A stretch of 64,000 nt of DNA from Methylophilales bacterium LSUCC0135 (GTDB lineage Bacteria; Pseudomonadota; Gammaproteobacteria; Burkholderiales; Methylophilaceae): assembly GCA_001704575.1 (NCBI GenBank), contig MCAW01000002.1, positions 1-64,000 of the forward strand, written 5' to 3'. Shown here piece by piece: positions 1 through 64,000 of this stretch; within the stretch, counting starts at the first letter, position 1, and every line of letters starts with the position of its first letter. A program made the translations under genes and the position numbers. The notes beneath the pieces are model-generated. The model was not told the origin of the DNA. It worked only from the letters and a program-made list of their open reading frames with translations, and did no database searches.

Positions 1-120
1 ACGTGTGCGTAGTGACGGGTGGCTGTTTCGTATTCCACGTGGGCGGTGTTGATGGTGATGACGTGTGCGTAGTGACGGGTGGCTGTTTCGTATTCCACGT
101 GGGCGGTGTTGATGGTGATG
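1..120. repeat. Perfect 60-bp tandem duplication at the window edge
   Basis: Bases 1-60 and 61-120 are identical. The unit is a multiple of three and lies inside the tuf reading frame, so 20 residues of EF-Tu ([20 protein letters not shown]) would appear twice. Known EF-Tu proteins continue after this segment with the DCPGH G3 motif, not with a second copy. The unit length, exactly one 60-character text line at the very start of the sequence, points to an assembly or file artefact rather than biology. Confidence 0.95.
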
Positions 121-299
121 CCGCGAGCCTTTTCTTCTGGCGCTGCGTCAATGTCCGCATAGCCCTTGGCTTCGCCACCGAATTTCTTCGACAGAATGGT
201 GGTGATCGCCGCAGTCAATGTGGTCTTGCCGTGGTCAACGTGACCAATCGTGCCTACGTTTACGTGCGGTTTCGTCCGCTCGAATTTACCTTTTGCCAT
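1..299 (-). CDS. tuf: Elongation factor Tu, 5' part only
   Basis: EF-Tu is the GTPase that delivers aminoacyl-tRNA to the ribosome. The visible N-terminus starts [20 protein letters not shown] and has the P-loop GHVDHGKT at residues 19-26, followed by the switch I region ending in the [11 protein letters not shown] stretch. The start is supported by an AAAGGAAA Shine-Dalgarno sequence. The gene runs off the left edge. Its last visible 20 codons are duplicated in frame (see the repeat at 1-120), which would break the G domain if real. It lies directly downstream of four tRNA genes, the order seen in tufB regions of many proteobacteria, so cotranscription is likely. Confidence 0.93.
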
Positions 300-390
300 A
301 ATCGTTTCCTTTAACTGACTTCTTTATCAAGTTAATCACATTAAGTGCAAGCCCGTTGAGCTGCGAACCACTTAACACCACACCAATCAA

Positions 391-465
<75 letters not shown>

Positions 466-490
466 GCTAAATATCTATGCCGGTTTTAAT

Positions 491-566
491 TGGAGCGGGC
501 GACGAGGTTCGAACTCGCGACATCTTGCTTGGAAGGCAAGTGCTCTACCAGCTGAGCTACACCCGC
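491..566 (-). tRNA. tRNA-Gly (anticodon TCC)
   Basis: The minus strand gives a 76-nt cloverleaf. GCGGGTG pairs with CGCCCGC (one G-T pair), CCA is encoded, the T-loop is GTTCGAAC, and the anticodon stem CTTGC/GCAAG holds a loop with TCC. Confidence 0.95.
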
Positions 567-647
567 TTCGATGAGCAAACTACCCGATCATCCAGTAAAA
601 AAAACCAGCGCCTATCGGCTCTTAATCTGATAATGCTAGTTGCTATA

Positions 648-734
<87 letters not shown>

Positions 735-796
735 CAACCGAACCCATGATTATGCTGATAATCTGACAGCGTGTCAAACGCTATGGAAAGGAATTC

Positions 797-872
797 TGGT
801 GCCGGATGTCGGAATCGAACTGACGACCTTCGCATTACAAGTGCGCTGCTCTACCAACTGAGCTAATCCGGC
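797..872 (-). tRNA. tRNA-Thr (anticodon TGT)
   Basis: A 76-nt cloverleaf on the minus strand. GCCGGAT pairs with ATCCGGC, CCA is encoded, and the anticodon loop CTTGTAA carries TGT. The first pair of the anticodon stem (27-43) appears to be a G-A mismatch. It is the first gene of the tRNA-tuf unit. Confidence 0.94.
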
Positions 873-881
873 AAAAACGTA

Positions 882-910
882 ATTTTATCGTATTACGCTT
901 ATTTAACCAA
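882..910 (-). promoter_or_regulatory. Candidate sigma-70 promoter of the tRNA-tuf unit
   Basis: Read on the minus strand, TTGGTT (905-910) and TAAAAT (882-887) are separated by 17 bp and lie just upstream of tRNA-Thr(TGT). The promoter overlaps the end of sspB. The same bases form a small hairpin (CGTAAT 878-883 with ATTACG 892-897, then a T-run) that could be a weak sspAB terminator. Both readings rest on sequence only. Confidence 0.5.
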
Positions 911-1336
911 CTTCAAAAATGGTTTCTTTTTGACTGGTTTTTCTTTTTCTTCTTGCCCCACGCCTTCGGGGGGCAACCCTTCCTCGCCTGACTGTACATT
1001 TCCCTGCCGGTCATCCATGGCCTCTTCTGACTGAAAAAACATGCCTTGACCATTTTCCCGGGCAAAAATACCGCGAACTGCATGCATGGGAACATACAGG
1101 TCACTGGCAACCCCGCCAAAACGCGCAGAAAACGTAACTGCCTCGTTGCCGATCAACAAGTTGCGCGTGGCTGAATAATTGATATTGAGCACAATCTCGC
1201 CATCCTTGACGTAAGCCGCAGGCGCCCTCACCGAGTCATCGACCGCCACCAGAAGATGTGGCGTCAAGCCGTTATCCGTGCACCATTCGTGCATGGCACG
1301 AATCATGTAGGGCTTGGTTGAAGTGAGCTCACTCAT
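899..1336 (-). CDS. sspB: ClpXP adaptor SspB
   Basis: SspB tethers ssrA-tagged proteins to the ClpXP protease in the cytoplasm. The 145-residue protein has the substrate-binding core in its first ~105 residues (start MSELTSTKPYMIRAMHEW, then NINYSATRNL and the RFGG segment). A variable acidic linker follows, and the last eight residues are KPFLKLVK, which resembles the C-terminal ClpX-docking tail of the family. It lies 4 bp downstream of sspA, as in E. coli, so the two form an operon. Confidence 0.93.
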   Translation of the reverse strand: MSELTSTKPYMIRAMHEWCTDNGLTPHLLVAVDDSVRAPAAYVKDGEIVLNINYSATRNLLIGNEAVTFSARFGGVASDLYVPMHAVRGIFARENGQGMFFQSEEAMDDRQGNVQSGEEGLPPEGVGQEEKEKPVKKKPFLKLVK

Positions 1337-1340
1337 CAGC

Positions 1341-1940
1341 TTACTTACGCATTGCCTTTTCGGAAGGCGTCATCGCTTCAATATACGCCGGGCGAGAGAA
1401 TATACGTTCTGCGTATTTTAGTAAAGGTGCTGCCTGCTTGGGCAACTCTATGCCGTAATGCCCGAGACGCCAGAGTAGCGGCGCAATTGCAACATCCAGC
1501 ATGGAAAACTCATCGCCGAGCATGTACTGCTGTTTGGTAAACAAAGGCACAATCTGCGTCAAATTATCACGTATGGCTGCACGCGCCTTGTCGGCAAGCT
1601 TCTGGTCACCAGATTCAATATCTGCAATATGACTGAAAAGCTGCTCTTCAAAATTATGCAGAAACAGGCGAGCGCGGGCGCGCATGACTGGGTCAGCCGG
1701 CATCAATTGCGGGTGAGGAAAACGCTCGTCAATATATTCGTTGATGATATTCGCCTGCTGCAAAACCAGATCGCGCTCGACCAGCACCGGCACCTCATTA
1801 TGAGGATTGATGACCGCCAGATCTTCGGGCTTGTTGGCAAGATCGACATCAATGACTTGAAAATCCATGCCTTTTTCAAAAAGCACGATACGACAACGGT
1901 GACTGTACGGGTCCGTAGTGCCTGAATATAAAGTCATCAT
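1341..1940 (-). CDS. sspA: Stringent starvation protein A
   Basis: SspA is a glutathione-S-transferase-fold protein that binds RNA polymerase in known cases and has no transferase activity. The protein is 199 residues. It has a thioredoxin-like N-terminal domain (TLYSGTTDPYSHRCRIVL near the start, then NPHNEVPVL) and an all-helical C-terminal domain. The PHP motif at residues 75-77 matches the surface pocket that matters in E. coli SspA. Two ATG codons are adjacent (1940 and 1937); an AAGGAA lies 10-13 bases upstream. It is followed by sspB and separated from petABC by a terminator. Confidence 0.93.
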   Translation of the reverse strand: MMTLYSGTTDPYSHRCRIVLFEKGMDFQVIDVDLANKPEDLAVINPHNEVPVLVERDLVLQQANIINEYIDERFPHPQLMPADPVMRARARLFLHNFEEQLFSHIADIESGDQKLADKARAAIRDNLTQIVPLFTKQQYMLGDEFSMLDVAIAPLLWRLGHYGIELPKQAAPLLKYAERIFSRPAYIEAMTPSEKAMRK

Positions 1941-1960
1941 AATTGCGGGTTCCTTAAACT

Positions 1961-2006
1961 AAAATGCAAAACGGGAGCGGCTTCCATCGATTGGAAGCCG
2001 CTCCCG
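1961..2006 (-). terminator. Rho-independent terminator after petC
   Basis: A perfect 15-bp stem (1972-1986 with 1992-2006) with a 5-base loop ends in TTTTGCATTTTA when read leftward. It starts about 10 bases past the petC stop and lies before sspA, so it closes the bc1 operon. Confidence 0.88.
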
Positions 2007-2016
2007 CCGGTTAGAT

Positions 2017-2781
2017 TTAATGTATATCTTTCCAGAATTCTTTCTTGAGGTAATACGAAACGACAAACAGCAACCCCAGGAACAGCAAAACAAAAACACC
2101 CAACTTCTTGCGATCCATCTGCGCAGGCTCAGCCATGTATACCATGTAATTCACGAGATCAGCGATCGCGAGGTCGTACTCCGCAGGCGTCATACTACCC
2201 GGCTTGTCCAGCACGAGGCGATGCGCCTCCGCTTTCACTCCATTTGCATCAACATGCTCTTCGACCTTCATTACTTGCTGACCCTGCAACTCCCACAGAA
2301 TGTGCGGCATGCCCACATTAGGGAAAACCGTATTATTCCAGCCGGTAGGCCTCGTGGGGTCGCGATAGAAACCACGCAGATAGGTATAAAGCCAATCCGC
2401 CGTTCTTGCACGCGCCTCAACCGTCAGATCAGGTGGAACAACGCCGAACCATGCCTTGGCATCAGGCTTGGCCATTGCCACCTGCATGGTGTCACCAACC
2501 TTCTCGGCAGTAAAAAGCAGATTTTCTCTGATTTGCTCTTCACTGAGCCCGATGTCCGTCAGCCGGTTATAACGCATGTAATTGGCGCTATGGCAATTCA
2601 GGCAGTAATTGACAAAGAGCTTCGCACCCCGTTGTAAAGACTCCTGGTTGTTGAGATTCACAGGGGCCTTGTCCAGATGGACATCTGCACCAGCAGCACT
2701 CACATAAGCCGGCATCGCCAGTAGAGCTGCCGCCAGAATTCCATGCCTGACTACGTCAACAATTTTTTGATACATCATCAT
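2017..2781 (-). CDS. petC: Cytochrome c1 of the bc1 complex
   Basis: Cytochrome c1 carries electrons from the Rieske protein to soluble cytochrome c at the periplasmic face of the inner membrane. The 254-residue precursor has a Sec signal in residues 1-30, a haem c site CLNCH at 60-64, a likely axial Met in the GMPHILWE segment, and one C-terminal membrane anchor (about residues 225-246). Its start overlaps the petB stop by 4 bp, so the two are translationally coupled. Haem attachment would need the CcsB/ResB system encoded at 23479-26610. Confidence 0.95.
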   Translation of the reverse strand: MMMYQKIVDVVRHGILAAALLAMPAYVSAAGADVHLDKAPVNLNNQESLQRGAKLFVNYCLNCHSANYMRYNRLTDIGLSEEQIRENLLFTAEKVGDTMQVAMAKPDAKAWFGVVPPDLTVEARARTADWLYTYLRGFYRDPTRPTGWNNTVFPNVGMPHILWELQGQQVMKVEEHVDANGVKAEAHRLVLDKPGSMTPAEYDLAIADLVNYMVYMAEPAQMDRKKLGVFVLLFLGLLFVVSYYLKKEFWKDIH

Positions 2782-4073
2782 ACGGTGACCCTTTCAGGCA
2801 CTGGTTTTGTTTTGTCTTTCTTCGTATACCAAGGCATCAGAATAAAGAAGAGGAAATATGTCAGCGTGAAAATACGCGCTACCACAGTGGCACGGTCGAC
2901 ACCACCAACAATCCAGGTGCTTGCATCAAACACGCCCCAAACGTTAGACGGTTTGGTACCAAGATAACCGAGCACGATGAAACTGATGACAAACAATGCC
3001 AGCCACTTTTTGTAAAGAGCCCCGCGATAACGGATGGATTTCACCGGACTACGATCAAGCCAGGGCAACAGCGCAAATATCACGACTGACAGACCCATGG
3101 CTGCGACGCCAGGAAACTGGGAATTGAAGATCGGCGGCACGGCACGCAGTATCGAGTAGTAGGGTGTGAAATACCATACTGGCGCAATATGCGCAGGTGT
3201 CTGCAGAGGGTCGGCGGGAATGAAATTATTGGCCTCAAGGAAGTAGCCCCCCATCTCAGGCGCAAAAAACAGAATGGCCGAGAATACAATCAGAAACACC
3301 GAAACGCCAACAATATCCTTGACCGTGTAATAAGGGTGGAATGGAATGCCATCCAGCGGAATATGTGTCTTTGGATCTTTCTTTTCCTTGATTTCGATAC
3401 CATCCGGGTTGTTCGAACCCACTTCATGCAAAGCAATCAAGTGCGCCACCACCAAAGCCAGTAACACCAGGGGCAAGGCGATCACGTGAAAGGCAAAGAA
3501 GCGATTCAAGGTTGCATCAGAAACCACGTAGTCACCCCGCAACCATTCGGAAACATCAGGACCGATAAAAGGAATGGAAGTGAACAGATTGATAATCACC
3601 TGGGCACCCCAATAGGACATTTGCCCCCACGGCAAGAGATAGCCGAAGAAAGCCTCGCCCATCAACACCAGGAAAATACCGACACCAAAGAGCCAGATCA
3701 ATTCACGTGGCGCACGATATGAACCATAGATCAGGCCACGGAACATGTGCAGATAAACCACCACGAAGAACATGGAAGCCCCGGTGGAATGCATGTAGCG
3801 AATCAACCAGCCCCAGGAAACATCACGCATGATGTATTCAACCGAACCAAAGGCCAGGTTTGCATCCGGCTTGTAATGCATGGTCAGAAAGATGCCGGTA
3901 ACAATCTGCAGCACCAATACCAGCAAGGCCAGAGAACCGAAAAAATACCAGAAGTTAAAGTTCTTTGGCGCGTAGTATTCAGTCAGATGCGCCTTGATAT
4001 TAGCGGTCAGCGGGAAGCGCTTGTCAACCCAGGCCAGAGTTCCCGCCATGCATTTTTCTACGTTTTTCATCAT
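2778..4073 (-). CDS. petB: Cytochrome b of the bc1 complex
   Basis: This subunit holds haems bL and bH and both quinone sites. The 431-residue polytopic protein has the haem-ligand histidines near residues 95, 109, 196 and 211, and the usual GYLLPWGQMSYWG stretch. The Qo-site motif reads PVWY instead of the better known PEWY, a variant also recalled from other beta/gammaproteobacteria. The protein is one full-length polypeptide, not split as in b6f. It is flanked by petA (2 bp upstream) and petC (4-bp overlap). Confidence 0.95.
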   Translation of the reverse strand: MMKNVEKCMAGTLAWVDKRFPLTANIKAHLTEYYAPKNFNFWYFFGSLALLVLVLQIVTGIFLTMHYKPDANLAFGSVEYIMRDVSWGWLIRYMHSTGASMFFVVVYLHMFRGLIYGSYRAPRELIWLFGVGIFLVLMGEAFFGYLLPWGQMSYWGAQVIINLFTSIPFIGPDVSEWLRGDYVVSDATLNRFFAFHVIALPLVLLALVVAHLIALHEVGSNNPDGIEIKEKKDPKTHIPLDGIPFHPYYTVKDIVGVSVFLIVFSAILFFAPEMGGYFLEANNFIPADPLQTPAHIAPVWYFTPYYSILRAVPPIFNSQFPGVAAMGLSVVIFALLPWLDRSPVKSIRYRGALYKKWLALFVISFIVLGYLGTKPSNVWGVFDASTWIVGGVDRATVVARIFTLTYFLFFILMPWYTKKDKTKPVPERVTV

Positions 4074-4075
4074 GG

Positions 4076-4672
4076 CTATGCTGCCCCCTCGCTGTGTTCA
4101 CCAATCAACAATATCGCATCACTTAAATACTTGTGGGGCGGAACCACCAGGTTGGTGGGAGCCGGCGAACCCTTGAATACGCGGCCCGCCAGGTCAAACT
4201 TGGAACCGTGACAGGGGCAGAAAAAGCCACCCTGCCAATCACCGCCCATATCACCGCCCGGCTGCAATTTGGGTGATGGCGAGCAACCAAGGTGAGTACA
4301 TACTCCCTCCATCACCATCAAATTCGGCCTGATCGAACGGGTTGGATTCTTGCAGTATTCCGGCTGTTGACTAGTCACTTCGAGCTTGGGGTCGGTCAGA
4401 TTCTCATCGTGTCCGGACAGCGTTTTAGCCATATCATCGGTCAGGTTCACCACCCAAACAGGCTTTCCTCGCCACTCGACCGTTACCATGGCACCCGGCT
4501 CGATCTTGCTGACATCGACCTCAACTGGAGCCCCCGCAGCTCTGGCACGCGCACTGGGCAACATGCTGCTTATAAAAGGTACCGCGACTGCGGCAGCCGC
4601 AACCCCGCCAACGGCGGTGGTGGCAGCGATCAAGAATCTCCGCTTACCCTGATCAACTGGTTGATTTGCCAT
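4076..4672 (-). CDS. petA: Rieske iron-sulfur protein of the bc1 complex
   Basis: The 198-residue protein carries the [2Fe-2S] cluster that takes electrons from ubiquinol. The two cluster motifs, CTHLGC and CPCHGS, are intact. The N-terminus has a twin-arginine signal (GKRRFLIAA) followed by a membrane anchor, so the protein is a predicted substrate of the TatABC system at 6741-8057. It is the first gene of petABC, with an AAGGG Shine-Dalgarno sequence. The 129 bases upstream hold a small hairpin (GGCTGA/TCAGCC) but no clear promoter. Confidence 0.95.
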   Translation of the reverse strand: MANQPVDQGKRRFLIAATTAVGGVAAAAVAVPFISSMLPSARARAAGAPVEVDVSKIEPGAMVTVEWRGKPVWVVNLTDDMAKTLSGHDENLTDPKLEVTSQQPEYCKNPTRSIRPNLMVMEGVCTHLGCSPSPKLQPGGDMGGDWQGGFFCPCHGSKFDLAGRVFKGSPAPTNLVVPPHKYLSDAILLIGEHSEGAA

Positions 4673-4801
4673 TACTTGCCCTTAATAATTGTTCGCCGGG
4701 TCCGCCCCCATTAACCTGCATTTCGCACATTTACGGTGGCTGAACTTGTCAGCCTTCTATTTTACAGTCTCGGCATTAAAATTTAAACCATTATCCACTT
4801 G

Positions 4802-5548
4802 TCAAACCGGGCTATCGATATCGATAAATTCATGATGAAGGCCGAATCTGGCAGAAAGATGACGACCAAGCGCCTGTACTCCATATCTTTCGGTCGCATG
4901 ATGACCTGCAGCGATGTAGGCGACGCCAGACTCCCGCGCCAGATGCACTGTCTGCTCTGAAATCTCGCCACTGATAAAAAGATCGACCCCCAACTCAATC
5001 GCCTGCTGCATGAAATCCTGCGCCGCACCGGTACACCACGCAACACGCCGCAGAAGACGCTTTTCATCGCCTATCATCAGGCAATGGCGCCCAAGCACCA
5101 ACTCAAGCCTCCCAAGAAACTGTTGCAGCGGCACTTCATGCGGCAAGCGGCCGTATACCAGCAAAGACTGCTCGCCGGCACGACCTTCGATATCGATCCC
5201 CATCAACTGCCCAAGCTGAGCATTGTTGCCAAGCTCAGGGTGCGCGTCGAGAGGCAGATGATATGCCACCAGATTGATTTCATGATCGAGCAAAAAGCGA
5301 ATGCGTTTTTGTTTGATACCGATAATGCGCGGGTCTTCGTTTCGCCAGAAAAAGCCGTGATGCACAAGCACCATGTCAGCATCCGTAGCGCGAGCCGCTT
5401 CGAACAAGGCCATATTGGCCGTAACACCGCTGACGATGCGCTTGATCTGCTGCCGGCCCTCGACTTGAAGGCCGTTAGGGCAGTAATCACGAAAGCGCTC
5501 AGGCTCCAGGATTTGTCCGGTATAATCCAATAATTCTTTAATATTCAT
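4802..5548 (-). CDS. Nif3-like dinuclear metal centre protein
   Basis: This 248-residue protein belongs to the Nif3/YbgI family, annotated elsewhere as a GTP cyclohydrolase I type 2 homologue. The true function is not settled. Metal-binding signatures are visible: VHHGFFW near residue 63 and the C-terminal GHHATERYG segment. Its start lies 29 bp from the divergent protease gene at 5578. It precedes petABC in the same direction but is separated from petA by 129 bp. Confidence 0.88.
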   Translation of the reverse strand: MNIKELLDYTGQILEPERFRDYCPNGLQVEGRQQIKRIVSGVTANMALFEAARATDADMVLVHHGFFWRNEDPRIIGIKQKRIRFLLDHEINLVAYHLPLDAHPELGNNAQLGQLMGIDIEGRAGEQSLLVYGRLPHEVPLQQFLGRLELVLGRHCLMIGDEKRLLRRVAWCTGAAQDFMQQAIELGVDLFISGEISEQTVHLARESGVAYIAAGHHATERYGVQALGRHLSARFGLHHEFIDIDSPV

Positions 5549-5577
5549 TATGTTTCACCTTCTTCACAACAGTCCAT

Positions 5578-6744
5578 ATGAAAAAACTCTGGCTTATTTT
5601 TGCACAGGCCGTGACCGTCAGTCTCGGCGCATTGTTTGTGCTGCAAACCTTTTATCCCGAACTGGTCGGCAAATCGCTCAAACCCGTCAACGAACAACCG
5701 GTCACGGTGAATCAGTTTTCTGCCGAGAAGATCATTCATGCCGAAGGCTCTTACAGCGAAGCCGCGAAGAAGGCCATGCCTGCTGTGGTCAACATATTCA
5801 CCAGCAAGAAGTCAGCCCCCAGAGCACGCCATCCATTCATGGACGATCCTTTGTTCCGGCATTTCTTTGGCGATCAATTCGATGAAGAACAGCGATCGGA
5901 CAATAGTTTGGGCTCCGGTGTCATCGTCAGCCCGCAGGGTTACATCATTACCAATCACCACGTTATTGAATCGGCCGATGAAATCGAAGTTGCTTTCGCA
6001 GATGGCCGCACGATGCCTGCCACCATCGTTGGCACCGACCCGGAAACCGACCTTGCCGTACTCAAAGTGGATGCCAAAGACCTGCCGGCAATCACACTGG
6101 CGGACCCCGACCAGTCGCATGTTGGTGACGTCGTGCTGGCCATCGGTAATCCATTTGGCGTCGGCCAGACCGTGACCCAAGGCATTATCAGTGCTCTGGG
6201 ACGCAGCCATCTCGGCATCAACACATTCGAGAATTTCATCCAGACCGACGCTTCGATCAATCCCGGCAACTCGGGCGGCGCACTGGTAGATACCAGCGGT
6301 CATCTGGTTGGCGTCAATAGTGCCATTTATTCACGTAGCGGTGGCTCCATGGGCATCGGCTTTGCCATTCCAGTCAGCCTGGCCAAACAAGTCATGGAGC
6401 AAATCATCCGCCAAGGCAGCGTAGTCAGGGGCTGGGTAGGCATAGAGGCGCAGGACATCACACCACAACTGGCAGAATCCTTCCGCTTGTCGCACACACG
6501 AGGCTCATTGATAGCCGGCGTCCTGCGCAACAGCCCGGCAGAAAAAGCCGGACTGAAACCGGGTGACATCCTGCTTGAAATCAACGGCAACAAGGTGACC
6601 GACAGTTCAACCATGCTGAATCTGATTGCCAACCTGCAGCCTGATGAAAAAGCGACACTGAAAATTGCCAGAGACCAGCGCGAGATCAACGTCACAGTGA
6701 TCATCGGCAAACGTCCGACGCCGAAACTTGCCCAGCAACGTTAA
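5578..6744 (+). CDS. DegS/DegQ-type periplasmic serine protease
   Basis: A trypsin-fold HtrA family protease, 388 residues. An N-terminal hydrophobic segment (residues 4-26) works as a signal anchor or signal peptide. The catalytic triad is visible as His128 (TNHHV), Asp158 (ETDLAVLK) and Ser232 (GNSGGA). A single PDZ domain covers about residues 285-375, closer to DegS than to DegP/DegQ, which have two. Its stop codon shares the palindrome TTAA (6741-6744) with the convergent tatC stop. Only 29 bp separate it from the divergent Nif3 gene, so its promoter must lie inside that gene. No good Shine-Dalgarno sequence is seen. Confidence 0.9.
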   Translation: MKKLWLIFAQAVTVSLGALFVLQTFYPELVGKSLKPVNEQPVTVNQFSAEKIIHAEGSYSEAAKKAMPAVVNIFTSKKSAPRARHPFMDDPLFRHFFGDQFDEEQRSDNSLGSGVIVSPQGYIITNHHVIESADEIEVAFADGRTMPATIVGTDPETDLAVLKVDAKDLPAITLADPDQSHVGDVVLAIGNPFGVGQTVTQGIISALGRSHLGINTFENFIQTDASINPGNSGGALVDTSGHLVGVNSAIYSRSGGSMGIGFAIPVSLAKQVMEQIIRQGSVVRGWVGIEAQDITPQLAESFRLSHTRGSLIAGVLRNSPAEKAGLKPGDILLEINGNKVTDSSTMLNLIANLQPDEKATLKIARDQREINVTVIIGKRPTPKLAQQR

Positions 6745-7493
6745 CTTTTGATCTTTCTTCGCTCCATGAAGCCGGCAACAAAAATCCCGGCTTCATAGAG
6801 CACCCATAGCGGTATCGCCAGCATGAACTGGGAAATGATATCCGGTGGGGTAAAAATGGCTCCTAGTACAAATGCGCCGACAATCACGTAGGAACGGATG
6901 TTCTTGAGCGTGGCGATCCGGACGAGGCCGAATCCAACCAGCGCAATCACGGCAATCGGCACTTCAAATGCCAGCCCGAATGCCATGAACAGTGTAATGA
7001 CAAAATCCAGATAGCTGCCAATATCTGTCATCACTGCCACACCCTGTGGCGCATAACCTGTAATGAAACCGAAAACCACGGGGAATACGAGAAAATAGGC
7101 GAAAGCCATGCCTGCGAGAAACAACAAGGTGCTGGCAATCACCAGAGGCAGCATGAACCGCCTTTCGTGCGCATAAAGACCCGGTGCAACAAAGGCCCAT
7201 GCCTGATAGAGCGTGTGCGGCAACGACACAACGAAAGCGGCAAGCATCGCCATCTTCAACGGTACAAAAAATGGCGTGGTCACTTCAGTCGCAATCATCT
7301 GGCCGCCAGCCGGCAGCTTGGCAAGCAATGGCTGCGCCAATAGCGTGTAAATCTGATCAGCAAACGGAAACAGCACGAGAAACGTCAGTACGATACCGAG
7401 CACGGTACGCAACAGGCGATCACGCAACTCAATCAGGTGCGACAAAAAAGTCTCAGTGCCACTGACCTCTTGCTCATTTCCGTCAATCGCCAT
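6741..7493 (-). CDS. tatC: Sec-independent translocase subunit TatC
   Basis: TatC is the six-helix inner-membrane receptor for twin-arginine signal peptides. The 250-residue protein has the N-terminal HLIELRDRLLR motif and six hydrophobic segments. Its start overlaps tatB by 11 bp. Two likely substrates, the Rieske protein and SoxY, are encoded in this window. Confidence 0.95.
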   Translation of the reverse strand: MAIDGNEQEVSGTETFLSHLIELRDRLLRTVLGIVLTFLVLFPFADQIYTLLAQPLLAKLPAGGQMIATEVTTPFFVPLKMAMLAAFVVSLPHTLYQAWAFVAPGLYAHERRFMLPLVIASTLLFLAGMAFAYFLVFPVVFGFITGYAPQGVAVMTDIGSYLDFVITLFMAFGLAFEVPIAVIALVGFGLVRIATLKNIRSYVIVGAFVLGAIFTPPDIISQFMLAIPLWVLYEAGIFVAGFMERRKIKS

Positions 7494-7830
7494 GACGTTT
7501 CTGGTCCGATTCAGGAAGATTTGTCTGCGCAGCGGACGGCGCTTTCCCAGACCTTACATCCTGCTCGATGCCGGTGAGGCTGGAATGAATAGTATTTTCG
7601 ATTTCGTTTTTGAATTCTTGCGATTCCTGCCTAATACCGCGCTGCAGTTTCTGCAAATCGTCCAGCTCCAGCTCGCGCTCGATATCATGCTTGACGTTGG
7701 CCACATAGCGTTGCATGCGTCCGACCAATGAACCCAAGGTACGCGCCACTCGGGGCAGCTTTTCCGGGCCGATGACGATGAGCGCGACGATCGCGATAAT
7801 GACCAGCTCGGAAAATGCAATGTCAAACAA
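7483..7830 (-). CDS. tatB: Sec-independent translocase subunit TatB
   Basis: TatB works with TatC in signal-peptide recognition. The 115-residue protein begins MFDIAFSELVIIAIVALIV, a single membrane helix followed by the GPEKLP hinge and an amphipathic helix, as in the family. The start codon is TTG (7828-7830). No in-frame ATG gives the conserved N-terminus, so TTG is the only sensible choice. It sits between tatA (8-bp gap) and tatC (11-bp overlap). Confidence 0.92.
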   Translation of the reverse strand: MFDIAFSELVIIAIVALIVIGPEKLPRVARTLGSLVGRMQRYVANVKHDIERELELDDLQKLQRGIRQESQEFKNEIENTIHSSLTGIEQDVRSGKAPSAAQTNLPESDQKRHGD

Positions 7831-7838
7831 GGTGGAAT

Positions 7839-8057
7839 CTACTGCCTGGTTTTGTTGGTCACTTCGCCTTCGACCGTCTCGGTCCTGTTCTGGCCATCAA
7901 GCTTTGCCGATACCTGTTCGTCCTTGACTGCATCCTTGAAATTCTTGACGGCACCACCGACATCACTGCCAATGTTGCGCAATTTTTTGGTACCAAAAAT
8001 CAACACCACCACCAGAAGCACGATCAGCCAGTGCCAGATACTAAATGCGCCCATCAT
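7839..8057 (-). CDS. tatA: Sec-independent translocase subunit TatA
   Basis: TatA forms the protein-conducting assembly of the Tat pathway. The 72-residue protein has one N-terminal membrane helix ([15 protein letters not shown]), the [18 protein letters not shown] amphipathic helix and a charged tail. AGGAG lies just upstream of two adjacent ATG codons. It is first in tatABC and 14 bp downstream of hinT. Confidence 0.95.
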
Positions 8058-8071
8058 TGCTCTCCTGAATA

Positions 8072-8404
8072 TTAGGTTTTGGGTAAAGTCTGCCCGCCGC
8101 CGAATACATGGACGTGCAGATGAAAAACTTCCTGACCGCCTTCGCGGCCGGTATTGATCATGGTACGAAATCCGTTCAAACCCTGCTGCCTGGCAAGCTC
8201 CGGTGCCAGCAACAGCATTTTACCCAGCAGCGCCTGCTGCCCCGCATCGCAATCGACAAGGCTCTCGATATGCTGCTTGGGTACGATGAGAAAATGCACC
8301 GGTGCAATCGGGCGAATATCATTAAAGGCGATGAGTTCATCATCCTCGTATATCTTGCTGGATGGAATGTCACCGGCGATGATTTTGCAGAAAATGCAGT
8401 TCAT
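8072..8404 (-). CDS. hinT: HIT family nucleotide phosphoramidase HinT
   Basis: HIT proteins hydrolyse AMP-linked phosphoramidates. The 110-residue protein begins [17 protein letters not shown] and has the histidine triad HLHVHVFGG near its C-terminus. I chose the ATG at 8404, with AAGGTC upstream, over an in-frame TTG at 8422 that overlaps hisE. A hinT gene between hisE and tatA is a common proteobacterial arrangement. Confidence 0.93.
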
Positions 8405-8418
8405 GGTGTTCGACCTTG

Positions 8419-8739
8419 TCAATCCTGACGCCGGCTCAACTTCTCTTCAATGCCGGACAAGCCCTCGCGGCGCGCCAGCTCGTTCAGCACATCCTGCGGC
8501 TTGAGTCCGGCATGGGCCAGCATGACCATACAATGGAACCACAAATCAGCGGTCTCGTAGATGATTTTTTCCGCATCGCCATCCTTGGCCGCAATAATCG
8601 TTTCCGCCGCCTCTTCACCGACTTTTTTCAGAATGCCGTCCAGTCCTTTGCTGTAGAGCTTCGCCACATAAGAGCTCTGAGGATCAGCCGCTTTACGCTG
8701 TTCGAGAAGTTCAGCCAATCGGTCGAGGACATCATTCAT
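8419..8739 (-). CDS. hisE: Phosphoribosyl-ATP pyrophosphatase
   Basis: HisE hydrolyses PR-ATP to PR-AMP, the second step of histidine synthesis. The 106-residue all-helical protein shows the [14 protein letters not shown] and [14 protein letters not shown] motifs of the MazG-like family. It is separate from hisI, with an 8-bp overlap, whereas the enterobacterial enzyme is fused. Confidence 0.94.
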
Positions 8740-9124
8740 GACGATATATCTCCTGCGGATCTTTCAGTACCGGCTGGTCGGTCATCCATTCGCCATCGAC
8801 CAGCCTCCTGAAAAAGCAATGATGTCTGCCCGTATGACAAGCAATCCCACCCAATTGCTCCACCGTAATGAGAATAACATCCTCATCACAATCAAGCCGG
8901 ATTTCGCGCAATTTCTGAACATGACCGGATTCTTCGCCCTTGTGCCAAAGCTTGTTGCGCGAACGTGACCAATACACAGCCTGTCCGGTTTCAACCGTCA
9001 AGCGCAACGCCTCGCGGTTCATGAAAGCAAACATCAGAATCTGACCAGTACCGGCTTCCTGAGCAATCACCGGCACCAGGCCATCTGCATTCCAGGCCAC
9101 TTCATCAAGCCAGTGTTCGCTCAC
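8732..9124 (-). CDS. hisI: Phosphoribosyl-AMP cyclohydrolase
   Basis: HisI opens the adenine ring of PR-AMP, the third step of histidine synthesis. The 130-residue protein has the [13 protein letters not shown] segment, the metal-binding RLDCDED cluster and the zinc-ligand region [14 protein letters not shown]. Translation starts at GTG, which overlaps the hisF stop in a GTGA arrangement. Confidence 0.94.
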
Positions 9125-9879
9125 AACCTCACCTCGATGCCATGATCGCGCATGAACTCCTTGGCCTGACGCACGGTAAACTCGCCATAATGAAAAATGC
9201 TCGCAGCCAGCACCGCATCGGCGCCGCCTTCCTGCACACCCTCGACCAGATGGGTGAGGTTGCCGACACCGCCGGAGGCAATGATCGGTACGTCGACGGC
9301 ATCACTGATGGCACGATTGAGCGGCAGGTTGAATCCACTCTTGGTGCCATCGCGGTCCATGCTGGTCACCAGCAACTCGCCGGCGCCCAACGCTTCCATC
9401 TTGCGCGCCCATTCGACGGCATCGATACCGGTCGCCTTGCGGCCACCGTGGGTAAAGACTTCCCAATGATCGCCGACCTGCTTGGCGTCTATCGCCACCA
9501 CGATGCATTGCGAGCCGAAGCGGGCGGCCGCATCAGCCACCAGCTGCGGATTGAGCACGGCTGAGGTATTGATGCTGACCTTGTCTGCACCGGCATTAAG
9601 CAAACGCCGCACATCTTCAACTTCGCGCACTCCGCCGCCTACGGTCAGCGGGATGAAAACCTGGGAGGCCACCTCTTCAATGATATGCAGAATAAGGCCG
9701 CGGTTATCAGAGCTGGCGGTAATATCCAGAAAAGTAAGCTCGTCTGCGCCCTGATCGTCATAGCGCTTGGCAATTTCGACAGGGTCGCCGGCATCGCGCA
9801 ACTCAAGAAAATTGACACCTTTGACCACCCGGCCATCGGTGACGTCAAGACAGGGAATGATTCTTTTTGCGAGGCTCAT
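9121..9879 (-). CDS. hisF: Imidazole glycerol phosphate synthase, cyclase subunit
   Basis: HisF joins with HisH to make imidazole glycerol phosphate and AICAR. The 252-residue TIM barrel has the two catalytic aspartates in [13 protein letters not shown] near residue 11 and in VVAIDAK near residue 130, plus the phosphate-binding GGGVR and ASGGVGN loops. It abuts hisA with no gap and overlaps hisI by 4 bp. Confidence 0.96.
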
Positions 9880-10623
9880 TTAGCGCGCACTGAGCTCATC
9901 CGCCAGCTTCTGTGCAGCGGCGAAATCCAGCGAGCCCTCATAAATGGCACGTCCGGTAATGGCACCCATGATGCCCTCCGGTTCTACCGCACAAAGACGT
10001 TTTACGTCCTCAAGATTGGTAATGCCGCCGCTGGCAATGACCGGGATATGCAACGCCTGCGCCAATGCGACCGTCGCCTCGATATTGACGCCGGTGAGCA
10101 TACCATCCCGGCCGATGTCGGTATAAATCACGGCTTCTACACCGTAATCCTCGAATTTTTTCGCCAGATCGACCACGTCATGGCCGGTCAGCTTGGACCA
10201 ACCGTCGACTGCCACCTTGCCATCCTTGGCATCAAGACCGACCATGATGTGGCCGGGGAAAGCATCGCAGGCTTCATGCAAAAAGCCCGGACTCTTGACC
10301 GCAGCCGTACCGATGATGACATAACTCACACCATCATCCAGATAGCGCTCTATGGTCTCCAGATCGCGAATGCCGCCGCCAAGCTGGATGGGAATGTCGC
10401 CACCGACGGCTTCGACAATTGCCTTGATCGCGCCCTCGTTGACAGGTTTGCCGGCAAAGGCACCGTTGAGGTCGACCAGATGCAAACGCTTGCCGCCCTG
10501 ATCGACCCAATGACGCGCCATCGCGCCGGGGTCTTCGGAAAATACGGTGGCATCTTCCATCATGCCTTGCTTGAGTCTAACGCAGTGGCCGTCCTTGAGG
10601 TCAATGGCAGGTATGATCAACAT
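9880..10623 (-). CDS. hisA: ProFAR isomerase HisA
   Basis: HisA isomerises the aminoaldose ProFAR to PRFAR, the fourth step of histidine synthesis. The 247-residue TIM barrel, an evident relative of the neighbouring HisF, begins [20 protein letters not shown] and has the second catalytic Asp in VGLDAKDGK. The GGGIRD and ASGGITN phosphate loops are present. Confidence 0.96.
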
Positions 10624-10653
10624 GGTAAATTCAACACATTCAATAAACGTAAT

Positions 10654-11298
10654 TTAGGCTCGTCCATTCCAGTGGACGAAATTGGACAAAAGTTGCAAAC
10701 CGGCATGCTGGCTTTTTTCTGGATGGAACTGCACAGCAAAAATATTATCCTTTGCCACTGCCGAGGTAAAGCGCTCGGGATATTCGCTGTATGCTGCGAC
10801 AATATCCGGATGCTGTGGCACCACGTAATAACTGTGCACATAGTAAAAGCGCTCGCCGTCCGCAATGTTCTGCCACATGGGGTGCGCACGGGTCTGATAC
10901 ACCTGGTTCCAGCCCATATGCGGCACTTTGAGTTTGTGGCCGGTTGCATCGCGCATGGCTGACTTTTCGAATCTGACCACCTTGCCTGGCAAAATACCGA
11001 GACCTGCAGCATCGCCTTCTTCACTGTGCTCGAACAACAGCTGCAAGCCTATGCATATGCCAAGGAAAGGCTTGCCTGCAGCAGCCTTGATTACCGGCTG
11101 ACGCAAACCGCGGGAATCCAGTTCGCGCATGCAGTCCGGCATCGCCCCTTGACCAGGGAAGACTACGCGTTCTGCAGCGTCGATCTCATGAGGATCGCTG
11201 GTGACCACAATGCGCCGCCCCGGCGCCACGTGCTCCAGTGCTTTCGAGACGGAACGCAAATTGCCCATGCCGTAATCGACTACTGCAATATCAATCAT
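10654..11298 (-). CDS. hisH: Imidazole glycerol phosphate synthase, glutaminase subunit
   Basis: HisH releases ammonia from glutamine and feeds it to HisF. The 214-residue class I amidotransferase has the nucleophile Cys in LGICIGLQLLFE and the His-Glu pair in VQFHPEKSQ. It starts at the ATG at 11298 and sits 30 bp before hisA. Confidence 0.95.
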   Translation of the reverse strand: MIDIAVVDYGMGNLRSVSKALEHVAPGRRIVVTSDPHEIDAAERVVFPGQGAMPDCMRELDSRGLRQPVIKAAAGKPFLGICIGLQLLFEHSEEGDAAGLGILPGKVVRFEKSAMRDATGHKLKVPHMGWNQVYQTRAHPMWQNIADGERFYYVHSYYVVPQHPDIVAAYSEYPERFTSAVAKDNIFAVQFHPEKSQHAGLQLLSNFVHWNGRA

Positions 11299-11336
11299 AT
11301 GTAGGTGAACAGCCTTTGTGTTGCAGCCGCCAAGCG

Positions 11337-11924
11337 CTATAGGGAACCCTTGGTAGACGGCATTATTCCCGCCATGCGGGAATCCATTTGCACTGCCATG
11401 CGCAGTGCGCGGCCAAATGCCTTGAAAATGGTCTCTGCCTGATGATGGGCATTGTCACCGCGCAAATTATCAATGTGCAGCGTGACTTGCGCGTGATTGA
11501 CAAAGCCCTGGAAAAACTCATGAATCAGATCAACATCGAATTCACCGATACGCGCACGCGTAAACTCGACCCCGAACTCCAGACCCGGTCGTCCGGACAA
11601 ATCCAGCACCACCCGCGAAAGCGCCTCATCAAGCGGAACATAGGAGTGACCGTAACGGCAGATGCCCTTCTTGTCGCCTATCGCCCTGGCAAAAGCCTGT
11701 CCAAGGGTGATGCCGATATCTTCAACGGTGTGGTGCGCATCAATGTGCAAATCGCCTTCCGCTTCGATGCTGATATCCATCATGCCGTGCCGGGCGATCT
11801 GATCAAGCATGTGATCCAGAAATGGCAAGCCTGTAGAGAACTTGGATGCACCGGTACCGTCCAGATTGATCGATACGGCAATCCGGGTTTCGAGGGTGTT
11901 ACGACTGACTTCTGCAATACGCAT
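11337..11924 (-). CDS. hisB: Imidazoleglycerol-phosphate dehydratase
   Basis: HisB dehydrates IGP to imidazole acetol phosphate. The 195-residue protein is the dehydratase alone, without the phosphatase domain of the enterobacterial fusion. The two metal-binding motifs HHTVED and HHQAET mark the duplicated fold. It follows the hps terminator by 37 bp, so it may need its own promoter. A TAAAAT box ends 6 bases before the ATG, with only a poor -35 (TTTGTA). Confidence 0.95.
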
Positions 11925-11954
11925 GATTGGATTTTACTACGTTAGTGGTGATTA

Positions 11955-12000
11955 CAAAGGAAAACCGCCACAAAACATGTCATTTGTTTTGCAGCGGTTT
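11955..12000 (-). terminator. Rho-independent terminator after hps
   Basis: Read leftward, AAACCGC plus about nine more positions pair across 11961-12000 (two G-T wobbles) with a short loop, followed by TTTTCCTTT. It starts 37 bases past the hps stop. It would end the hps message before hisB. Confidence 0.82.
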
Positions 12001-12036
12001 GGTGTTGTTGCTTGACGTTGCTTAGCTTTTCATTAC

Positions 12037-12717
12037 TTAGCTGAACAGCTTCTTCAACCAGCCGAACAAGCCACCGGTTGAACCGCCGTCGCGTGCCAGC
12101 GAAGTGATTTCTGCAGCAGCAGCTGCAGGGTCAGCAGCGCCGTAGATCGCAGCGCCAGCGACGATGATGTCAGCACCAGCATCCTTCACCTGCTTGACAG
12201 TAGCAGGCTTTACACCGCCAGCCACGGAAATCTTCAGGCCGGTGTTCAGGCTTGCAACCAGAGCCAGATCGGTGAACGGTGTCTGGCCGGCAGCTTGCTG
12301 ATCAAGGCCGGTGTGAACGCCGATGATATGCGCGCCCAGCTTGGCAGCTTCCTTGGTACGGGTCGCCTTGTCTTCAACGTTGATCAGGTCAACTTGTGCT
12401 TCCTTGCCGTACTTGTTGGCCACATCGACCACACCCTTGATGGTGCCGAGGTCAGCAGTGCCCAGAACGGTACAGATGTCGGCACCGGCCTTGTAGAAAG
12501 GCTCCGCTTCGTAATAACCGGCATCCATGGTCTTCAGGTCAACCAGGATCTTGTTGTTAGGGAACTTGGCACGCAGCGTCTCAAGCAGCTTGATACCGTT
12601 GTGCTTGATGCATGGGGTACCAATTTCGAGAATGTCTACATGCGGTGCAACTTTACTGGCCAGAGCAACGGTTGCGTCGAAATCCAGCGAATCTAATGCC
12701 ATTTGAGTTAGTGCCAC
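12037..12717 (-). CDS. hps: 3-hexulose-6-phosphate synthase with C-terminal extension
   Basis: HPS condenses formaldehyde with ribulose 5-phosphate, the entry step of the ribulose monophosphate cycle. The protein begins MALTQMALDSLDF and has Glu31 in EIGTP, the DxKxxD motif at Asp60/Lys62/Asp65 and the HTGLDQQ segment, typical of this branch of the OMP-decarboxylase superfamily. It is 226 residues, about 17 longer than the roughly 209-residue enzymes I recall. The extra C-terminus is a Gly/Ser linker followed by the amphipathic segment LFGWLKKLFS. The start is GTG behind a strong GGAGGAAA site. It lies between hisB and hisC, flanked by a 168-bp gap and a terminator, and no 6-phospho-3-hexuloisomerase gene is adjacent. 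Confidence 0.95.
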   Translation of the reverse strand: MALTQMALDSLDFDATVALASKVAPHVDILEIGTPCIKHNGIKLLETLRAKFPNNKILVDLKTMDAGYYEAEPFYKAGADICTVLGTADLGTIKGVVDVANKYGKEAQVDLINVEDKATRTKEAAKLGAHIIGVHTGLDQQAAGQTPFTDLALVASLNTGLKISVAGGVKPATVKQVKDAGADIIVAGAAIYGAADPAAAAAEITSLARDGGSTGGLFGWLKKLFS

Positions 12718-12885
12718 GATATTTCCTCCACTCTAAAGAAACAGGGTTGTGCGATTTGTTTTTAGTAACCGCGTAATAATACATTTTTTCTGGATTTTGG
12801 GGGAATTTTCATAAATTCTAAGACATTAAAACCATAATCAGCCAATTTTGCAGAAATTGCGCCCGAACTGCGGGAGTTCAATCCG
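12718..12885 (-). promoter_or_regulatory. AT-rich hps upstream region with an inverted repeat
   Basis: This 168-bp gap between hisC and hps holds no gene. It is A/T-rich and contains a perfect inverted repeat at 12803-12818 (GAATTT, 4 bases, AAATTC) that could be an operator. A TATTAT box lies nearer to hps, but no convincing -35 element is found. A separate hps promoter is inferred from the gap, the strong ribosome site and the downstream terminator. Confidence 0.4.
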
Positions 12886-13950
12886 TCATATGTGCAGAAT
12901 GGCCTGCAAGCCTTCAAGCAATTGCCGGTTCTGCTGTTCGGTGCCCACCGTGATGCGTAAATAGGGGCTGATGCGCGACGGCTTTTTGAAATGGCGAACG
13001 ATGATATTACGTTCACGCAAGCTGGCAGTGAGTTCCGCCCCGTCGCGGCCGGAAAACCTTGCGAAAATGAAATTGGCGCCCGAAGGCAGCACTTCAAAAC
13101 CCAGATTGCGCATGGAAGCAATGAGCCGCTCACGTGAGTCGATGACATGACGGCAGGTCGCATCAAAATACTCGCGATCCTCCATTGCAGCAATGGCGCC
13201 GGCCATTGCGAGGCTGTCTATCGGATAGGAATTGAAACTGTCCTTTACCCGGGTCAGCGCTTCGATCAAATCCCGATGACCCAGTGCATAGCCGACGCGC
13301 AACCCGGCCAGCGAACGCGCCTTTGATAGCGTGTGGGTCACCAGCAAATTGGGGTAGCGGTTGATCAGACTTACCGCCGATTCCGTGCCGAAATCAACAT
13401 AGGCTTCGTCAACCACGACCACTGAATCCTTATTGGCCTGAAGCAGGCGCTCCACCTCGGTCAGCGCAAGCGGAATGCCGGTTGGTGCATTCGGATTGGG
13501 GAAAATGATGCCGCCATTCGGCTTGAAATAGTCGTCTATACGAATATCGAAATTGTCGCCGAGCGGCACGGTTTCGAAATCAATATCGTAGAGACCGCAA
13601 TAAACCGGATAGAAGCTGTAGGTGATATCCGGAAACAACAAGGGCAGATCATGTTTCAACAAGGCCTGAAAGACATGTGCCAGCACTTCATCGGAGCCGT
13701 TGCCGACAAAAACCTGATCAGCCTGCAAGCCGTAAGTTGTTGCTATCGCCGCCTTTAGGCGGTCTGAATTGGGGTCCGGATAAAGTCTGAGGCTGTCCGA
13801 AATCGCCCCATGCAAGGCCTCCAGCACCTTGGGGCTGGGGCCATAGGGATTCTCGTTGGTATTGAGCTTGACCAGATTGGCAAGCTTTGGCTGCTCACCC
13901 GGCACATAAGGCGTCAAGCCGTGAACCACTTTGCTCCAGAATTTGCTCAT
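12886..13950 (-). CDS. hisC: Histidinol-phosphate aminotransferase
   Basis: HisC is a PLP enzyme that transaminates imidazole acetol phosphate. The 354-residue protein shows [29 protein letters not shown] and the PLP-lysine motif [15 protein letters not shown] chose the ATG at 13950 ([12 protein letters not shown]), 10 bp after hisD. A longer reading from 14034 would only add residues inside hisD. It is the last his gene before the hps gap. Confidence 0.95.
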
Positions 13951-13960
13951 GACCGGCCGC

Positions 13961-15259
13961 TCAGGACTTGAGGCGATATTCTGCAGATCGGGCATGCGCC
14001 TGCAGACCTTCACCGTAAGCCAGCGTAGCAGCAATTCTGCCCAGCTTGCGGGAGCCTTCAGGTGACACCATGATCAGGCTCGAACGCTTCTGGAAATCAT
14101 AGACGCCAAGAGGTGACGAGAATCTGGCCGTGCGCGAAGTCGGCAACACATGGTTGGGACCGGCACAATAATCACCAAGTGCCTCGCAGGTGCTTCGGCC
14201 CATGAAGATAGCGCCGGCATGCTTGATTTTCTTGCTGTAAGCAACGGGGTCTTGCACCGACAACTCCAGGTGCTCGGCCGCAATGTAATTGGCAATCTGC
14301 GCAGCTTCATCGAGGTCTGTCACACGTATCAGCGCACCGCGGCCTTCGAGTGAAGTGCGAATGATCTCCTTGCGCGGCATTTCTTCAATCAATCGCGCAA
14401 TGCTCGCTTCAACCTTGTCGAGAAAAGCGGCATCGGGTGAAAGCAGTATGGATTGTGCCAGCTCGTCGTGCTCGGCCTGAGAGAACAGATCCATCGCAAT
14501 CCAGTCAGGGTCGGTCTTGCCGTCGCAGATCACCAGAATCTCGGAAGGCCCTGCCACCATGTCGATACCGACCACGCCGAACACGCGGCGTTTGGCAGCT
14601 GCAACATAGGCGTTACCGGGGCCGACGATCTTGTCCACCTGCGGCACTGTCTGCGTGCCATAAGCCAGCGCAGCCACAGCCTGCGCACCGCCGATACAGA
14701 ATACGCGGTCCACACCGCAGATTGCGGCAGCTGCCAGCACCAGCTGGTTCTTCTCGCCACCGGGCGTCGGCACCACCATGATCAACTCTTGCACGCCGGC
14801 AACCTTGGCCGGGATCGCATTCATCAGCACGGACGAGGGATAGGCAGCTTTGCCACCGGGAACATAAAGACCGACACGATCAAGCGATGTGACCTGCTGC
14901 CCGAGCAACGTGCCGTCATCCTCGGTGTAAGTCCATGACGACATCAGCTGTTTTTCATGGTAGCTGCGCACACGGTCCGCGGCCTCCTGCAATGCTTCGC
15001 GTTGATCTGCCGGCAGGCTTGCCAGCGCCTGATCCAGTTCCGACCTTGCCAATTCAAGCGCAGCCATACTCGATACGTCAAGCCGGTCAAAACGACGGGT
15101 ATATTCGAGCACCGCCTCATCGCCGCGTCGCTTGACGTCTCGGAGTATATCGGCGACCACGTTATCGACGCTATCGTCCTGCGCGGTGTCGAAAGCCAGC
15201 AAGGCTTGCAACGATTGTTCAAAATCCGGGGCTGTTGTTGAATAACGTCTGATCTTCAT
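13961..15259 (-). CDS. hisD: Histidinol dehydrogenase
   Basis: HisD is the NAD- and zinc-dependent enzyme for the last two oxidations of histidine synthesis. The 432-residue protein has the [12 protein letters not shown] stretch, the signature EHDELAQS with a metal-binding His, and the catalytic AEHLEL segment. It is flanked by hisG (32 bp upstream) and hisC (10 bp downstream). Confidence 0.96.
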
Positions 15260-15291
15260 TTTCTGCTTCTGCTTTTCAATAATGTTTGGTT

Positions 15292-15942
15292 CTATGCACG
15301 CTTCCTGCGCTCAACGGCGCCGGCAAAATCGTCCATGATCGGCTGCAACAGGGTGCGCTTAAGTTTCAGGGAGGCCTGATTGACAATGAGCCGCGAGCTG
15401 ATTTCCCCTACCTCTTCGACTGCTTTCAGGTTATTCGCCCGCAGCGTTCCACCGGTACTGACCAGATCGACAATCGCATCGGCTAGACCGACCAGCGGCC
15501 CCAGTTCCATCGATCCGTAAAGTTTGATAAGGTCGACATGCATGCCCTTGTCGGCAAAGTGCTCGCGCGCCGTTTTGATATACTTGGTGACCACCTTAAG
15601 CCTCGCACCCTGACGTATGGAACCGAAATAATCAAAATCCTCGCGTACCGCGACCATCATGCGGCAGCGTGCGATTTCGAGGTCCAGCGGCTGATAGAGC
15701 CCCTCCCCGCCATGTTCGTTCAATACATCCTTGCCGGCCACGCCCAGATCGGCCGCGCCATATTGGACATAAGTCGGCACATCGGAAGCGCGAACGATGA
15801 TCAGGCGCACGTCATCGCGGTTGGTCGGCAAAATCAGCTTGCGAGAGGACTCGGGGTCCTCCAGCGCAGTAATGCCGGCCGCCGCCAGCAATGGCGTGGT
15901 TTCTTCGAAAATGCGGCCTTTGGACAAGGCGATTGTAATCAT
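15292..15942 (-). CDS. hisG: ATP phosphoribosyltransferase, short form
   Basis: HisG commits PRPP and ATP to histidine synthesis. The 216-residue protein begins [19 protein letters not shown] and has the [10 protein letters not shown] and [14 protein letters not shown] motifs. Its length is that of the short form, which lacks the C-terminal regulatory domain and in known cases works with HisZ. No hisZ is in this window. I chose the ATG at 15942 (GTGGA upstream) over a TTG at 15957 that overlaps murA. Confidence 0.95.
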
Positions 15943-15953
15943 GTGTTTTCCAC

Positions 15954-17222
<1,269 letters not shown>

Positions 17223-17540
17223 TTAATTCGCCGCTTCCTGCAGCATTTTCTGCAACTCGCCCTGCTCGTAAAGACTGCGCATGATGTCCGCTCCGCCAAC
17301 GAATTCACCCTTGATGTAGAGCTGGGGGATCGTCGGCCAGTTTGCATATTGCTTGATACCATCGCGGATAGCCGGGTCGGCGAGCACATCTATCGCGACC
17401 AGTTCCTTGACGCCACAAGCTTGCAGAATCTGCACGGCAAGGCCGGAAAAGCCGCACTGCGGAAACTTGGGACTACCCTTCATGTAAAGTACGACCGGAT
17501 TGGCCGTCACCTGATTCCTGATGACCTCTTGTATATCCAT
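17223..17540 (-). CDS. grxD: Monothiol glutaredoxin, Grx4 family
   Basis: CGFS glutaredoxins carry and transfer [2Fe-2S] clusters. The 105-residue protein begins MDIQEVIRNQV, has the PQCGFS active site near residue 30, the WPTIPQLYIKGEFVGG cis-Pro/GSH-binding region and a C-terminal helix. I chose the ATG at 17540, which has GGAG seven bases upstream. A longer reading from 17564 would add nine residues. It sits beside a BolA-family gene, the partner type that Grx4 proteins bind. Confidence 0.93.
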   Translation of the reverse strand: MDIQEVIRNQVTANPVVLYMKGSPKFPQCGFSGLAVQILQACGVKELVAIDVLADPAIRDGIKQYANWPTIPQLYIKGEFVGGADIMRSLYEQGELQKMLQEAAN

Positions 17541-17560
17541 TTGATTCTCCATGTAAATCT

Positions 17561-17809
17561 TCAAACCGCCTGAAACCGCGCCCAGGCTTCGGGGGTAAAG
17601 GTGCGCATCGACAGCGCATGAATCTCTTGCCGCATCCTGTCTCCAAGCGCCTGATAGACCAGCTGATGCTGCTGCACCATATTCTTGCCGGCGAACTGCG
17701 GGCTTACAATCAACGCTTCGAAATGCTGACCATCGTTACCCATCACCTGCACATAATCGCAAGCAAGTCCTTGCCTGATATAAGCTTCCACTTCTTTTGC
17801 ACTCAGCAT
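17561..17809 (-). CDS. ibaG: BolA family protein IbaG
   Basis: An 82-residue BolA-like protein (MLSAKEVEAYIRQGLACDYVQV...) with the DGQHFEALIVSPQF segment and the helix containing HQLVYQALGDRM. Such proteins form cluster-binding heterodimers with CGFS glutaredoxins, and the next gene encodes one. The ibaG-murA neighbourhood is shared with E. coli. It lies 26 bp after the ABC permease gene. Confidence 0.92.
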   Translation of the reverse strand: MLSAKEVEAYIRQGLACDYVQVMGNDGQHFEALIVSPQFAGKNMVQQHQLVYQALGDRMRQEIHALSMRTFTPEAWARFQAV

Positions 17810-17835
17810 ATTGCCATCCTGTCACTGAACGGGGC

Positions 17836-18609
17836 TCAACCCCGTAATTTATATCCGGATTTCAGCATGGTCAGAGCCAGCCATGATATGGCAAAGAAAC
17901 TCCCCAGGACAATGCTCAAACTGATCAGCGGCGAAATATCGCTGACTCCGAAAAACCCGTACCTGAATCCATCTATCATGTAGAAGAACGGATTCAAATG
18001 CGATACCGCCTGCCAGAACGGTGGCAGCGAATGTATTGAATAAAACACGCCGGAAAGAAACGACAGCGGCATGATGATGAAATTCTGGAATGCCGCCATC
18101 TGGTCAAACTTGTCGGCCCAGATACCGGCGATAATACCGAACGCGCCAAGCAACGCGCTGCCGATGACGGCAAACAGCAGCACCATCAACGGATGCGCCA
18201 TCGGCAAGTCGATAAACAGAATGGCGACAAGGTAGATGCCGAGCCCTACAACTACGCCACGCACGACCGAAGCCAGCAGAAAAGCCAGAAAGAATTCCAG
18301 ATAAGAAAGCGGCGTCAACAGCACGAATACCAGATTTCCCATCACCTTGGACTGGATGAGACTGGATGAGCTGTTGGCAAAAGCATTCTGCAACACCGAC
18401 ATCATGATGAGTCCAGGTATCAGAAACGAGGTGTAGTTCATGCCGTGCACCTGCACGCGGCCTTCCAGGACATGGGAAAACACCAGCAAATACAGCAAAG
18501 CCGTCATCACCGGTGCCGCCACGGTCTGGAAGCTGACGCGCCAGAACCGTAACAGCTCTTTTTTGAACAGTGTCCATGGTCCGCGCATGCGGGCAGAAAT
18601 CAACCTCAT
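17836..18609 (-). CDS. ABC-2 type transporter permease (YadH-like)
   Basis: The 257-residue protein has six predicted membrane helices and the ABC-2 family pattern (PGLIMMSVLQNAFANSSSSL; MPLSFLSGVFYSI; LNPFFYMIDGFRYGF). It would pair with the ATPase encoded just upstream, which it overlaps by 4 bp. The substrate is unknown. Because it lies between mlaB and ibaG-murA, an envelope role is an inference from context. Confidence 0.88.
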   Translation of the reverse strand: MRLISARMRGPWTLFKKELLRFWRVSFQTVAAPVMTALLYLLVFSHVLEGRVQVHGMNYTSFLIPGLIMMSVLQNAFANSSSSLIQSKVMGNLVFVLLTPLSYLEFFLAFLLASVVRGVVVGLGIYLVAILFIDLPMAHPLMVLLFAVIGSALLGAFGIIAGIWADKFDQMAAFQNFIIMPLSFLSGVFYSIHSLPPFWQAVSHLNPFFYMIDGFRYGFFGVSDISPLISLSIVLGSFFAISWLALTMLKSGYKLRG

Positions 18610-19505
18610 GGCTTGCTCACCAGATCAACAAATACATCTTCCAGATCAGCCTCTATCAACTGCATGTCTTCCACCGCAATCGAGGCTTGCCGTATCTGTG
18701 ACAGCACCGGCTCTACCTGCGTGACGTCGGTCAACGCCAGCATGTACTCAAAAGCCTCTTCATGACGCAATAGTGGCCGCAGGCTTTCAGGCAACGCAGC
18801 CGACAATTTTAGCCGCAAATTCTTGCCGGGAATTTTCTTCAGCAGATTCGCTGTGGTATCCAGCGCGATGATCTGTCCCTGCTTCATCATTGCCACGCGC
18901 GAACAGAGCGTCTCCGCTTCTTCAAGATAGTGCGTAGTCAGAATCACGGTATGGCCTTCGCGATTCAAGCGCTTGATGAATTCCCAGAGCATCTGACGCA
19001 ATTCCACATCGACGCCGGCAGTCGGCTCATCGAGCACGATCACCGGCGGCCTGTGGGCCAGCGCCTGCGCGATCAGCGCGCGCCGCTTCATGCCTCCGGA
19101 AAGCCTGCGCATATTGGTATGTGCCTTGTCGGCCAGCCCCAGACACTCGATGATTTCGTCCACCCAGTCATCGTTTTCCGGCCCGCGACCGAAATAGCCT
19201 GCCTGAAAACGCAGCATTTCGCGCACATTGAAAAACGGATCAAACACCAGCTCCTGCGGCACAACGCCAAGCGCATGCCGCGCCTGACGATAATCGGCCT
19301 GCACATCGAAGCCCATGACGGCAAGTCTGCCACTGGTCGGCTTGATCAAACCGGCAAGCAGATTGATCAGCGTCGATTTCCCTGCGCCGTTGGGTCCGAG
19401 CAGGGCAAAGAACTCACCTTGTTCTATGGTGAGATCGATGCCCCTCAGAGCTTGCAAAGCACCGTAATGCTTTTGCACCTGTTCGATTTTAATTGCAGGA
19501 ATCAT
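18606..19505 (-). CDS. ABC transporter ATP-binding protein (YadG-like)
   Basis: An ABC ATPase of about 299 residues with Walker A GPNGAGKST, signature LSGGMKRRA, Walker B VIVLDEPTAG and the H-loop TTHYLEE. I prefer the ATG at 19505 (MIPAIKIEQV) over a TTG at 19538 that overlaps mlaB. Neither has a clear Shine-Dalgarno sequence. A small inverted repeat (GAGGC/GCCTC, 19513-19526) lies just upstream. It is coupled to the permease gene through ATGA. Confidence 0.88.
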   Translation of the reverse strand: MIPAIKIEQVQKHYGALQALRGIDLTIEQGEFFALLGPNGAGKSTLINLLAGLIKPTSGRLAVMGFDVQADYRQARHALGVVPQELVFDPFFNVREMLRFQAGYFGRGPENDDWVDEIIECLGLADKAHTNMRRLSGGMKRRALIAQALAHRPPVIVLDEPTAGVDVELRQMLWEFIKRLNREGHTVILTTHYLEEAETLCSRVAMMKQGQIIALDTTANLLKKIPGKNLRLKLSAALPESLRPLLRHEEAFEYMLALTDVTQVEPVLSQIRQASIAVEDMQLIEADLEDVFVDLVSKP

Positions 19506-19534
19506 GTACGTTGAGGAGGCAAACGCCTCGCGAA

Positions 19535-19843
19535 TCAATGTGAAGCTGCCGCGTCTGCAGCCAGTGGAATCAGATCAAGAACACCGTAAAGCGTGGCAAG
19601 ACTGCTGAGATTGGCGGGAAGGTTGGTATAAGACAGGTCGCAACCACCAGCTTTTGCCTGGCGCAACCACTCGAACAACAGACTGATCGCAGCCGAATCG
19701 ACTTCGGCTACACCGGCCATATCGACCTTGAGCGCAGCAGTGCCATCGACGATCACACCCTCGGCGAGCAGCTTTTCAATATCAGCCAGCACCAGATCGC
19801 CGCTGATACGCCAACATCCCTCATTTTTGATAATTTCCACCAC
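19535..19843 (-). CDS. mlaB: STAS-domain protein MlaB
   Basis: MlaB is the cytoplasmic regulatory subunit of the MlaFEDB phospholipid transporter. The 102-residue protein is a single STAS domain with the DSAAISLLFEWLRQA segment holding the conserved serine region. It starts at GTG. It is the last of the five mla genes. Confidence 0.85.
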   Translation of the reverse strand: MVEIIKNEGCWRISGDLVLADIEKLLAEGVIVDGTAALKVDMAGVAEVDSAAISLLFEWLRQAKAGGCDLSYTNLPANLSSLATLYGVLDLIPLAADAAASH

Positions 19844-19863
19844 GCCAAAAACTCGTCAGGGGC

Positions 19864-20484
19864 TTAAACACCCAGCTCCCGGTTCTTCTCGGCCAGTCTC
19901 TGAATCAGCCCGTCCATACCGCCAACCTGACGGATTTCGTTGCTGAACTGGCTGCGGTAATTCGTCACCAAACTCACACCCTCAATCACGATATCGAAGA
20001 CTTTCCAGCCGTTGGTGCCCTTCTCCAGCGTATAGTCGATCGCAATCGGCTGGCCGCCCGGCTGCAGAATCTGGGTTTTTACCGTAACTCGCGTGGCATC
20101 GGGCTGGGCACGGAAAGGCAGGTACTGAATGGTCTGATTGCGGTACTTGGACAGGGCGCTGGCATAAGTGCGCAACAAGAGGCTGCGGAACTCCTTCTGA
20201 AACTCCGCTTGCTGTTCTTTGGTAGCCGTTGCCCAATTGCGCCCCAGCACCAGGCGGCAGACACGGTCGAAATCAAAATTGGGTAAAATCTTCGCTTCTG
20301 CCAGCGCGAATATCTTCTGCTGGTTGCCGTTCTGGATATCCTTGTCGTTTTTGACGATCTCGATTACTTCATCGGCAGTTTTTCTGACCAGCTCGTCCGG
20401 CCCCATTTCTGCCACGGCCGAACCGGCAAAACCTAGTAACGCCAGGAAATATAAACCGCTAAGCAACTGTTTCATCATGTTCAC
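19864..20484 (-). CDS. mlaC: Periplasmic phospholipid-binding protein MlaC
   Basis: MlaC shuttles phospholipids between the outer-membrane MlaA complex and the inner-membrane transporter. The 206-residue precursor has a Sec signal ending near AVAEMG (residue 25) and the NFDFDRVCRLVLG and family-typical Tol_Tol_Ttg2 pattern. It is 21 bp after mlaD. No mlaA is in this window. Confidence 0.92.
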   Translation of the reverse strand: MNMMKQLLSGLYFLALLGFAGSAVAEMGPDELVRKTADEVIEIVKNDKDIQNGNQQKIFALAEAKILPNFDFDRVCRLVLGRNWATATKEQQAEFQKEFRSLLLRTYASALSKYRNQTIQYLPFRAQPDATRVTVKTQILQPGGQPIAIDYTLEKGTNGWKVFDIVIEGVSLVTNYRSQFSNEIRQVGGMDGLIQRLAEKNRELGV

Positions 20485-20505
20485 CCGATCGTTGGTGGTG
20501 TTGAA

Positions 20506-20979
20506 TTATTCGTTTGATTCCGAAGACTCTGAAGCCTTGCTGTAAAGAAACTGACTGATCATTTTTTCCAGGACTATGGCATCCTGCGTCTGCAGGATTT
20601 TATCATTTTCCTTCAGGAATTCCTCATCGCCGCCGGCTTCAAGACCGATGTACTGCTCGCCGAGCAAACCGGCAGTGTAAATATTGGCAAAGGTATCCTT
20701 GGGGAAGGGATATCGTTTGTCCAGCTTAAGATTGACGCGAGCTTCATAAGTAACACTGTCGAACTGGATGGAGTCTACGCGGCCGACCACCACACCGGCA
20801 CTCTTGACCGGGGCACGCGGCTTCAGTCCGCCGACATTCTGGAAATAAGCACTGACGGTATAGGTCTCGCCAAGATTGCTGCTGGTCAGATTACCAACCT
20901 TCATCGCCAGGCCAAGGAGGGCAGCGATACCCAATGCGGCAAAAATCCCCACCCACAAATCAATTTTGGTTCTATCCAT
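20506..20979 (-). CDS. mlaD: MCE-domain protein MlaD
   Basis: MlaD is a membrane-anchored hexameric ring protein of the Mla transporter. The 157-residue protein has one N-terminal membrane helix (WVGIFAALGIAALLGLAMKV) and one MCE domain with VKSAGVVVGRV and the GLLGEQYIGLEAGG segment. It lies between mlaE (32 bp) and mlaC (21 bp). Confidence 0.94.
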   Translation of the reverse strand: MDRTKIDLWVGIFAALGIAALLGLAMKVGNLTSSNLGETYTVSAYFQNVGGLKPRAPVKSAGVVVGRVDSIQFDSVTYEARVNLKLDKRYPFPKDTFANIYTAGLLGEQYIGLEAGGDEEFLKENDKILQTQDAIVLEKMISQFLYSKASESSESNE

Positions 20980-21011
20980 GTTATCCCCTCAAAATTTCAC
21001 TTGCCGCAAAT

Positions 21012-21809
21012 TCAGCTGATCATGAACGAGGTCATGACGAAGTCCAGACCCAATACAGCCAATGACGAATTAACAACGGTACGGGTCGTGGCACGGCTGA
21101 CACCGTCGGCAGTCGGCGGCGCGTCATAGCCCTCGAACAGGGCGATCATGGCGCAGGCAACACCGAACACACAGCTCTTGATAAAGCCGTTCATGACATC
21201 TTCCCTGAAATCAACACTGGCTTGCATCTGCGACCAGAAAGCGCCGCCATCGACACCGATAATCGGCACCGCGACCAGATAGCCGCCAAGTATGCCGATC
21301 ATGGAAAACAGCGAGGCCAGCAAAGGCATGCTGATCACACCTGCCCAGAAGCGTGGCGCTACCACGCGGGCAATCGGGCTCACCGCCATCATTTCCATGG
21401 CAGACAACTGCTCCGTAGCCTTCATCAGGCCGATCTGTGCCGTGATTGCCGTGCCGGCTCGCCCGGCAAACAGTAGTGCCGTGACCACGGGACCCAGCTC
21501 GCGCACCAGCGACAGCGCCACAAGCACACCGATCGCCTCTGACGAACCGTATTTTTGCAGGGTATTGTAGCCCTGCAACCCCAGCACCATACCGACGAAA
21601 AACGCTGAAACAATGATAATGATCAAGGACAGCACACCGGTGAAATAGATCTCACGTATGACCAGATTAGGCCTGCGCAGGCTCTCGCCGGAATAAATCA
21701 GCGTATAGGCAAAAAATCTTGCGGCAGAACCAAGCCGCCAGAACTGATCGACCAGACGGTGGCCGATCCCGCGCAACAGGCTGTCGAACCCGGATAAAAG
21801 CCTAGACAT
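21012..21809 (-). CDS. mlaE: Mla transporter permease MlaE
   Basis: The 265-residue inner-membrane permease of the phospholipid transporter has the MlaE family pattern (ELGPVVTALLFAGRAGTAITAQIGLMKATEQLSAMEMM region, at residues ~105-145) and about five membrane helices. Its start overlaps mlaF by 8 bp. Confidence 0.95.
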   Translation of the reverse strand: MSRLLSGFDSLLRGIGHRLVDQFWRLGSAARFFAYTLIYSGESLRRPNLVIREIYFTGVLSLIIIIVSAFFVGMVLGLQGYNTLQKYGSSEAIGVLVALSLVRELGPVVTALLFAGRAGTAITAQIGLMKATEQLSAMEMMAVSPIARVVAPRFWAGVISMPLLASLFSMIGILGGYLVAVPIIGVDGGAFWSQMQASVDFREDVMNGFIKSCVFGVACAMIALFEGYDAPPTADGVSRATTRTVVNSSLAVLGLDFVMTSFMIS

Positions 21810-22608
21810 CGTGACCTCTCAGCATGTCGCCTCTGTAATCCGGCGCCGGATAATGGAAAGGCACCGGACCATCGACTTCGCCATGCACGAACTGATGTAC
21901 AAAAGGTAGCGTCGATTTGCTCAACTCATCCGGCGTACCTTCTGCCGCCACCATGCCATCGGCAACAAAATAAACATAGTCGACAAAAGAAAACGCCTCG
22001 CGCACATCGTGCGTCACGACGATGGAAGTAGCGCCGAGCGCATCGTTAAGACGCCTGATCAGATTGCAGATTACACCCATGGAAATCGGGTCGAGACCGG
22101 CAAACGGCTCGTCGTACATGATGATGGCAGGATCGAGCGCCACGGCGCGGGCCAGAGCAACACGCCGCGCCATACCGCCGGAAAGCTCGGTCGGCATCAG
22201 GTCACGGGCACCCCGCAGACCGACTGCATTTAATTTCATCATCACCAGATCACGAATCATGGATTCCGGCAGACTGGTATGTTCACGCATCGGGAATGCG
22301 ACGTTTTCGTAAACCGACAGATCTGTGAACAACGCCCCCATCTGAAACAGCATGCCCATCTTGCGTCGCAACTTCTGCAACTCCCTGCGGCCCTGCTCGT
22401 GCACAACGGTACCATCCACCCTGACTTCGCCGTCGACCGGCTTTAGCTGGCCGCCTATCAATCGCAGCAATGTGGTTTTACCGCTACCGCTACCGCCCAT
22501 GATGGCCACCACCTTGCCGCGCGGAAAAGACATGTTGATGCCTTTATGCAACATACGGCCGCCATAGCCAAAGGATAGGTTGTCGATTTCGACGATGTTG
22601 TCGGTCAT
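21802..22608 (-). CDS. mlaF: Mla transporter ATPase MlaF
   Basis: The 268-residue ABC ATPase energises phospholipid transport in the Mla system. It has Walker A GGSGSGKTT, signature LSGGMARRV, Walker B IIMYDEPFAGLDP and H-loop VVTHDVREA. It is the first gene of mlaFEDCB. The 95 bases upstream, between this gene and the pilin gene, show no clear promoter. Confidence 0.95.
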   Translation of the reverse strand: MTDNIVEIDNLSFGYGGRMLHKGINMSFPRGKVVAIMGGSGSGKTTLLRLIGGQLKPVDGEVRVDGTVVHEQGRRELQKLRRKMGMLFQMGALFTDLSVYENVAFPMREHTSLPESMIRDLVMMKLNAVGLRGARDLMPTELSGGMARRVALARAVALDPAIIMYDEPFAGLDPISMGVICNLIRRLNDALGATSIVVTHDVREAFSFVDYVYFVADGMVAAEGTPDELSKSTLPFVHQFVHGEVDGPVPFHYPAPDYRGDMLRGHDV

Positions 22609-22703
22609 AGCTTATTGTTAGGTTTATCTGGCTGCCATTTTAATGCAAATGCTCCAGATGGCATAACTGCAAATACAGGAATTAGAATATGGCTGAAATT
22701 CTT

Positions 22704-23354
22704 TCAAAATGCCATGCAGACGTTGTACAGCATGGCGTCCTCGACTGCCCTCTCTCCACTTGACGGCAGCCAGTCGGCACCACCATCTGCATATACCCTG
22801 AAAGCGCCCCTGTCAGTGGCACCGTCATCCAGTGTGATATCCAGCTGTCGGGCCAGACGGCCGGAGACCGCGGCGGAACAGACGGCAAAAGCACCGGGGA
22901 GTCCTGCCGGTCCACTGAAACCGGTGACGCTCTCAATGCCGATAATACCCCCATCAGCATTGGCTGGGTAATACTGCGCATCATTCAAATTGGTAGAGCC
23001 AGTTGCGATGCCCGCCAGGCGCACATGCTGCCAGAACACTTCGGACTCCGATGCCGCCGGGTTGCCGGCCGCGTTCCAGACGCCTTCGATTTTGCCGTTG
23101 CCCAAGGTGCCGCCAGCGCCATTCTGCGCACCGGGAATCAGGTCTGCGGCAGACCTGTGATCGCCGGGCAATGCCCGGAATCTGTCCTGATAAGCATAAA
23201 TGTAGACTTGGACATTCTTGAAATCCGCCGCCATGTTTTTCACTTTGGCACTATTGATCAACTCCTGGCCCTTCAACACCATGCCGAGTAGCAGTCCGAT
23301 AATGACCAGCACCATCGCCAGCTCTATCAACGTAAAGCCTTTTTTCGCCTTCAT
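22704..23354 (-). CDS. Type IV pilin-like protein
   Basis: The 216-residue protein begins MKAKKGFTLIELAMVLVIIG, a type III prepilin signal with cleavage expected after the Gly and Glu at mature position 5. A long hydrophobic helix follows, then a soluble domain with two cysteines near the ends (AVCSAAVSG and LYNVCMAF). It could be a minor pilin or pseudopilin. A GGGAGG ribosome site supports the ATG at 23354. No prepilin peptidase, assembly ATPase or other pilin gene lies near it. The function is not known. Confidence 0.85.
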   Translation of the reverse strand: MKAKKGFTLIELAMVLVIIGLLLGMVLKGQELINSAKVKNMAADFKNVQVYIYAYQDRFRALPGDHRSAADLIPGAQNGAGGTLGNGKIEGVWNAAGNPAASESEVFWQHVRLAGIATGSTNLNDAQYYPANADGGIIGIESVTGFSGPAGLPGAFAVCSAAVSGRLARQLDITLDDGATDRGAFRVYADGGADWLPSSGERAVEDAMLYNVCMAF

Positions 23355-23443
23355 GTCAGCCTCCCTTTTTAAGGGAAAGTATCCCACATGAAGACAGAAA
23401 CAAAAAGTCACATCAATGGCTGTCCGTCAGTCGAGCGGCGAAA

Positions 23444-23476
23444 CCAAACCCCATCCGGCTGTGCCGGATGGGTTTC
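23444..23476 (-). terminator. Hairpin terminator after ccsB
   Basis: A strong stem (10 perfect bp, CCCATCCGGC with GCCGGATGGG, loop TGT, extended by AAAC/GTTT) begins 3 bases after the ccsB stop. The following T-tract is weak (TTTGG read leftward). Confidence 0.7.
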
Positions 23477-23478
23477 AA

Positions 23479-24624
23479 TCAAAGCTCACCGTAGGAATGC
23501 AAACCCGAGAGGAACATGTTGACGCCAATGAAAGCGAAGGTGGTGACGAACAATCCGATGACCGCCCACCACGCCAACACCGGGCCGCGCATGCCTTTGA
23601 CGAGACGCAGGTGCAGCCATGCTGCATAGTTGAGCCAGACGATCAGCGCCCAGGTTTCCTTCGGATCCCATGACCAATAGCCGCCCCAAGCTTCAGCCGC
23701 CCACATGGCACCAAGTATGGTGGCAATGGTGAAGAAGGCAAAGCCGATGGCGATCGATTTGTACATGACATCGTCCATCGTATCGAGTGAAGGCAGACGA
23801 GAGGCCAATATGCCACGTGACGAAAGCAGATAGGCCACGCCTACCATCGCTGCCAGTGCGAATGCGCCATAACCGATGAAGTTGGTCGGCACGTGTATCT
23901 TCATCCAGTAGGATTGCAATGCAGGCACCAGCGGCTGAATGGTATGTGCCTGGCGATCAAAGATATACCAGAGTATGAAACCGACAGCAGCACTGACGAT
24001 CAGCATCACGAAACCGCCGAGCTGACGGGTTGCATAACGCTGCTCGTAATAAAGATAGATCAAAGCGGTAATCAGGCAGAACAGCACAAACACTTCATAC
24101 AGATTACTCACCGGAATGTGGCCGACATCCGGGGCTATCAGATAGGACTCGTACCAGCGCACCATCAATCCGACGAAACCCATCAAAACCGCGGCCCAGG
24201 CTAATGAAGATGCAAACTTGCCGGTGAACTCCGAACGATTGAACAAGGCTACCCAGTAAATCACGGTGGCGAGAATGAACAACACGTTCATCCACATGAT
24301 GCCGGACTGGCTAGAAATCAGATATTTAAGAAAGAAAACCTGTTCGGCGCGCTCGAGGTTCGCATCGTAAAGATAGATGGCGAACAGACTCAATGCACCT
24401 ACTCCCACCACCAGCGCTCGCACGGGCCTCCAGACCCAGCCCAGCCAGATGAAAATCAGGGCAGCACCAAACAGAAAGCCCTGTTCATAAACATCCATGT
24501 GATGATTGTAGTAATTGAAGGCATAAATCGACCCCGCCATCAGCAGGAACGCGTACAACCAGTCCTGCCAGTTCAAACGCTTTAACAGTGGAATCGGCTC
24601 ATCAGCCGCGTAGACGTTATTCAT
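23479..24624 (-). CDS. ccsB: Cytochrome c biogenesis protein CcsB (CcsA/ResC family)
   Basis: This 381-residue membrane protein works with ResB in system II haem delivery and attachment to apocytochromes c. It has about eight membrane helices and the haem-handling tryptophan-rich motif WGGYWSWDPKETW near residue 315, with flanking histidines. It is preceded by resB (30 bp) and followed by a terminator. Start ATG 24624 has GGGGA upstream. Confidence 0.93.
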   Translation of the reverse strand: MNNVYAADEPIPLLKRLNWQDWLYAFLLMAGSIYAFNYYNHHMDVYEQGFLFGAALIFIWLGWVWRPVRALVVGVGALSLFAIYLYDANLERAEQVFFLKYLISSQSGIMWMNVLFILATVIYWVALFNRSEFTGKFASSLAWAAVLMGFVGLMVRWYESYLIAPDVGHIPVSNLYEVFVLFCLITALIYLYYEQRYATRQLGGFVMLIVSAAVGFILWYIFDRQAHTIQPLVPALQSYWMKIHVPTNFIGYGAFALAAMVGVAYLLSSRGILASRLPSLDTMDDVMYKSIAIGFAFFTIATILGAMWAAEAWGGYWSWDPKETWALIVWLNYAAWLHLRLVKGMRGPVLAWWAVIGLFVTTFAFIGVNMFLSGLHSYGEL

Positions 24625-24654
24625 GGTGATTCCCCAAAGGTATTACGATTTTCA

Positions 24655-26610
24655 TCAAGCCAGAAGCCTCTGCAACTGCTCCTGATATTTCGAAAATTCG
24701 ACATCAAGATCCCGGTTCTTGCGATTGGACGAGATGGCGAATAAAACGCGATTGTCGGGTTTGACCAGCATCCAGATTCTGCGTTCACGGATATAAATCA
24801 TTGCAAAAATACCCAGCACCAGAAGAACGGAACCGGAATAAACCAGATTCTTGCCCGGCGAACGTGTCAACTGCAGCCCGCTGGCTTCGCGGTGCTCGTA
24901 CTCCTTGAGTTGCATGTAAAAAGGTGTGCCATAGAAAAACAGATCACTAAGACTGTTGAGACTGTCCTGCAGAAACAGAACCGTCTCTTCATTAGGGTTG
25001 GCGGCTGGCTTGCCGGCCAGTTCGCGCGCAAGATTATTGGCCTCATAAGCCGCGCCGTTAATGATCTTGATGTAGGTTTGCGCTGCCTTTTCGCGCTCTG
25101 CTTCAGGTACCGATTCTTCGATCAAAGCTGCAACACGTGTATATCCACCCAACGCAAAAGCTTTCAATAGTTGCCTGACGCTGGATTCGAATTTCTCTTG
25201 CACCTCGGAATTAGGACCTCCTGCAGGCAACGCACTAGCAGAAAGTCTGCTAGCAATCAGTTCATGTGCCTTAGCATCCATCATGACCGCTCGAAACCGC
25301 ATGAATCCATCGACCTGAAATTCATCATCGACAGGTATACGCAGGTATTTGTAATCTTCCTGCAAGGTCGCTCGCATACCTGACACAAAATAATAACGGC
25401 CGTCTAATTGTAAAGGCTGCATGTAAGTGACGTATTCGCGCGCCTGACCTTGTGAATCACGGACTTTATAGGTAACGTTCGGGCCAACATTCTGCAGCTT
25501 ACCCTTACCGTCTTCGGAAAGATTGAGAATGTTGAATTTGCGGAAATCATCGAATTCAAGCGTTACCGCTTCATCAGCCTCGCCAAGAACCAACTGCTCA
25601 TGCACGACACCCTTCACCGGCAAACTCACAACCTGATCGCCGAAAAGTGCCCACATTTTAAAGTCCAAATTCGAGCCACCATCCTGAAAGTCTGACTGAT
25701 AAATAGTAATGCCTTTATAGGTCAGCGGCTTGTTGACACTAATAGTAGCCTCCAGTGGTTCAGCGAGTTCGGCATCGGTAATCACCAGATCACTCTCGAA
25801 AGATTTTGGCTGCCCGGTAGCGTAATGTTCAATGCGAAAATCTTTCAAAGCCACTGTGAATGGCAACTCCTGCACGAGATAGCCGTCACGCATACGCATA
25901 AATGAAACATCAGCACTGGTACCTTCGGGCAGGGTCATGTTGGCGCGGAAAGACAGATTGGCAATTGAAAGCCGGCTTTCAGCGGGAACCTCGGATGCAG
26001 GGATATCCAGAGTCTCGACTTTCTTGTAGCCCATCAACTCCTGTATCTTGAACGGCACATTACCGTCTATCAGACCGCCGATACAGATGACGACAATCGC
26101 GAGATGGGTAAAAATATAACCCAATCGCTGGTAAGTGCCTGCCTTAGCCACAATCAGCTCGCTACCGCCCTCATGAGCAACCGTTTTATATCGGAAACCG
26201 CGCGTGGCCAGAAACCTTGTCAGCTTGGCCTTGATTTCCTCGGTGCTGCCCCCAGCCTGATACTCATGGCGGTGGCTGAATGCACGCAGGGATTTCTCCG
26301 TTGCATGCTCACGCCACAAGCGCATCTCGCGCAGCATGGTCGGCGAATTACGATAAATGCAAAGACTGGTAGACAGCACCAGAAAAACCAGAATGAGCAA
26401 AAACCAGACGCTATGGTAGACATCATAAAGTCCGAGCACCTCAAACACCTCGAACCAGAATTGGCCGAACTGCACGATGTAATTGGTATAAGGCTCATTC
26501 TGCTTGAGCACGGTACCGATAATCGAGGCGATGCCGAGAACCGTCAGCAGGCTGACGGCAAATCGCATGGAACTGAGCAGGTCGTAAATGCGTTTGGAAG
26601 TGGTTTGCAT
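24655..26610 (-). CDS. resB: Cytochrome c biogenesis protein ResB
   Basis: ResB is the second component of system II cytochrome c maturation. The 651-residue protein has three membrane helices near the N-terminus (SSMRFAVSLLTVLGIASIIGT first), a large periplasmic domain and a final helix near residue 600. I start it at the ATG at 26610, as the longer reading begins with TTG. With ccsB it would serve cytochromes c1 and c4 encoded in this window. Confidence 0.92.
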   Translation of the reverse strand: MQTTSKRIYDLLSSMRFAVSLLTVLGIASIIGTVLKQNEPYTNYIVQFGQFWFEVFEVLGLYDVYHSVWFLLILVFLVLSTSLCIYRNSPTMLREMRLWREHATEKSLRAFSHRHEYQAGGSTEEIKAKLTRFLATRGFRYKTVAHEGGSELIVAKAGTYQRLGYIFTHLAIVVICIGGLIDGNVPFKIQELMGYKKVETLDIPASEVPAESRLSIANLSFRANMTLPEGTSADVSFMRMRDGYLVQELPFTVALKDFRIEHYATGQPKSFESDLVITDAELAEPLEATISVNKPLTYKGITIYQSDFQDGGSNLDFKMWALFGDQVVSLPVKGVVHEQLVLGEADEAVTLEFDDFRKFNILNLSEDGKGKLQNVGPNVTYKVRDSQGQAREYVTYMQPLQLDGRYYFVSGMRATLQEDYKYLRIPVDDEFQVDGFMRFRAVMMDAKAHELIASRLSASALPAGGPNSEVQEKFESSVRQLLKAFALGGYTRVAALIEESVPEAEREKAAQTYIKIINGAAYEANNLARELAGKPAANPNEETVLFLQDSLNSLSDLFFYGTPFYMQLKEYEHREASGLQLTRSPGKNLVYSGSVLLVLGIFAMIYIRERRIWMLVKPDNRVLFAISSNRKNRDLDVEFSKYQEQLQRLLA

Positions 26611-26715
26611 GGACTTCAAGGCTTTATCGTTTCAATAAGTAATCGGCATTAGGACAAGCCTGACTGGCGGGAGTTGCCAAGCCAGCAGGTCGCCAGCAAA
26701 AAAACAGCTGCGGCT

Positions 26716-26747
26716 GAAAAAGTTAAGGGCGGCAAACGCCACCCTTT
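26716..26747 (-). terminator. Rho-independent terminator after cytochrome c4
   Basis: Read leftward, AAGGGTGGC pairs with GCCGCCCTT (one G-T pair) around a 4-base loop, followed by AACTTTTTC. It begins about 29 bases past the cytochrome c4 stop. Confidence 0.75.
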
Positions 26748-26775
26748 AAACCAGATAACCGCCTTAATTTAAGCC

Positions 26776-27384
26776 TTAACGCAGACCCTGAATATAGTCA
26801 GCCACAGCCGCCATATCCTGATCGGAAAGCTTGGATGCGATCATGCGCATCATCTTGGCCGCATCGTTGGCACGCTCACCGGAACGGAAAGTCTGCAACT
26901 GTGCAACCGTGTAGTCAGCATGCTGGCCTGCCAGACGCGGGAACTGAACCGGCACGCCGGCACCTGTCGGGCCATGACATGATGCACAGGCGGGTACGCC
27001 CAGACCTGCAATGCCGGCTTTGTAGATTTTTTCGCCGACCGAACCCTTGCCGTTGGACTTGGCAGTACCAGGCTTGGCCGTTTGCGATGCATAGTAAGCG
27101 CCGAGGTTGGCCATATCTTCATCACTCAGAGCAGCAACCATACCGGCCATGATCGCGTTCTTGCGCTCGCCGGATTTGAAGTTATGCAATTGCTTGGCGA
27201 TGTATTCGGGATGCTGACCTGCCAGCGTCGGGTACATGGAAATGGGACTGTTGCCGTCGGCACCGTGACAAGCCAGACAGACCTGATTGGCAATAGTAGC
27301 GCCTTTGGCAGCATCGCCGGCAGCGTTGGCGGAAACGGCACTGAACAAACCTAACGCAAAGGCCGCAAATATACGAAAACTCAT
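26776..27384 (-). CDS. Dihaem cytochrome c4
   Basis: A periplasmic electron carrier with two class I cytochrome c domains. The 202-residue precursor has a Sec signal (cleavage near ANAAG) and two haem sites, CLACH in the first half and CASCH in the second. Each is followed by a likely Met ligand region (SMYPTLAGQH and QFPRLAGQH contexts). The ATG at 27384 has GAGGAG upstream. The gene is divergent from engB, an arrangement seen in many beta/gammaproteobacteria. Confidence 0.93.
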   Translation of the reverse strand: MSFRIFAAFALGLFSAVSANAAGDAAKGATIANQVCLACHGADGNSPISMYPTLAGQHPEYIAKQLHNFKSGERKNAIMAGMVAALSDEDMANLGAYYASQTAKPGTAKSNGKGSVGEKIYKAGIAGLGVPACASCHGPTGAGVPVQFPRLAGQHADYTVAQLQTFRSGERANDAAKMMRMIASKLSDQDMAAVADYIQGLR

Positions 27385-27513
27385 ACCCAACTCCTCAGTA
27401 CTCAACGGTTGATACAGAAATGGTTGCAGGACAATAATCGGCGTATTTTATCGAAAAGCGCTATAACGTGATAGCATTTTCCACTCTTTCCGTGCGCGAC
27501 AAACCAATTTCCC

Positions 27514-28137
27514 ATGCCCCTGTTCCAGAACGCCAGTTTTTTCATCTCCGCTCACAACCTGCGCGATCTGCCTCCGCCCACCGGCGTAGAAGTGGCCTTC
27601 GCCGGCCGCTCCAACGCAGGCAAATCGAGCGCACTGAATACGCTGGCCAACCACAACCGACTGGCTTATGTGAGCAAACAGCCAGGGCGCACCCAACTGA
27701 TCAACTTCTTCACGCTCGGCAATGACCGTTTTCTGGTCGATCTTCCGGGTTATGGCTACGCCAAGGTGCCGCAAGCCATGCGCGAACACTGGCAGCTGAC
27801 ACTATCGGCTTATCTTAGTCACCGGACATCGCTTTTCGGCCTGGTGTTGGTGATGGATTGCCGCCATCCGCTCACACCACTGGACCGGCAGATGCTCGAC
27901 TGGTTCTGCCCCAGCGGCAAGCCTGTGCATGTGCTGCTGACCAAGTCGGACAAACTCTCGCGCAACGCTGCCAGTCAGACTTTGCAAAACGTCAGGAAAG
28001 AACTTGATGCGACCTGGGGAAACTGCACAGTGCAGCTGTTCTCCAGCCTGAAAAAGCAGGGCGTGGAAGAAGCAGAAAAAGTGATCGGCCAGTGGCTACT
28101 TGCGCAGAAAGATCAGATCCCAGACACCATGGCCTAG
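27514..28137 (+). CDS. engB: Ribosome biogenesis GTPase EngB/YsxC
   Basis: EngB is an essential GTPase in 50S subunit assembly. The 207-residue protein has G1 [11 protein letters not shown]2 region [11 protein letters not shown]3 DLPGYGYAK and G4 TKSDKL. Its 3' end overlaps the convergent trmB gene by 42 bp. Both stop codons and both C-termini look right, so the overlap seems real. Confidence 0.95.
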
Positions 28138-28815
28138 ATTGATGCCACGCTTCTCGAATTTGGTCAGCGGCCGATAGTCCGGCCTAGGCGCATAATCCGC
28201 CGCCGTATTCTGCAGCAGCGGCTCAGCATTCAGCACTTCCAGCACCCATTCCGCGTATTCCTGCCAGTCGGTTGCCACATGCAGGTAAGCGCCTGCTTTC
28301 AGTTTGCTGCACAGCATGTTGACGAAGGGCCCCTGAATCAGACGGCGCTTGTGGTGGCGCTTTTTATGCCAAGGGTCGGGAAAGAAGATATGCACGCCCT
28401 CCAGCGAACCGTCGGCAATCATGTTATTCAACACTTCGACCGCATCATGTTGAATCAGCCTGACATTCTTCAAATCAGAGGCTCCAATCAGCCGCAGCAG
28501 GTTGCCGACACCCGGACCATGCACTTCGATGCCCAGGTAATCAATATCCGGATTGGCAGCCGCAATCGCCGCCGTACTATCCCCCATACCGAAGCCGATC
28601 TCCAGCACCTTGGGGCTTTCCTTGCGGCCGAACAATGCATCGAGCGCCAGCATCTGCGGCGCATAGGGCACGCCATAACGTGGCATGGCGGTTTCGATTG
28701 CCCGCTGCTGCGCAGCAGTCAGACGACCCTGACGCAAAACGAAACTGCGTATCGGTCTGCGTCTGAGATCGGCGCTATTGGAATCGGGGTTTTCTGGCAG
28801 ATTTTTTTCAGTCAT
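28096..28815 (-). CDS. trmB: tRNA (guanine-N7-)-methyltransferase
   Basis: TrmB forms m7G46 in tRNA. The 239-residue protein has the SAM-binding EIGFGMGDS, the [15 protein letters not shown] motif and the family-typical C-terminus [11 protein letters not shown] chose the ATG at 28815 over a TTG at 28830; neither has a good ribosome site. It overlaps engB tail to tail by 42 bp. Confidence 0.94.
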
Positions 28816-28851
28816 TGAAGAATTCGGCAAACTGGTTGATCGAGGCGGCGA

Positions 28852-30009
28852 TTATAGCGTATGCGACCTGTCGCCACTGGAAAAGCCCATGAGCGGGTAC
28901 TCACATCGCTTGCCAAATGCGACCACCTTGAACAGCTCCCCCATCTCGGCCGGAGACAGCAGCTTCTGCGCGGCAGCAGCAACCGGGGCATAGGCAGCAA
29001 GATCATGCGGCGATGTTTCCGTCAGCAACTCGGTAATACCGCAATTGATGAGAAACTGCGCCTGCCCGCAATAGCCCTTGAGGGCGAGCCCATGTGCCAT
29101 GGCAGTTTCCGCTGCCAGGGTGAAATCGACATGTGCCGTCATATCCTGCAAACCGGGGTAGAGAAAAGGATCGTCATGCGCATGATGACGATAATGGCAG
29201 ATCAGCGTGCCCTGATGACGCTGCGCATGGTAATACTCGCGGCGCGGAAAACCGTAATCGATCAGCAGGATGGCGCCCTCATCCAGCATGTCGGCGAGGC
29301 TGGCAATCAGCCCGGCGGCGGCAGGGCACAGCTCAGTGGTGTATTCGTCGGGCAACTGCAATGACTGCAACATGTCGAGCACAGCCGGATTGGTCAAGAT
29401 CCTCGGCGCCCAGACAAAGCGCCCTTCCTCCTCAGTCACGCCCAGCTCTTGCGTTCCTCCTGCCGAAGTCCTGACTACATGCACCGGCAGTGCATCCAGC
29501 AGCTCGTTGCCGAGTAGGAGGCCGCGAAAGCTTGTGGGCAAGGTGTCGAGCCAACCCACCCTGGCAAAGATATCCGCAGGCAACATCGCCTGCAGGGTCC
29601 GGCGCTGCTCATCGCGTAAATATGCACTCACTTCCAGAATCAGATATCGCCCCGGCAGCGCTTGCAACTGAGCGAGTTCCAGCAACAGCCCGGCTGCAAG
29701 GCGGCCGGTACCCGCACCCAGCTCCAGAATATCGCCCCGGGTCATCGTCACGATCTCCGCCGCCTGACGCGCCAGCGTTCTTGCAAACAGCGGGGAAATT
29801 TCAGGCGCCGTGACAAAATCGCCGCCACTGCCGAACTTTTTCAAACCGCCGCTGTAATAACCCATGCCCGGCGCATACAATGCAAGATGCATGTAGCGGG
29901 CAAAATCCAGCCAGCCACCATTTGCAGTCATCTCGGTTCGTATCAGATGCGCAAGCGATTCACTCTGCGCAAGAGCCTCATTGCTGGGAATTGGTAAGGA
30001 AGCGTTCAT
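28852..30009 (-). CDS. MidA/NDUFAF7-like SAM-dependent methyltransferase
   Basis: A member of the COG1565 (DUF185) family whose mitochondrial relatives methylate an arginine of complex I. The bacterial substrate is not known. The 385-residue protein has the N-terminal GYYSGGLKKFGSGGDFVTAPEIS region (residues ~52-74) and the SAM motif ELGAGTGRLA. I chose the ATG at 30009; the alternative is a TTG at 30018. A TATAAT box ends 8 bases upstream of the ATG, so the message could have almost no leader. Confidence 0.88.
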   Translation of the reverse strand: MNASLPIPSNEALAQSESLAHLIRTEMTANGGWLDFARYMHLALYAPGMGYYSGGLKKFGSGGDFVTAPEISPLFARTLARQAAEIVTMTRGDILELGAGTGRLAAGLLLELAQLQALPGRYLILEVSAYLRDEQRRTLQAMLPADIFARVGWLDTLPTSFRGLLLGNELLDALPVHVVRTSAGGTQELGVTEEEGRFVWAPRILTNPAVLDMLQSLQLPDEYTTELCPAAAGLIASLADMLDEGAILLIDYGFPRREYYHAQRHQGTLICHYRHHAHDDPFLYPGLQDMTAHVDFTLAAETAMAHGLALKGYCGQAQFLINCGITELLTETSPHDLAAYAPVAAAAQKLLSPAEMGELFKVVAFGKRCEYPLMGFSSGDRSHTL

Positions 30010-30080
30010 ATGCCGCAATTATAATCGGTCGGCACTGAAGCAAGTTTTTTTGATGTGTAACGAACCTATCGGAAATCAGC

Positions 30081-30845
30081 GTGAGTAACGACAAAGATAA
30101 AAATTCAGAAAATAAAGTGATCCTGATCACCGGCGGCGCCAAACGCGTCGGTGCCGCCATCAGCCGCATGCTGCACGCCAGTGGCGCCAACCTCATGATT
30201 CACTACCGCCAGTCCTCACCCGAAGCACGCGCACTGCAAGCCGAGCTCAACCTCAAACGTCCCAACTCCGCCGCCATCATCCAGGGCGATCTACTCAATA
30301 TTGACGTATTGCCCAAACTGGTAGAAGAAACCGTCAGACACTACGGCCGCCTCGACGTGCTGATCAACAACGCCTCCAGCTACTACGCCACCGAACTCGG
30401 CGAAATCGGCAACAATGAATGGGACGACCTAATCGGCTCCAACCTCAAGGCCCCGCTATTTCTCTCGCAAGCTGCCGCCGCTGAGCTGACCAAAACCAAA
30501 GGCTGTATTGTCAACATCACCGACATGCACGTAGAACGCCCGAAAAAAGGCTACATCGTCTACAGCATCGCCAAAGCCGCCCTGGTCACCCTGACCAAAT
30601 CACTCGCCCAGGAATTGGGCCCCGATGTACGTGTCAACGCCGTCGCCCCCGGCCCGGTGCTCTGGCCTGAAGACAACCCGCAATTCGATGAGGTCTACCG
30701 CAAACGCGTCATCTCGCAAACCCTGCTGAAAAGACTCGGCGAAGCCGATGACGTCGCAAAAGCCGTCAGATTCCTGATACTCGACGCCCCATTCATCACC
30801 GGTCAAGTCATCCCGGTCGATGGCGGCAGATCGCTTAGCTTATAG
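30081..30845 (+). CDS. Pteridine reductase-like short-chain dehydrogenase
   Basis: The 254-residue SDR protein has the nucleotide-binding TGGAKRVG, the NNAS motif, and the catalytic Tyr-Lys pair in YSIAK. The arginine-containing TGGAKRVG form is typical of pteridine reductases that reduce dihydro- to tetrahydropterins. Start is GTG behind GGAAATCA. It is divergent from the MidA-like gene. In methylotrophs a folate or pterin role is plausible, but this is inference. Confidence 0.85.
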   Translation: MSNDKDKNSENKVILITGGAKRVGAAISRMLHASGANLMIHYRQSSPEARALQAELNLKRPNSAAIIQGDLLNIDVLPKLVEETVRHYGRLDVLINNASSYYATELGEIGNNEWDDLIGSNLKAPLFLSQAAAAELTKTKGCIVNITDMHVERPKKGYIVYSIAKAALVTLTKSLAQELGPDVRVNAVAPGPVLWPEDNPQFDEVYRKRVISQTLLKRLGEADDVAKAVRFLILDAPFITGQVIPVDGGRSLSL

Positions 30846-30913
30846 CTGATTGATTTAGATAATATTTATTGTCGGCGGAGTAAAGCCTGCCCGGCTAATT
30901 TATAATGCACGGC

Positions 30914-31843
30914 ATGAATACATCCACACGCATCCGCCATTACCCCGACGACGTTTCCGCCAATTTCCTCAAACTGCGTAATAGCCTGATCAGCGCCACT
31001 GGCAAGGCGATCGGCGATTACAACATGATTGAGGATGGCGATACAGTGCTGGTATGCATGAGCGGGGGCAAGGATTCGCACGCGCTGTTGATGATTCTGC
31101 TGGCCTTGCAGGAGCGTGCGCCAGTCGATTTCAAGTTGATTGCGATGAATCTGGACCAGAAGCAGCCGGGCTTTCCAGAACATATTCTGCCCGAGTATCT
31201 GGACAAGTTGGGGGTGGAGTACCGGATTGTTGAGGCCGACACCTATTCAATTGTGAAAGAGAAGATCCCCGAGGGTAAAACCACGTGTTCGCTCTGTTCG
31301 CGCCTGCGTCGCGGCATTATTTACCGTACAGCACAGGAGCTGGGTGCCAACAAGATTGCGCTGGGGCATCACCGCGACGATATCGTGCAGACCTTGTTCC
31401 TCAACATGTTTTTCGGTGCCAAGATGAAGGCGATGCCGCCCAAGCTGGCGACCAATCGCGGCGAGTTCATGGTGATCCGCCCGCTGGCTTATTGCGCGGA
31501 AAAGGATATTGCCAGTTATGCGCGCGGCATGCAGTTTCCGATCATTCCTTGCGATCTGTGCGGTTCACAGGAGAATCTGCAGCGTCAGAAGGTGAAGAAT
31601 ATGTTGAACGCATGGGAGCAGGAGCAGCCCGGGCGTATCAACAACATTTTCCGCGCCATGGGCAACGTAGAGCCGTCGCACCTGTGCGATACCGATTTGT
31701 ACGATTTCAGAAATTTGAGCAGCGCGCAGCCGGAAGATGAAGACCCGCTGTTCGGCGATATCGCTCAGGAGCAGGACCAGCCGGCGCTATCAATTGCCAG
31801 CAGTTCGGCTACCCGCATCGAGTTCAAACGAAAAACCGCCTGA
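30914..31843 (+). CDS. ttcA: tRNA 2-thiocytidine synthetase TtcA
   Basis: TtcA thiolates C32 of some tRNAs and carries an iron-sulfur cluster. The protein, about 309 residues, has the PP-loop SGGKDS and two cysteine pairs, [10 protein letters not shown] and [14 protein letters not shown] chose the ATG at 30914 because the upstream ATG at 30905 overlaps a TATAAT box (30901-30906). If that box is a promoter, the message would be nearly leaderless. No good -35 element is visible. Confidence 0.93.
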
Positions 31844-31968
31844 CGATAGCATGCTGGCTAATAGTGCGGATTAATCTGGTGATGTTTGGCGAATTCGCTT
31901 CCATCCGTCAGGTTTTACTTTTATTATCTGCCGCATACTTTATATAAATAGTCATTCCGGCTACGTTC

Positions 31969-34554
31969 ATGTCCAAACTGCTAATCGTCGAATCTCCCTC
32001 CAAAGCCAAAACGCTGAAGAAATATCTGGGCAAGGATTTTGAAGTACTGGCGTCCTACGGCCACGTGCGCGATCTGGTGCCGAAATCCGGCGCTGTCGAT
32101 ACCGAACATGATTTCACCATGAAATATGAGGTGATCGACCGCAACGCACGCCATGTGGATGCAATTGCCAAGGCAGTCAAGGCAGCGGATGCCGTCTATC
32201 TGGCCACCGACCCGGACCGCGAGGGCGAGGCGATTTCCTGGCATATCGCCGAAATTCTGAAGAATAAAAAGCTGACCAAGGACAAACTGATCAAGCGCGT
32301 GGTGTTCAACGAAATCACCAAAACGGCGGTGAATGAGGCAATTGCTTCTCCACGCGATATTTCGATGCCGCTGGTCAACGCACAGCAGGCCAGACGCGCA
32401 CTGGATTATCTGGTGGGTTTCAACCTCTCGCCGCTGTTGTGGAAGAAAATCCGCCGCGGACTCTCCGCGGGCCGCGTGCAGAGCCCGGCCCTGCGCCTGA
32501 TCGTCGAGCGCGAGCTTGAGATCGAGGCGTTCAAAAGCCAGGAATACTGGACCATCCATCTGGAATCGCGCAAGCACCAGCATGCCTTCGGCGCAAAACT
32601 GGTGTTGCTGGACGGCAACAAGGTCGAGCAGTTCAGCATCACAAACCATGACCAGCAGCAGGAAGTTGTCGGCAGACTGCTGGTTGCCAGCGCGGGTAAA
32701 ACGACAGTTTCACGCGTTGAAAAGAAGCAGAAAAGCCGCAGCCCGGCCGCGCCGTTCACTACCTCCACGCTGCAGCAGGAGGCTGTGCGCAAGCTGGGTT
32801 TTACCACCAGCCGCGCCATGCGCATCGCGCAACAGTTATATGAGGGCATTGATGTCGGCGCCGGCACCGTCGGCCTCATCACCTACATGCGTACCGATTC
32901 CTTCAGCCTGGCGGCTGAAGCGGTGATGCAGATCCGCGATTACATCAAGAAGAATTTCGACGCCGACTATCTGCCGAAATCGCCCATCATGTATAAAACC
33001 AAGGCGAAAAACGCGCAGGAAGCGCACGAGGCGATACGCCCCACCGACATCAGCCGCACGCCGGCCAGCGTGCGCGCTTTTCTCACTGATGAGCAATTCA
33101 GGCTCTACGAGATGATCTGGAAACGCGTACTGGCCTGCCAGATGACGCAGGCTAAATTTGATGCGGTCAGCGTCGATCTCGCTGTCGGCTCTGATGCGAA
33201 CCTGTTCCGCGCCACCGGCCAGACCATGGTCTTTCCCGGCTTTATCGCGGTTTACATGGAAGGCATCGACGATGAAGACGAAGAAAGCGAGAGCAAGCTG
33301 CCGCAGCTGGAAACCGGTGAAGTACTGGATGTGAGCAAGATTTTCGGTGATCAGCACTTTACCGAGCCGCCGCCGCGCTATTCGGAAGCCAGCCTGGTCA
33401 AGGTGCTGGAGGAATATGGCATCGGCCGGCCATCCACCTATGCCAGCATCATCTCCACCCTGCAGGATCGCGAATACGTGCTGCTGGATAAAAAGCGTTT
33501 CACGCCGACCGATGTCGGCCGTGTGGTGAACAAGTTCCTGACCCAGCATTTCACCCGTTATGTCGATTACGACTTCACCGCCAATCTGGAAAACGAGCTG
33601 GACGAAATCGCCGAGGGCGGCCGCGACTGGATTCCTGTGCTGGACGAATTCTGGCAGGGCTTCAATCAGCAGGTGAAAGACAAGGCCAATATCGACCGCG
33701 CCGACATGACGCACGAACTGACCGGCGAAGACTGCCCGAAATGCGGCAAGCCGCTGAGCAAGCGGCTTGGCAAATTCGGCATGTTCATCGGCTGCACCGG
33801 CTACCCGGCTTGCGATTACATACGCAACAGCGGCGAAGGGCTGACCTCGGCACCGGGCGAGCCGAAAGTGATCGGCGCCGATGCTGCCAGCGGCAAGGAT
33901 ATTCTTCTGCTCAACGGGCCTTACGGACCTTATCTGCAATTGGGCATGCCGGAAGAAGGCGACAAGAAAAAACCGAAACGCATCAGCATTCCCAAGGACA
34001 TTGCACTGGCCGATGTCAATCTGGAAGTGGCGCAGAAGCTCATCGCACTGCCTCGCGATCTCGGTACCCACCCGGAAACCGGCAAGAAAATCGTCGCCAA
34101 TATCGGCCGCTTCGGCCCCTACGTAAACCACGACGGCAAGTTCAAATCGATTCCGCGCTCGGATAGCGTATTCGACATCGACCTCCACCGCGCGGTCGAG
34201 CTACTGGCACAGGCAGCCAGCGGACCGGCTCCGCTGAAAGAGCTGGGAGAGCATCCGACCGCAGGTGGCGCGGTCGCGGTTTACTCTGGCCGCTACGGCC
34301 CTTATGTGCAACACGGGAAAATCCGCGCCACACTGAGCAAGAGCCAGGAGCCGGAAAGCCTGACGATGGAAGAAGCTGTCGAACTGATTGCGGCCAAGGC
34401 CGCTAAGGAAGCACCTGCCAAGAAGACTGCGGCAGGCAAAACAAGCGCTGCAAAAAAACCGGCAGTGAAGAAATCAGCGGGCGCGACAGCGAAAAAAGCC
34501 GCCGGCAAAAAACCTGCTGCGAAAAAACCCGGCGCTAAAAAGACGGCTGAATGA
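31969..34554 (+). CDS. topA: DNA topoisomerase I
   Basis: TopA relaxes negative supercoils. The 861-residue protein begins with the Toprim domain (MSKLLIVESPSKAKTLKKYL; DPDREGEA), has the catalytic-Tyr region TYMRTDS near residue 305, one C4 zinc ribbon (CPKCG...CTGYPAC, about residues 589-615), and C-terminal GxYGPYxQ repeats. The last 55 residues are an Ala/Lys/Pro tail like that of histone H1, built of AAKKP-type repeats. The 125 bases upstream hold an AT-rich stretch but no gene. Confidence 0.96.
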   Translation: MSKLLIVESPSKAKTLKKYLGKDFEVLASYGHVRDLVPKSGAVDTEHDFTMKYEVIDRNARHVDAIAKAVKAADAVYLATDPDREGEAISWHIAEILKNKKLTKDKLIKRVVFNEITKTAVNEAIASPRDISMPLVNAQQARRALDYLVGFNLSPLLWKKIRRGLSAGRVQSPALRLIVERELEIEAFKSQEYWTIHLESRKHQHAFGAKLVLLDGNKVEQFSITNHDQQQEVVGRLLVASAGKTTVSRVEKKQKSRSPAAPFTTSTLQQEAVRKLGFTTSRAMRIAQQLYEGIDVGAGTVGLITYMRTDSFSLAAEAVMQIRDYIKKNFDADYLPKSPIMYKTKAKNAQEAHEAIRPTDISRTPASVRAFLTDEQFRLYEMIWKRVLACQMTQAKFDAVSVDLAVGSDANLFRATGQTMVFPGFIAVYMEGIDDEDEESESKLPQLETGEVLDVSKIFGDQHFTEPPPRYSEASLVKVLEEYGIGRPSTYASIISTLQDREYVLLDKKRFTPTDVGRVVNKFLTQHFTRYVDYDFTANLENELDEIAEGGRDWIPVLDEFWQGFNQQVKDKANIDRADMTHELTGEDCPKCGKPLSKRLGKFGMFIGCTGYPACDYIRNSGEGLTSAPGEPKVIGADAASGKDILLLNGPYGPYLQLGMPEEGDKKKPKRISIPKDIALADVNLEVAQKLIALPRDLGTHPETGKKIVANIGRFGPYVNHDGKFKSIPRSDSVFDIDLHRAVELLAQAASGPAPLKELGEHPTAGGAVAVYSGRYGPYVQHGKIRATLSKSQEPESLTMEEAVELIAAKAAKEAPAKKTAAGKTSAAKKPAVKKSAGATAKKAAGKKPAAKKPGAKKTAE

Positions 34555-34592
34555 GCTTGCACTAACAGGCAGGTTGATGACTACAGCGCATC

Positions 34593-34628
34593 AAAAAAAC
34601 AAAGCGGCCAAACGGCCGCTTTGTTTTT
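34593..34628. terminator. Bidirectional terminator between topA and the PBP7-like gene
   Basis: A 14-bp perfect stem (34596-34609 with 34614-34627), loop AAAC, is flanked by A-runs on the left and T-runs on the right. It can therefore end both convergent transcripts. Confidence 0.93.
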
Positions 34629-34638
34629 CTGTCTGTGC

Positions 34639-35598
34639 TCACCCCATGCGTGCGCCGAACTGATTATCTTCCAGCCACTTGCGGATACGATTGGCATCAC
34701 CGATTCTGGTCAGCTTGCCGGCAGAATCCAGCAGGACAATGATCAAGGGCTGGCCGACGATCTCCGCCTGCATCACCAGGCAGCGCCCCGCTTCGTTGAT
34801 GAACCCGGTTTTGGAAAGCCCAATGATCCAGTCGCCCTTGCGCACCAGAGAGTTAGTATTCACAAAATTCATGCGGTGACGATTCCCGCTGACTGCAACC
34901 TCCTGCGACGGCGCAGTGCTGACCTGCCGGATTTCAGGATATTCATAAGCCGCGTTCACCAGTCTGGCAAGGTCTTCGGCGGTCGAAACATTAGCGCTGT
35001 TGAGTCCGGTCGGGTCGACAAACCGGGTATTGAACATACCGAGCTCAAAAGCCTTGTAATTCATGGCCTGTATGAATGCTGTCAATCCGCCCGGGTAGTG
35101 ACGTCCCAGTGTCGATGCGGCACGGTTTTCTGAAGCCATCAAAGCCAGTTGCAACATCTCCCCACGCGGCAGACTGGTGCCGACGCGCAATCTCGAACCG
35201 GTACCTTTCAAGGTGTCGATATCGGCAGAGCTGACAGTCAGGTATTCGTCCATCGGCAACATGGCATCCAATACCACCATGGCCGTCATCAACTTGGTGA
35301 CTGAGGCAATCGGGGTCGGTGTATTGGTATTCTTGGCGTAGAGGATTTCGCCGGTCTGCTGGTTGATGATAAGCGCTTTGGAAGAGCCCAGCTGCAGGCT
35401 GGCGACATCGTAATCCGACATGCTCTGGCCGGAAGCCGAAGAACTGTGGGCGATCCTGGTTGCCTTCTTCAATTCGCCAGAGGACGTTCTATGGCTAACC
35501 GAGGTTGTATCCTGCGGAGATTTTTCTGCTGCCGTTGCACTGGTTGCCGGCAACAGGAAGAAAGACATTGCAAGCAACATGAGTATATTTCGTTTCAT
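34639..35598 (-). CDS. D-alanyl-D-alanine endopeptidase (PBP7 type)
   Basis: A low-molecular-weight penicillin-binding protein that cleaves peptidoglycan cross-links in the periplasm. The 319-residue precursor has a Sec signal, the SxxK motif SVTK, SENRAAS (SxN) and KTGF (KTG). The ATG at 35598 with GGGAGGAG upstream is preferred to an earlier in-frame start at 35625. PbpG-like rather than DacA-like is judged from size and motif context. Confidence 0.88.
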   Translation of the reverse strand: MKRNILMLLAMSFFLLPATSATAAEKSPQDTTSVSHRTSSGELKKATRIAHSSSASGQSMSDYDVASLQLGSSKALIINQQTGEILYAKNTNTPTPIASVTKLMTAMVVLDAMLPMDEYLTVSSADIDTLKGTGSRLRVGTSLPRGEMLQLALMASENRAASTLGRHYPGGLTAFIQAMNYKAFELGMFNTRFVDPTGLNSANVSTAEDLARLVNAAYEYPEIRQVSTAPSQEVAVSGNRHRMNFVNTNSLVRKGDWIIGLSKTGFINEAGRCLVMQAEIVGQPLIIVLLDSAGKLTRIGDANRIRKWLEDNQFGARMG

Positions 35599-35787
35599 GG
35601 CCCGGCTCCTCCCAGAGTAATTCAAGGCATGTTGAAGTACATGTTAATAATAAAATCCTGATTTGTCATCAAGATAGCGCATTTAGTTAAAAAAACTATT
35701 ATGGTATGTCATGCGCCGTCAGCTCAAACCATGAGCCGAATATGCGAGAATAACCCGAATTCAACTTTTTTCGAATGCCTAATGCTT

Positions 35788-36165
35788 ATGAATACGCCAG
35801 AAAATTTGAAATACAGCGCCGAACACTTGTGGGTAAAAGCCGCTGATGACGGGGAATGGCTGGCGGGTATCACGGATTATGCGCAGGATTTGCTGGGAGA
35901 CGTCGTCTTTGTCGATGCACCTGCGAGCGGCACGGCAATTGAAGCCGGCCAAGCCTGTGGTCTGGTCGAATCGGTGAAGACCGGATCAGACCTGCACGCC
36001 CCGCTGAATGGCGTGGTCACCGCGGTGAATGAAAGCCTGCAAACGAATCCGGAACTGATCAACGACAAGCCTTACGATGCCTGGATTTTCAAATTCAGCT
36101 GCGATAACGCCGACCTTTCGGAACTTCTGGACGCTGATGCTTACCGCAAACTGATCGAAGCCTGA
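35788..36165 (+). CDS. gcvH: Glycine cleavage system H protein
   Basis: GcvH carries the lipoyl-linked aminomethyl group in glycine cleavage. From the ATG at 35788 (MNTPENLKYSAEHLW) the protein has 125 residues, close to the usual 127, with lipoyl-lysine Lys64 in VESVKTGSD. No ribosome site is visible; an ATG six bases earlier is possible. No gcvT or gcvP is nearby. GcvH alone could still serve as a lipoate carrier. I saw no glycine riboswitch upstream. Confidence 0.9.
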   Translation: MNTPENLKYSAEHLWVKAADDGEWLAGITDYAQDLLGDVVFVDAPASGTAIEAGQACGLVESVKTGSDLHAPLNGVVTAVNESLQTNPELINDKPYDAWIFKFSCDNADLSELLDADAYRKLIEA

Positions 36166-36207
36166 ATCAGGACAGGCATATTGTTTGCAAAGCGGCACAG
36201 CCGGTAC

Positions 36208-36669
36208 TCAGCGATTTTCTGAATCCAGACGCTTTCTCAAGGCATCAAGCATATCCTGCTCCAGCGTGGTTTTGAGTGCCTTTTCCAGCACAGCCAGTTC
36301 ACTCAGGACCGCCTTCTTGACCGCTGTACGAATGAGCGGCTGCATCTCTTTCAACAAGGCTTCCCGCTGCCTGGCAGTCATCGCCACGCTGCCCGATTCG
36401 GGTTCCGCTTGCACCTCAGCTACTAGTGCCTCAGCTACTGGAACAAGCGCTTCGGGCAACGGCGTGGTCTGGGAGAACAATGCGTCCAACTCCGGCAGGC
36501 TTTCTCTGTCAGCGGCAATGAAGTCCAGCGATTGTGCACCATCGAACACCTCCGTCAGCCGCGGCACCTCTTTCTTCGGCTGCGGCTCACTGATATCAGC
36601 CCCTTGCCGAAGCGCCTCGATGCGCCTGAGCACCTCGCTGAGGTGATTGCCTGTCTCTGTCTGGCTCAT
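36208..36669 (-). CDS. Uncharacterised protein beside holC
   Basis: I do not recognise a firm family. The 153-residue acidic protein has an N-terminal helix (LSEVLRRIEALRQG), a PRLTEVF segment near residue 35, a low-complexity Pro/Ala/Glu centre and an amphipathic C-terminal helical region (residues ~100-150). It overlaps holC by 4 bp (ATGA), so it is translationally coupled. DUF2486 proteins next to holC in Burkholderia have, from memory, a similar PxLTEV start and helical end. A counterpart relationship is possible but unproven. Confidence 0.75.
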   Translation of the reverse strand: MSQTETGNHLSEVLRRIEALRQGADISEPQPKKEVPRLTEVFDGAQSLDFIAADRESLPELDALFSQTTPLPEALVPVAEALVAEVQAEPESGSVAMTARQREALLKEMQPLIRTAVKKAVLSELAVLEKALKTTLEQDMLDALRKRLDSENR

Positions 36670-37094
36670 AAAGAGGCTCCGCTGGCGTCGAACGAGCGCA
36701 TCTCATAGCCACGGTCGCGATAAAATTTGTAGCGAAGCCGCGCATGCGCCTTGTCTTCTTCATCCTGCCCGACAATTTCAATCAGCCGCGTAAAGCGGCT
36801 GAAGAATGGCGGATAGTCTTTCTGCAGATTGATCAGCACATCATGGTGCGGCAAGGCTTCCGCCTGCCAGTCAAGAATGATGGGCGTCTCGCCAGCCAGG
36901 TCATCCGTGCTGTTGCAGTGCGGCAGAAAACTGGTTGGCGCGTGACTCCACAATACATGCTCAATTGACCGCACCGCTTCCTGATCCGGCGCGAAGACTA
37001 CCAGCCGCCGACCTTTTGTAACGGCCTTTTCACTCAGCTCGGCAACTTTTTTCAGCTTGTCTTCAACATTGAAAAAGAATTCGATGCGGGTCAT
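36666..37094 (-). CDS. holC: DNA polymerase III chi subunit
   Basis: Chi links the clamp-loader psi subunit to SSB. The 142-residue protein begins MTRIEFFFNVEDKLKKVAELSEKA and has the VVFAPDQEAVRSIEHVLWSHAPTSFLPH region typical of HolC. It follows pepA by 19 bp, the usual proteobacterial order. valS, which often follows, is replaced here by an unknown gene. Confidence 0.92.
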   Translation of the reverse strand: MTRIEFFFNVEDKLKKVAELSEKAVTKGRRLVVFAPDQEAVRSIEHVLWSHAPTSFLPHCNSTDDLAGETPIILDWQAEALPHHDVLINLQKDYPPFFSRFTRLIEIVGQDEEDKAHARLRYKFYRDRGYEMRSFDASGASL

Positions 37095-37113
37095 GCCTGA
37101 TTCAGCCTCTTGC

Positions 37114-38622
37114 TCATTCCTTGATCGCGCGCTGTCTCAGAAATTCGGTCAACAGCGGTACCGGACGGCCGGTTGAGCCCTTTTCCTTACCGGATTTCCA
37201 CGCCGTACCGGCGATATCCAGATGCGCCCAATCGTATTTCTTGGTAAAGCGGGAGAGAAAACAAGCCGCTGTAATACTGCCTGCAGCGCGGCCGCCGATA
37301 TTGGCCATATCGGCAAAATTGCTGTCCAGCTGGCCTTGATAGTCTTCCAGCATCGGCATGTGCCAGGCACGATCCAGCGCCGATTCTCCTGCAGCCAGCA
37401 GCTCTTTGGCCAGCGCATCGTGATTGCTGAACAGCCCGCTCAGATGATGGCCAAGCGCAATCACGCAGGCCCCGGTGAGCGTTGCGATATCGACAACGGA
37501 GGATGGCTCGAAACGCTCGGCATAAGTCAACGCATCGCACAGAATCAAACGGCCTTCGGCATCCGTGTTGAGCACTTCTATGGTCTGGCCGGACATGCTG
37601 GTGAGCACGTCCCCGGGCCTGATCGCATTGCCGTCCGGCATATTCTCACATGTGGGGATAATGCCGACCGCATTGATCGGCAGATCCATCTCGGCAATCG
37701 CCTTGAAAGTGCCAAGCACGCTGGCGGCACCGCACATGTCGTACTTCATTTCATCCATTTCGGCACCGGGCTTGATCGAAATGCCGCCGGTGTCGAAGGT
37801 AATACCCTTGCCGACCAGCACGACCGGCTTTTGTCCCTTTTTACCCTTCTTGTGTTGCAGCACAATCAGTTTGGGCGGCTGATGGCTGCCTTGCGCGACG
37901 CCGAGAAAGGAGCCCATGCCGAGCTTTTCCATTTCCGCACGATCCAGCACCTCGACATGGAGACCATGGGATTTTGCCATCGCCTGCGCCTGCTCTGCCA
38001 GATAGGTCGGGGTACAGACGTTGGGCGGCAGATTGCCAAGATCCTTGGCCAGGCTGACGCCGGAGGCCAGCGCCAGGCCTTGCTTCAACCCTGCTTCACC
38101 GGCTTTGAGATCGTTGCGCGCCGCAACATTGATAATCAGTTTCCTGAGCCCACTGGCGCTCTCAGCCTTTTTCTCCCGGGCCGCCTTGCCTTTCATGCAA
38201 TCGAACTGATAACTGGCATCCATGATGGCTTCAACCTGATGCGCCACCCGCCAGCTGACATCGTGCTTTTTAACCGCCAGTTCCGCAAGGAAGCTCATTG
38301 CATCGCGCGCGCCGGAACTGTTCAGTGCCTTGATTGCACTTTTGACTGCCTTGCGGTATTGCTTCTCATCGAACTCGCGCTCCTTGCCCAAGCCCACCAG
38401 CAACACGCGATCACTGTGAATACCGCCAAGCGCATGCAACATCAAGGTCGTACCGGACTTGCCTTCCATATCACCACGCTTCAGAACATCGCTGATCACC
38501 CCGTTAGCCGCCCGGTCGATGGCCATTGCAGCAGTTGAAAGTTTGCGCGATTCAAAGACGCCAACAATGACGCAGTCCGTGCGCTGCTTTTCCGGATTAC
38601 CGTTTTTTATGCTAAATTCCAT
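37114..38622 (-). CDS. pepA: Leucyl aminopeptidase PepA
   Basis: A dimetal cytosolic aminopeptidase. The 502-residue protein has an N-terminal domain and the M17 catalytic domain with [16 protein letters not shown] and the signature [10 protein letters not shown]. The ATG at 38622 follows AAGGAATAG. It is divergent from lptF with 84 bp between the starts, again a common proteobacterial layout. Confidence 0.96.
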
Positions 38623-38706
38623 GCACTATTCCTTGTATTTAACTTTATTGAATTATCCTGCGTTTTCGCCTCAACACAAAATTGATAGGTAACCTCTCCC
38701 GCACCC

Positions 38707-39801
38707 ATGCTCTTTAAACGTTCATTAATGCAAGAGCTCGTCATGACCGCGGCGGGGGCATTCCTGATTCTGGTCGGCATTGTGATCGCCCAGCGGGTTG
38801 CCTATTACATTGGCATCGCCGCCGGCGGCAGCCTCGCCAGTGACGCCATCAAGACCCTGCTCGGCTTCAGCATGATCCGCTTCCTGCCCATGCTGTTGTC
38901 CTTGAGCCTGTTTCTGGCCGTACTGCTCACCTTATCACGTTGGTATCGTGACAGCGAGATGGTGGTCTGGTTCAGTTCCGGCAAGAGCCTGTCAAGCTGG
39001 ATACGGCCTGTCGTTTCATTCGCCTTGCCGGTCATTCTGGTGGTTGGCTTGCTGAGTCTTTTTGTCACGCCCTGGGCAACGCAAAAAGCTTCGGAATATC
39101 GCGACATGCTCAAGAGCCGGGACGAACTCGCCACCATCACCCCCGGCGTTTTCAAGGAATCACGCAGCGCTGACCGCGTATTCTTCATCGAAAGTTTCGA
39201 TGAACTGGGCAATCTGGTTAAAAACATTTTTGTGCAAAGCGTGCAGCACCAGCGTCTGGGGATTATCGTCGCAAGCCAGGGTTACCGCGAGACAGCCGGA
39301 AACGGCGACAGCTTTCTGGTCATGGAACAAGGCCGCCGCTACGAAGGCAAGCCGGATAGCGCTGAATTCGCAGTCACCGAATTCGAACGCTATGCCATCC
39401 GCATCGAACCGGCAGAAGTGACCAAATCTGCGCCCAAGACACAGGAAAAGGACAGCATAGAACTGTTGCAAACGCGAAACGCTGCCAGCGTGGCAGAGCT
39501 GCAGTGGCGACTGGCAATGCCGATATCCGCTTTTGTACTGGTTCTGCTGGCAATACCGCTCAGTTTTGTCGACCCCCGCTCCGGCCGCTCAGCCAACCTG
39601 ATGCTGGCCTTGCTGGTGTATGTCATCTACAACAACATGCTCAGCATCTTCCATGCCTGGGTGGCGCAGGAAAAACTCGGTCCGGTGATCGGTTTATGGC
39701 CGGTACACCTATTTTTCCTGTTGCTGACTGCCTACATGTTCTACCGGCGGCTGTTTCAGCAACCGCTGATTCCGAAATTACGGATCCGGAAAAAAGCATG
39801 A
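38707..39801 (+). CDS. lptF: LPS export permease LptF
   Basis: LptF and LptG form the inner-membrane part of the LptB2FG transporter that extracts lipopolysaccharide. The 364-residue protein has three N-terminal and three C-terminal membrane helices around a periplasmic jellyroll domain, and the YjgP/YjgQ family pattern. It overlaps lptG by 4 bp. Confidence 0.94.
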   Translation: MLFKRSLMQELVMTAAGAFLILVGIVIAQRVAYYIGIAAGGSLASDAIKTLLGFSMIRFLPMLLSLSLFLAVLLTLSRWYRDSEMVVWFSSGKSLSSWIRPVVSFALPVILVVGLLSLFVTPWATQKASEYRDMLKSRDELATITPGVFKESRSADRVFFIESFDELGNLVKNIFVQSVQHQRLGIIVASQGYRETAGNGDSFLVMEQGRRYEGKPDSAEFAVTEFERYAIRIEPAEVTKSAPKTQEKDSIELLQTRNAASVAELQWRLAMPISAFVLVLLAIPLSFVDPRSGRSANLMLALLVYVIYNNMLSIFHAWVAQEKLGPVIGLWPVHLFFLLLTAYMFYRRLFQQPLIPKLRIRKKA

Positions 39802-40868
39802 ATCTCATCAATCGTTACCTGATCCAGGAAATTGTCTCCAGCGTTCTGCTCATCATGCTGGCGCTGATTGCGATGTTCTCCTTCTTCGATCTGATTCAGG
39901 AACTGGAAAGTATCGGCAAGGGTAACTACGGCCTCGGTAACGTGCTTCTGTTCGTGCTGCTGAGTGCACCGGGTCATGTTTACCAGGTTGTGCCGGTCGC
40001 AGTGCTGGTTGGCACCATGTATGCCCTTGGCCGGCTGGCGCGCAACTCCGAACTGATCATTCTGCGCGTCAGCGGCATTTCCATTTCGAGCATTGCCTGG
40101 TCGCTGGTGCGCATCGGGTTCCTGTTTGCCGTGCTGACATTCATTGTCGGTGAATTCGTCACGCCTTACACCGAAAAGACCGCGCAGCGCATGCGCATCA
40201 AGGCAACCGATTCGGTCATCGCACAGGACTTCCGTTCCGGCTTGTGGATCAAGGACGGCCGCAGCTTTGTCAATGTCGAGGAAGTGTTGCCGGATACGAC
40301 ACTGCTCAACGTGCATATCTATGAATTCGACACTGATTTTCATCTGCGTACCATCAGCAACGCGAAAGTCGGCCGCTTCGAGGAAGACGGCTGGCTGCTG
40401 AGCGAAGTCGGTCAGACGCTGTTTTCCGAAGAAAAAGTAAAATCGGTTTATTTCCCGGAAGCGAACTGGCAATCGCTGGTACGGCCGGAGTTGTTGAACG
40501 TGCTGCTGGTGGTGCCGGAAAAGATGTCGGCGCGCAATCTGTATTCGTACATCACGCACCTGAGTGAAAACAAGCAGAAAACCTCGCGGCACGAGATTGC
40601 ACTTTCAGCCAAGATCATTTACCCGCTGGCCTGCATGGTGATGGTCGTGCTTGCGCTACCGTTCGGCTTCCTGCAACAGCGCTCGGGCGGCACCAGCGGC
40701 AAGATTTTCCTCGGCATCATGCTCGGCGTGCTTTATCAGGTCATGAACCGTGTATTCGTTCACCTCGGCCTGCTGAACGATTGGTCAGCATTCTTCAGCA
40801 CCGTGATTCCAACCCTGTTATTCCTGATTGCCGGGTTGGTCATGCTGGTGATGGTGGATCGCCGGTAA
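39798..40868 (+). CDS. lptG: LPS export permease LptG
   Basis: The 356-residue partner of LptF has six membrane helices and the same fold. I start it at the ATG at 39798 (MNLINRYLIQEIVSSVLLIM), which overlaps the lptF stop as ATGA; a longer reading begins inside lptF and is not real. Its stop lies 1 bp from the stop of the convergent RDD gene. Confidence 0.94.
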   Translation: MNLINRYLIQEIVSSVLLIMLALIAMFSFFDLIQELESIGKGNYGLGNVLLFVLLSAPGHVYQVVPVAVLVGTMYALGRLARNSELIILRVSGISISSIAWSLVRIGFLFAVLTFIVGEFVTPYTEKTAQRMRIKATDSVIAQDFRSGLWIKDGRSFVNVEEVLPDTTLLNVHIYEFDTDFHLRTISNAKVGRFEEDGWLLSEVGQTLFSEEKVKSVYFPEANWQSLVRPELLNVLLVVPEKMSARNLYSYITHLSENKQKTSRHEIALSAKIIYPLACMVMVVLALPFGFLQQRSGGTSGKIFLGIMLGVLYQVMNRVFVHLGLLNDWSAFFSTVIPTLLFLIAGLVMLVMVDRR

Positions 40869-40869
40869 A

Positions 40870-41295
40870 TTACCTGGCTGCTTTTTTCGCCAGCAATATC
40901 AGTCGCGTGCCTGACAGACGATCATGCAGGTACTGCCCTTGACGGTCGAATAATGCCCAGAGAAAGCTGGCTCCAGGAAAGACGCAGGCCAGCAGAAATC
41001 GTTTGACCGCCTGTTCACGCGTCAACAAAGCGCCATTCGCCGAGACCAGCTTGATGCGCCAGGTCTGCATCGCCAGGGTCTGCCCGCCGCGCATCCAGTT
41101 CAAGATGAAATATCCGCCGGTCAGCAACCACAAATAAGCCTGAAAAAAATAACGCTTGGGGGATTCGGTTGCATCACCGAAAAGCAGCAGAAATATCAGC
41201 GCAGCCAGCATCAGAACCGCCAGTAATAAAAGCAGTTCGTAGACAAGACAAGTCAGCCGGCGTAGCCAACCAGGTGAGGTAAATAGGGTCGACAT
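40870..41295 (-). CDS. RDD family membrane protein
   Basis: The 141-residue protein has about three membrane helices and the RDD pattern (RRLTCLVYELLLLLAVL near the start; RGGQTLAMQTWRIKLV in the middle; RQGQYLHDRLSGTRL near the end). The function is not known; some RDD proteins act in ion or compatible-solute transport. It closes the ECF sigma cluster, 46 bp after the DUF3106 gene. Confidence 0.85.
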   Translation of the reverse strand: MSTLFTSPGWLRRLTCLVYELLLLLAVLMLAALIFLLLFGDATESPKRYFFQAYLWLLTGGYFILNWMRGGQTLAMQTWRIKLVSANGALLTREQAVKRFLLACVFPGASFLWALFDRQGQYLHDRLSGTRLILLAKKAAR

Positions 41296-41341
41296 GCGGA
41301 GCGTTCAGTGGCCGAAGATGCTGTAACGGAAAAAAGTCAGC

Positions 41342-41785
41342 CTAGTTTTCCAGATCGTCGCTGTAGTCGTCCGGATTTTGTTTGCGCAATTGCTCGCGCT
41401 TGGCTTCCGGCAGGCTTTGATACTCGCGCCATTTCTTTCTCAGTTCCTGCTTTTTGGCTTCCGGTAATTCGCGGAATTTTTCATGCTTCTTGCGCGCGTT
41501 CTCGCGTTCGTAAGGCGTCATGCGGCTCCAGCGCGTCAATCGCTCCTGCACGCGCTGCTGGCGGCCGGCATCCATTTTCGGATAATCGCGTGCGATTTCC
41601 AGCATGCGCTCTCGTTGCCATGGCCTGAGCGTATCCCACTCTTCGGCCAGCGGATTCAATACTTTCTTCTGCTCCTGGCTCAGTTGCGCCCAGCTCGGAT
41701 AATGGGCAGTATCGCTCTCGGCCCGCGCCGGGCCGGAGAGCATGCCGACTACAAGTATTATCGCTGCGAGGTACGCGCTACCCAT
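41342..41785 (-). CDS. DUF3106 secreted protein
   Basis: The 147-residue precursor has a Sec signal (cleavage near ARAES). The rest is charged and helical, with tandem WxxLSxEQKxxL, WxxMTPYERENARK and FRELPEAKKQELRKKW/YQSLPEAKREQLRK repeats, the DUF3106 pattern. It resembles CpxP/ZraP-like helical periplasmic proteins only loosely. Its start lies inside the end of the DUF3619 gene (28-bp overlap), so it belongs to the sigma-factor operon. Confidence 0.85.
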   Translation of the reverse strand: MGSAYLAAIILVVGMLSGPARAESDTAHYPSWAQLSQEQKKVLNPLAEEWDTLRPWQRERMLEIARDYPKMDAGRQQRVQERLTRWSRMTPYERENARKKHEKFRELPEAKKQELRKKWREYQSLPEAKREQLRKQNPDDYSDDLEN

Positions 41786-42153
41786 GTATCGAATCCTTTA
41801 TCCAGAAAAGCTTCGGGCGGCAGTTCAGCGCCCAGTAAAAACGCATCGCCCTGTTCTATCGGTGGCTGATTGACCATTTGCTGCGTCACAATGAACGCGA
41901 CCACGGCTGCGCTGGCTATCATAACAGCTGGCATGAGCAAACGGTGCTGTTGCAGGTAGCTTCCGAACAAGCGCAAGACATGGCCGCGGCCATCAGCGCC
42001 GTTGGCGCTTGCGGCCTGCTTGTGCGCGGCCAGATTGCCGACCGCTTTCATTCTGGCGGCATACAAACGATCGAGCACTTCGCGGTCGAGTTTCGCGCTG
42101 CTCTCGTCAAGCAAACTGACAATTTCCTTGGCTGTTTCACGTTCGGTTTTCAT
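41758..42153 (-). CDS. DUF3619 protein, possible anti-sigma factor
   Basis: The 131-residue protein has a soluble N-terminal region (residues 1-~70), one membrane helix (LMPAVMIASAAVVAFIV) and a short periplasmic end LPPEAFLDKGFDTWV. Size, single-helix topology and place right after an ECF sigma gene suggest an anti-sigma factor, but this is inference. DUF3619 itself has no assigned function that I know of. Confidence 0.82.
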   Translation of the reverse strand: MKTERETAKEIVSLLDESSAKLDREVLDRLYAARMKAVGNLAAHKQAASANGADGRGHVLRLFGSYLQQHRLLMPAVMIASAAVVAFIVTQQMVNQPPIEQGDAFLLGAELPPEAFLDKGFDTWVARTSQR

Positions 42154-42226
42154 TGATCCAATCCTCTATCGTCGTCCATTCATCAATGGCTGTTCAATAG
42201 GCGTCAAGCTATCCTGAGCATTGTTG

Positions 42227-42799
42227 TTACAAGGGTGGTTTGGAAAAACCATATCTTTCCAGTGCTGAAGCGAGTGTATGTACGGCGCGCGAACAGTGCG
42301 TTTTCACGCTACCTTCAGAACACCCCATGGTGGCTGCGGTTTCAGCCACATCCATATCCTCCCAGTAACGCAAAATAAAGGCCTCACGTTGACGTGCGGG
42401 CAGCTTCGCAATGGCGGCTTCGATAATCGCCATCGTCTGACTGCGCTGAAGCTCGGCCTCCGGCTGATCGGTATCATTGTCGGGGTCACCCCCCAGAATT
42501 TCAAGCGGGTCTGCGTCATCGTCCTCATTGCCGCGACCGAAAGATGAAAACAGTGTGGTCCACAGATTACGGACTTTCTGCCGGCGCCAGTAATCCTTCA
42601 TGGTATTTTGCAGGATACGCTGAAACAGCATCGGATACTCGGTCACCGGGCGATCAGGATATTTCTCGGACAGCTTCATCATGGCGTCCTGCACAATATC
42701 GAGCGCTGCATGATCGTCGCGCACGGCATAGGCTGTCTGCTTGAACGCACGACGCTCTACTTGAGCGAGAAAATCCGAAAGTTCTTGTGGGCTTGCCAT
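42227..42799 (-). CDS. ECF-type RNA polymerase sigma factor
   Basis: The 190-residue protein has sigma region 2 (DIVQDAMMKLSEKYP) and region 4 (LPARQREAFILRYWEDMDVAETAATMGCSEGSVKTH spans residues ~135-170). The acidic linker (DEDDADPLEILGG-like) between them is long. It heads a group with DUF3619, DUF3106 and RDD genes. The regulon is unknown, and no self-promoter motif was identified. Confidence 0.92.
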   Translation of the reverse strand: MASPQELSDFLAQVERRAFKQTAYAVRDDHAALDIVQDAMMKLSEKYPDRPVTEYPMLFQRILQNTMKDYWRRQKVRNLWTTLFSSFGRGNEDDDADPLEILGGDPDNDTDQPEAELQRSQTMAIIEAAIAKLPARQREAFILRYWEDMDVAETAATMGCSEGSVKTHCSRAVHTLASALERYGFSKPPL

Positions 42800-42819
42800 T
42801 CAGGTCTGGTCAGAATTCG

Positions 42820-42948
42820 TTATTTTTCAGCTTCACATTGACGGGTTGTAGCGGCCATATAGTCCTGCAGGCGGCGCGGGCCCTCGGTTTCGAGTATATC
42901 AGGTTTGTATTTTGTCTCTGACCGGGATTTAGCTACAATCGTTTCCAT
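42820..42948 (-). CDS. Possible 42-residue small protein upstream of the sigma gene
   Basis: An ORF from the ATG at 42948 to a TAA 20 bp before the sigma start encodes METIVAKSRS...RRLQDYMAATTRQCEAEK. Its 3' half has G/C-ending codons like neighbouring genes. No ribosome site is seen, and it overlaps a promoter candidate on the other strand. I recognise no family; it may be chance. Confidence 0.25.
   Translation of the reverse strand: METIVAKSRSETKYKPDILETEGPRRLQDYMAATTRQCEAEK
42912..42939 (+). promoter_or_regulatory. Candidate sigma-70 promoter for the small membrane protein and pilSR
   Basis: TTGTCT (42912-42917) and TACAAT (42934-42939) are 16 bp apart, about 28 bases before the ATG at 42968. 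Sequence match only. Confidence 0.4.
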
Positions 42949-42967
42949 ACATTTTAATATATACACC

Positions 42968-43210
42968 ATGGCCAAACTGATTCTCATCGCAATTGCACTG
43001 TGGCTGATCATCGTCGTGCTCAAGCGCTACCGCAAAGGCGTGGATGAACAGGAGCAAACTTCCGGCAAGGATCAGATGACCGCAGAAAGTATGGTGCAAT
43101 GTGCCTGTTGCGGCGTGCATATTCCCGAAAGCGACAGCTTCAAGGCGCGTGGCCACTACTTCTGCAGTCAGGCACATATGGATGCGTCTGAAGATGTCAG
43201 CCGCGACTGA
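42968..43210 (+). CDS. Small membrane protein with zinc-ribbon-like motif (PP0621 type)
   Basis: The 80-residue protein has one N-terminal membrane helix (KLILIAIALWLIIVVLK), a charged linker, and a C-terminal CACCG...HYFCSQAH segment that may bind zinc. It resembles the PP0621 family found before pilS in other bacteria. Its end overlaps pilS by 17 bp. The function is not known. Confidence 0.82.
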   Translation: MAKLILIAIALWLIIVVLKRYRKGVDEQEQTSGKDQMTAESMVQCACCGVHIPESDSFKARGHYFCSQAHMDASEDVSRD

Positions 43211-44798
43211 TTCGGCACTTCTTCGCCTGATGCCGAGCGCCTATTGGCGCTCGATGCGTTTTTCCCACCTCTATCGCTTGATCATCGCCTGCGGGCTCAC
43301 TGCGTACTATTATTTCTGGCAGGCACAACTCTGGCATGCCAATTTCGACCACAAGCTCTATCTTAAGCTGGCGCTTTCCTATCTTGTTTTCAGCATCATT
43401 GCTGCACTGCTGAGCTGGCTCAAGGTCAGTTTGCTGGACCGTCGGGTGACCTTCATCGCCATCGTCGATATTGGCTTCATCGTTACGATGATTTATGCAG
43501 CCGGCGGGCTGGAAAGCGGCCTCGGGCTCTTGCTGGTGCTGGCCATCACTTCGGCCAGCTTCTTCAGCGACGGGCGTCTCGCCCTGTTCTATGCCGCAGT
43601 GGCCACCATCGCGCTGTTGCTGGAGCAATCCTACCAGTTCATCACCTGGACGCAGTACAACGTCGATTACACGCATGCCGTCATGCTGAGCCTGAGCTGC
43701 TTCGCTACCGCATGGCTGGCGCACAGCCTTTCCAGACGCACCATACAAAGCGAGGCACTGGCATCGCAGCGCGGCATAGACCTGGAAAACATGGCACAAA
43801 TCAATCAGCTCATCACGGAGGAAATGCAGGATGGCATTCTCGTGGTCGACAAGGATTTCAAGATCAGGCACCACAATGCGCAAAGCGATGAGTTGCTGGG
43901 CTCGGTGCAACCAGACGCAATCACGTTGGCGCAATATGCGCCAGAAGTCGCCGATCTTCTGCAACGCTGGATGGATCACGAAGATCAGTTCAAGATCAGC
44001 GGCGCCCCGCAGAAATTGAGATTGAATGACCGCGAACTGCGCTTGCGCCTGATGCCTGTCGGCAGCCAGCGACAGGAGGGCGCCGTGATTTTCATCGAAG
44101 ACTGGAGCCAGTTCCAGCTACAGGCACAACAGATGAAGCTGGTGGCGCTGGGGCGGCTGACCGCCAACATCGCCCACGAAATCCGCAACCCATTGAGCGC
44201 CATCAGCCATGCCAGCCAGTTGTTGCAGGAGGAAGAAACCAAAGACCCGGCCATCCGCCGTATGCTGGAGATCATCGGCGACAATGTCACCCGGCTGGAC
44301 CAGATCGTCAAGGATGTACTGGAACTGAACCGCCGCGACCGCACCCAGCAGGAACTGATAGATCTGCAGAAATTCCTGCAGGACTTTCACATGCAGTTCT
44401 GCCTGACAGAAAAGATTCCGGACGCCGGCTTCAACCTCCAGCTGCCAACGCATGTCGAGCGTATTCTGTTTGACCAGGGGCATCTCAACCAGATACTTTG
44501 GAACATATGCCGCAACGGCTGGCGTCACAGCCGGCAATTGGCCGGTAGCCTGACCTTGTCGGTGACTTCTTCCAGCGATCGTCTTGAAATTGTCGTTCGC
44601 GATGATGGTCCCGGCGTAGCTGATGACATCATCCCGCATCTGTTCGAACCATTTTTCACCAGTGAGTCGACCGGCACTGGTCTGGGGCTGTATATTGCCC
44701 GTGAACTCTGTGATGCGAATGATGCAAGAATTCACTACAAGAAAGCCGCTAGCGGCAGTATGTTTGCGATTCATTTGAAAAGGCAATCGACACAATGA
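43194..44798 (+). CDS. pilS: Sensor histidine kinase PilS
   Basis: PilS senses at the inner membrane and controls PilR, which drives pilin transcription in known systems. From the ATG at 43194 it has 534 residues: six membrane helices (~25-180), a PAS-like region (~205-310), an H-box with His328 in NIAHEIRNPLS, and ATPase boxes DDGPGV and GTGLGLYIA. A longer reading from 43101 would lie inside the upstream gene. It overlaps pilR by 4 bp. Confidence 0.9.
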   Translation: MSAATDSALLRLMPSAYWRSMRFSHLYRLIIACGLTAYYYFWQAQLWHANFDHKLYLKLALSYLVFSIIAALLSWLKVSLLDRRVTFIAIVDIGFIVTMIYAAGGLESGLGLLLVLAITSASFFSDGRLALFYAAVATIALLLEQSYQFITWTQYNVDYTHAVMLSLSCFATAWLAHSLSRRTIQSEALASQRGIDLENMAQINQLITEEMQDGILVVDKDFKIRHHNAQSDELLGSVQPDAITLAQYAPEVADLLQRWMDHEDQFKISGAPQKLRLNDRELRLRLMPVGSQRQEGAVIFIEDWSQFQLQAQQMKLVALGRLTANIAHEIRNPLSAISHASQLLQEEETKDPAIRRMLEIIGDNVTRLDQIVKDVLELNRRDRTQQELIDLQKFLQDFHMQFCLTEKIPDAGFNLQLPTHVERILFDQGHLNQILWNICRNGWRHSRQLAGSLTLSVTSSSDRLEIVVRDDGPGVADDIIPHLFEPFFTSESTGTGLGLYIARELCDANDARIHYKKAASGSMFAIHLKRQSTQ

Positions 44799-46147
44799 TT
44801 TCGAGACCCACATGCCTGATTGTCGATGACGAAACCGATATCCGCGAGCTGCTGGTACTGACGCTGGAGCGCATGGGCATCGAGACCTATACGGCAGCCT
44901 GCGTGACTGATGCCAGGCATATGCTGAGCCAGCGCGACTACGCGCTGTGTCTGACCGATATGCGCATGCCGGATGGCGATGGGCTGGAATTGGTTCGACA
45001 CATCAATGCCAGCTACCCCGGACTGCCGGTCGCTGTCATCACCGCTTACGGCAGCGCAGAAAATGCGGTCTCGGCATTGAAGGCCGGCGCTTTCGACTAT
45101 CTCAGCAAACCGATATCGCTGAACCAGTTGCGTCCGCTGGTGCAATCCGCGCTGAAACTGTCCGATCCTGATGTCGCCGATCTGGGCGGTCTCGACATGA
45201 TCGGCGTTTCCGCCGCGATAAGTCAGGTAAGGCAAATGATCGAAAAACTGGCAAGAAGCCAGGCACCGGTCTACATCAGCGGCGAATCCGGCAGCGGCAA
45301 GGAATTGGCGGCAAGGCTCATCCATCTGCAAAGTTCGCGCCGCGAAGCGCCATTCGTCGCCATCAACTGCGGCGCCATTCCGGAAAACCTCATGGAGAGC
45401 GAGTTCTTCGGTTACAAGAAGGGGGCTTTTACCGGCGCCAACCAGGACAAGCCCGGGCTGTTCCATGCTGCCAAGGGCGGTACGCTGTTTCTCGATGAAG
45501 TAGCCGACCTGCCGTTGCTGATGCAGGTCAAATTGTTGCGCGCGATTCAGGAAAAAAAGGTGCGCATGGTCGGCGACAGCCATGAAGAAGGCATCGATGT
45601 CCGCATCATCAGCGCTACCCACCGCAATCTTGGCGAGATGATGGAGAACGGCCTGTTCAGACAGGATCTCTATTACCGCCTCAACGTGATCGAACTGAAA
45701 ATGCCGCCCTTGCGAGAAAGGCCGGAGGACATTCCGCAACTAGCCCAGTCGCTGATGGCGAAGCTTTGCCACAATTCCAGCACGCCGCAACCGGCGCTAT
45801 CCGAGCAAGCGCTCGATTTGCTCAAGCAGTATGCTTTTCCCGGCAATGTACGTGAACTGGAAAACATACTGGAAAGAGCCATGGCGCTCTGTGACGGCGA
45901 GACCATTACAGCCGGCGATTTGCTGCTGGAAACCACACAAGCGGCTGATCTGCAGGTCATCCCGCAAGGCAACAACGAACTGCCCTTGCCCGAATATCTG
46001 GAGAATATCGAGAAGACCGCGATTCTCAACGCGCTGGAAAAAACCGGCCAGAACAAAACGGAAGCAGCGAGATTGCTCGGCGTCAGTTTCAGGACGCTGC
46101 GCTACCGTTTGTCCAAACTTGGCCTGGGCAAACAGCATGATGATTGA
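44795..46147 (+). CDS. pilR: Sigma-54-dependent response regulator PilR
   Basis: The 450-residue NtrC-type regulator has a receiver domain with phospho-acceptor Asp55, an AAA+ domain with GESGSGKE and the sigma-54 contact loop GAFTGA, and a Fis-type helix-turn-helix (NKTEAARLLGVSFRTLRYRL) at the C-terminus. It is coupled to pilS by ATGA. The one pilin-like gene in the window (22704) is far away and shows no sigma-54 promoter. Confidence 0.93.
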   Translation: MISRPTCLIVDDETDIRELLVLTLERMGIETYTAACVTDARHMLSQRDYALCLTDMRMPDGDGLELVRHINASYPGLPVAVITAYGSAENAVSALKAGAFDYLSKPISLNQLRPLVQSALKLSDPDVADLGGLDMIGVSAAISQVRQMIEKLARSQAPVYISGESGSGKELAARLIHLQSSRREAPFVAINCGAIPENLMESEFFGYKKGAFTGANQDKPGLFHAAKGGTLFLDEVADLPLLMQVKLLRAIQEKKVRMVGDSHEEGIDVRIISATHRNLGEMMENGLFRQDLYYRLNVIELKMPPLRERPEDIPQLAQSLMAKLCHNSSTPQPALSEQALDLLKQYAFPGNVRELENILERAMALCDGETITAGDLLLETTQAADLQVIPQGNNELPLPEYLENIEKTAILNALEKTGQNKTEAARLLGVSFRTLRYRLSKLGLGKQHDD

Positions 46148-46661
46148 CCGCGCAGGTCTGCACCGGCAGGCGCAGTTTATCGCCTCACCCAATTGCGATG
46201 AACGGCCGGACACCCCGGTTTCCCTCATAGTCATCCACAATATCAGCCTGCCACCTGGCCAATACGGTGGCAACGGTATTATCGAACTGTTCACCAACCA
46301 GCTCGAACCAGATGCGCATCCCTACTACGCAGAAATCCATCAGCTCAGGGTCTCGTCCCACTTTCTCATCCGGCGCGACGGCAGTCTGCTGCAATTCGTA
46401 CCCTGTCGCCAGCGCGCGTGGCATGCAGGGGCGTCGAATTGGCAGGGACGTGAACGCTGCAATGATTTTTCTGTCGGAATTGAACTCGAAGGCAGCGACC
46501 ACGAGCCGTTTGAAGAAGCGCAGTACATCAGGCTGCAGCAGTTGATTGCAGAATTGAAGTCGGCCTACCCGATAACAGCCGTCGCCGGGCACTCCGATAT
46601 CGCCCCTGGCCGCAAAACGGATCCAGGGCCTTGTTTTGACTGGTCCAGAATAGACCGTTAG
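46137..46661 (+). CDS. ampD: N-acetyl-anhydromuramyl-L-alanine amidase AmpD
   Basis: AmpD cleaves anhydromuropeptides in the cytoplasm during wall recycling. The 174-residue protein has zinc-ligand regions VIHNIS and AGHSDIAPGRKTDPGPCFDW and the RAWHAGASNWQGRE stretch. The start (ATG 46137 or 46140) lies inside the end of pilR. A pilR-ampD neighbourhood is common in betaproteobacteria. Confidence 0.93.
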   Translation: MMIDRAGLHRQAQFIASPNCDERPDTPVSLIVIHNISLPPGQYGGNGIIELFTNQLEPDAHPYYAEIHQLRVSSHFLIRRDGSLLQFVPCRQRAWHAGASNWQGRERCNDFSVGIELEGSDHEPFEEAQYIRLQQLIAELKSAYPITAVAGHSDIAPGRKTDPGPCFDWSRIDR

Positions 46662-46729
46662 TCACTTTATAAGCGCCTCAAACCAACCATCTTAAAACCA
46701 CGATACACAGCTTTGGAAAGTCACTCATC

Positions 46730-47848
46730 ATGCCAAGAGCCGGTTATACCCGCTGTTTGATTATTGCCTGTTGCGCACTCACGCTGGCTGCTTGCGGCAA
46801 GACTGAAAAGAAAGAAGAAATACCGCCGATGGCCACCCTGGTCAGCGTAGCCACGGCAGAAACGATTCGGCTGGAAATCCGCGAAGAAACCGTCGGCACC
46901 CTGGAAGGGCTGATCGACCCGACGATCTCAGCCGAAGTTGCCGCGCGCGTGCTCAGCGTTGCAGCCAGGCCGGGGCAACCGGTTAAAAAAGGCGATGTAC
47001 TGGTAATGCTCGATCCGACCGATCTTGCCCTGCAACGCCGCGAGGCAAAGGCAGAAGTGGCGCGCATCGAGGCATTGCTGGAAAACCAGCAACGCGCGCT
47101 GGAACGCAATCAGGCGCTGGTCGAAAAGAACTTCATCTCGAAGAACGCGCTGGATGACGTCAGCACGCAAAAATCCGTGCTGAGGAATCAGCTGGAGGCA
47201 GCGCGCATCCGCCTTGCCAGTATCGAACACACCGGCAGCAAAACCCGTGTCGTGGCACCCGTCGATGGCATCATCGAGAAACAGATCGTATCGCCCGGCG
47301 ATTTTGTCAGCGTCGGCTCACCGTTGATGCAGATCATCAGCAACCAGCGTCTGCGCGCGCACTTGCCTTTCCCCGAGGGAGTAGCGTCGAAAATCAGACC
47401 GGGACTCAAAGTGCGCATGACAACACCGACATCAAGCGAAGAGGTCGTCAGCGAAGTACGTGAAATGAAAGCGCTGATCGGTGAAGGCAACCGTGCCATC
47501 GACGTGATGGCCGATGTTGCCGGTCAGCAGGACTGGCAGGCGGGCGCCAGTGTCAACGGCATCGTTGTGCTGGGAGAAACCGAAGCCGTGGTGGTGCCGG
47601 AACAGAGCGTAGTACTGCGTCCGGCGGGCGATGTCGTCTACGTGATCAAGAACGACAAGGCCGAGCAAAGAGTGGTGCGAGCCGGCCTGCGGCAGGAAGG
47701 CAAGGTCGAAATCATTTCCGGCATTGCGGCCGGAGAAGTGGTCGCAGTGGATGGTGCATCATTCCTCACCGATCAGGCTGCGGTAAGCATACAAGGACAA
47801 AAATCCGGCGACAATGAAACACCGGCGCAAGCGGACACCGCATCATGA
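46730..47848 (+). CDS. RND efflux periplasmic adaptor
   Basis: The 372-residue membrane fusion protein has a lipoprotein signal with lipobox LAAC (Cys22), a lipoyl/barrel-sandwich domain split around a coiled-coil hairpin (EVARIEALLENQQRALERNQ), and a beta-barrel. It overlaps the pump gene by 4 bp. No outer-membrane factor gene is adjacent, so a TolC-like protein from elsewhere is needed. Substrates are unknown. Confidence 0.92.
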   Translation: MPRAGYTRCLIIACCALTLAACGKTEKKEEIPPMATLVSVATAETIRLEIREETVGTLEGLIDPTISAEVAARVLSVAARPGQPVKKGDVLVMLDPTDLALQRREAKAEVARIEALLENQQRALERNQALVEKNFISKNALDDVSTQKSVLRNQLEAARIRLASIEHTGSKTRVVAPVDGIIEKQIVSPGDFVSVGSPLMQIISNQRLRAHLPFPEGVASKIRPGLKVRMTTPTSSEEVVSEVREMKALIGEGNRAIDVMADVAGQQDWQAGASVNGIVVLGETEAVVVPEQSVVLRPAGDVVYVIKNDKAEQRVVRAGLRQEGKVEIISGIAAGEVVAVDGASFLTDQAAVSIQGQKSGDNETPAQADTAS

Positions 47849-50800
47849 CCTTGCCCGAGATTTCAATCAAGCGCCATGTGCTGGCATGGATGCTGTCCGG
47901 CCTGCTGGTGTTATTGGGCCTGATCAGCTACCAACGTATCGGCGTCGACCGCTTCCCGTTTATCGAATTCCCGGTCTTGTCCATCACCACCAACCTGGTC
48001 GGCGCCAATCCCGACATCATCGACGCCAGCGTCACCAGCGTGATCGAAACAGCCGTCAACACCACGCCTGGCATCGAACATATCCAGTCGTCCTCGTCGC
48101 CCGGGGTTTCTGTCGTCACCATCACCTTCGCGCTCGACAAGGATATCGACGTCGCCTACAGCGAGGTGCAATCCAAGGTCAGCCAGATCCTGCGCCGCCT
48201 GCCGGACGATGTGGAGCCGCCCATCCTGCGCAAGGTCGAAACCAATGCCTCGCCCATCATGTGGCTGGGCCTGCGTGGCGACCGCACTCAGCAACAGCTC
48301 AACCTCTACGGCCTCAACGTCATCAAGAAGAAACTGGAAACCATCGAGGGCGTCGGCGAAGTCAGGCTCGGCGGCAGGCGCGACCGCCGCATTCGCATCA
48401 ACGTGATTCCCGAGCGCATGGCGGCATACAACATTGTTGCCGGCGATCTGATCAGCGCCTTCGAGAACGAACACGTGCAGTTGCCGGGGGGCTTCCTCGT
48501 CGGCCAGAAAGCCGAGCAACTGGTCAAGCTCGACCTCGAATACCACAACCTGCGCGATCTGTCGGAAATGATCGTCACTTACCGGGACGGTTCGCCGATC
48601 CGGCTGAAGGACATCGCCGAGCTTGAAGACGGCCTCGAAGACCAGCGTCAGCTCGCCCACTACAATGGCGAACCGACCGTTGGCATCGGTATTGTCAAGG
48701 TCGCCAACGCCAACACCGTCGCCATCATCGATACCGTGAAAAAGCGGCTGGATGAGGAAATCCGCCCCAGTCTCCCGCCCGGCATGACACTGGATGTATC
48801 AACCGATGACTCCATTTTCATCAAGGAAATCGTCAGCGCATTGCAGGAGCATCTGATCGAAGGCACGCTGCTGGCGGCGCTGATTGTCTGGATATTCCTG
48901 CGATCACTGCGTTCGACCCTGATCATCGCCACCGCCATTCCCGTCTCGCTGCTCGGTGCGGTGGCTGTCATGTACTTCTCCGGCTTCACCTTCAACACCA
49001 TGACCTTGCTGGCGTTGCTGTTGCTGATCGGCGTCGTTGTCGACGATGCCATTGTTGTGCTTGAGAACATACATCGCCATCTCGAAATGAAAATGGTGAT
49101 CAAACACGACCAGGCGGAAAATGCGCCGCCAGTGGCAGAAGAATCCGCGCCGGCATCGCCACGCCTGCGCGGTACGCCTGATCCGGTATCGCTCGCCGCC
49201 GCCATCAGCGGTAGTCGCGAAGTCGCCTTTGCCGTGGTCGCAGCCACCCTTTCGCTGGTCTGTATTTTTGCGCCGGTGATTTTCATGGACGGCATCGTCG
49301 GTCAGTTCTTCGAGTCTTTCGCCGTGGTCGTCACCTTCGGCGTACTGGTATCGCTTTTCGTCTCGCTGACACTGACCCCCATGCTGTGTTCGCGCTATCT
49401 GAGAATCGAGGCGCAGCACGGCCGCCTTTATCGCTGGCTGGAAAATTTCTTCCAGCACATGGATCACTATTACGCAAAAAGCCTGAGCTGGGCATTGGCA
49501 CATCGATGGAAAGTTGTCCTGACCACCATGCTGATTGTGTTATCCAGCGGTTTTCTGTTCGCGCAGGTGAACAAGGAATTCGTGCCCCAATCGGATGAAG
49601 GGCGTTTCGTCATCTCGTTCAAGACACCGCTGGGCTCCAGCATCGAATACACGGAAACCCGGCTCAAACTGATCGAAGACGTGCTGGCCGGCTATCACCC
49701 GGACGAAATAGCCAGCTACTTCACCACCATCGGCTTCGGCGCACAGGGCCAGGTCAACAAGGGCTATGCCAATATCCGCCTGCAGGAAAGAAAGGACCGC
49801 AGGCTGAGCCAGCAGGAGTTGATGCAACGCATCAAGGAACAGCTCGACCAGATTCCCGGCGTGCGGGCATTTCCGGCACCGGTCGCCATTGTCGGCGGAC
49901 AGCGTCCGGAAAAACTGCAGTTCAATCTTTCCGGACAGAACCTGGAGCAGGTCGGCACATTGGCCAAATCCATGCAGCAGCGGCTATCCGGCATGCCCGG
50001 CATGGGCAAGGTCGACGTCGACATCGAACTCGACCTGCCGCAACTGGTGATGACGCTCGATCGCGTGCGCGCTGCCAGCATGGGTATCACCGCACGTGAT
50101 GTAGCAACCGCCATCAACCTCTACAGCGGCGGCATCGACGTCGCCAGCTTCAACGACGAACCGGGCGACGGCCAGCGCTACAACATCCGCATCAAGGCAA
50201 GGGAAGGCAGCCTGACACAAACGGATGATCTGAAGAAAATCTACCTGCGCAGCATGTCGGGCGAGATGGTAAGACTGGACGCCATCGTCAGCTTCAAGCA
50301 AGCGCTCGGGGCTGCCGTGATTGGCCGCTTCGACCTGCAGTATGCCGCCACCTTGTACGCCAGTCCGACCATTCCGCTCGATCAGGCCGTGGCTAATGTC
50401 AATCGCGTGGCAACGGAAATCCTGCCGCCTGGCTATACCATCCGGCTCGCGGGTGAAGCGGAAGAAATGGAGAAGACGACACGCAACATGATCTTTGTCT
50501 TCGCGCTCGCCCTGGTGCTGCTCTATATGGTGCTGGCAAGCCAGTTCAACTCTTTCCTGCAGCCGCTGATCGTCATGGTGGCGCAACCGCTGGCGATTAT
50601 CGGCGGCGTGGTGGCGCTACTTGTGACCGGCCATTCGCTCAACATCTTCTCCATGATCGGCATGGTGCTGCTGATCGGGCTGGTCGCGAAGAACTCGATC
50701 CTGCTGGTCGATCTGACCAACCAGATGCGGGAGAAGGGCAGCGATATCGACAATGCCCTGCGCGTAGCCTGTCCCATCCGTCTGCGTCCGGTGCTGATGA

Positions 50801-50991
50801 CCTCACTGACGGTGATTCTGGCGTTGCTGCCGGCCGCGCTCGGCCTCGGCGCCGGGGCCGAAACCAACGGCCCGCTGGCGGTTGCGGTGATTGGTGGTAT
50901 GGTGTCGTCTACGCTGCTGACCCTGATCGTCGTTCCCGCCGTCTATTCTCTCGCCATGCACGGCCAGGAGCGCTTGCAACGGGGCCGTTAG
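47845..50991 (+). CDS. RND efflux pump, inner-membrane transporter
   Basis: The 1048-residue HAE1-type protein has twelve membrane helices, two large periplasmic loops, and the proton-relay aspartates in VVVDDAIVVLENI (TM4). The TM4-TM5 region holds an insertion of about 20-25 residues, rich in Pro, Ala and Glu (about residues 420-450), relative to AcrB. Substrate specificity cannot be read from the sequence. Confidence 0.94.
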   Translation: MTLPEISIKRHVLAWMLSGLLVLLGLISYQRIGVDRFPFIEFPVLSITTNLVGANPDIIDASVTSVIETAVNTTPGIEHIQSSSSPGVSVVTITFALDKDIDVAYSEVQSKVSQILRRLPDDVEPPILRKVETNASPIMWLGLRGDRTQQQLNLYGLNVIKKKLETIEGVGEVRLGGRRDRRIRINVIPERMAAYNIVAGDLISAFENEHVQLPGGFLVGQKAEQLVKLDLEYHNLRDLSEMIVTYRDGSPIRLKDIAELEDGLEDQRQLAHYNGEPTVGIGIVKVANANTVAIIDTVKKRLDEEIRPSLPPGMTLDVSTDDSIFIKEIVSALQEHLIEGTLLAALIVWIFLRSLRSTLIIATAIPVSLLGAVAVMYFSGFTFNTMTLLALLLLIGVVVDDAIVVLENIHRHLEMKMVIKHDQAENAPPVAEESAPASPRLRGTPDPVSLAAAISGSREVAFAVVAATLSLVCIFAPVIFMDGIVGQFFESFAVVVTFGVLVSLFVSLTLTPMLCSRYLRIEAQHGRLYRWLENFFQHMDHYYAKSLSWALAHRWKVVLTTMLIVLSSGFLFAQVNKEFVPQSDEGRFVISFKTPLGSSIEYTETRLKLIEDVLAGYHPDEIASYFTTIGFGAQGQVNKGYANIRLQERKDRRLSQQELMQRIKEQLDQIPGVRAFPAPVAIVGGQRPEKLQFNLSGQNLEQVGTLAKSMQQRLSGMPGMGKVDVDIELDLPQLVMTLDRVRAASMGITARDVATAINLYSGGIDVASFNDEPGDGQRYNIRIKAREGSLTQTDDLKKIYLRSMSGEMVRLDAIVSFKQALGAAVIGRFDLQYAATLYASPTIPLDQAVANVNRVATEILPPGYTIRLAGEAEEMEKTTRNMIFVFALALVLLYMVLASQFNSFLQPLIVMVAQPLAIIGGVVALLVTGHSLNIFSMIGMVLLIGLVAKNSILLVDLTNQMREKGSDIDNALRVACPIRLRPVLMTSLTVILALLPAALGLGAGAETNGPLAVAVIGGMVSSTLLTLIVVPAVYSLAMHGQERLQRGR

Positions 50992-51018
50992 CCACCCTCA
51001 AATATCGGGAGCCGCATC

Positions 51019-51606
51019 ATGGACAATCGCGTCAAGCAATTGCTGGATCAGATTTCAGCGCTGGAAGACGAACTGCGCACGGCACTTGCAGAACAGCCCT
51101 CAGCCATGTTCTTCCAGATCAGGGGCAAGCGGGTGGAGTTTGAAAAATCAGTGCGGGAAGCCCACCGCAAGCTGAAAACCGGCTTCTTTCAATGGCTGGT
51201 CAAGAACCGGCCGCAAAACCTGATCACCGGCCCCATCATCTACGCCATGATTGTGCCGCTGGTCATCGCCGACGTTTTCATCAGTTTCTACCAATTCACC
51301 TGTTTTCCGGTCTACGGCATCAAAAAAGTGCGGCGCGGTGATTACATCATCTTCGACCGCCAGCAGCTCAGTTATCTCAACTTCATCGAGAAATTTCACT
51401 GCACCTACTGCGCTTACGGCAGCGGCATGATTGCCTATATCAGCGAAATCGTCGCGCGCACCGAGCAATACTTCTGCCCGATCAAGCATGCGCGCAAGGT
51501 TCTGGGCTCACATGACCGCTATGCGCGTTTTCTCGATTACGGTGATGCGGAAGATTATCAGCAACGGCTTGAAGCGTTCAGGACAGCACTGGCAAAAGAA
51601 AAGTAG
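51019..51606 (+). CDS. Uncharacterised membrane protein with conserved-looking Cys motifs
   Basis: I recognise no named family. The 195-residue protein has an N-terminal coiled-coil-like helix (1-30), one membrane segment (about 68-95), and a C-terminal soluble domain with HCTYC (Cys128, Cys131), a later CPIKH (Cys153, His157) and Cys95 at the membrane end. These could bind a metal or cluster. It starts 27 bp after the RND pump gene in the same direction, and is convergent with the symporter gene. A link to efflux is only suggested by position. Confidence 0.82.
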   Translation: MDNRVKQLLDQISALEDELRTALAEQPSAMFFQIRGKRVEFEKSVREAHRKLKTGFFQWLVKNRPQNLITGPIIYAMIVPLVIADVFISFYQFTCFPVYGIKKVRRGDYIIFDRQQLSYLNFIEKFHCTYCAYGSGMIAYISEIVARTEQYFCPIKHARKVLGSHDRYARFLDYGDAEDYQQRLEAFRTALAKEK

Positions 51607-51625
51607 AGTCCGCGCGAGCCTAGAT

Positions 51626-52864
51626 TCACTGGCGCTGTGGCACCAGTTTTTCCACCACTACGCTGCCGATCATGTCGCCTTCGACGTTGACCGCCGTTCT
51701 GAAAGTATCGAGCGCACGGTCTATGGGTAGCAGAATGGCAATCGCCTCGGCGGGCAAACCCACCGATTGCAGCACCATGACCATGGTCACCATGCCTGCG
51801 CTGGGTATTCCGGGTGCGCCCATAGCGGCAATCATCGCGGTCATAAACACCACCATCTGCTGAATCAGGTTGAGCTCGATACCGACCAGATTGGCGATGA
51901 AAAGCGCAGCAGCAGCTTCATAAAGCGCTGTGCCGTCCATGTTGATGGTGGCACCGAGCGGGGCAACGAAACCGGCCACATCGCTCCTCACCCCAAGATT
52001 CTTTTCCACACAACGCATGGTGACCGGTAGCGTGGCAGCGCTGGAACTGGTAGCGAGCGCCGTGATCATGGCTTCGCGCCCGCCGCGGAAGAAACGCAGC
52101 GGCGTCATGCCGGTAAAAACATAGAGCACCAGCGGCAGCACGACGATACCATGCAGCAGCGTCGTACCCAGCACGACGGCGACGAATTTGCCCAGGCTCT
52201 CGAACAGGGCGAGATCCTGCGTCGCCGTCAACTTGATCAACAGAGCCAGAATGCCGATCGGCGCGATGATCATGATCCAGCCGACCACACGCATGGTGAG
52301 ATCCAGAAACTCCTGCAACAGCGCGTGAATATGCCGGTAGCGCTCGCCGCCCATCACCAGCGCGATACCGAAAAACAAGGCAAAAATCACCACTGCCAGC
52401 ACATTGCCCTGCGCCATGGCAGCAAAAGGGTTGACGAACAGGCGTTGCAGAAACTGCTGGAAGAACTGCGACAGCGTCAGCTGCTCGCTATGAAAACCCT
52501 GCATGGCGTCGGCAAACATGGCAATCTGCATGCCTTCGCCGGGCCGGAAAATATTGCTGAACAGCATGGCGACAAACACTGCGATCATCATGGTCAGCAC
52601 GAAATAAGCCAGCGCCAGCTTCCATACCCGGTGCATGTCGCCTGTGCCCTGCAGGTTGGCGATACCGACAGCGATGGATGTGAACACCAGCGGGATCAGG
52701 ATCATCTTGAGTAAATCGATGAACACGCCGCCGACCAGATTGCTCGCGTACAGCACGGGCTGCACTGCCGCACTTTCGGTGCCCAACGATTGCAGCCAGA
52801 AACCGATCAGCACGCCGAGCACCGCGCCCAGCAAAATCTGCATGTTGAGGCCGGGCAGCCTCAT
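51626..52864 (-). CDS. Dicarboxylate/amino acid:cation symporter
   Basis: The 412-residue protein belongs to the DAACS (GltP/DctA) family. It has about eight membrane helices, a serine-rich TSSSAATLP re-entrant loop, the second hairpin segment with MGAPGIPSAGMV, and NMDGTALYE. Whether glutamate or C4-dicarboxylates are carried cannot be told. Its start overlaps the RsmB-family gene by 4 bp. Confidence 0.92.
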   Translation of the reverse strand: MRLPGLNMQILLGAVLGVLIGFWLQSLGTESAAVQPVLYASNLVGGVFIDLLKMILIPLVFTSIAVGIANLQGTGDMHRVWKLALAYFVLTMMIAVFVAMLFSNIFRPGEGMQIAMFADAMQGFHSEQLTLSQFFQQFLQRLFVNPFAAMAQGNVLAVVIFALFFGIALVMGGERYRHIHALLQEFLDLTMRVVGWIMIIAPIGILALLIKLTATQDLALFESLGKFVAVVLGTTLLHGIVVLPLVLYVFTGMTPLRFFRGGREAMITALATSSSAATLPVTMRCVEKNLGVRSDVAGFVAPLGATINMDGTALYEAAAALFIANLVGIELNLIQQMVVFMTAMIAAMGAPGIPSAGMVTMVMVLQSVGLPAEAIAILLPIDRALDTFRTAVNVEGDMIGSVVVEKLVPQRQ

Positions 52865-54321
52865 GCCGGTTTGCCAGCCTTTCTGGCGCGCGGCTTGGCG
52901 GGTGCCTTCACCGCTTTAACCTTTGTGCCGGCTGCCTTGGCTGCAGCCTTGCGCACAGGCTTGGTATCAGTAGATTTGGTATCAGCGGACTGCTCTGCAG
53001 CAACAGGTTGCGCTGCCTCATCGACAAGTACTGTCGCATCCTCGTCAGGCTGCGAAGGCGCCCGCACTTTTCTTTCGAACACGGCAGCAAAAAAGCCATC
53101 GGTCTGGTGCAGATGCGGGAAAAGCTTGAGATAAACTCCGGTATCCAGCGCAATATGCTGCAACGCAAGAACCTCGTTGGCCGGCACCAGGCTGAAGTCG
53201 GCATGTGCCGCCAGAAAGGCTTCGGCGATACCTTCGTTTTCATCCGCCAGCAGGCTGCAGGTCGCATAAATCAGGCGCCCGCCGGTTTTTACCAATCGCG
53301 CTGCGCGATCGAGAATGGCGGTCTGCTTGGCGGTCAGCTCGACGATATCCTGCTCCGTCTGACGCCATTTCAAATCCGGATTGCGCCGCAGCGTGCCGAG
53401 ACCGCTGCAGGGCGCGTCAACCAGGACGCGGTCGAATTTGCCTTGCAATCTTTTCAGTTTGGGGTCCTGTTCGCTCGCAATCAGTTGACTGTGCAGATTG
53501 GAAAGCCCGGAGCGCTTGAGCCGCTGACCCAGATTAGCGAGGCGTTTTTCGGAAACATCAAAAGCATAGAGGCGCCCGGAATTACGCATCAATGCGCCCA
53601 TCGCCAGTGTCTTTCCGCCCGCACCGGCGCAGAAGTCGGCAATCATCTCGCCGCGACGCGGCGCCACCAGATGCGCCAGCAGCTGACTGCCTTCATCCTG
53701 CACTTCGAACTTGCCGTCGGTAAAGAACGGATGGCGGCTGATGTTCATTTTCTGCGCCATGCGCAAACCGGTCGGTGCATAAGGTGTGGCGGCAACCTCG
53801 GTCGATTCACTCAGGAATTTCTTCATCACGTCATCGCGCGTAGCCTTGATGGTATTGACGCGCAAATCGAGGCTGGCTGGCTGATGCATGCTGCGGGCGA
53901 TGGTCAATGCCTGATCTTCGTCGTACTGCTCGGCGAGTTTCTGCCACAGCCAGTCAGGCAGGTCGGCCTGCTGGGCAGGACTGAGACCGGCGCTTGACCG
54001 GGCCTTGATCTCCTGTGCCCACTCTTTCTGCTGTTTGTTCAGACTGGCATCGAGATCGCGCATACTCAAACCCTGTACCCGCAGAAACAGCGCCAAGAGC
54101 AATTTGCGCGGGTCGTCGCCGCCCGCCAGGTGTGTCAGCAAGGCCTTGCGCCGCAGAACGCCGTAGACTGATTCGGCGACAAAGGCGCGCTCCTTGTTGC
54201 CGAGCTCGCGGTTGTTGCGGAAAAATGCGCCGAGCTTGGCATCCGCCGGCCCCGGCTTGTTCATCACGTCTGCCAGCGCCATCGCGGTCAGGCGCATTAA
54301 GTTGGAATCCATTTTATTCAT
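52861..54321 (-). CDS. RsmB/NOP family rRNA cytosine-C5 methyltransferase
   Basis: The 486-residue protein has an N-terminal helical domain (residues 1-~100), the SAM-binding FCAGAGGKTLA, and both catalytic cysteine motifs, DAPCSGLGTLRRNPDLKW and YATCSLLADENE. About 60 C-terminal residues are an Ala/Lys/Pro tail. The exact target, such as 16S rRNA C967, is not certain. Confidence 0.9.
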   Translation of the reverse strand: MNKMDSNLMRLTAMALADVMNKPGPADAKLGAFFRNNRELGNKERAFVAESVYGVLRRKALLTHLAGGDDPRKLLLALFLRVQGLSMRDLDASLNKQQKEWAQEIKARSSAGLSPAQQADLPDWLWQKLAEQYDEDQALTIARSMHQPASLDLRVNTIKATRDDVMKKFLSESTEVAATPYAPTGLRMAQKMNISRHPFFTDGKFEVQDEGSQLLAHLVAPRRGEMIADFCAGAGGKTLAMGALMRNSGRLYAFDVSEKRLANLGQRLKRSGLSNLHSQLIASEQDPKLKRLQGKFDRVLVDAPCSGLGTLRRNPDLKWRQTEQDIVELTAKQTAILDRAARLVKTGGRLIYATCSLLADENEGIAEAFLAAHADFSLVPANEVLALQHIALDTGVYLKLFPHLHQTDGFFAAVFERKVRAPSQPDEDATVLVDEAAQPVAAEQSADTKSTDTKPVRKAAAKAAGTKVKAVKAPAKPRARKAGKPA

Positions 54322-55433
54322 TGCATGTCATCGGTCTTGATACTGGTGATGATTTGTTCGATCACGCTGCCGTCCTTTTCTGTTTTACGTATTTTTACCG
54401 GCAGATAGCGGTAATCCACGGCTAGCCATAGTTCATTTTTCTCGTCGCCGTCATCATTGGTGTTTTCCAGATGCATGACGCGAAGCTTGCCTATTTTAGT
54501 CGACAATTCCTCCTCGCCGGCAAAACTGTAGGCATAAGCCTTGATGCGTTTGCCATTGGTGATGTTGAGCATCATCTCCTGCAGCGGCGGCACAAACATG
54601 AACTGGTACATAAAACTCATCAGATCCTGTGCATCTGCGGGCAACAGCGTGGTCTTCACACCCTTGCTGGTCGTCAGCGTCAACTTGCGGCTCTGCCAGT
54701 CAAAACTGGCCTGCTGCGCACGGGCAGAGCGGCCGTACTGGTAAATAAAACTCGATGGCTTCAACCCCTCCCGTGTCAGCTTGCCCTCGCTGCGTTGCAA
54801 CAGTTTTCCAGGAATGAAAATCGATGCAATACCCTTGGCTTCGCTGACACTTTCAAGTACGTAACTGTCATCGGCAGCAAGTGCGTAACGCACACTGGTC
54901 TGGCCAATTTTCGTGCCCTCGATGCCACGCAGTATGTCGAACTCAGATTCCACCAGCTGTAGCGGGGGCAGCGGCGGCTCTTCCGGAACAGGCAGCGGAG
55001 TTTCTGATGCAGGTAGCGATTCGCCCTGAGCAGGCGCTGCATCTTGCGTCAGTTCTGCCGTTTCGATACCGGCGGACGACGGCAGCTCCGCTGCTTCGGG
55101 CTGTTCCGTAACGTCAGGGCTGTCCGGCAGCTCTTGCGGCTGGGCGATTTCAGGCTTTTGCTCTGGGTTTTTCTGTGGGTTTTGCTCTGTTTTTTGTTGC
55201 TGCGCTGACCGCGCTGGCGGCGCATCTACAGCTACCGGCGGCGTTAAATATGGCAGCTTTTTCACAGGGTCAGAGAACCTGATTTCGACGACCTGATTTT
55301 CCGGCTCGAGAAAGCTGAATTTGAGATTGAGCTGGCCCAGCAATAGCAAATGCAACAAAACGGAGAACGCCAGCGCCAGCGCACCACGCAGCAGAGTGGA
55401 ATAATCAGCGGATGGCAGCCATTTATTTCGCAT
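54318..55433 (-). CDS. DUF3108 protein with TonB-like N-terminus
   Basis: The 371-residue protein has a membrane helix near residues 15-33 and a Pro/Glu/Gln-rich region (~60-150), together resembling TonB. A C-terminal DUF3108 domain follows (~160-371; GKRIKAYAYSFAGEEEL; ELWLAVDYRYLPVKIRK). It is paralogous to the next gene upstream, which it overlaps by 11 bp. DUF3108 has no function I can state. Confidence 0.85.
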   Translation of the reverse strand: MRNKWLPSADYSTLLRGALALAFSVLLHLLLLGQLNLKFSFLEPENQVVEIRFSDPVKKLPYLTPPVAVDAPPARSAQQQKTEQNPQKNPEQKPEIAQPQELPDSPDVTEQPEAAELPSSAGIETAELTQDAAPAQGESLPASETPLPVPEEPPLPPLQLVESEFDILRGIEGTKIGQTSVRYALAADDSYVLESVSEAKGIASIFIPGKLLQRSEGKLTREGLKPSSFIYQYGRSARAQQASFDWQSRKLTLTTSKGVKTTLLPADAQDLMSFMYQFMFVPPLQEMMLNITNGKRIKAYAYSFAGEEELSTKIGKLRVMHLENTNDDGDEKNELWLAVDYRYLPVKIRKTEKDGSVIEQIITSIKTDDMQ

Positions 55434-56130
55434 GCAGACTGGTCAACACCTGTTCGATGACGGCACCCTTGTCATCCCGCATGACCAGTTTTACCGGCAG
55501 AAAATGCGTGGCTGCGCCGCCCAGCCACAACTCCTTGCTGTCCTCGTCGGCGTCCTCACCCGCATCGCGCAGGTGCAGCGTGTTGTAGCTGCCTGCCGGC
55601 ACGGTCAGCGGCACATCGCGGCCCGCGACACGATACTCGTACATCTTGAGTTTTTTGCCGGTGGTGACCGGCAGTTTGAACGTGTCGCCTGCAGGCTGCA
55701 CGAACATGAACTGATAGATCAGACTGCTGATATCCTGGGTGCCGCTGGGCAAAGCCTCGTTCAGCAGCTTACCCTTGACCTTCATCTGCAGCGTGCTGGC
55801 CGCCCAGTCGAAATCCGTATAAAGCGAGCGCTTCGGATTACCGCCCTGATGCAGCTCGAAATGCAAGGGCTTGAGACCACCCCTGCCAACCTCGCCTTCG
55901 CTGGTGAGTCTGCGCTCGCCGAGCAAGGCATAAACCCCGATACCTTTGGTCACGCTTTCGATACGGTATTTGCCGTTCTGCACGGTATAGGTTTCCGTGA
56001 TATTGGCGAACGGCTGGCCGTTGCGGCTGGCTTCGTAATTCAAGGTGACGGATTTTGGTGCGGCAACTGCCACCGACTGGCTCAAGGCCAGCAAAAGCAC
56101 GGCGATGATTTTTGAAAAAAACTGCTGCAT
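55423..56130 (-). CDS. DUF3108 periplasmic protein
   Basis: The 235-residue precursor has a Sec signal (cleavage near AVAAP) and one DUF3108 domain. Matching stretches with the previous entry, such as SSLIYQFMFV against SFMYQFMFV and LPVKLVMRDDKGAVIEQVLTS against LPVKIRKTEKDGSVIEQIITS, show that they are paralogues. The 91 bases between it and purM hold no recognisable gene. Confidence 0.88.
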   Translation of the reverse strand: MQQFFSKIIAVLLLALSQSVAVAAPKSVTLNYEASRNGQPFANITETYTVQNGKYRIESVTKGIGVYALLGERRLTSEGEVGRGGLKPLHFELHQGGNPKRSLYTDFDWAASTLQMKVKGKLLNEALPSGTQDISSLIYQFMFVQPAGDTFKLPVTTGKKLKMYEYRVAGRDVPLTVPAGSYNTLHLRDAGEDADEDSKELWLGGAATHFLPVKLVMRDDKGAVIEQVLTSLHAK

Positions 56131-56221
56131 GATGGACCCTTCTTGATGACCAGCCTGCCCAACGCGTGAAGATGGCCCCCGGTTGGCAGCCGCCGATCAG
56201 CAGCGACCACAGGGGCATCGC

Positions 56222-57283
56222 CTAGACGACTACGGTTGGCGCTTCACCGGCAGCCTGCGGCCGGATCGAACCGATCACGGCAACCTGCTCGCCTTCCGCC
56301 GCCAGCAGCGCCTGCGCCACCTCTGCGTCTTCAGCGGCAACAATGACGACCATGCCGATGCCGCAATTGAAGGTACGGTACATTTCGTCATCCGTCACGT
56401 TACCCTGCGCCTGCAGCCAGCCGAACAGTGGCGGCATCTGCCAGCTGTCCTTCTTCACCTCTGCGGTCAGGCCTGCGGGCAGCACGCGCGGCACATTCTC
56501 GGTAATACCGCCGCCGGTAATATGCGCCATACCCTTGATCTTGATTGCGGCGAGCAGCTTCAACAGCGGCTTCACATAGATACGGGTAGGCGCCATGACG
56601 ACATCGCGGAACGGCTTGCCGTGAAAATCAGCGCTCATGTCGATGCCGGAGTTGTCGATCAGCTTGCGGATCAGCGAATAGCCGTTGGAATGCGCGCCGC
56701 TGGAAGCCAGCCCGAGCAGCACATCGCCGGCGGCGATGGCAGAACCGTCGATGATGGCATCACGGTCGACTGCGCCGACGGCAAACCCCGCCAGATCGTA
56801 TTCCCCGGCCGGATACATGCCTGGCATCTCGGCGGTCTCACCGCCGACCAGTGCACAGCCGGCCTGCTCACAACCCTGCGCAATGCCCTTGATGACTTTT
56901 GCTGCAGTGCCGACTTCCAGCTTGCCGCAGGCGAAGTAATCGAGAAAAAACAGCGGCTCGGCGCCCTGCACCAGAATATCGTTGACGCTCATAGCCACCA
57001 GATCGATGCCGACGGTATCGTGCTTGTCGAGCTGGAAAGCCAGCTTGAGTTTGGTACCGACGCCATCCGTGCCGGAAACCAGCACCGGATTCCTGAATTT
57101 CTTCGGCACCTCGAACAGCGAACCGAAGCCACCGATCCCGCCCATGACTTCAGGCCGCATGGTGCGCTTTGCAAACGGTTTGATCTGTTCGACCAGCGCA
57201 TCGCCCGCTTCCATATCGACGCCAGCATCGCGATAACTGATCGAAGTTTTTGCTGCATCACCGTTTGAAGAATTAGAATTCAA
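56222..57283 (-). CDS. purM: Phosphoribosylformylglycinamidine cyclo-ligase
   Basis: PurM closes the imidazole ring of AIR in purine synthesis. The 353-residue protein has [20 protein letters not shown] near the start, [15 protein letters not shown] and the GGGITEN motif. The start must be TTG at 57283: a stop lies in frame just upstream, and the next ATG would remove the conserved SYRDAG. purN, which often follows purM, is absent here. Confidence 0.94.
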
Positions 57284-57353
57284 CTGCGTTCTCGCTTTCC
57301 ACTAAAAAAACATCAAGATAAATCATCCTTTTGAAGGCATAATTTTACCCGAT

Positions 57354-58433
57354 ATGACGACGAAACGAGAAAACCTGTTGCCGGATTACCGCATCATGCT
57401 GCTCGCAGCCGGGTTTCTACTGGTTTTTTATTTGCTGCTGCCGATCATGGGGCCATTTCTGATGGCCGCGATTATGGCCTACATCTTCAAACCGCTGGTC
57501 GATGCGTTCAGCCGCTGGCGCATCGGCATGCTGATTTTCGGCCGCACAACAGCCACATTGCTGGTCATGCTGCTGCTGGCGGGATTTGCGCTGTTGGTGT
57601 TCCTGCTCATCGTGCCCATGCTGCAAAAAGAAATTTTGCTGATCATCCAGCGTCTGCCGGATTTTGCCGTCATGCTCAAAAACCGCATCGAGCCATTGCT
57701 GATGCAATATTTCGGCGTTCCGCTTTCGATCGACGTCGCGCAATTGCAATCCATGCTCACCAAGCACTGGCAAACTGCAGGCAACTTTGCCACCCAGTTG
57801 CTGGCCGCACTTGGCAACCGTGGCTTCGCCATTATCGGCTGGTTCATCAACCTGCTGCTGGTTCCCGTGGTGCTGTTCTATATGTTGCGTGACTGGCATG
57901 GCATGGTGAACCGTATCGCTCAACTGATTCCGCGCCGCTGGTACGAAAAAACCGCGCTGATCGCCGGTGAAATTGATCAGGTGCTCGCCGAATTCCTGCG
58001 CGGCCAGCTTTCGGTCATGCTGATGATGACGCTGTTCTACGCTATCGCGTTGATGGCCATCGGTCTTGAAATGGCGCTGCCGGTTGCGCTGATTGCCGGG
58101 CTGCTGGGCTTTATTCCCTACGTCGGCGTCACCGTCGGCTTGCTGCTGGCGCTGATGGCTGCCGCGCTGCAATTCGCCAGCTTCGGCGAGATTGTGCCGG
58201 TGCTGCTGGTCTTTATCGCCGCGCAACTGCTTGAAGGCATGGTGCTGACGCCGTGGCTGGTAGGCGACCGCATCGGGCTGCATCCGGTCGTCGTCATTTT
58301 CACACTGCTTGCCGGTGGCCAATTGTTCGGTTTTGCCGGCATCCTGCTGGCGCTGCCGGTCGGCGCTGCCATCGCTGTCGGTTTGCGCCATGCCAGACAA
58401 GGCTATCTTGCCAGCGACACCTACCTGAAATAA
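57354..58433 (+). CDS. AI-2E family transporter (PerM-like)
   Basis: The 359-residue protein has about eight membrane helices and the family pattern (PVVLFYMLRDW and a C-terminal DRIGLHPVVVIFTLLAGGQLFG segment). Family members export AI-2 or exchange ions in studied cases; the role here is unknown. It is divergent from purM (70 bp) and followed by hda, a typical order. Confidence 0.9.
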   Translation: MTTKRENLLPDYRIMLLAAGFLLVFYLLLPIMGPFLMAAIMAYIFKPLVDAFSRWRIGMLIFGRTTATLLVMLLLAGFALLVFLLIVPMLQKEILLIIQRLPDFAVMLKNRIEPLLMQYFGVPLSIDVAQLQSMLTKHWQTAGNFATQLLAALGNRGFAIIGWFINLLLVPVVLFYMLRDWHGMVNRIAQLIPRRWYEKTALIAGEIDQVLAEFLRGQLSVMLMMTLFYAIALMAIGLEMALPVALIAGLLGFIPYVGVTVGLLLALMAAALQFASFGEIVPVLLVFIAAQLLEGMVLTPWLVGDRIGLHPVVVIFTLLAGGQLFGFAGILLALPVGAAIAVGLRHARQGYLASDTYLK

Positions 58434-58438
58434 GCCGT

Positions 58439-59068
58439 ATGAAACAATTGCTGTTGGATATTCAACCGGCGCCACCGCCTTCGCTGGAAAACTTCGTCGG
58501 CGGCCGCAACGCCGAAGCCCTGGACAGTCTGCGCCGTGTCGCGAGTGGGCAGTCGGAGCTGCGCTTCGTCTATCTCTGGGGCGCTGAAGGCTGCGGCAAG
58601 ACCCATCTGCTCAAATCCTGCGCAATGCTGGCGGCACGGCTCGACCTGCCGCTAACCACTGCCGATGACGTGCATTTGCTCTCTGAAGAAGCGCAGATCC
58701 AGTTATTCAACACCTTTAACCACTTGCGTGAAAATCCCGCTGCAGGCGTTCTGGTCAGTGCCGGACTCGCTGCGCCGATGCAAATGGGGCTGCGCGACGA
58801 CCTTGCCACGCGCCTCGCCTGGGGGCTGGTCTACCAGCTGCATCCGCTGACCGACGAGGAAAAAGCCTGCGCCCTGCGCAATCACGCCTCTGAGCGCGGC
58901 ATGAAACTGCCGGACGAAGTGGTGGATTACTGCCTGCGCTATCTGCGCCGCGATCTGCCCACGCTGATGGCAACGCTGGATGCGCTCGACGAGTGGTCGC
59001 TGACGTCGAAGAAACCTGTCACCGTCCCCATGTTGCGCAAACTGTTGCAACTTCCCCTGAACATTTGA
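58439..59068 (+). CDS. hda: DnaA regulatory inactivator Hda
   Basis: Hda acts with the sliding clamp to make DnaA hydrolyse ATP after initiation. From the ATG at 58439 it has 209 residues, with the N-terminal clamp-binding QLLLDI, Walker A-like GAEGCGKTH, TADDVHLL, and the DLATRLAWGLVYQL sensor region with arginine. A longer reading starts inside the upstream gene. Confidence 0.9.
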   Translation: MKQLLLDIQPAPPPSLENFVGGRNAEALDSLRRVASGQSELRFVYLWGAEGCGKTHLLKSCAMLAARLDLPLTTADDVHLLSEEAQIQLFNTFNHLRENPAAGVLVSAGLAAPMQMGLRDDLATRLAWGLVYQLHPLTDEEKACALRNHASERGMKLPDEVVDYCLRYLRRDLPTLMATLDALDEWSLTSKKPVTVPMLRKLLQLPLNI

Positions 59069-59081
59069 ATAGCCACACTGC

Positions 59082-60716
59082 ATGATCAGACTTACCGAAA
59101 TCAAACTGCCGGTCGAAAAAGCGCCTTCGCTCGTTCATCAATCCGATGAAATCAAAGCAGCCATCCTGAAAAAACTGGGGATTGCAGAGCATGATCTGCT
59201 GCATTTCGAGATTTTCAAGCGCGGGGTCGATGCCCGCAAATCGCATGCCATTCTCTACGTTTACAGCATTGACGCGGAAGTCAGGAACGAAGCCAGACTG
59301 CTGGAAAAGTTCCGCAAGGATCCGCATGTCAATCCATCGCAGGATACCCATTACAAGTTCGTTGCCACAGCACCGGCGTCACTCAAGGAACGCCCGGTCA
59401 TCGTCGGCTTCGGCCCTGCGGGCATCTTCGCCGCGCTGATTCTTGCCCAATCAGGCTTTCGGCCCATCGTGCTGGAACGCGGCAAGGCCGTGCGCGAGCG
59501 CACCAAGGATACCTGGGGGCTCTGGCGCAAATCGACACTCAACCCGGAATCCAACGTGCAATTCGGCGAAGGCGGCGCCGGTACTTTCTCTGACGGCAAG
59601 CTCTACAGCCAGATCAAGGACCCGAAACATTACGGCCGCAAGGTATTGCAGGAATTCGTCAAGGCCGGTGCGCCGGAAGAAATTCTTTACGTCAGCCATC
59701 CGCATATCGGTACCTTCAGGCTGGTCGGCATGGTGGAAGAAATGCGCAACACCATCATTCAGCTCGGCGGCGAGATCCGCTTCCAGAGCCGGGTGGAGGA
59801 TATCGAACTGGATCACGGCGAAGTCAGCGCGGTAGTGCTGCAGAACGGCGAACGCATCGCGACACGGCATCTGGTGCTGGCGGTCGGCCACAGCGCGCGC
59901 GACACCTTCGAGATGATCCACAAACGCGGCATTTACATCGAAGCAAAACCTTTTTCCATCGGCTTCCGCATCGAGCACCCGCAATCACTGATCGACCGCG
60001 CGCGCTATGGCAAAAGTTACAGCGAAGAATTGCTGACCAAGCTCGGCGCCGCCGATTACAAGCTGGTGCACCACGCCAGCAACGGACGCTCGGTCTACAG
60101 CTTCTGCATGTGTCCCGGCGGCACAGTCGTTGCCGCCACCTCGGAGCAAGGTCGCGTGGTCACCAACGGCATGAGCCAGTACTCACGCAACGAGCGCAAC
60201 GCCAACGCGGGTATCGTCGTCGGCATCACGCCGGAGGCCGATTACCCCGGCAACCCGCTGGCCGGCATGCGTTTTCAGCGTGAACTGGAATCCCGCGCCT
60301 ATGTACTGGGCGGCAGCAATTACAGCGCACCGGGGCAGCTGATCGGCGACTTTCTCGCCAACCGTCCCTCCACCGCATTCGGCGAAGTCCTGCCCTCCTA
60401 TACGCCGGGCGTGAAACTGACCAATCTCGATACCGCATTACCGGAATATGCCATCAGCGCCATACGCGAGGCCATTCCCGCTTTCGCCAGACAAATCAAT
60501 GGATTCGATCTGGCTGATGGGGTGCTGACCGGCGTCGAAACACGCACTTCGTCGCCGATCCGCATCAAGCGCGACGATATCAGCCTGCAAAGCATCAACA
60601 CACGCGGCCTTTATCCTTCTGGCGAAGGCGCAGGCTACGCCGGCGGCATTCTGTCGGCTGCCGTTGATGGAATCCGCGTGGCGGAAGCGGTTGCAGCACG
60701 CATGTCCAAGGCGTAA
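59082..60716 (+). CDS. NAD(P)/FAD-dependent oxidoreductase (COG2509)
   Basis: The 544-residue flavoprotein has an N-terminal ~95-residue domain, the FAD-binding GFGPAGIFAAL, the NVQFGEGGAGTFSDGKL motif, a CMCPGG segment, and a C-terminal GEGAGYAGGI FAD contact. The substrate of the family is unknown to me. It lies 13 bp after hda and 3 bp before the DUF3147 gene. Confidence 0.9.
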   Translation: MIRLTEIKLPVEKAPSLVHQSDEIKAAILKKLGIAEHDLLHFEIFKRGVDARKSHAILYVYSIDAEVRNEARLLEKFRKDPHVNPSQDTHYKFVATAPASLKERPVIVGFGPAGIFAALILAQSGFRPIVLERGKAVRERTKDTWGLWRKSTLNPESNVQFGEGGAGTFSDGKLYSQIKDPKHYGRKVLQEFVKAGAPEEILYVSHPHIGTFRLVGMVEEMRNTIIQLGGEIRFQSRVEDIELDHGEVSAVVLQNGERIATRHLVLAVGHSARDTFEMIHKRGIYIEAKPFSIGFRIEHPQSLIDRARYGKSYSEELLTKLGAADYKLVHHASNGRSVYSFCMCPGGTVVAATSEQGRVVTNGMSQYSRNERNANAGIVVGITPEADYPGNPLAGMRFQRELESRAYVLGGSNYSAPGQLIGDFLANRPSTAFGEVLPSYTPGVKLTNLDTALPEYAISAIREAIPAFARQINGFDLADGVLTGVETRTSSPIRIKRDDISLQSINTRGLYPSGEGAGYAGGILSAAVDGIRVAEAVAARMSKA

Positions 60717-60719
60717 ACC

Positions 60720-61070
60720 ATGAGCTGGATCGTGACCAAATATCTGCTGACTGCCGGCGTGGTCGTGCTGGTTTCCGAAATTGCCAAACGGAGCGACAAG
60801 CTGGGCGGCTTTGTTGCGGCGCTGCCGCTGGTGACGGTGCTGGCGCTGATCTGGCTGTATGTGGAAGGGCAATCCGGCGAAAAAATCGCCAATCATGCCT
60901 GGTATACCTTCTGGTACGTGATCCCGACCCTGCCGATGTTTCTGCTGTTTCCCTGGCTGCTGCCGCGCTTGGGGTTCTGGCCCACGCTGGGGAGTTGCGT
61001 AGTCGTCACCGTCTGCTGCTTCGGGCTGTTTGCCCTGCTGGTCAGACGATTCGGGATCGATCTGCTTTAG
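60720..61070 (+). CDS. DUF3147 small membrane protein
   Basis: The 116-residue protein has four predicted membrane helices and a conserved SDKLGGFVAALPLVTVLALIW stretch at residues ~27-47. It follows the flavoprotein gene with a 3-bp gap and is convergent with soxZ. The function is unknown. Confidence 0.85.
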   Translation: MSWIVTKYLLTAGVVVLVSEIAKRSDKLGGFVAALPLVTVLALIWLYVEGQSGEKIANHAWYTFWYVIPTLPMFLLFPWLLPRLGFWPTLGSCVVVTVCCFGLFALLVRRFGIDLL

Positions 61071-61082
61071 GCTGCCATCTCA

Positions 61083-61397
61083 TCAAGCGGCCGTCACCGC
61101 AATCTCGCCGGTGCCGCTTTCGCCGTTGTTGTCGTGCCAGGTGATGACAACCTTGTCACCTACCCTGGCATCGTTCAGGTAAAAAGTCAGGTACGGATTC
61201 TTGGAAATACCTGTACCCCATTGTGCCTCAAGCACTTTGCGGCCATTGAGCGTGGCCGTCACCAGCTGAATGAAATGGGCAGGCACGGTCTCATCCAGCG
61301 CGTTCTTGCGGCGGCCGGTTTCCATCGGGTGGCTGATCAGTGCCTTCACTTCGGTCACGCCCGCTTTCAGCTGGGCACGCATTTTCATGTCTCTCAT
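61083..61397 (-). CDS. soxZ: Sulfur-compound chelating protein SoxZ
   Basis: SoxZ pairs with SoxY as the periplasmic carrier of sulfur intermediates. The 104-residue protein has the SoxZ pattern ALISHPMETGRRKN and KNPYLTFYLNDARVGD. The ATG at 61397 has GAGGGT upstream; an in-frame start at 61418 lies inside soxY. No signal peptide is seen; SoxZ travels with SoxY. soxA, X, B, C and D are absent. Confidence 0.92.
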   Translation of the reverse strand: MRDMKMRAQLKAGVTEVKALISHPMETGRRKNALDETVPAHFIQLVTATLNGRKVLEAQWGTGISKNPYLTFYLNDARVGDKVVITWHDNNGESGTGEIAVTAA

Positions 61398-61407
61398 GCT
61401 TTTACCC

Positions 61408-61878
61408 TCAACACCCACTCAAAGAAACTTCGACCATTTTGGCTGCAGTGAAATAGCGGTCTCCGGCCTTCACAATCACCTGCACATTCGAGGTTTCTGC
61501 CATTTTGATGCGGGTCACGACAGACGGCTCAGCGCCATCGCTGAACATGAAATTGGCGATCAGCGGCGTCGGATTTTTCTCCACCAGAATGGCCATTGCC
61601 TCGGTGCCAGGTATACGGCTTTTTACTTCGACCTGCACCACGGCACCGTTCTCGGCAAAATCGGGCGCAACAATGTCGATCTCGCTGCTCGGCGTTTCGC
61701 CCGCCACCTGCAGGCCCTTGACCGCCTCCGGCTGCGTCGTCGCTTCGAAAGCCGCTTTGTTCCAGAGTGCGGCCAATGCGCTAACGGGCATCCACATCAG
61801 CGCGGCAACTGCGCCCAGCGCGAGCTGCAGAAAGCCGCGACGCGGCAGATGCTGCTTGCTCGAATCTTGCTCGTTCAA
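61408..61878 (-). CDS. soxY: Sulfur carrier protein SoxY
   Basis: SoxY holds sulfur intermediates on a C-terminal cysteine. The 156-residue precursor begins with a Tat signal (PRRGFLQLALG). Its chain ends VSLSGC, so the cysteine is the very last residue. The classical SoxY swinging arm is GGCGG, with two glycines after the Cys. It overlaps the bepA-like gene by 4 bp and is followed by soxZ (10 bp). Confidence 0.91.
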   Translation of the reverse strand: MNEQDSSKQHLPRRGFLQLALGAVAALMWMPVSALAALWNKAAFEATTQPEAVKGLQVAGETPSSEIDIVAPDFAENGAVVQVEVKSRIPGTEAMAILVEKNPTPLIANFMFSDGAEPSVVTRIKMAETSNVQVIVKAGDRYFTAAKMVEVSLSGC

Positions 61879-63323
61879 TTGAATAATCCTTCCTTTTTTG
61901 GTTCCAGTGCCATCTGCTTCAACTGGTTCAAACGCGCCTCGACGATGGATTGCTGATAAAAATCGCCATCGCCGGCCTTGACCGCCAAGTCCATCTGCTC
62001 AAGTGCGCTTTGCAGATTGTAGCGTCGAAAATACGCCTCGCCCTGTGCCTGATGCCTGAGCAGATTCTTGCCCTGCATGGTGTAAGCGCGCGACTTCAAT
62101 TCGTAGAAGTACGGATCGTCCGGCCATGCCGGCTGCTTGTCGCCGATCAATTTGAGAGCCTTGTCGGCCTGGCCCATTGCGAGATAATGCTCAACATATC
62201 CGTAAATCAGCGCACGATGATTGGGAAACTGCTGCAAAGCCTGAGCGAACTGCTTGCCTGCGCCTTCGACATCACGCCGGGCCACCAGCAGGTTGGCGGC
62301 CAGGGTTTCAACATAAGGATGGCGCGCTGCATTTTTGCGTAGCCACTCCACCTGTTGCGCGGTCCCTTCCAGATTGTTGTTGCGCATCATCGCCAGTGCC
62401 AGCCCGTATTGCTCTGCCGCCTCGTTGGTGTAGCGGCCTTCGCGCAGGGTTTCCTGAAAATACGTCACCGCCTGCGAGGCCGAACCATGCGCCGCGCGCA
62501 ACTTGGCGCGCACATACTGAAACTCCTGGCTGTCCGGCACCTGCCGGTAAGGCATGCTTTCGACGCGGTTACGGACATCGGTAATACGCTCAGTCGTCAA
62601 CGGGTGGGTGCGCAGAAATGAAGGCGCGCTGCCGTCAACAAAACGCGAGCTTTTCATCATGGTGTTGAAGAATTCCGGCATGCCGCGCGTATCGAAACCG
62701 GCGCTGTCGAGTATCTGCAAACCGACGCGATCGGCCTCGCGTTCGTGCTCGCGCGTGTAATCCAGCTGCTTTTGTACAGAGCCGGCAGAGGCCGCCGCCA
62801 TTGCCCCGCTACCGAGTTGCGGATTAGAGCGGGCCGCCAGCAGGGCAAGCCCCATGGTGGCCAGATTCAGCAGGTAATCCTGCTTCTGTTGCGCCATCAT
62901 GCGGGCCAGATGGCGCTGCACGACGTGACCGATTTCGTGGCCCAGCACCCCGGCCAGTTCCGACTCATTATTGGCGGCCAGAATCAGGCCGGTATGCACG
63001 CCGACAACGCCACCGGGCATGGCAAAGGCATTGATGGTGTTATCCTGCACGACAAAGAAATTGAACTGCTGACGCTTGTCCGGCCCGTGCGACACCAGGC
63101 GATAACCGAGGTTGTGAATATAATCGTTGATCTCGACATCGCGCGAAACCTGATTGCTGCGCATCACATCGCGCATGATCTGATTGGCGATCATTTGCTC
63201 CTGCAAGGGCGAAAGTACGGTAGCCGATACGTCGCCGAGATCGGGCAGCTCGTTGGCGCTCGCCGCCGGCAGCACCGCAAGCAGCATAAGCGCGCTTAAC
63301 AACATGACATAAACAAGTTTCAT
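61875..63323 (-). CDS. M48 metalloprotease with TPR repeats (BepA-like)
   Basis: BepA-type enzymes maintain outer-membrane assembly in the periplasm. The 482-residue precursor has a Sec signal (cleavage near ASANE), the zinc site HEIGH in a [12 protein letters not shown] helix, a third-ligand region [11 protein letters not shown], and TPR repeats from about residue 290. Its start is 72 bp from divergent moaC. Confidence 0.92.
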
Positions 63324-63395
63324 CGTTGGTATGATAGCGGTATTCAGGTATCAGTTCACTTCAGCAATCGAGGAGTCCCGCACCCGGGGTCTGTC

Positions 63396-63881
63396 ATGAG
63401 TCAGCTCACACATTTCGATAACAGCGGTCAGGCGCACATGGTTGACGTCGGCGAGAAAAATGAAACGCGGCGCATTGCAGTCGCGGCCGGCAGCATCCAG
63501 ATGAAGCGCGCCACATTGGACCTCATCATGCATGGCGAAGCAAAAAAAGGCGACGTGCTCGGTATTGCAAGAATCGCCGCGATTCAGGGCTCGAAACGCA
63601 CTTCCGATCTTATTCCGCTGTGCCACCCAATCGCGCTGACCAGGGTAGGCGTTGAATTTGAAATCGACGAAAAGAGCAACACCGTGCACTGCACCGTTAC
63701 CGCCGAAACGGTGGGACGCACCGGCGTCGAAATGGAGGCGCTGACGGCTGTCAGCATCGCCCTACTGACGATTTATGACATGTGTAAAGCCGTCGACCGC
63801 GGCATGACGATCAGTAATATCCACCTGCTAGAAAAACAGGGCGGTAAATCCGGCAGCTGGAAAGCGGAGAATAGCCACTAG
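63396..63881 (+). CDS. moaC: Cyclic pyranopterin monophosphate synthase
   Basis: MoaC forms cPMP, the first stable intermediate of molybdenum cofactor synthesis. The 161-residue protein has [10 protein letters not shown] and the conserved [11 protein letters not shown] and [10 protein letters not shown] segments. No other moa gene is adjacent in this window, and no Moco riboswitch was recognised in the 72 bases upstream. Confidence 0.95.
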
Positions 63882-63947
63882 CAAAAGCAACAGGATGAAG
63901 AGATAAAAGCGGGTTTGCCCTGAATTGGTCCTTTTCACGGGGCTTAA

Positions 63948-64000
63948 ATGGCTACGTTCAGATACAGGAATGGTAAGTCGCAAGCACGCGTTCAACGAAC
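63948..64000 (+). CDS. Probable tyrosine recombinase (integrase), first 17 codons
   Basis: The last bases encode MATFRYRNGKSQARVQR before the window ends. This matches the Arm-DNA-binding start of phage-type integrases (from memory, MATFRKRNGKWQARV-like). An ACGGGG lies upstream. If right, a mobile element or island starts after moaC. The evidence is short, so this is tentative. Confidence 0.55.
   Translation, partial: MATFRYRNGKSQARVQR

What the first reader, a model, noticed from the sequence alone, without database searches (positions are those of the whole stretch)
12037..12090. HPS carries a Gly-linked amphipathic C-terminal tail
The last 17 residues (DGGSTGGLFGWLKKLFS) exceed the roughly 209-residue HPS enzymes I recall. 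A Gly/Ser linker followed by a short helix with one hydrophobic face (L, F, W, L, L, F) and two lysines is the layout of membrane-targeting or cargo-docking peptides. This may place formaldehyde fixation at a membrane or in a complex.
Basis: partly seen in the sequence, partly recalled or inferred. Interest (0 to 1): 0.55.

Follow-up and report, generated by a model that had tools for sequence, protein, structure and literature searches.

The report
Membrane-tail version of formaldehyde-fixing enzyme
One of the two copies of the formaldehyde-fixing enzyme in these methanol-eating bacteria carries a small conserved greasy tail that probably ties it to the cell membrane, and in related bacteria the same gene copy carries a full membrane-spanning anchor instead.

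Summary
HPS (window 12037-12717, minus strand, 226 aa) ends in a Gly/Ser linker plus GLFGWLKKLFS, 17 residues beyond a 209-residue barrel. The genome's second HPS, beside tal and PHI, is 209 aa and tailless. In the related genes I read there is no exception to one rule: HPS beside his genes has a C-terminal extension (83 of 83 distinct rows) and tal/PHI-linked HPS has none (60 of 60; two HPS-PHI fusions outside the family set aside). The extension is either this amphipathic peptide (19 genera; his neighbours read in 15) or a transmembrane helix with an Ala/Pro/Glu-rich end (5 genera). One metagenome assembly has both in tandem on bodies of identical DNA (609/609). Bodies interleave between the loci while the tail stays with the his locus. 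The tail core is more constrained (pN/pS 0.15) than nearby body (0.29) or linker (0.77). Exchange with a real membrane anchor makes membrane tethering the best reading; trapping formaldehyde that enters from periplasmic methanol oxidation is a plausible, inferred purpose. The two loci are in print; I found no report of the tail in the open-licence library searched.

The parts
12037..12717 (-). hps (3-hexulose-6-phosphate synthase), his-locus copy, 226 aa, GTG start
   Evidence: ORF; TIGR03128 253.7 bits, cut-off 200; PF00215 145.4 bits; fold nearest 3ajx, TM-score 0.85/0.92
12091..12717 (-). catalytic barrel, residues 1-209; 190 of 205 body residues identical to the tailless paralogue
12070..12090 (-). 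flexible linker DGGSTGG, residues 210-216, little constrained
   Evidence: six codons before the core: pN/pS 0.77; coil with low pLDDT
12040..12069 (-). amphipathic C-terminal helix LFGWLKKLFS, residues 217-226, proposed membrane tether
   Evidence: helix 217-225 at low confidence; conservation and codon use; moment
11962..12000 (-). terminator-like stem-loop directly after hps (16 pairs); as a count no more than shuffles give
   Evidence: 1 found, shuffles mean 2.1
12886..14034 (-). hisC ORF, upstream neighbour (listed from a TTG; true start not tested)
   Evidence: neighbour order in relatives
11337..11924 (-). hisB, downstream neighbour
   Evidence: neighbour order in relatives

Best explanation
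The tail is a C-terminal membrane tether. A disordered Gly/Ser linker carries a 9-10 residue amphipathic helix (L, F, W, L, L, F on one side, two Lys, no acid). It should insert shallowly into the cytoplasmic face of the inner membrane, the two tails of an HPS dimer acting together, as in dimeric MinD. It makes the his-locus HPS a membrane-bound isozyme beside a soluble isozyme encoded with tal and PHI. In Methylophilus and in parts of other genera a true transmembrane helix does the same job. Shown here: the tail, its conservation, its link to one locus in the genes read, and its interchange with a transmembrane segment. Inferred: membrane binding itself (about 0.8), dimer avidity, and the purpose (about 0.45): to trap formaldehyde with Ru5P where it enters from periplasmic PQQ methanol dehydrogenase.
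For: (1) Interchange with a transmembrane anchor: his-locus HPS of 34 genomes in 5 genera (one of them, G139, cut by its contig end; a further cut one, G125, not counted) ends in a hydrophobic helix; 42 distinct ends from both sets have a best 19-residue Kyte-Doolittle mean of 1.67-2.58, most with an A/P/E-rich end. (2) One genome (L021/L110, the same assembly) has both kinds in tandem between hisC and hisB, with 609 of 609 identical bases over the body and the differences in the tail. (3) Locus rule: his 83 of 83 distinct rows with a tail, tal/PHI 60 of 60 without (3 of the 60 from outside the family); 6 of 6 independent pairs on well-supported branches agree, sign test p 0.03. (4) The body tree needs 10 his/tal-PHI changes and interleaves both loci, so bodies moved while tails stayed. 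A divergent HPS clade (about 61-69% identical) also bears the tail; in 3 of those genomes (G033, G034, G035) the gene was read beside his genes. (5) pN/pS of the tail core 0.15, of body residues 157-205 0.29, of the linker 0.77. (6) Loose helix in the model. (7) A PQQ methanol/ethanol-type dehydrogenase with a signal-like start is in the own genome.
Against: No localisation data. The helix is short and predicted with pLDDT under 50. Its shuffle significance is modest, and absent for the 9-mer (11.8%). No co-anchored partner was seen: the PHI in L005 has no such tail. Streamlined relatives have only the soluble HPS (15 of 15 read), so the anchored form is not essential to the pathway. Exchange of bodies by recombination would leave tails in place mechanically, so point (4) alone does not prove selection. 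The transmembrane form has Lys on both sides in many rows, so charge does not settle its topology.
Confidence: 0.75

Rival explanations
1. The tail is a docking peptide for a protein partner (an inner-membrane protein or another enzyme of formaldehyde metabolism) rather than for lipid.
For: Short hydrophobic C-terminal peptides on flexible linkers also serve docking (recalled). Trp and the two Gly are kept more than amphipathicity alone needs: W in 47 of the 50 DNA versions counted; the two Gly were demanded by the pattern used there, with L181 the one amphipathic tail read that fails it.
Against: Replacement by a transmembrane segment at the same place is hard to square with one specific protein socket, unless the partner is itself in the membrane. 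No encapsulin or BMC gene in the own genome. No second match to the FGW-x-K-x-L DNA pattern in the own genome.
Confidence: 0.15
2. The tail packs within the HPS oligomer (stability or allostery) and does not reach the membrane.
For: HPS enzymes are dimers or larger (recalled), and a hydrophobic peptide could fill an interface; the oligomer was not modelled.
Against: Model leaves it loose at low confidence; bodies at the two loci are much alike and interleave in the tree while only one bears a tail; a divergent body bears the same tail; a transmembrane segment is unlikely to pack so.
Confidence: 0.05
3. The tail is a degradation or regulation signal that sets the level of one isozyme.
For: C-terminal hydrophobic peptides can be protease tags (recalled); the two copies differ chiefly there.
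Against: Interchange with a transmembrane helix plus a long end; a degron seems a poor reason to hold a second gene in so many genera.
Confidence: 0.05

Closest known systems
3-hexulose-6-phosphate synthase HxlA/Hps (TIGR03128), e.g. 3ajx
   Same: Whole barrel; over the family cut-off; nearest solved structure by sequence and fold
   Different: Family model and the solved single-domain HPS 3ajx (207 aa) and 3f4w (211 aa) end about where the tail begins
MinD C-terminal membrane targeting sequence
   Same: Short amphipathic C-terminal helix; weak singly, effective on a dimer (PMC8155659, passages read); moment 0.61 for the recalled E. coli MinD 9-mer against 0.64 for FGWLKKLFS
   Different: No sign of common descent; HPS dimerisation is not known to be switched by ATP (recalled); the tail has a Trp and a Gly-rich linker
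Two HPS genes of Methylophilaceae, one in the his cluster and one by HPI and tal (PMC4109929, passages read)
   Same: These two loci, about 90% identity within a genome
   Different: The passages I read do not mention a tail or anchor on HPS; 'C-terminal', 'anchor' and 'transmembrane' do not occur in its main text
HPS-PHI fusions of methanotroph-like genomes (L206, L207)
   Same: Another C-terminal addition to HPS
   Different: Adds the isomerase domain, not an anchor; the HPS locus read in each of the three other outside genomes has no tail

Membership tests
3-hexulose-6-phosphate synthase (HxlA, TIGR03128) | Score over curated cut-off | tested here: met
   253.7 bits against 200
3-hexulose-6-phosphate synthase (HxlA, TIGR03128) | Barrel fold of the HPS/KGPDC group | tested here: met
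   3ajx TM-score 0.85 by query, 0.92 by target, 47% identity
3-hexulose-6-phosphate synthase (HxlA, TIGR03128) | Active-site Asp, Glu, Lys and His (positions recalled) kept | tested here: met
   D9, E31, D60, K62, D65 and H135 invariant in 33 aligned HPS; which of them act is recalled
3-hexulose-6-phosphate synthase (HxlA, TIGR03128) | Formaldehyde plus Ru5P condensation activity | not testable with these tools
   needs an enzyme assay
C-terminal amphipathic membrane targeting sequence (MinD-like mode) | Short C-terminal helix with a hydrophobic face and basic residues, on a linker | tested here: met
   helix confidence low and amphipathicity statistic modest
C-terminal amphipathic membrane targeting sequence (MinD-like mode) | Binds lipid, stronger when dimeric | not testable with these tools
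   needs liposome assay
C-terminal amphipathic membrane targeting sequence (MinD-like mode) | Being a MinD protein | tested here: not met
   the protein is HPS; likeness is of mode only
Encapsulin cargo-loading peptide | Encapsulin shell gene in the genome | tested here: not met
   PF04454 0 matches in G000; control rings in 3 of 14
Bacterial microcompartment encapsulation peptide | BMC shell gene in the genome | tested here: not met
   PF00936 0 matches in G000; control rings in 2 of 14

The most novel reading that the evidence does not exclude
Many Methylophilaceae outside the streamlined genera run formaldehyde fixation in two places: a soluble HPS in the cytosol and a membrane-tethered HPS that meets formaldehyde at the inner membrane as it comes in from periplasmic methanol oxidation. 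Selection has held the tethered state at one locus while catalytic bodies were swapped between loci, and the tether itself changed between a peripheral helix and a transmembrane anchor.
Probability: 0.45. Interest if true: 0.75.

Novelty: new variant of a known kind. Interest (0 to 1): 0.6.

Why it matters
HPS is usually treated as a soluble enzyme (recalled), and the passages I read give no reason why these model methylotrophs need two near-identical HPS genes. A conserved membrane tether on one of them would give one: a formaldehyde trap at the membrane that limits leakage of a toxic intermediate. It would also offer synthetic methylotrophy a short natural localisation tag. It makes a vague question (why two HPS?) directly testable with a small deletion.

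Tried and rejected
Encapsulin or microcompartment cargo: rejected, no shell gene found in the own genome. Tail shared with other proteins of the genome as a general address tag: the DNA pattern for FGW-x-K-x-L has one hit in G000, this gene; in the other genomes many hits were not read, and looser variants were not searched. MinD of the own genome as an internal yardstick: no match over the cut-off (controls over the cut-off in 5 of 14). Tail on HPS outside the family: in 399 genomes drawn from the order, 13 of them of the same family, all strong matches (E below 1e-90) were same-family; the best of the others is E 1.1e-6, a partial match, not read further. In 369 genomes drawn from the class, 6 have a match over the HPS cut-off, one of them the own genome; in the other five I read one locus each: 3 tailless, 2 HPS-PHI fusions; further HPS copies there (three in G819, for one) were not read. 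A known domain in the transmembrane-type end: none in Pfam for 4 proteins tried. Homology between the two kinds of tail (both start Gly-rich): not resolved. Promoter for hps by consensus: none found. AlphaFold2 on the transmembrane form gave only low confidence in its end.

Limits of the counts: the collection scan used the tail peptide as one of six search peptides and kept the best 80 of 165 loci by likeness to the tailed query, so tailed copies are favoured; tailless and transmembrane copies came through the other peptides. In the whole-genome set I chose the 40 fetched regions by their long matches or long open frames, so that set cannot measure how often a his copy lacks a tail. The match list was cut off. 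The two sets overlap in species and are not added together. Six genomes with an amphipathic tail (G036, G038, G049, G051, G052, G178) had no readable his or tal/PHI neighbour; four genera (g5, g11, g13, g22) rest on these alone. Some rows are partial at the 5' end (L129/L183, L136/L177, L175, L176), and L253 and L268 are cut by contig ends. The core pattern was set after seeing tails and demands four of the kept residues; with L181 added by a looser pattern the ratios hardly move. The 149-row tree drops rows that start after query residue 5, incomplete rows and duplicates; its bootstrap had not quite settled. Synonymous sites of the tail core are near saturation (pS 0.79), so the ratio is rough.

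Full report
What is there. The hps gene reads 12717 to 12037 on the minus strand. It encodes 226 aa and ends DGGSTGGLFGWLKKLFS. It scores 253.7 bits against the HPS model TIGR03128 (cut-off 200), which matches to residue 206. It lies between hisC (up) and hisB (down), all on one strand, and is followed by a terminator-like stem-loop at 11962-12000, which as a count is no more than shuffles give. The own genome has one further strong HPS match, on contig C1, between transaldolase and PHI; it is 209 aa and has no tail. That two HPS copies lie in these two settings is in print for Methylophilaceae (PMC4109929, passages read).

How widely the tail is kept. In 80 collection loci (best 80 of 165) I read 85 HPS genes: 26 with his neighbours and an amphipathic tail, 14 with his neighbours and a transmembrane end, 44 with tal or PHI neighbours and neither, and 1 amphipathic without readable neighbours. 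One of the 26, L045, also has a tal match upstream. By genus the amphipathic form occurs in 19 (his neighbours read in 15) and the transmembrane form in 5, with both in g8 and g19. No copy beside his genes without an extension, and no tal/PHI copy with one, was seen, apart from the two fusions, which lie outside the family. All 75 rows with 8 or fewer residues after the body are tal/PHI rows.

The streamlined genera. In 15 of 15 streamlined genomes read (1.2-1.4 Mb, genera g2 and g16) the one strong HPS match is of tal/PHI type and tailless. hisB was found in 20 of 20 such genomes searched; in 17 hisC and hisB lie close together with no hps between, and in 3 (L282, L283, L286) an unrelated ORF of about 175 aa fills the gap. 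So the tethered copy can be dispensed with.

Tail against body. The body tree (149 rows) interleaves the two loci: the label 'no tail' needs 14 changes, 'amphipathic' 17, 'transmembrane' 6, each far below shuffled labels. Among 143 rows with a known locus, 83 of 83 his rows bear a tail (47 amphipathic, 36 transmembrane) and 60 of 60 tal/PHI rows do not, the two fusions left out; the locus changes 10 times, and 6 of 6 independent pairs on well-supported branches agree (sign test p 0.03). In Methylovorus sp. MM2 the two bodies are closer to each other (576 of 609 bases) than to their counterparts in Methylovorus mays (472 of 603 and 504 of 609). In L021, a metagenome assembly, two tandem his-locus copies have 609 of 609 identical bases over the body and start to differ where the tails begin, one amphipathic and one transmembrane. 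A divergent HPS clade (about 61-69% identity), tailless at the tal/PHI locus, also bears the tail; in G033, G034 and G035 that tailed copy lies beside his genes. Recombination between like bodies would leave the tail alone mechanically, so exchange by itself does not show selection. The conservation of the tail letters does.

Selection on the tail. Of 96 short-tail rows 94 fit the core pattern; the others are L181 (FCCWLKKLFS) and a cut transmembrane end. That pattern demands G1, G4, K7 and L9, so their invariance in the 50 DNA versions is partly by construction, with L181 the one departure. Their codons vary (for Lys, 24 AAG and 26 AAA). F3 is kept in 49 and W5 in 47 of the 50. Position 8 is K in 39, otherwise G, S, R or N. 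No acid occurs in 51 versions. pN/pS is 0.15 in the core, 0.77 in the six linker codons before it and 0.29 in body residues 157-205 (0.14, 0.78 and 0.28 without L181).

Amphipathicity. The 11-mer GLFGWLKKLFS has a moment of 0.67, reached by 2.2% of shuffles; natural variants give 2.1-4.3%; the 9-mer FGWLKKLFS gives 11.8%, and the recalled MinD 9-mer 10.6%. This test alone would not carry the case.

Structure. AlphaFold2 on 33 window and locus proteins gives mean pLDDT 87.8, a barrel to residue 209 and a helix 217-225 at pLDDT under 50. For the Methylophilus methylotrophus form (L064) it gives a helix 222-238 and an end without structure, also at low confidence. Fold search returns HPS 3ajx first. 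The oligomer was not modelled.

Most likely working. The tail tethers HPS to the cytoplasmic face of the inner membrane. One short tail may be weak and a dimer strong: for MinD one copy of the sequence is reported too weak, with enough affinity gained on dimerisation (PMC8155659, passages read). That HPS is a dimer is recalled. The own genome has two matches over the cut-off of the PQQ methanol/ethanol dehydrogenase model; one (L297) has an N-terminal stretch that looks like a secretion signal (by eye) and scores 535.8 bits against TIGR03075, cut-off 480.05. Formaldehyde would then arise in the periplasm (recalled for this enzyme class), and a membrane-held HPS would meet it on entry. This last step is inference.

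What is known. My literature searches on HPS covered an open-licence library only; I saw no report of a tail or anchor on HPS, but most hits were seen as listings only. Passages were read of PMC4109929, PMC3728764, PMC8879981, PMC8527097 and PMC8155659. I recall, without having seen it here, that HPS of Methylococcus capsulatus was once described as particulate. PMC8879981 reports that fusing methanol dehydrogenase with HPS-PHI improved conversion (passages); that fits the idea but does not test it.

Verdict. A real, conserved, locus-bound membrane-tether signature on one of two HPS isozymes: a new variant of a known enzyme. Membrane binding is likely, purpose open.

Noticed in passing
L021:1881-3666 (also L110): Tandem hps pair between hisC and hisB with 609 of 609 identical body bases but an amphipathic tail on one and a transmembrane end on the other, in one metagenome assembly: a natural experiment in anchor exchange.
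   Followed up: yes
L282, L283, L286 (hisC-hisB gap): In three streamlined genomes the place where others hold hps carries an unrelated ORF of about 175 aa.
   Followed up: partly
L061, L070, L079, L080, L155, L156, L158, L159: The tal/PHI locus holds two tandem HPS genes of two clades, both tailless.
   Followed up: partly
L040, L240, L243, L269 (C-terminal ends): Several transmembrane-type ends hold a shared motif near TDGLVGAAK.
   Followed up: no
L181 (G052): A tail variant with two cysteines, GGGFCCWLKKLFS.
   Followed up: no
G000 (whole genome): No MinD match over the family cut-off in a genome given as 99.8% complete.
   Followed up: no
L045: A MAG contig where a tailed hps has a tal match upstream and hisB downstream: recombination between the two loci or an assembly artefact.
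   Followed up: no
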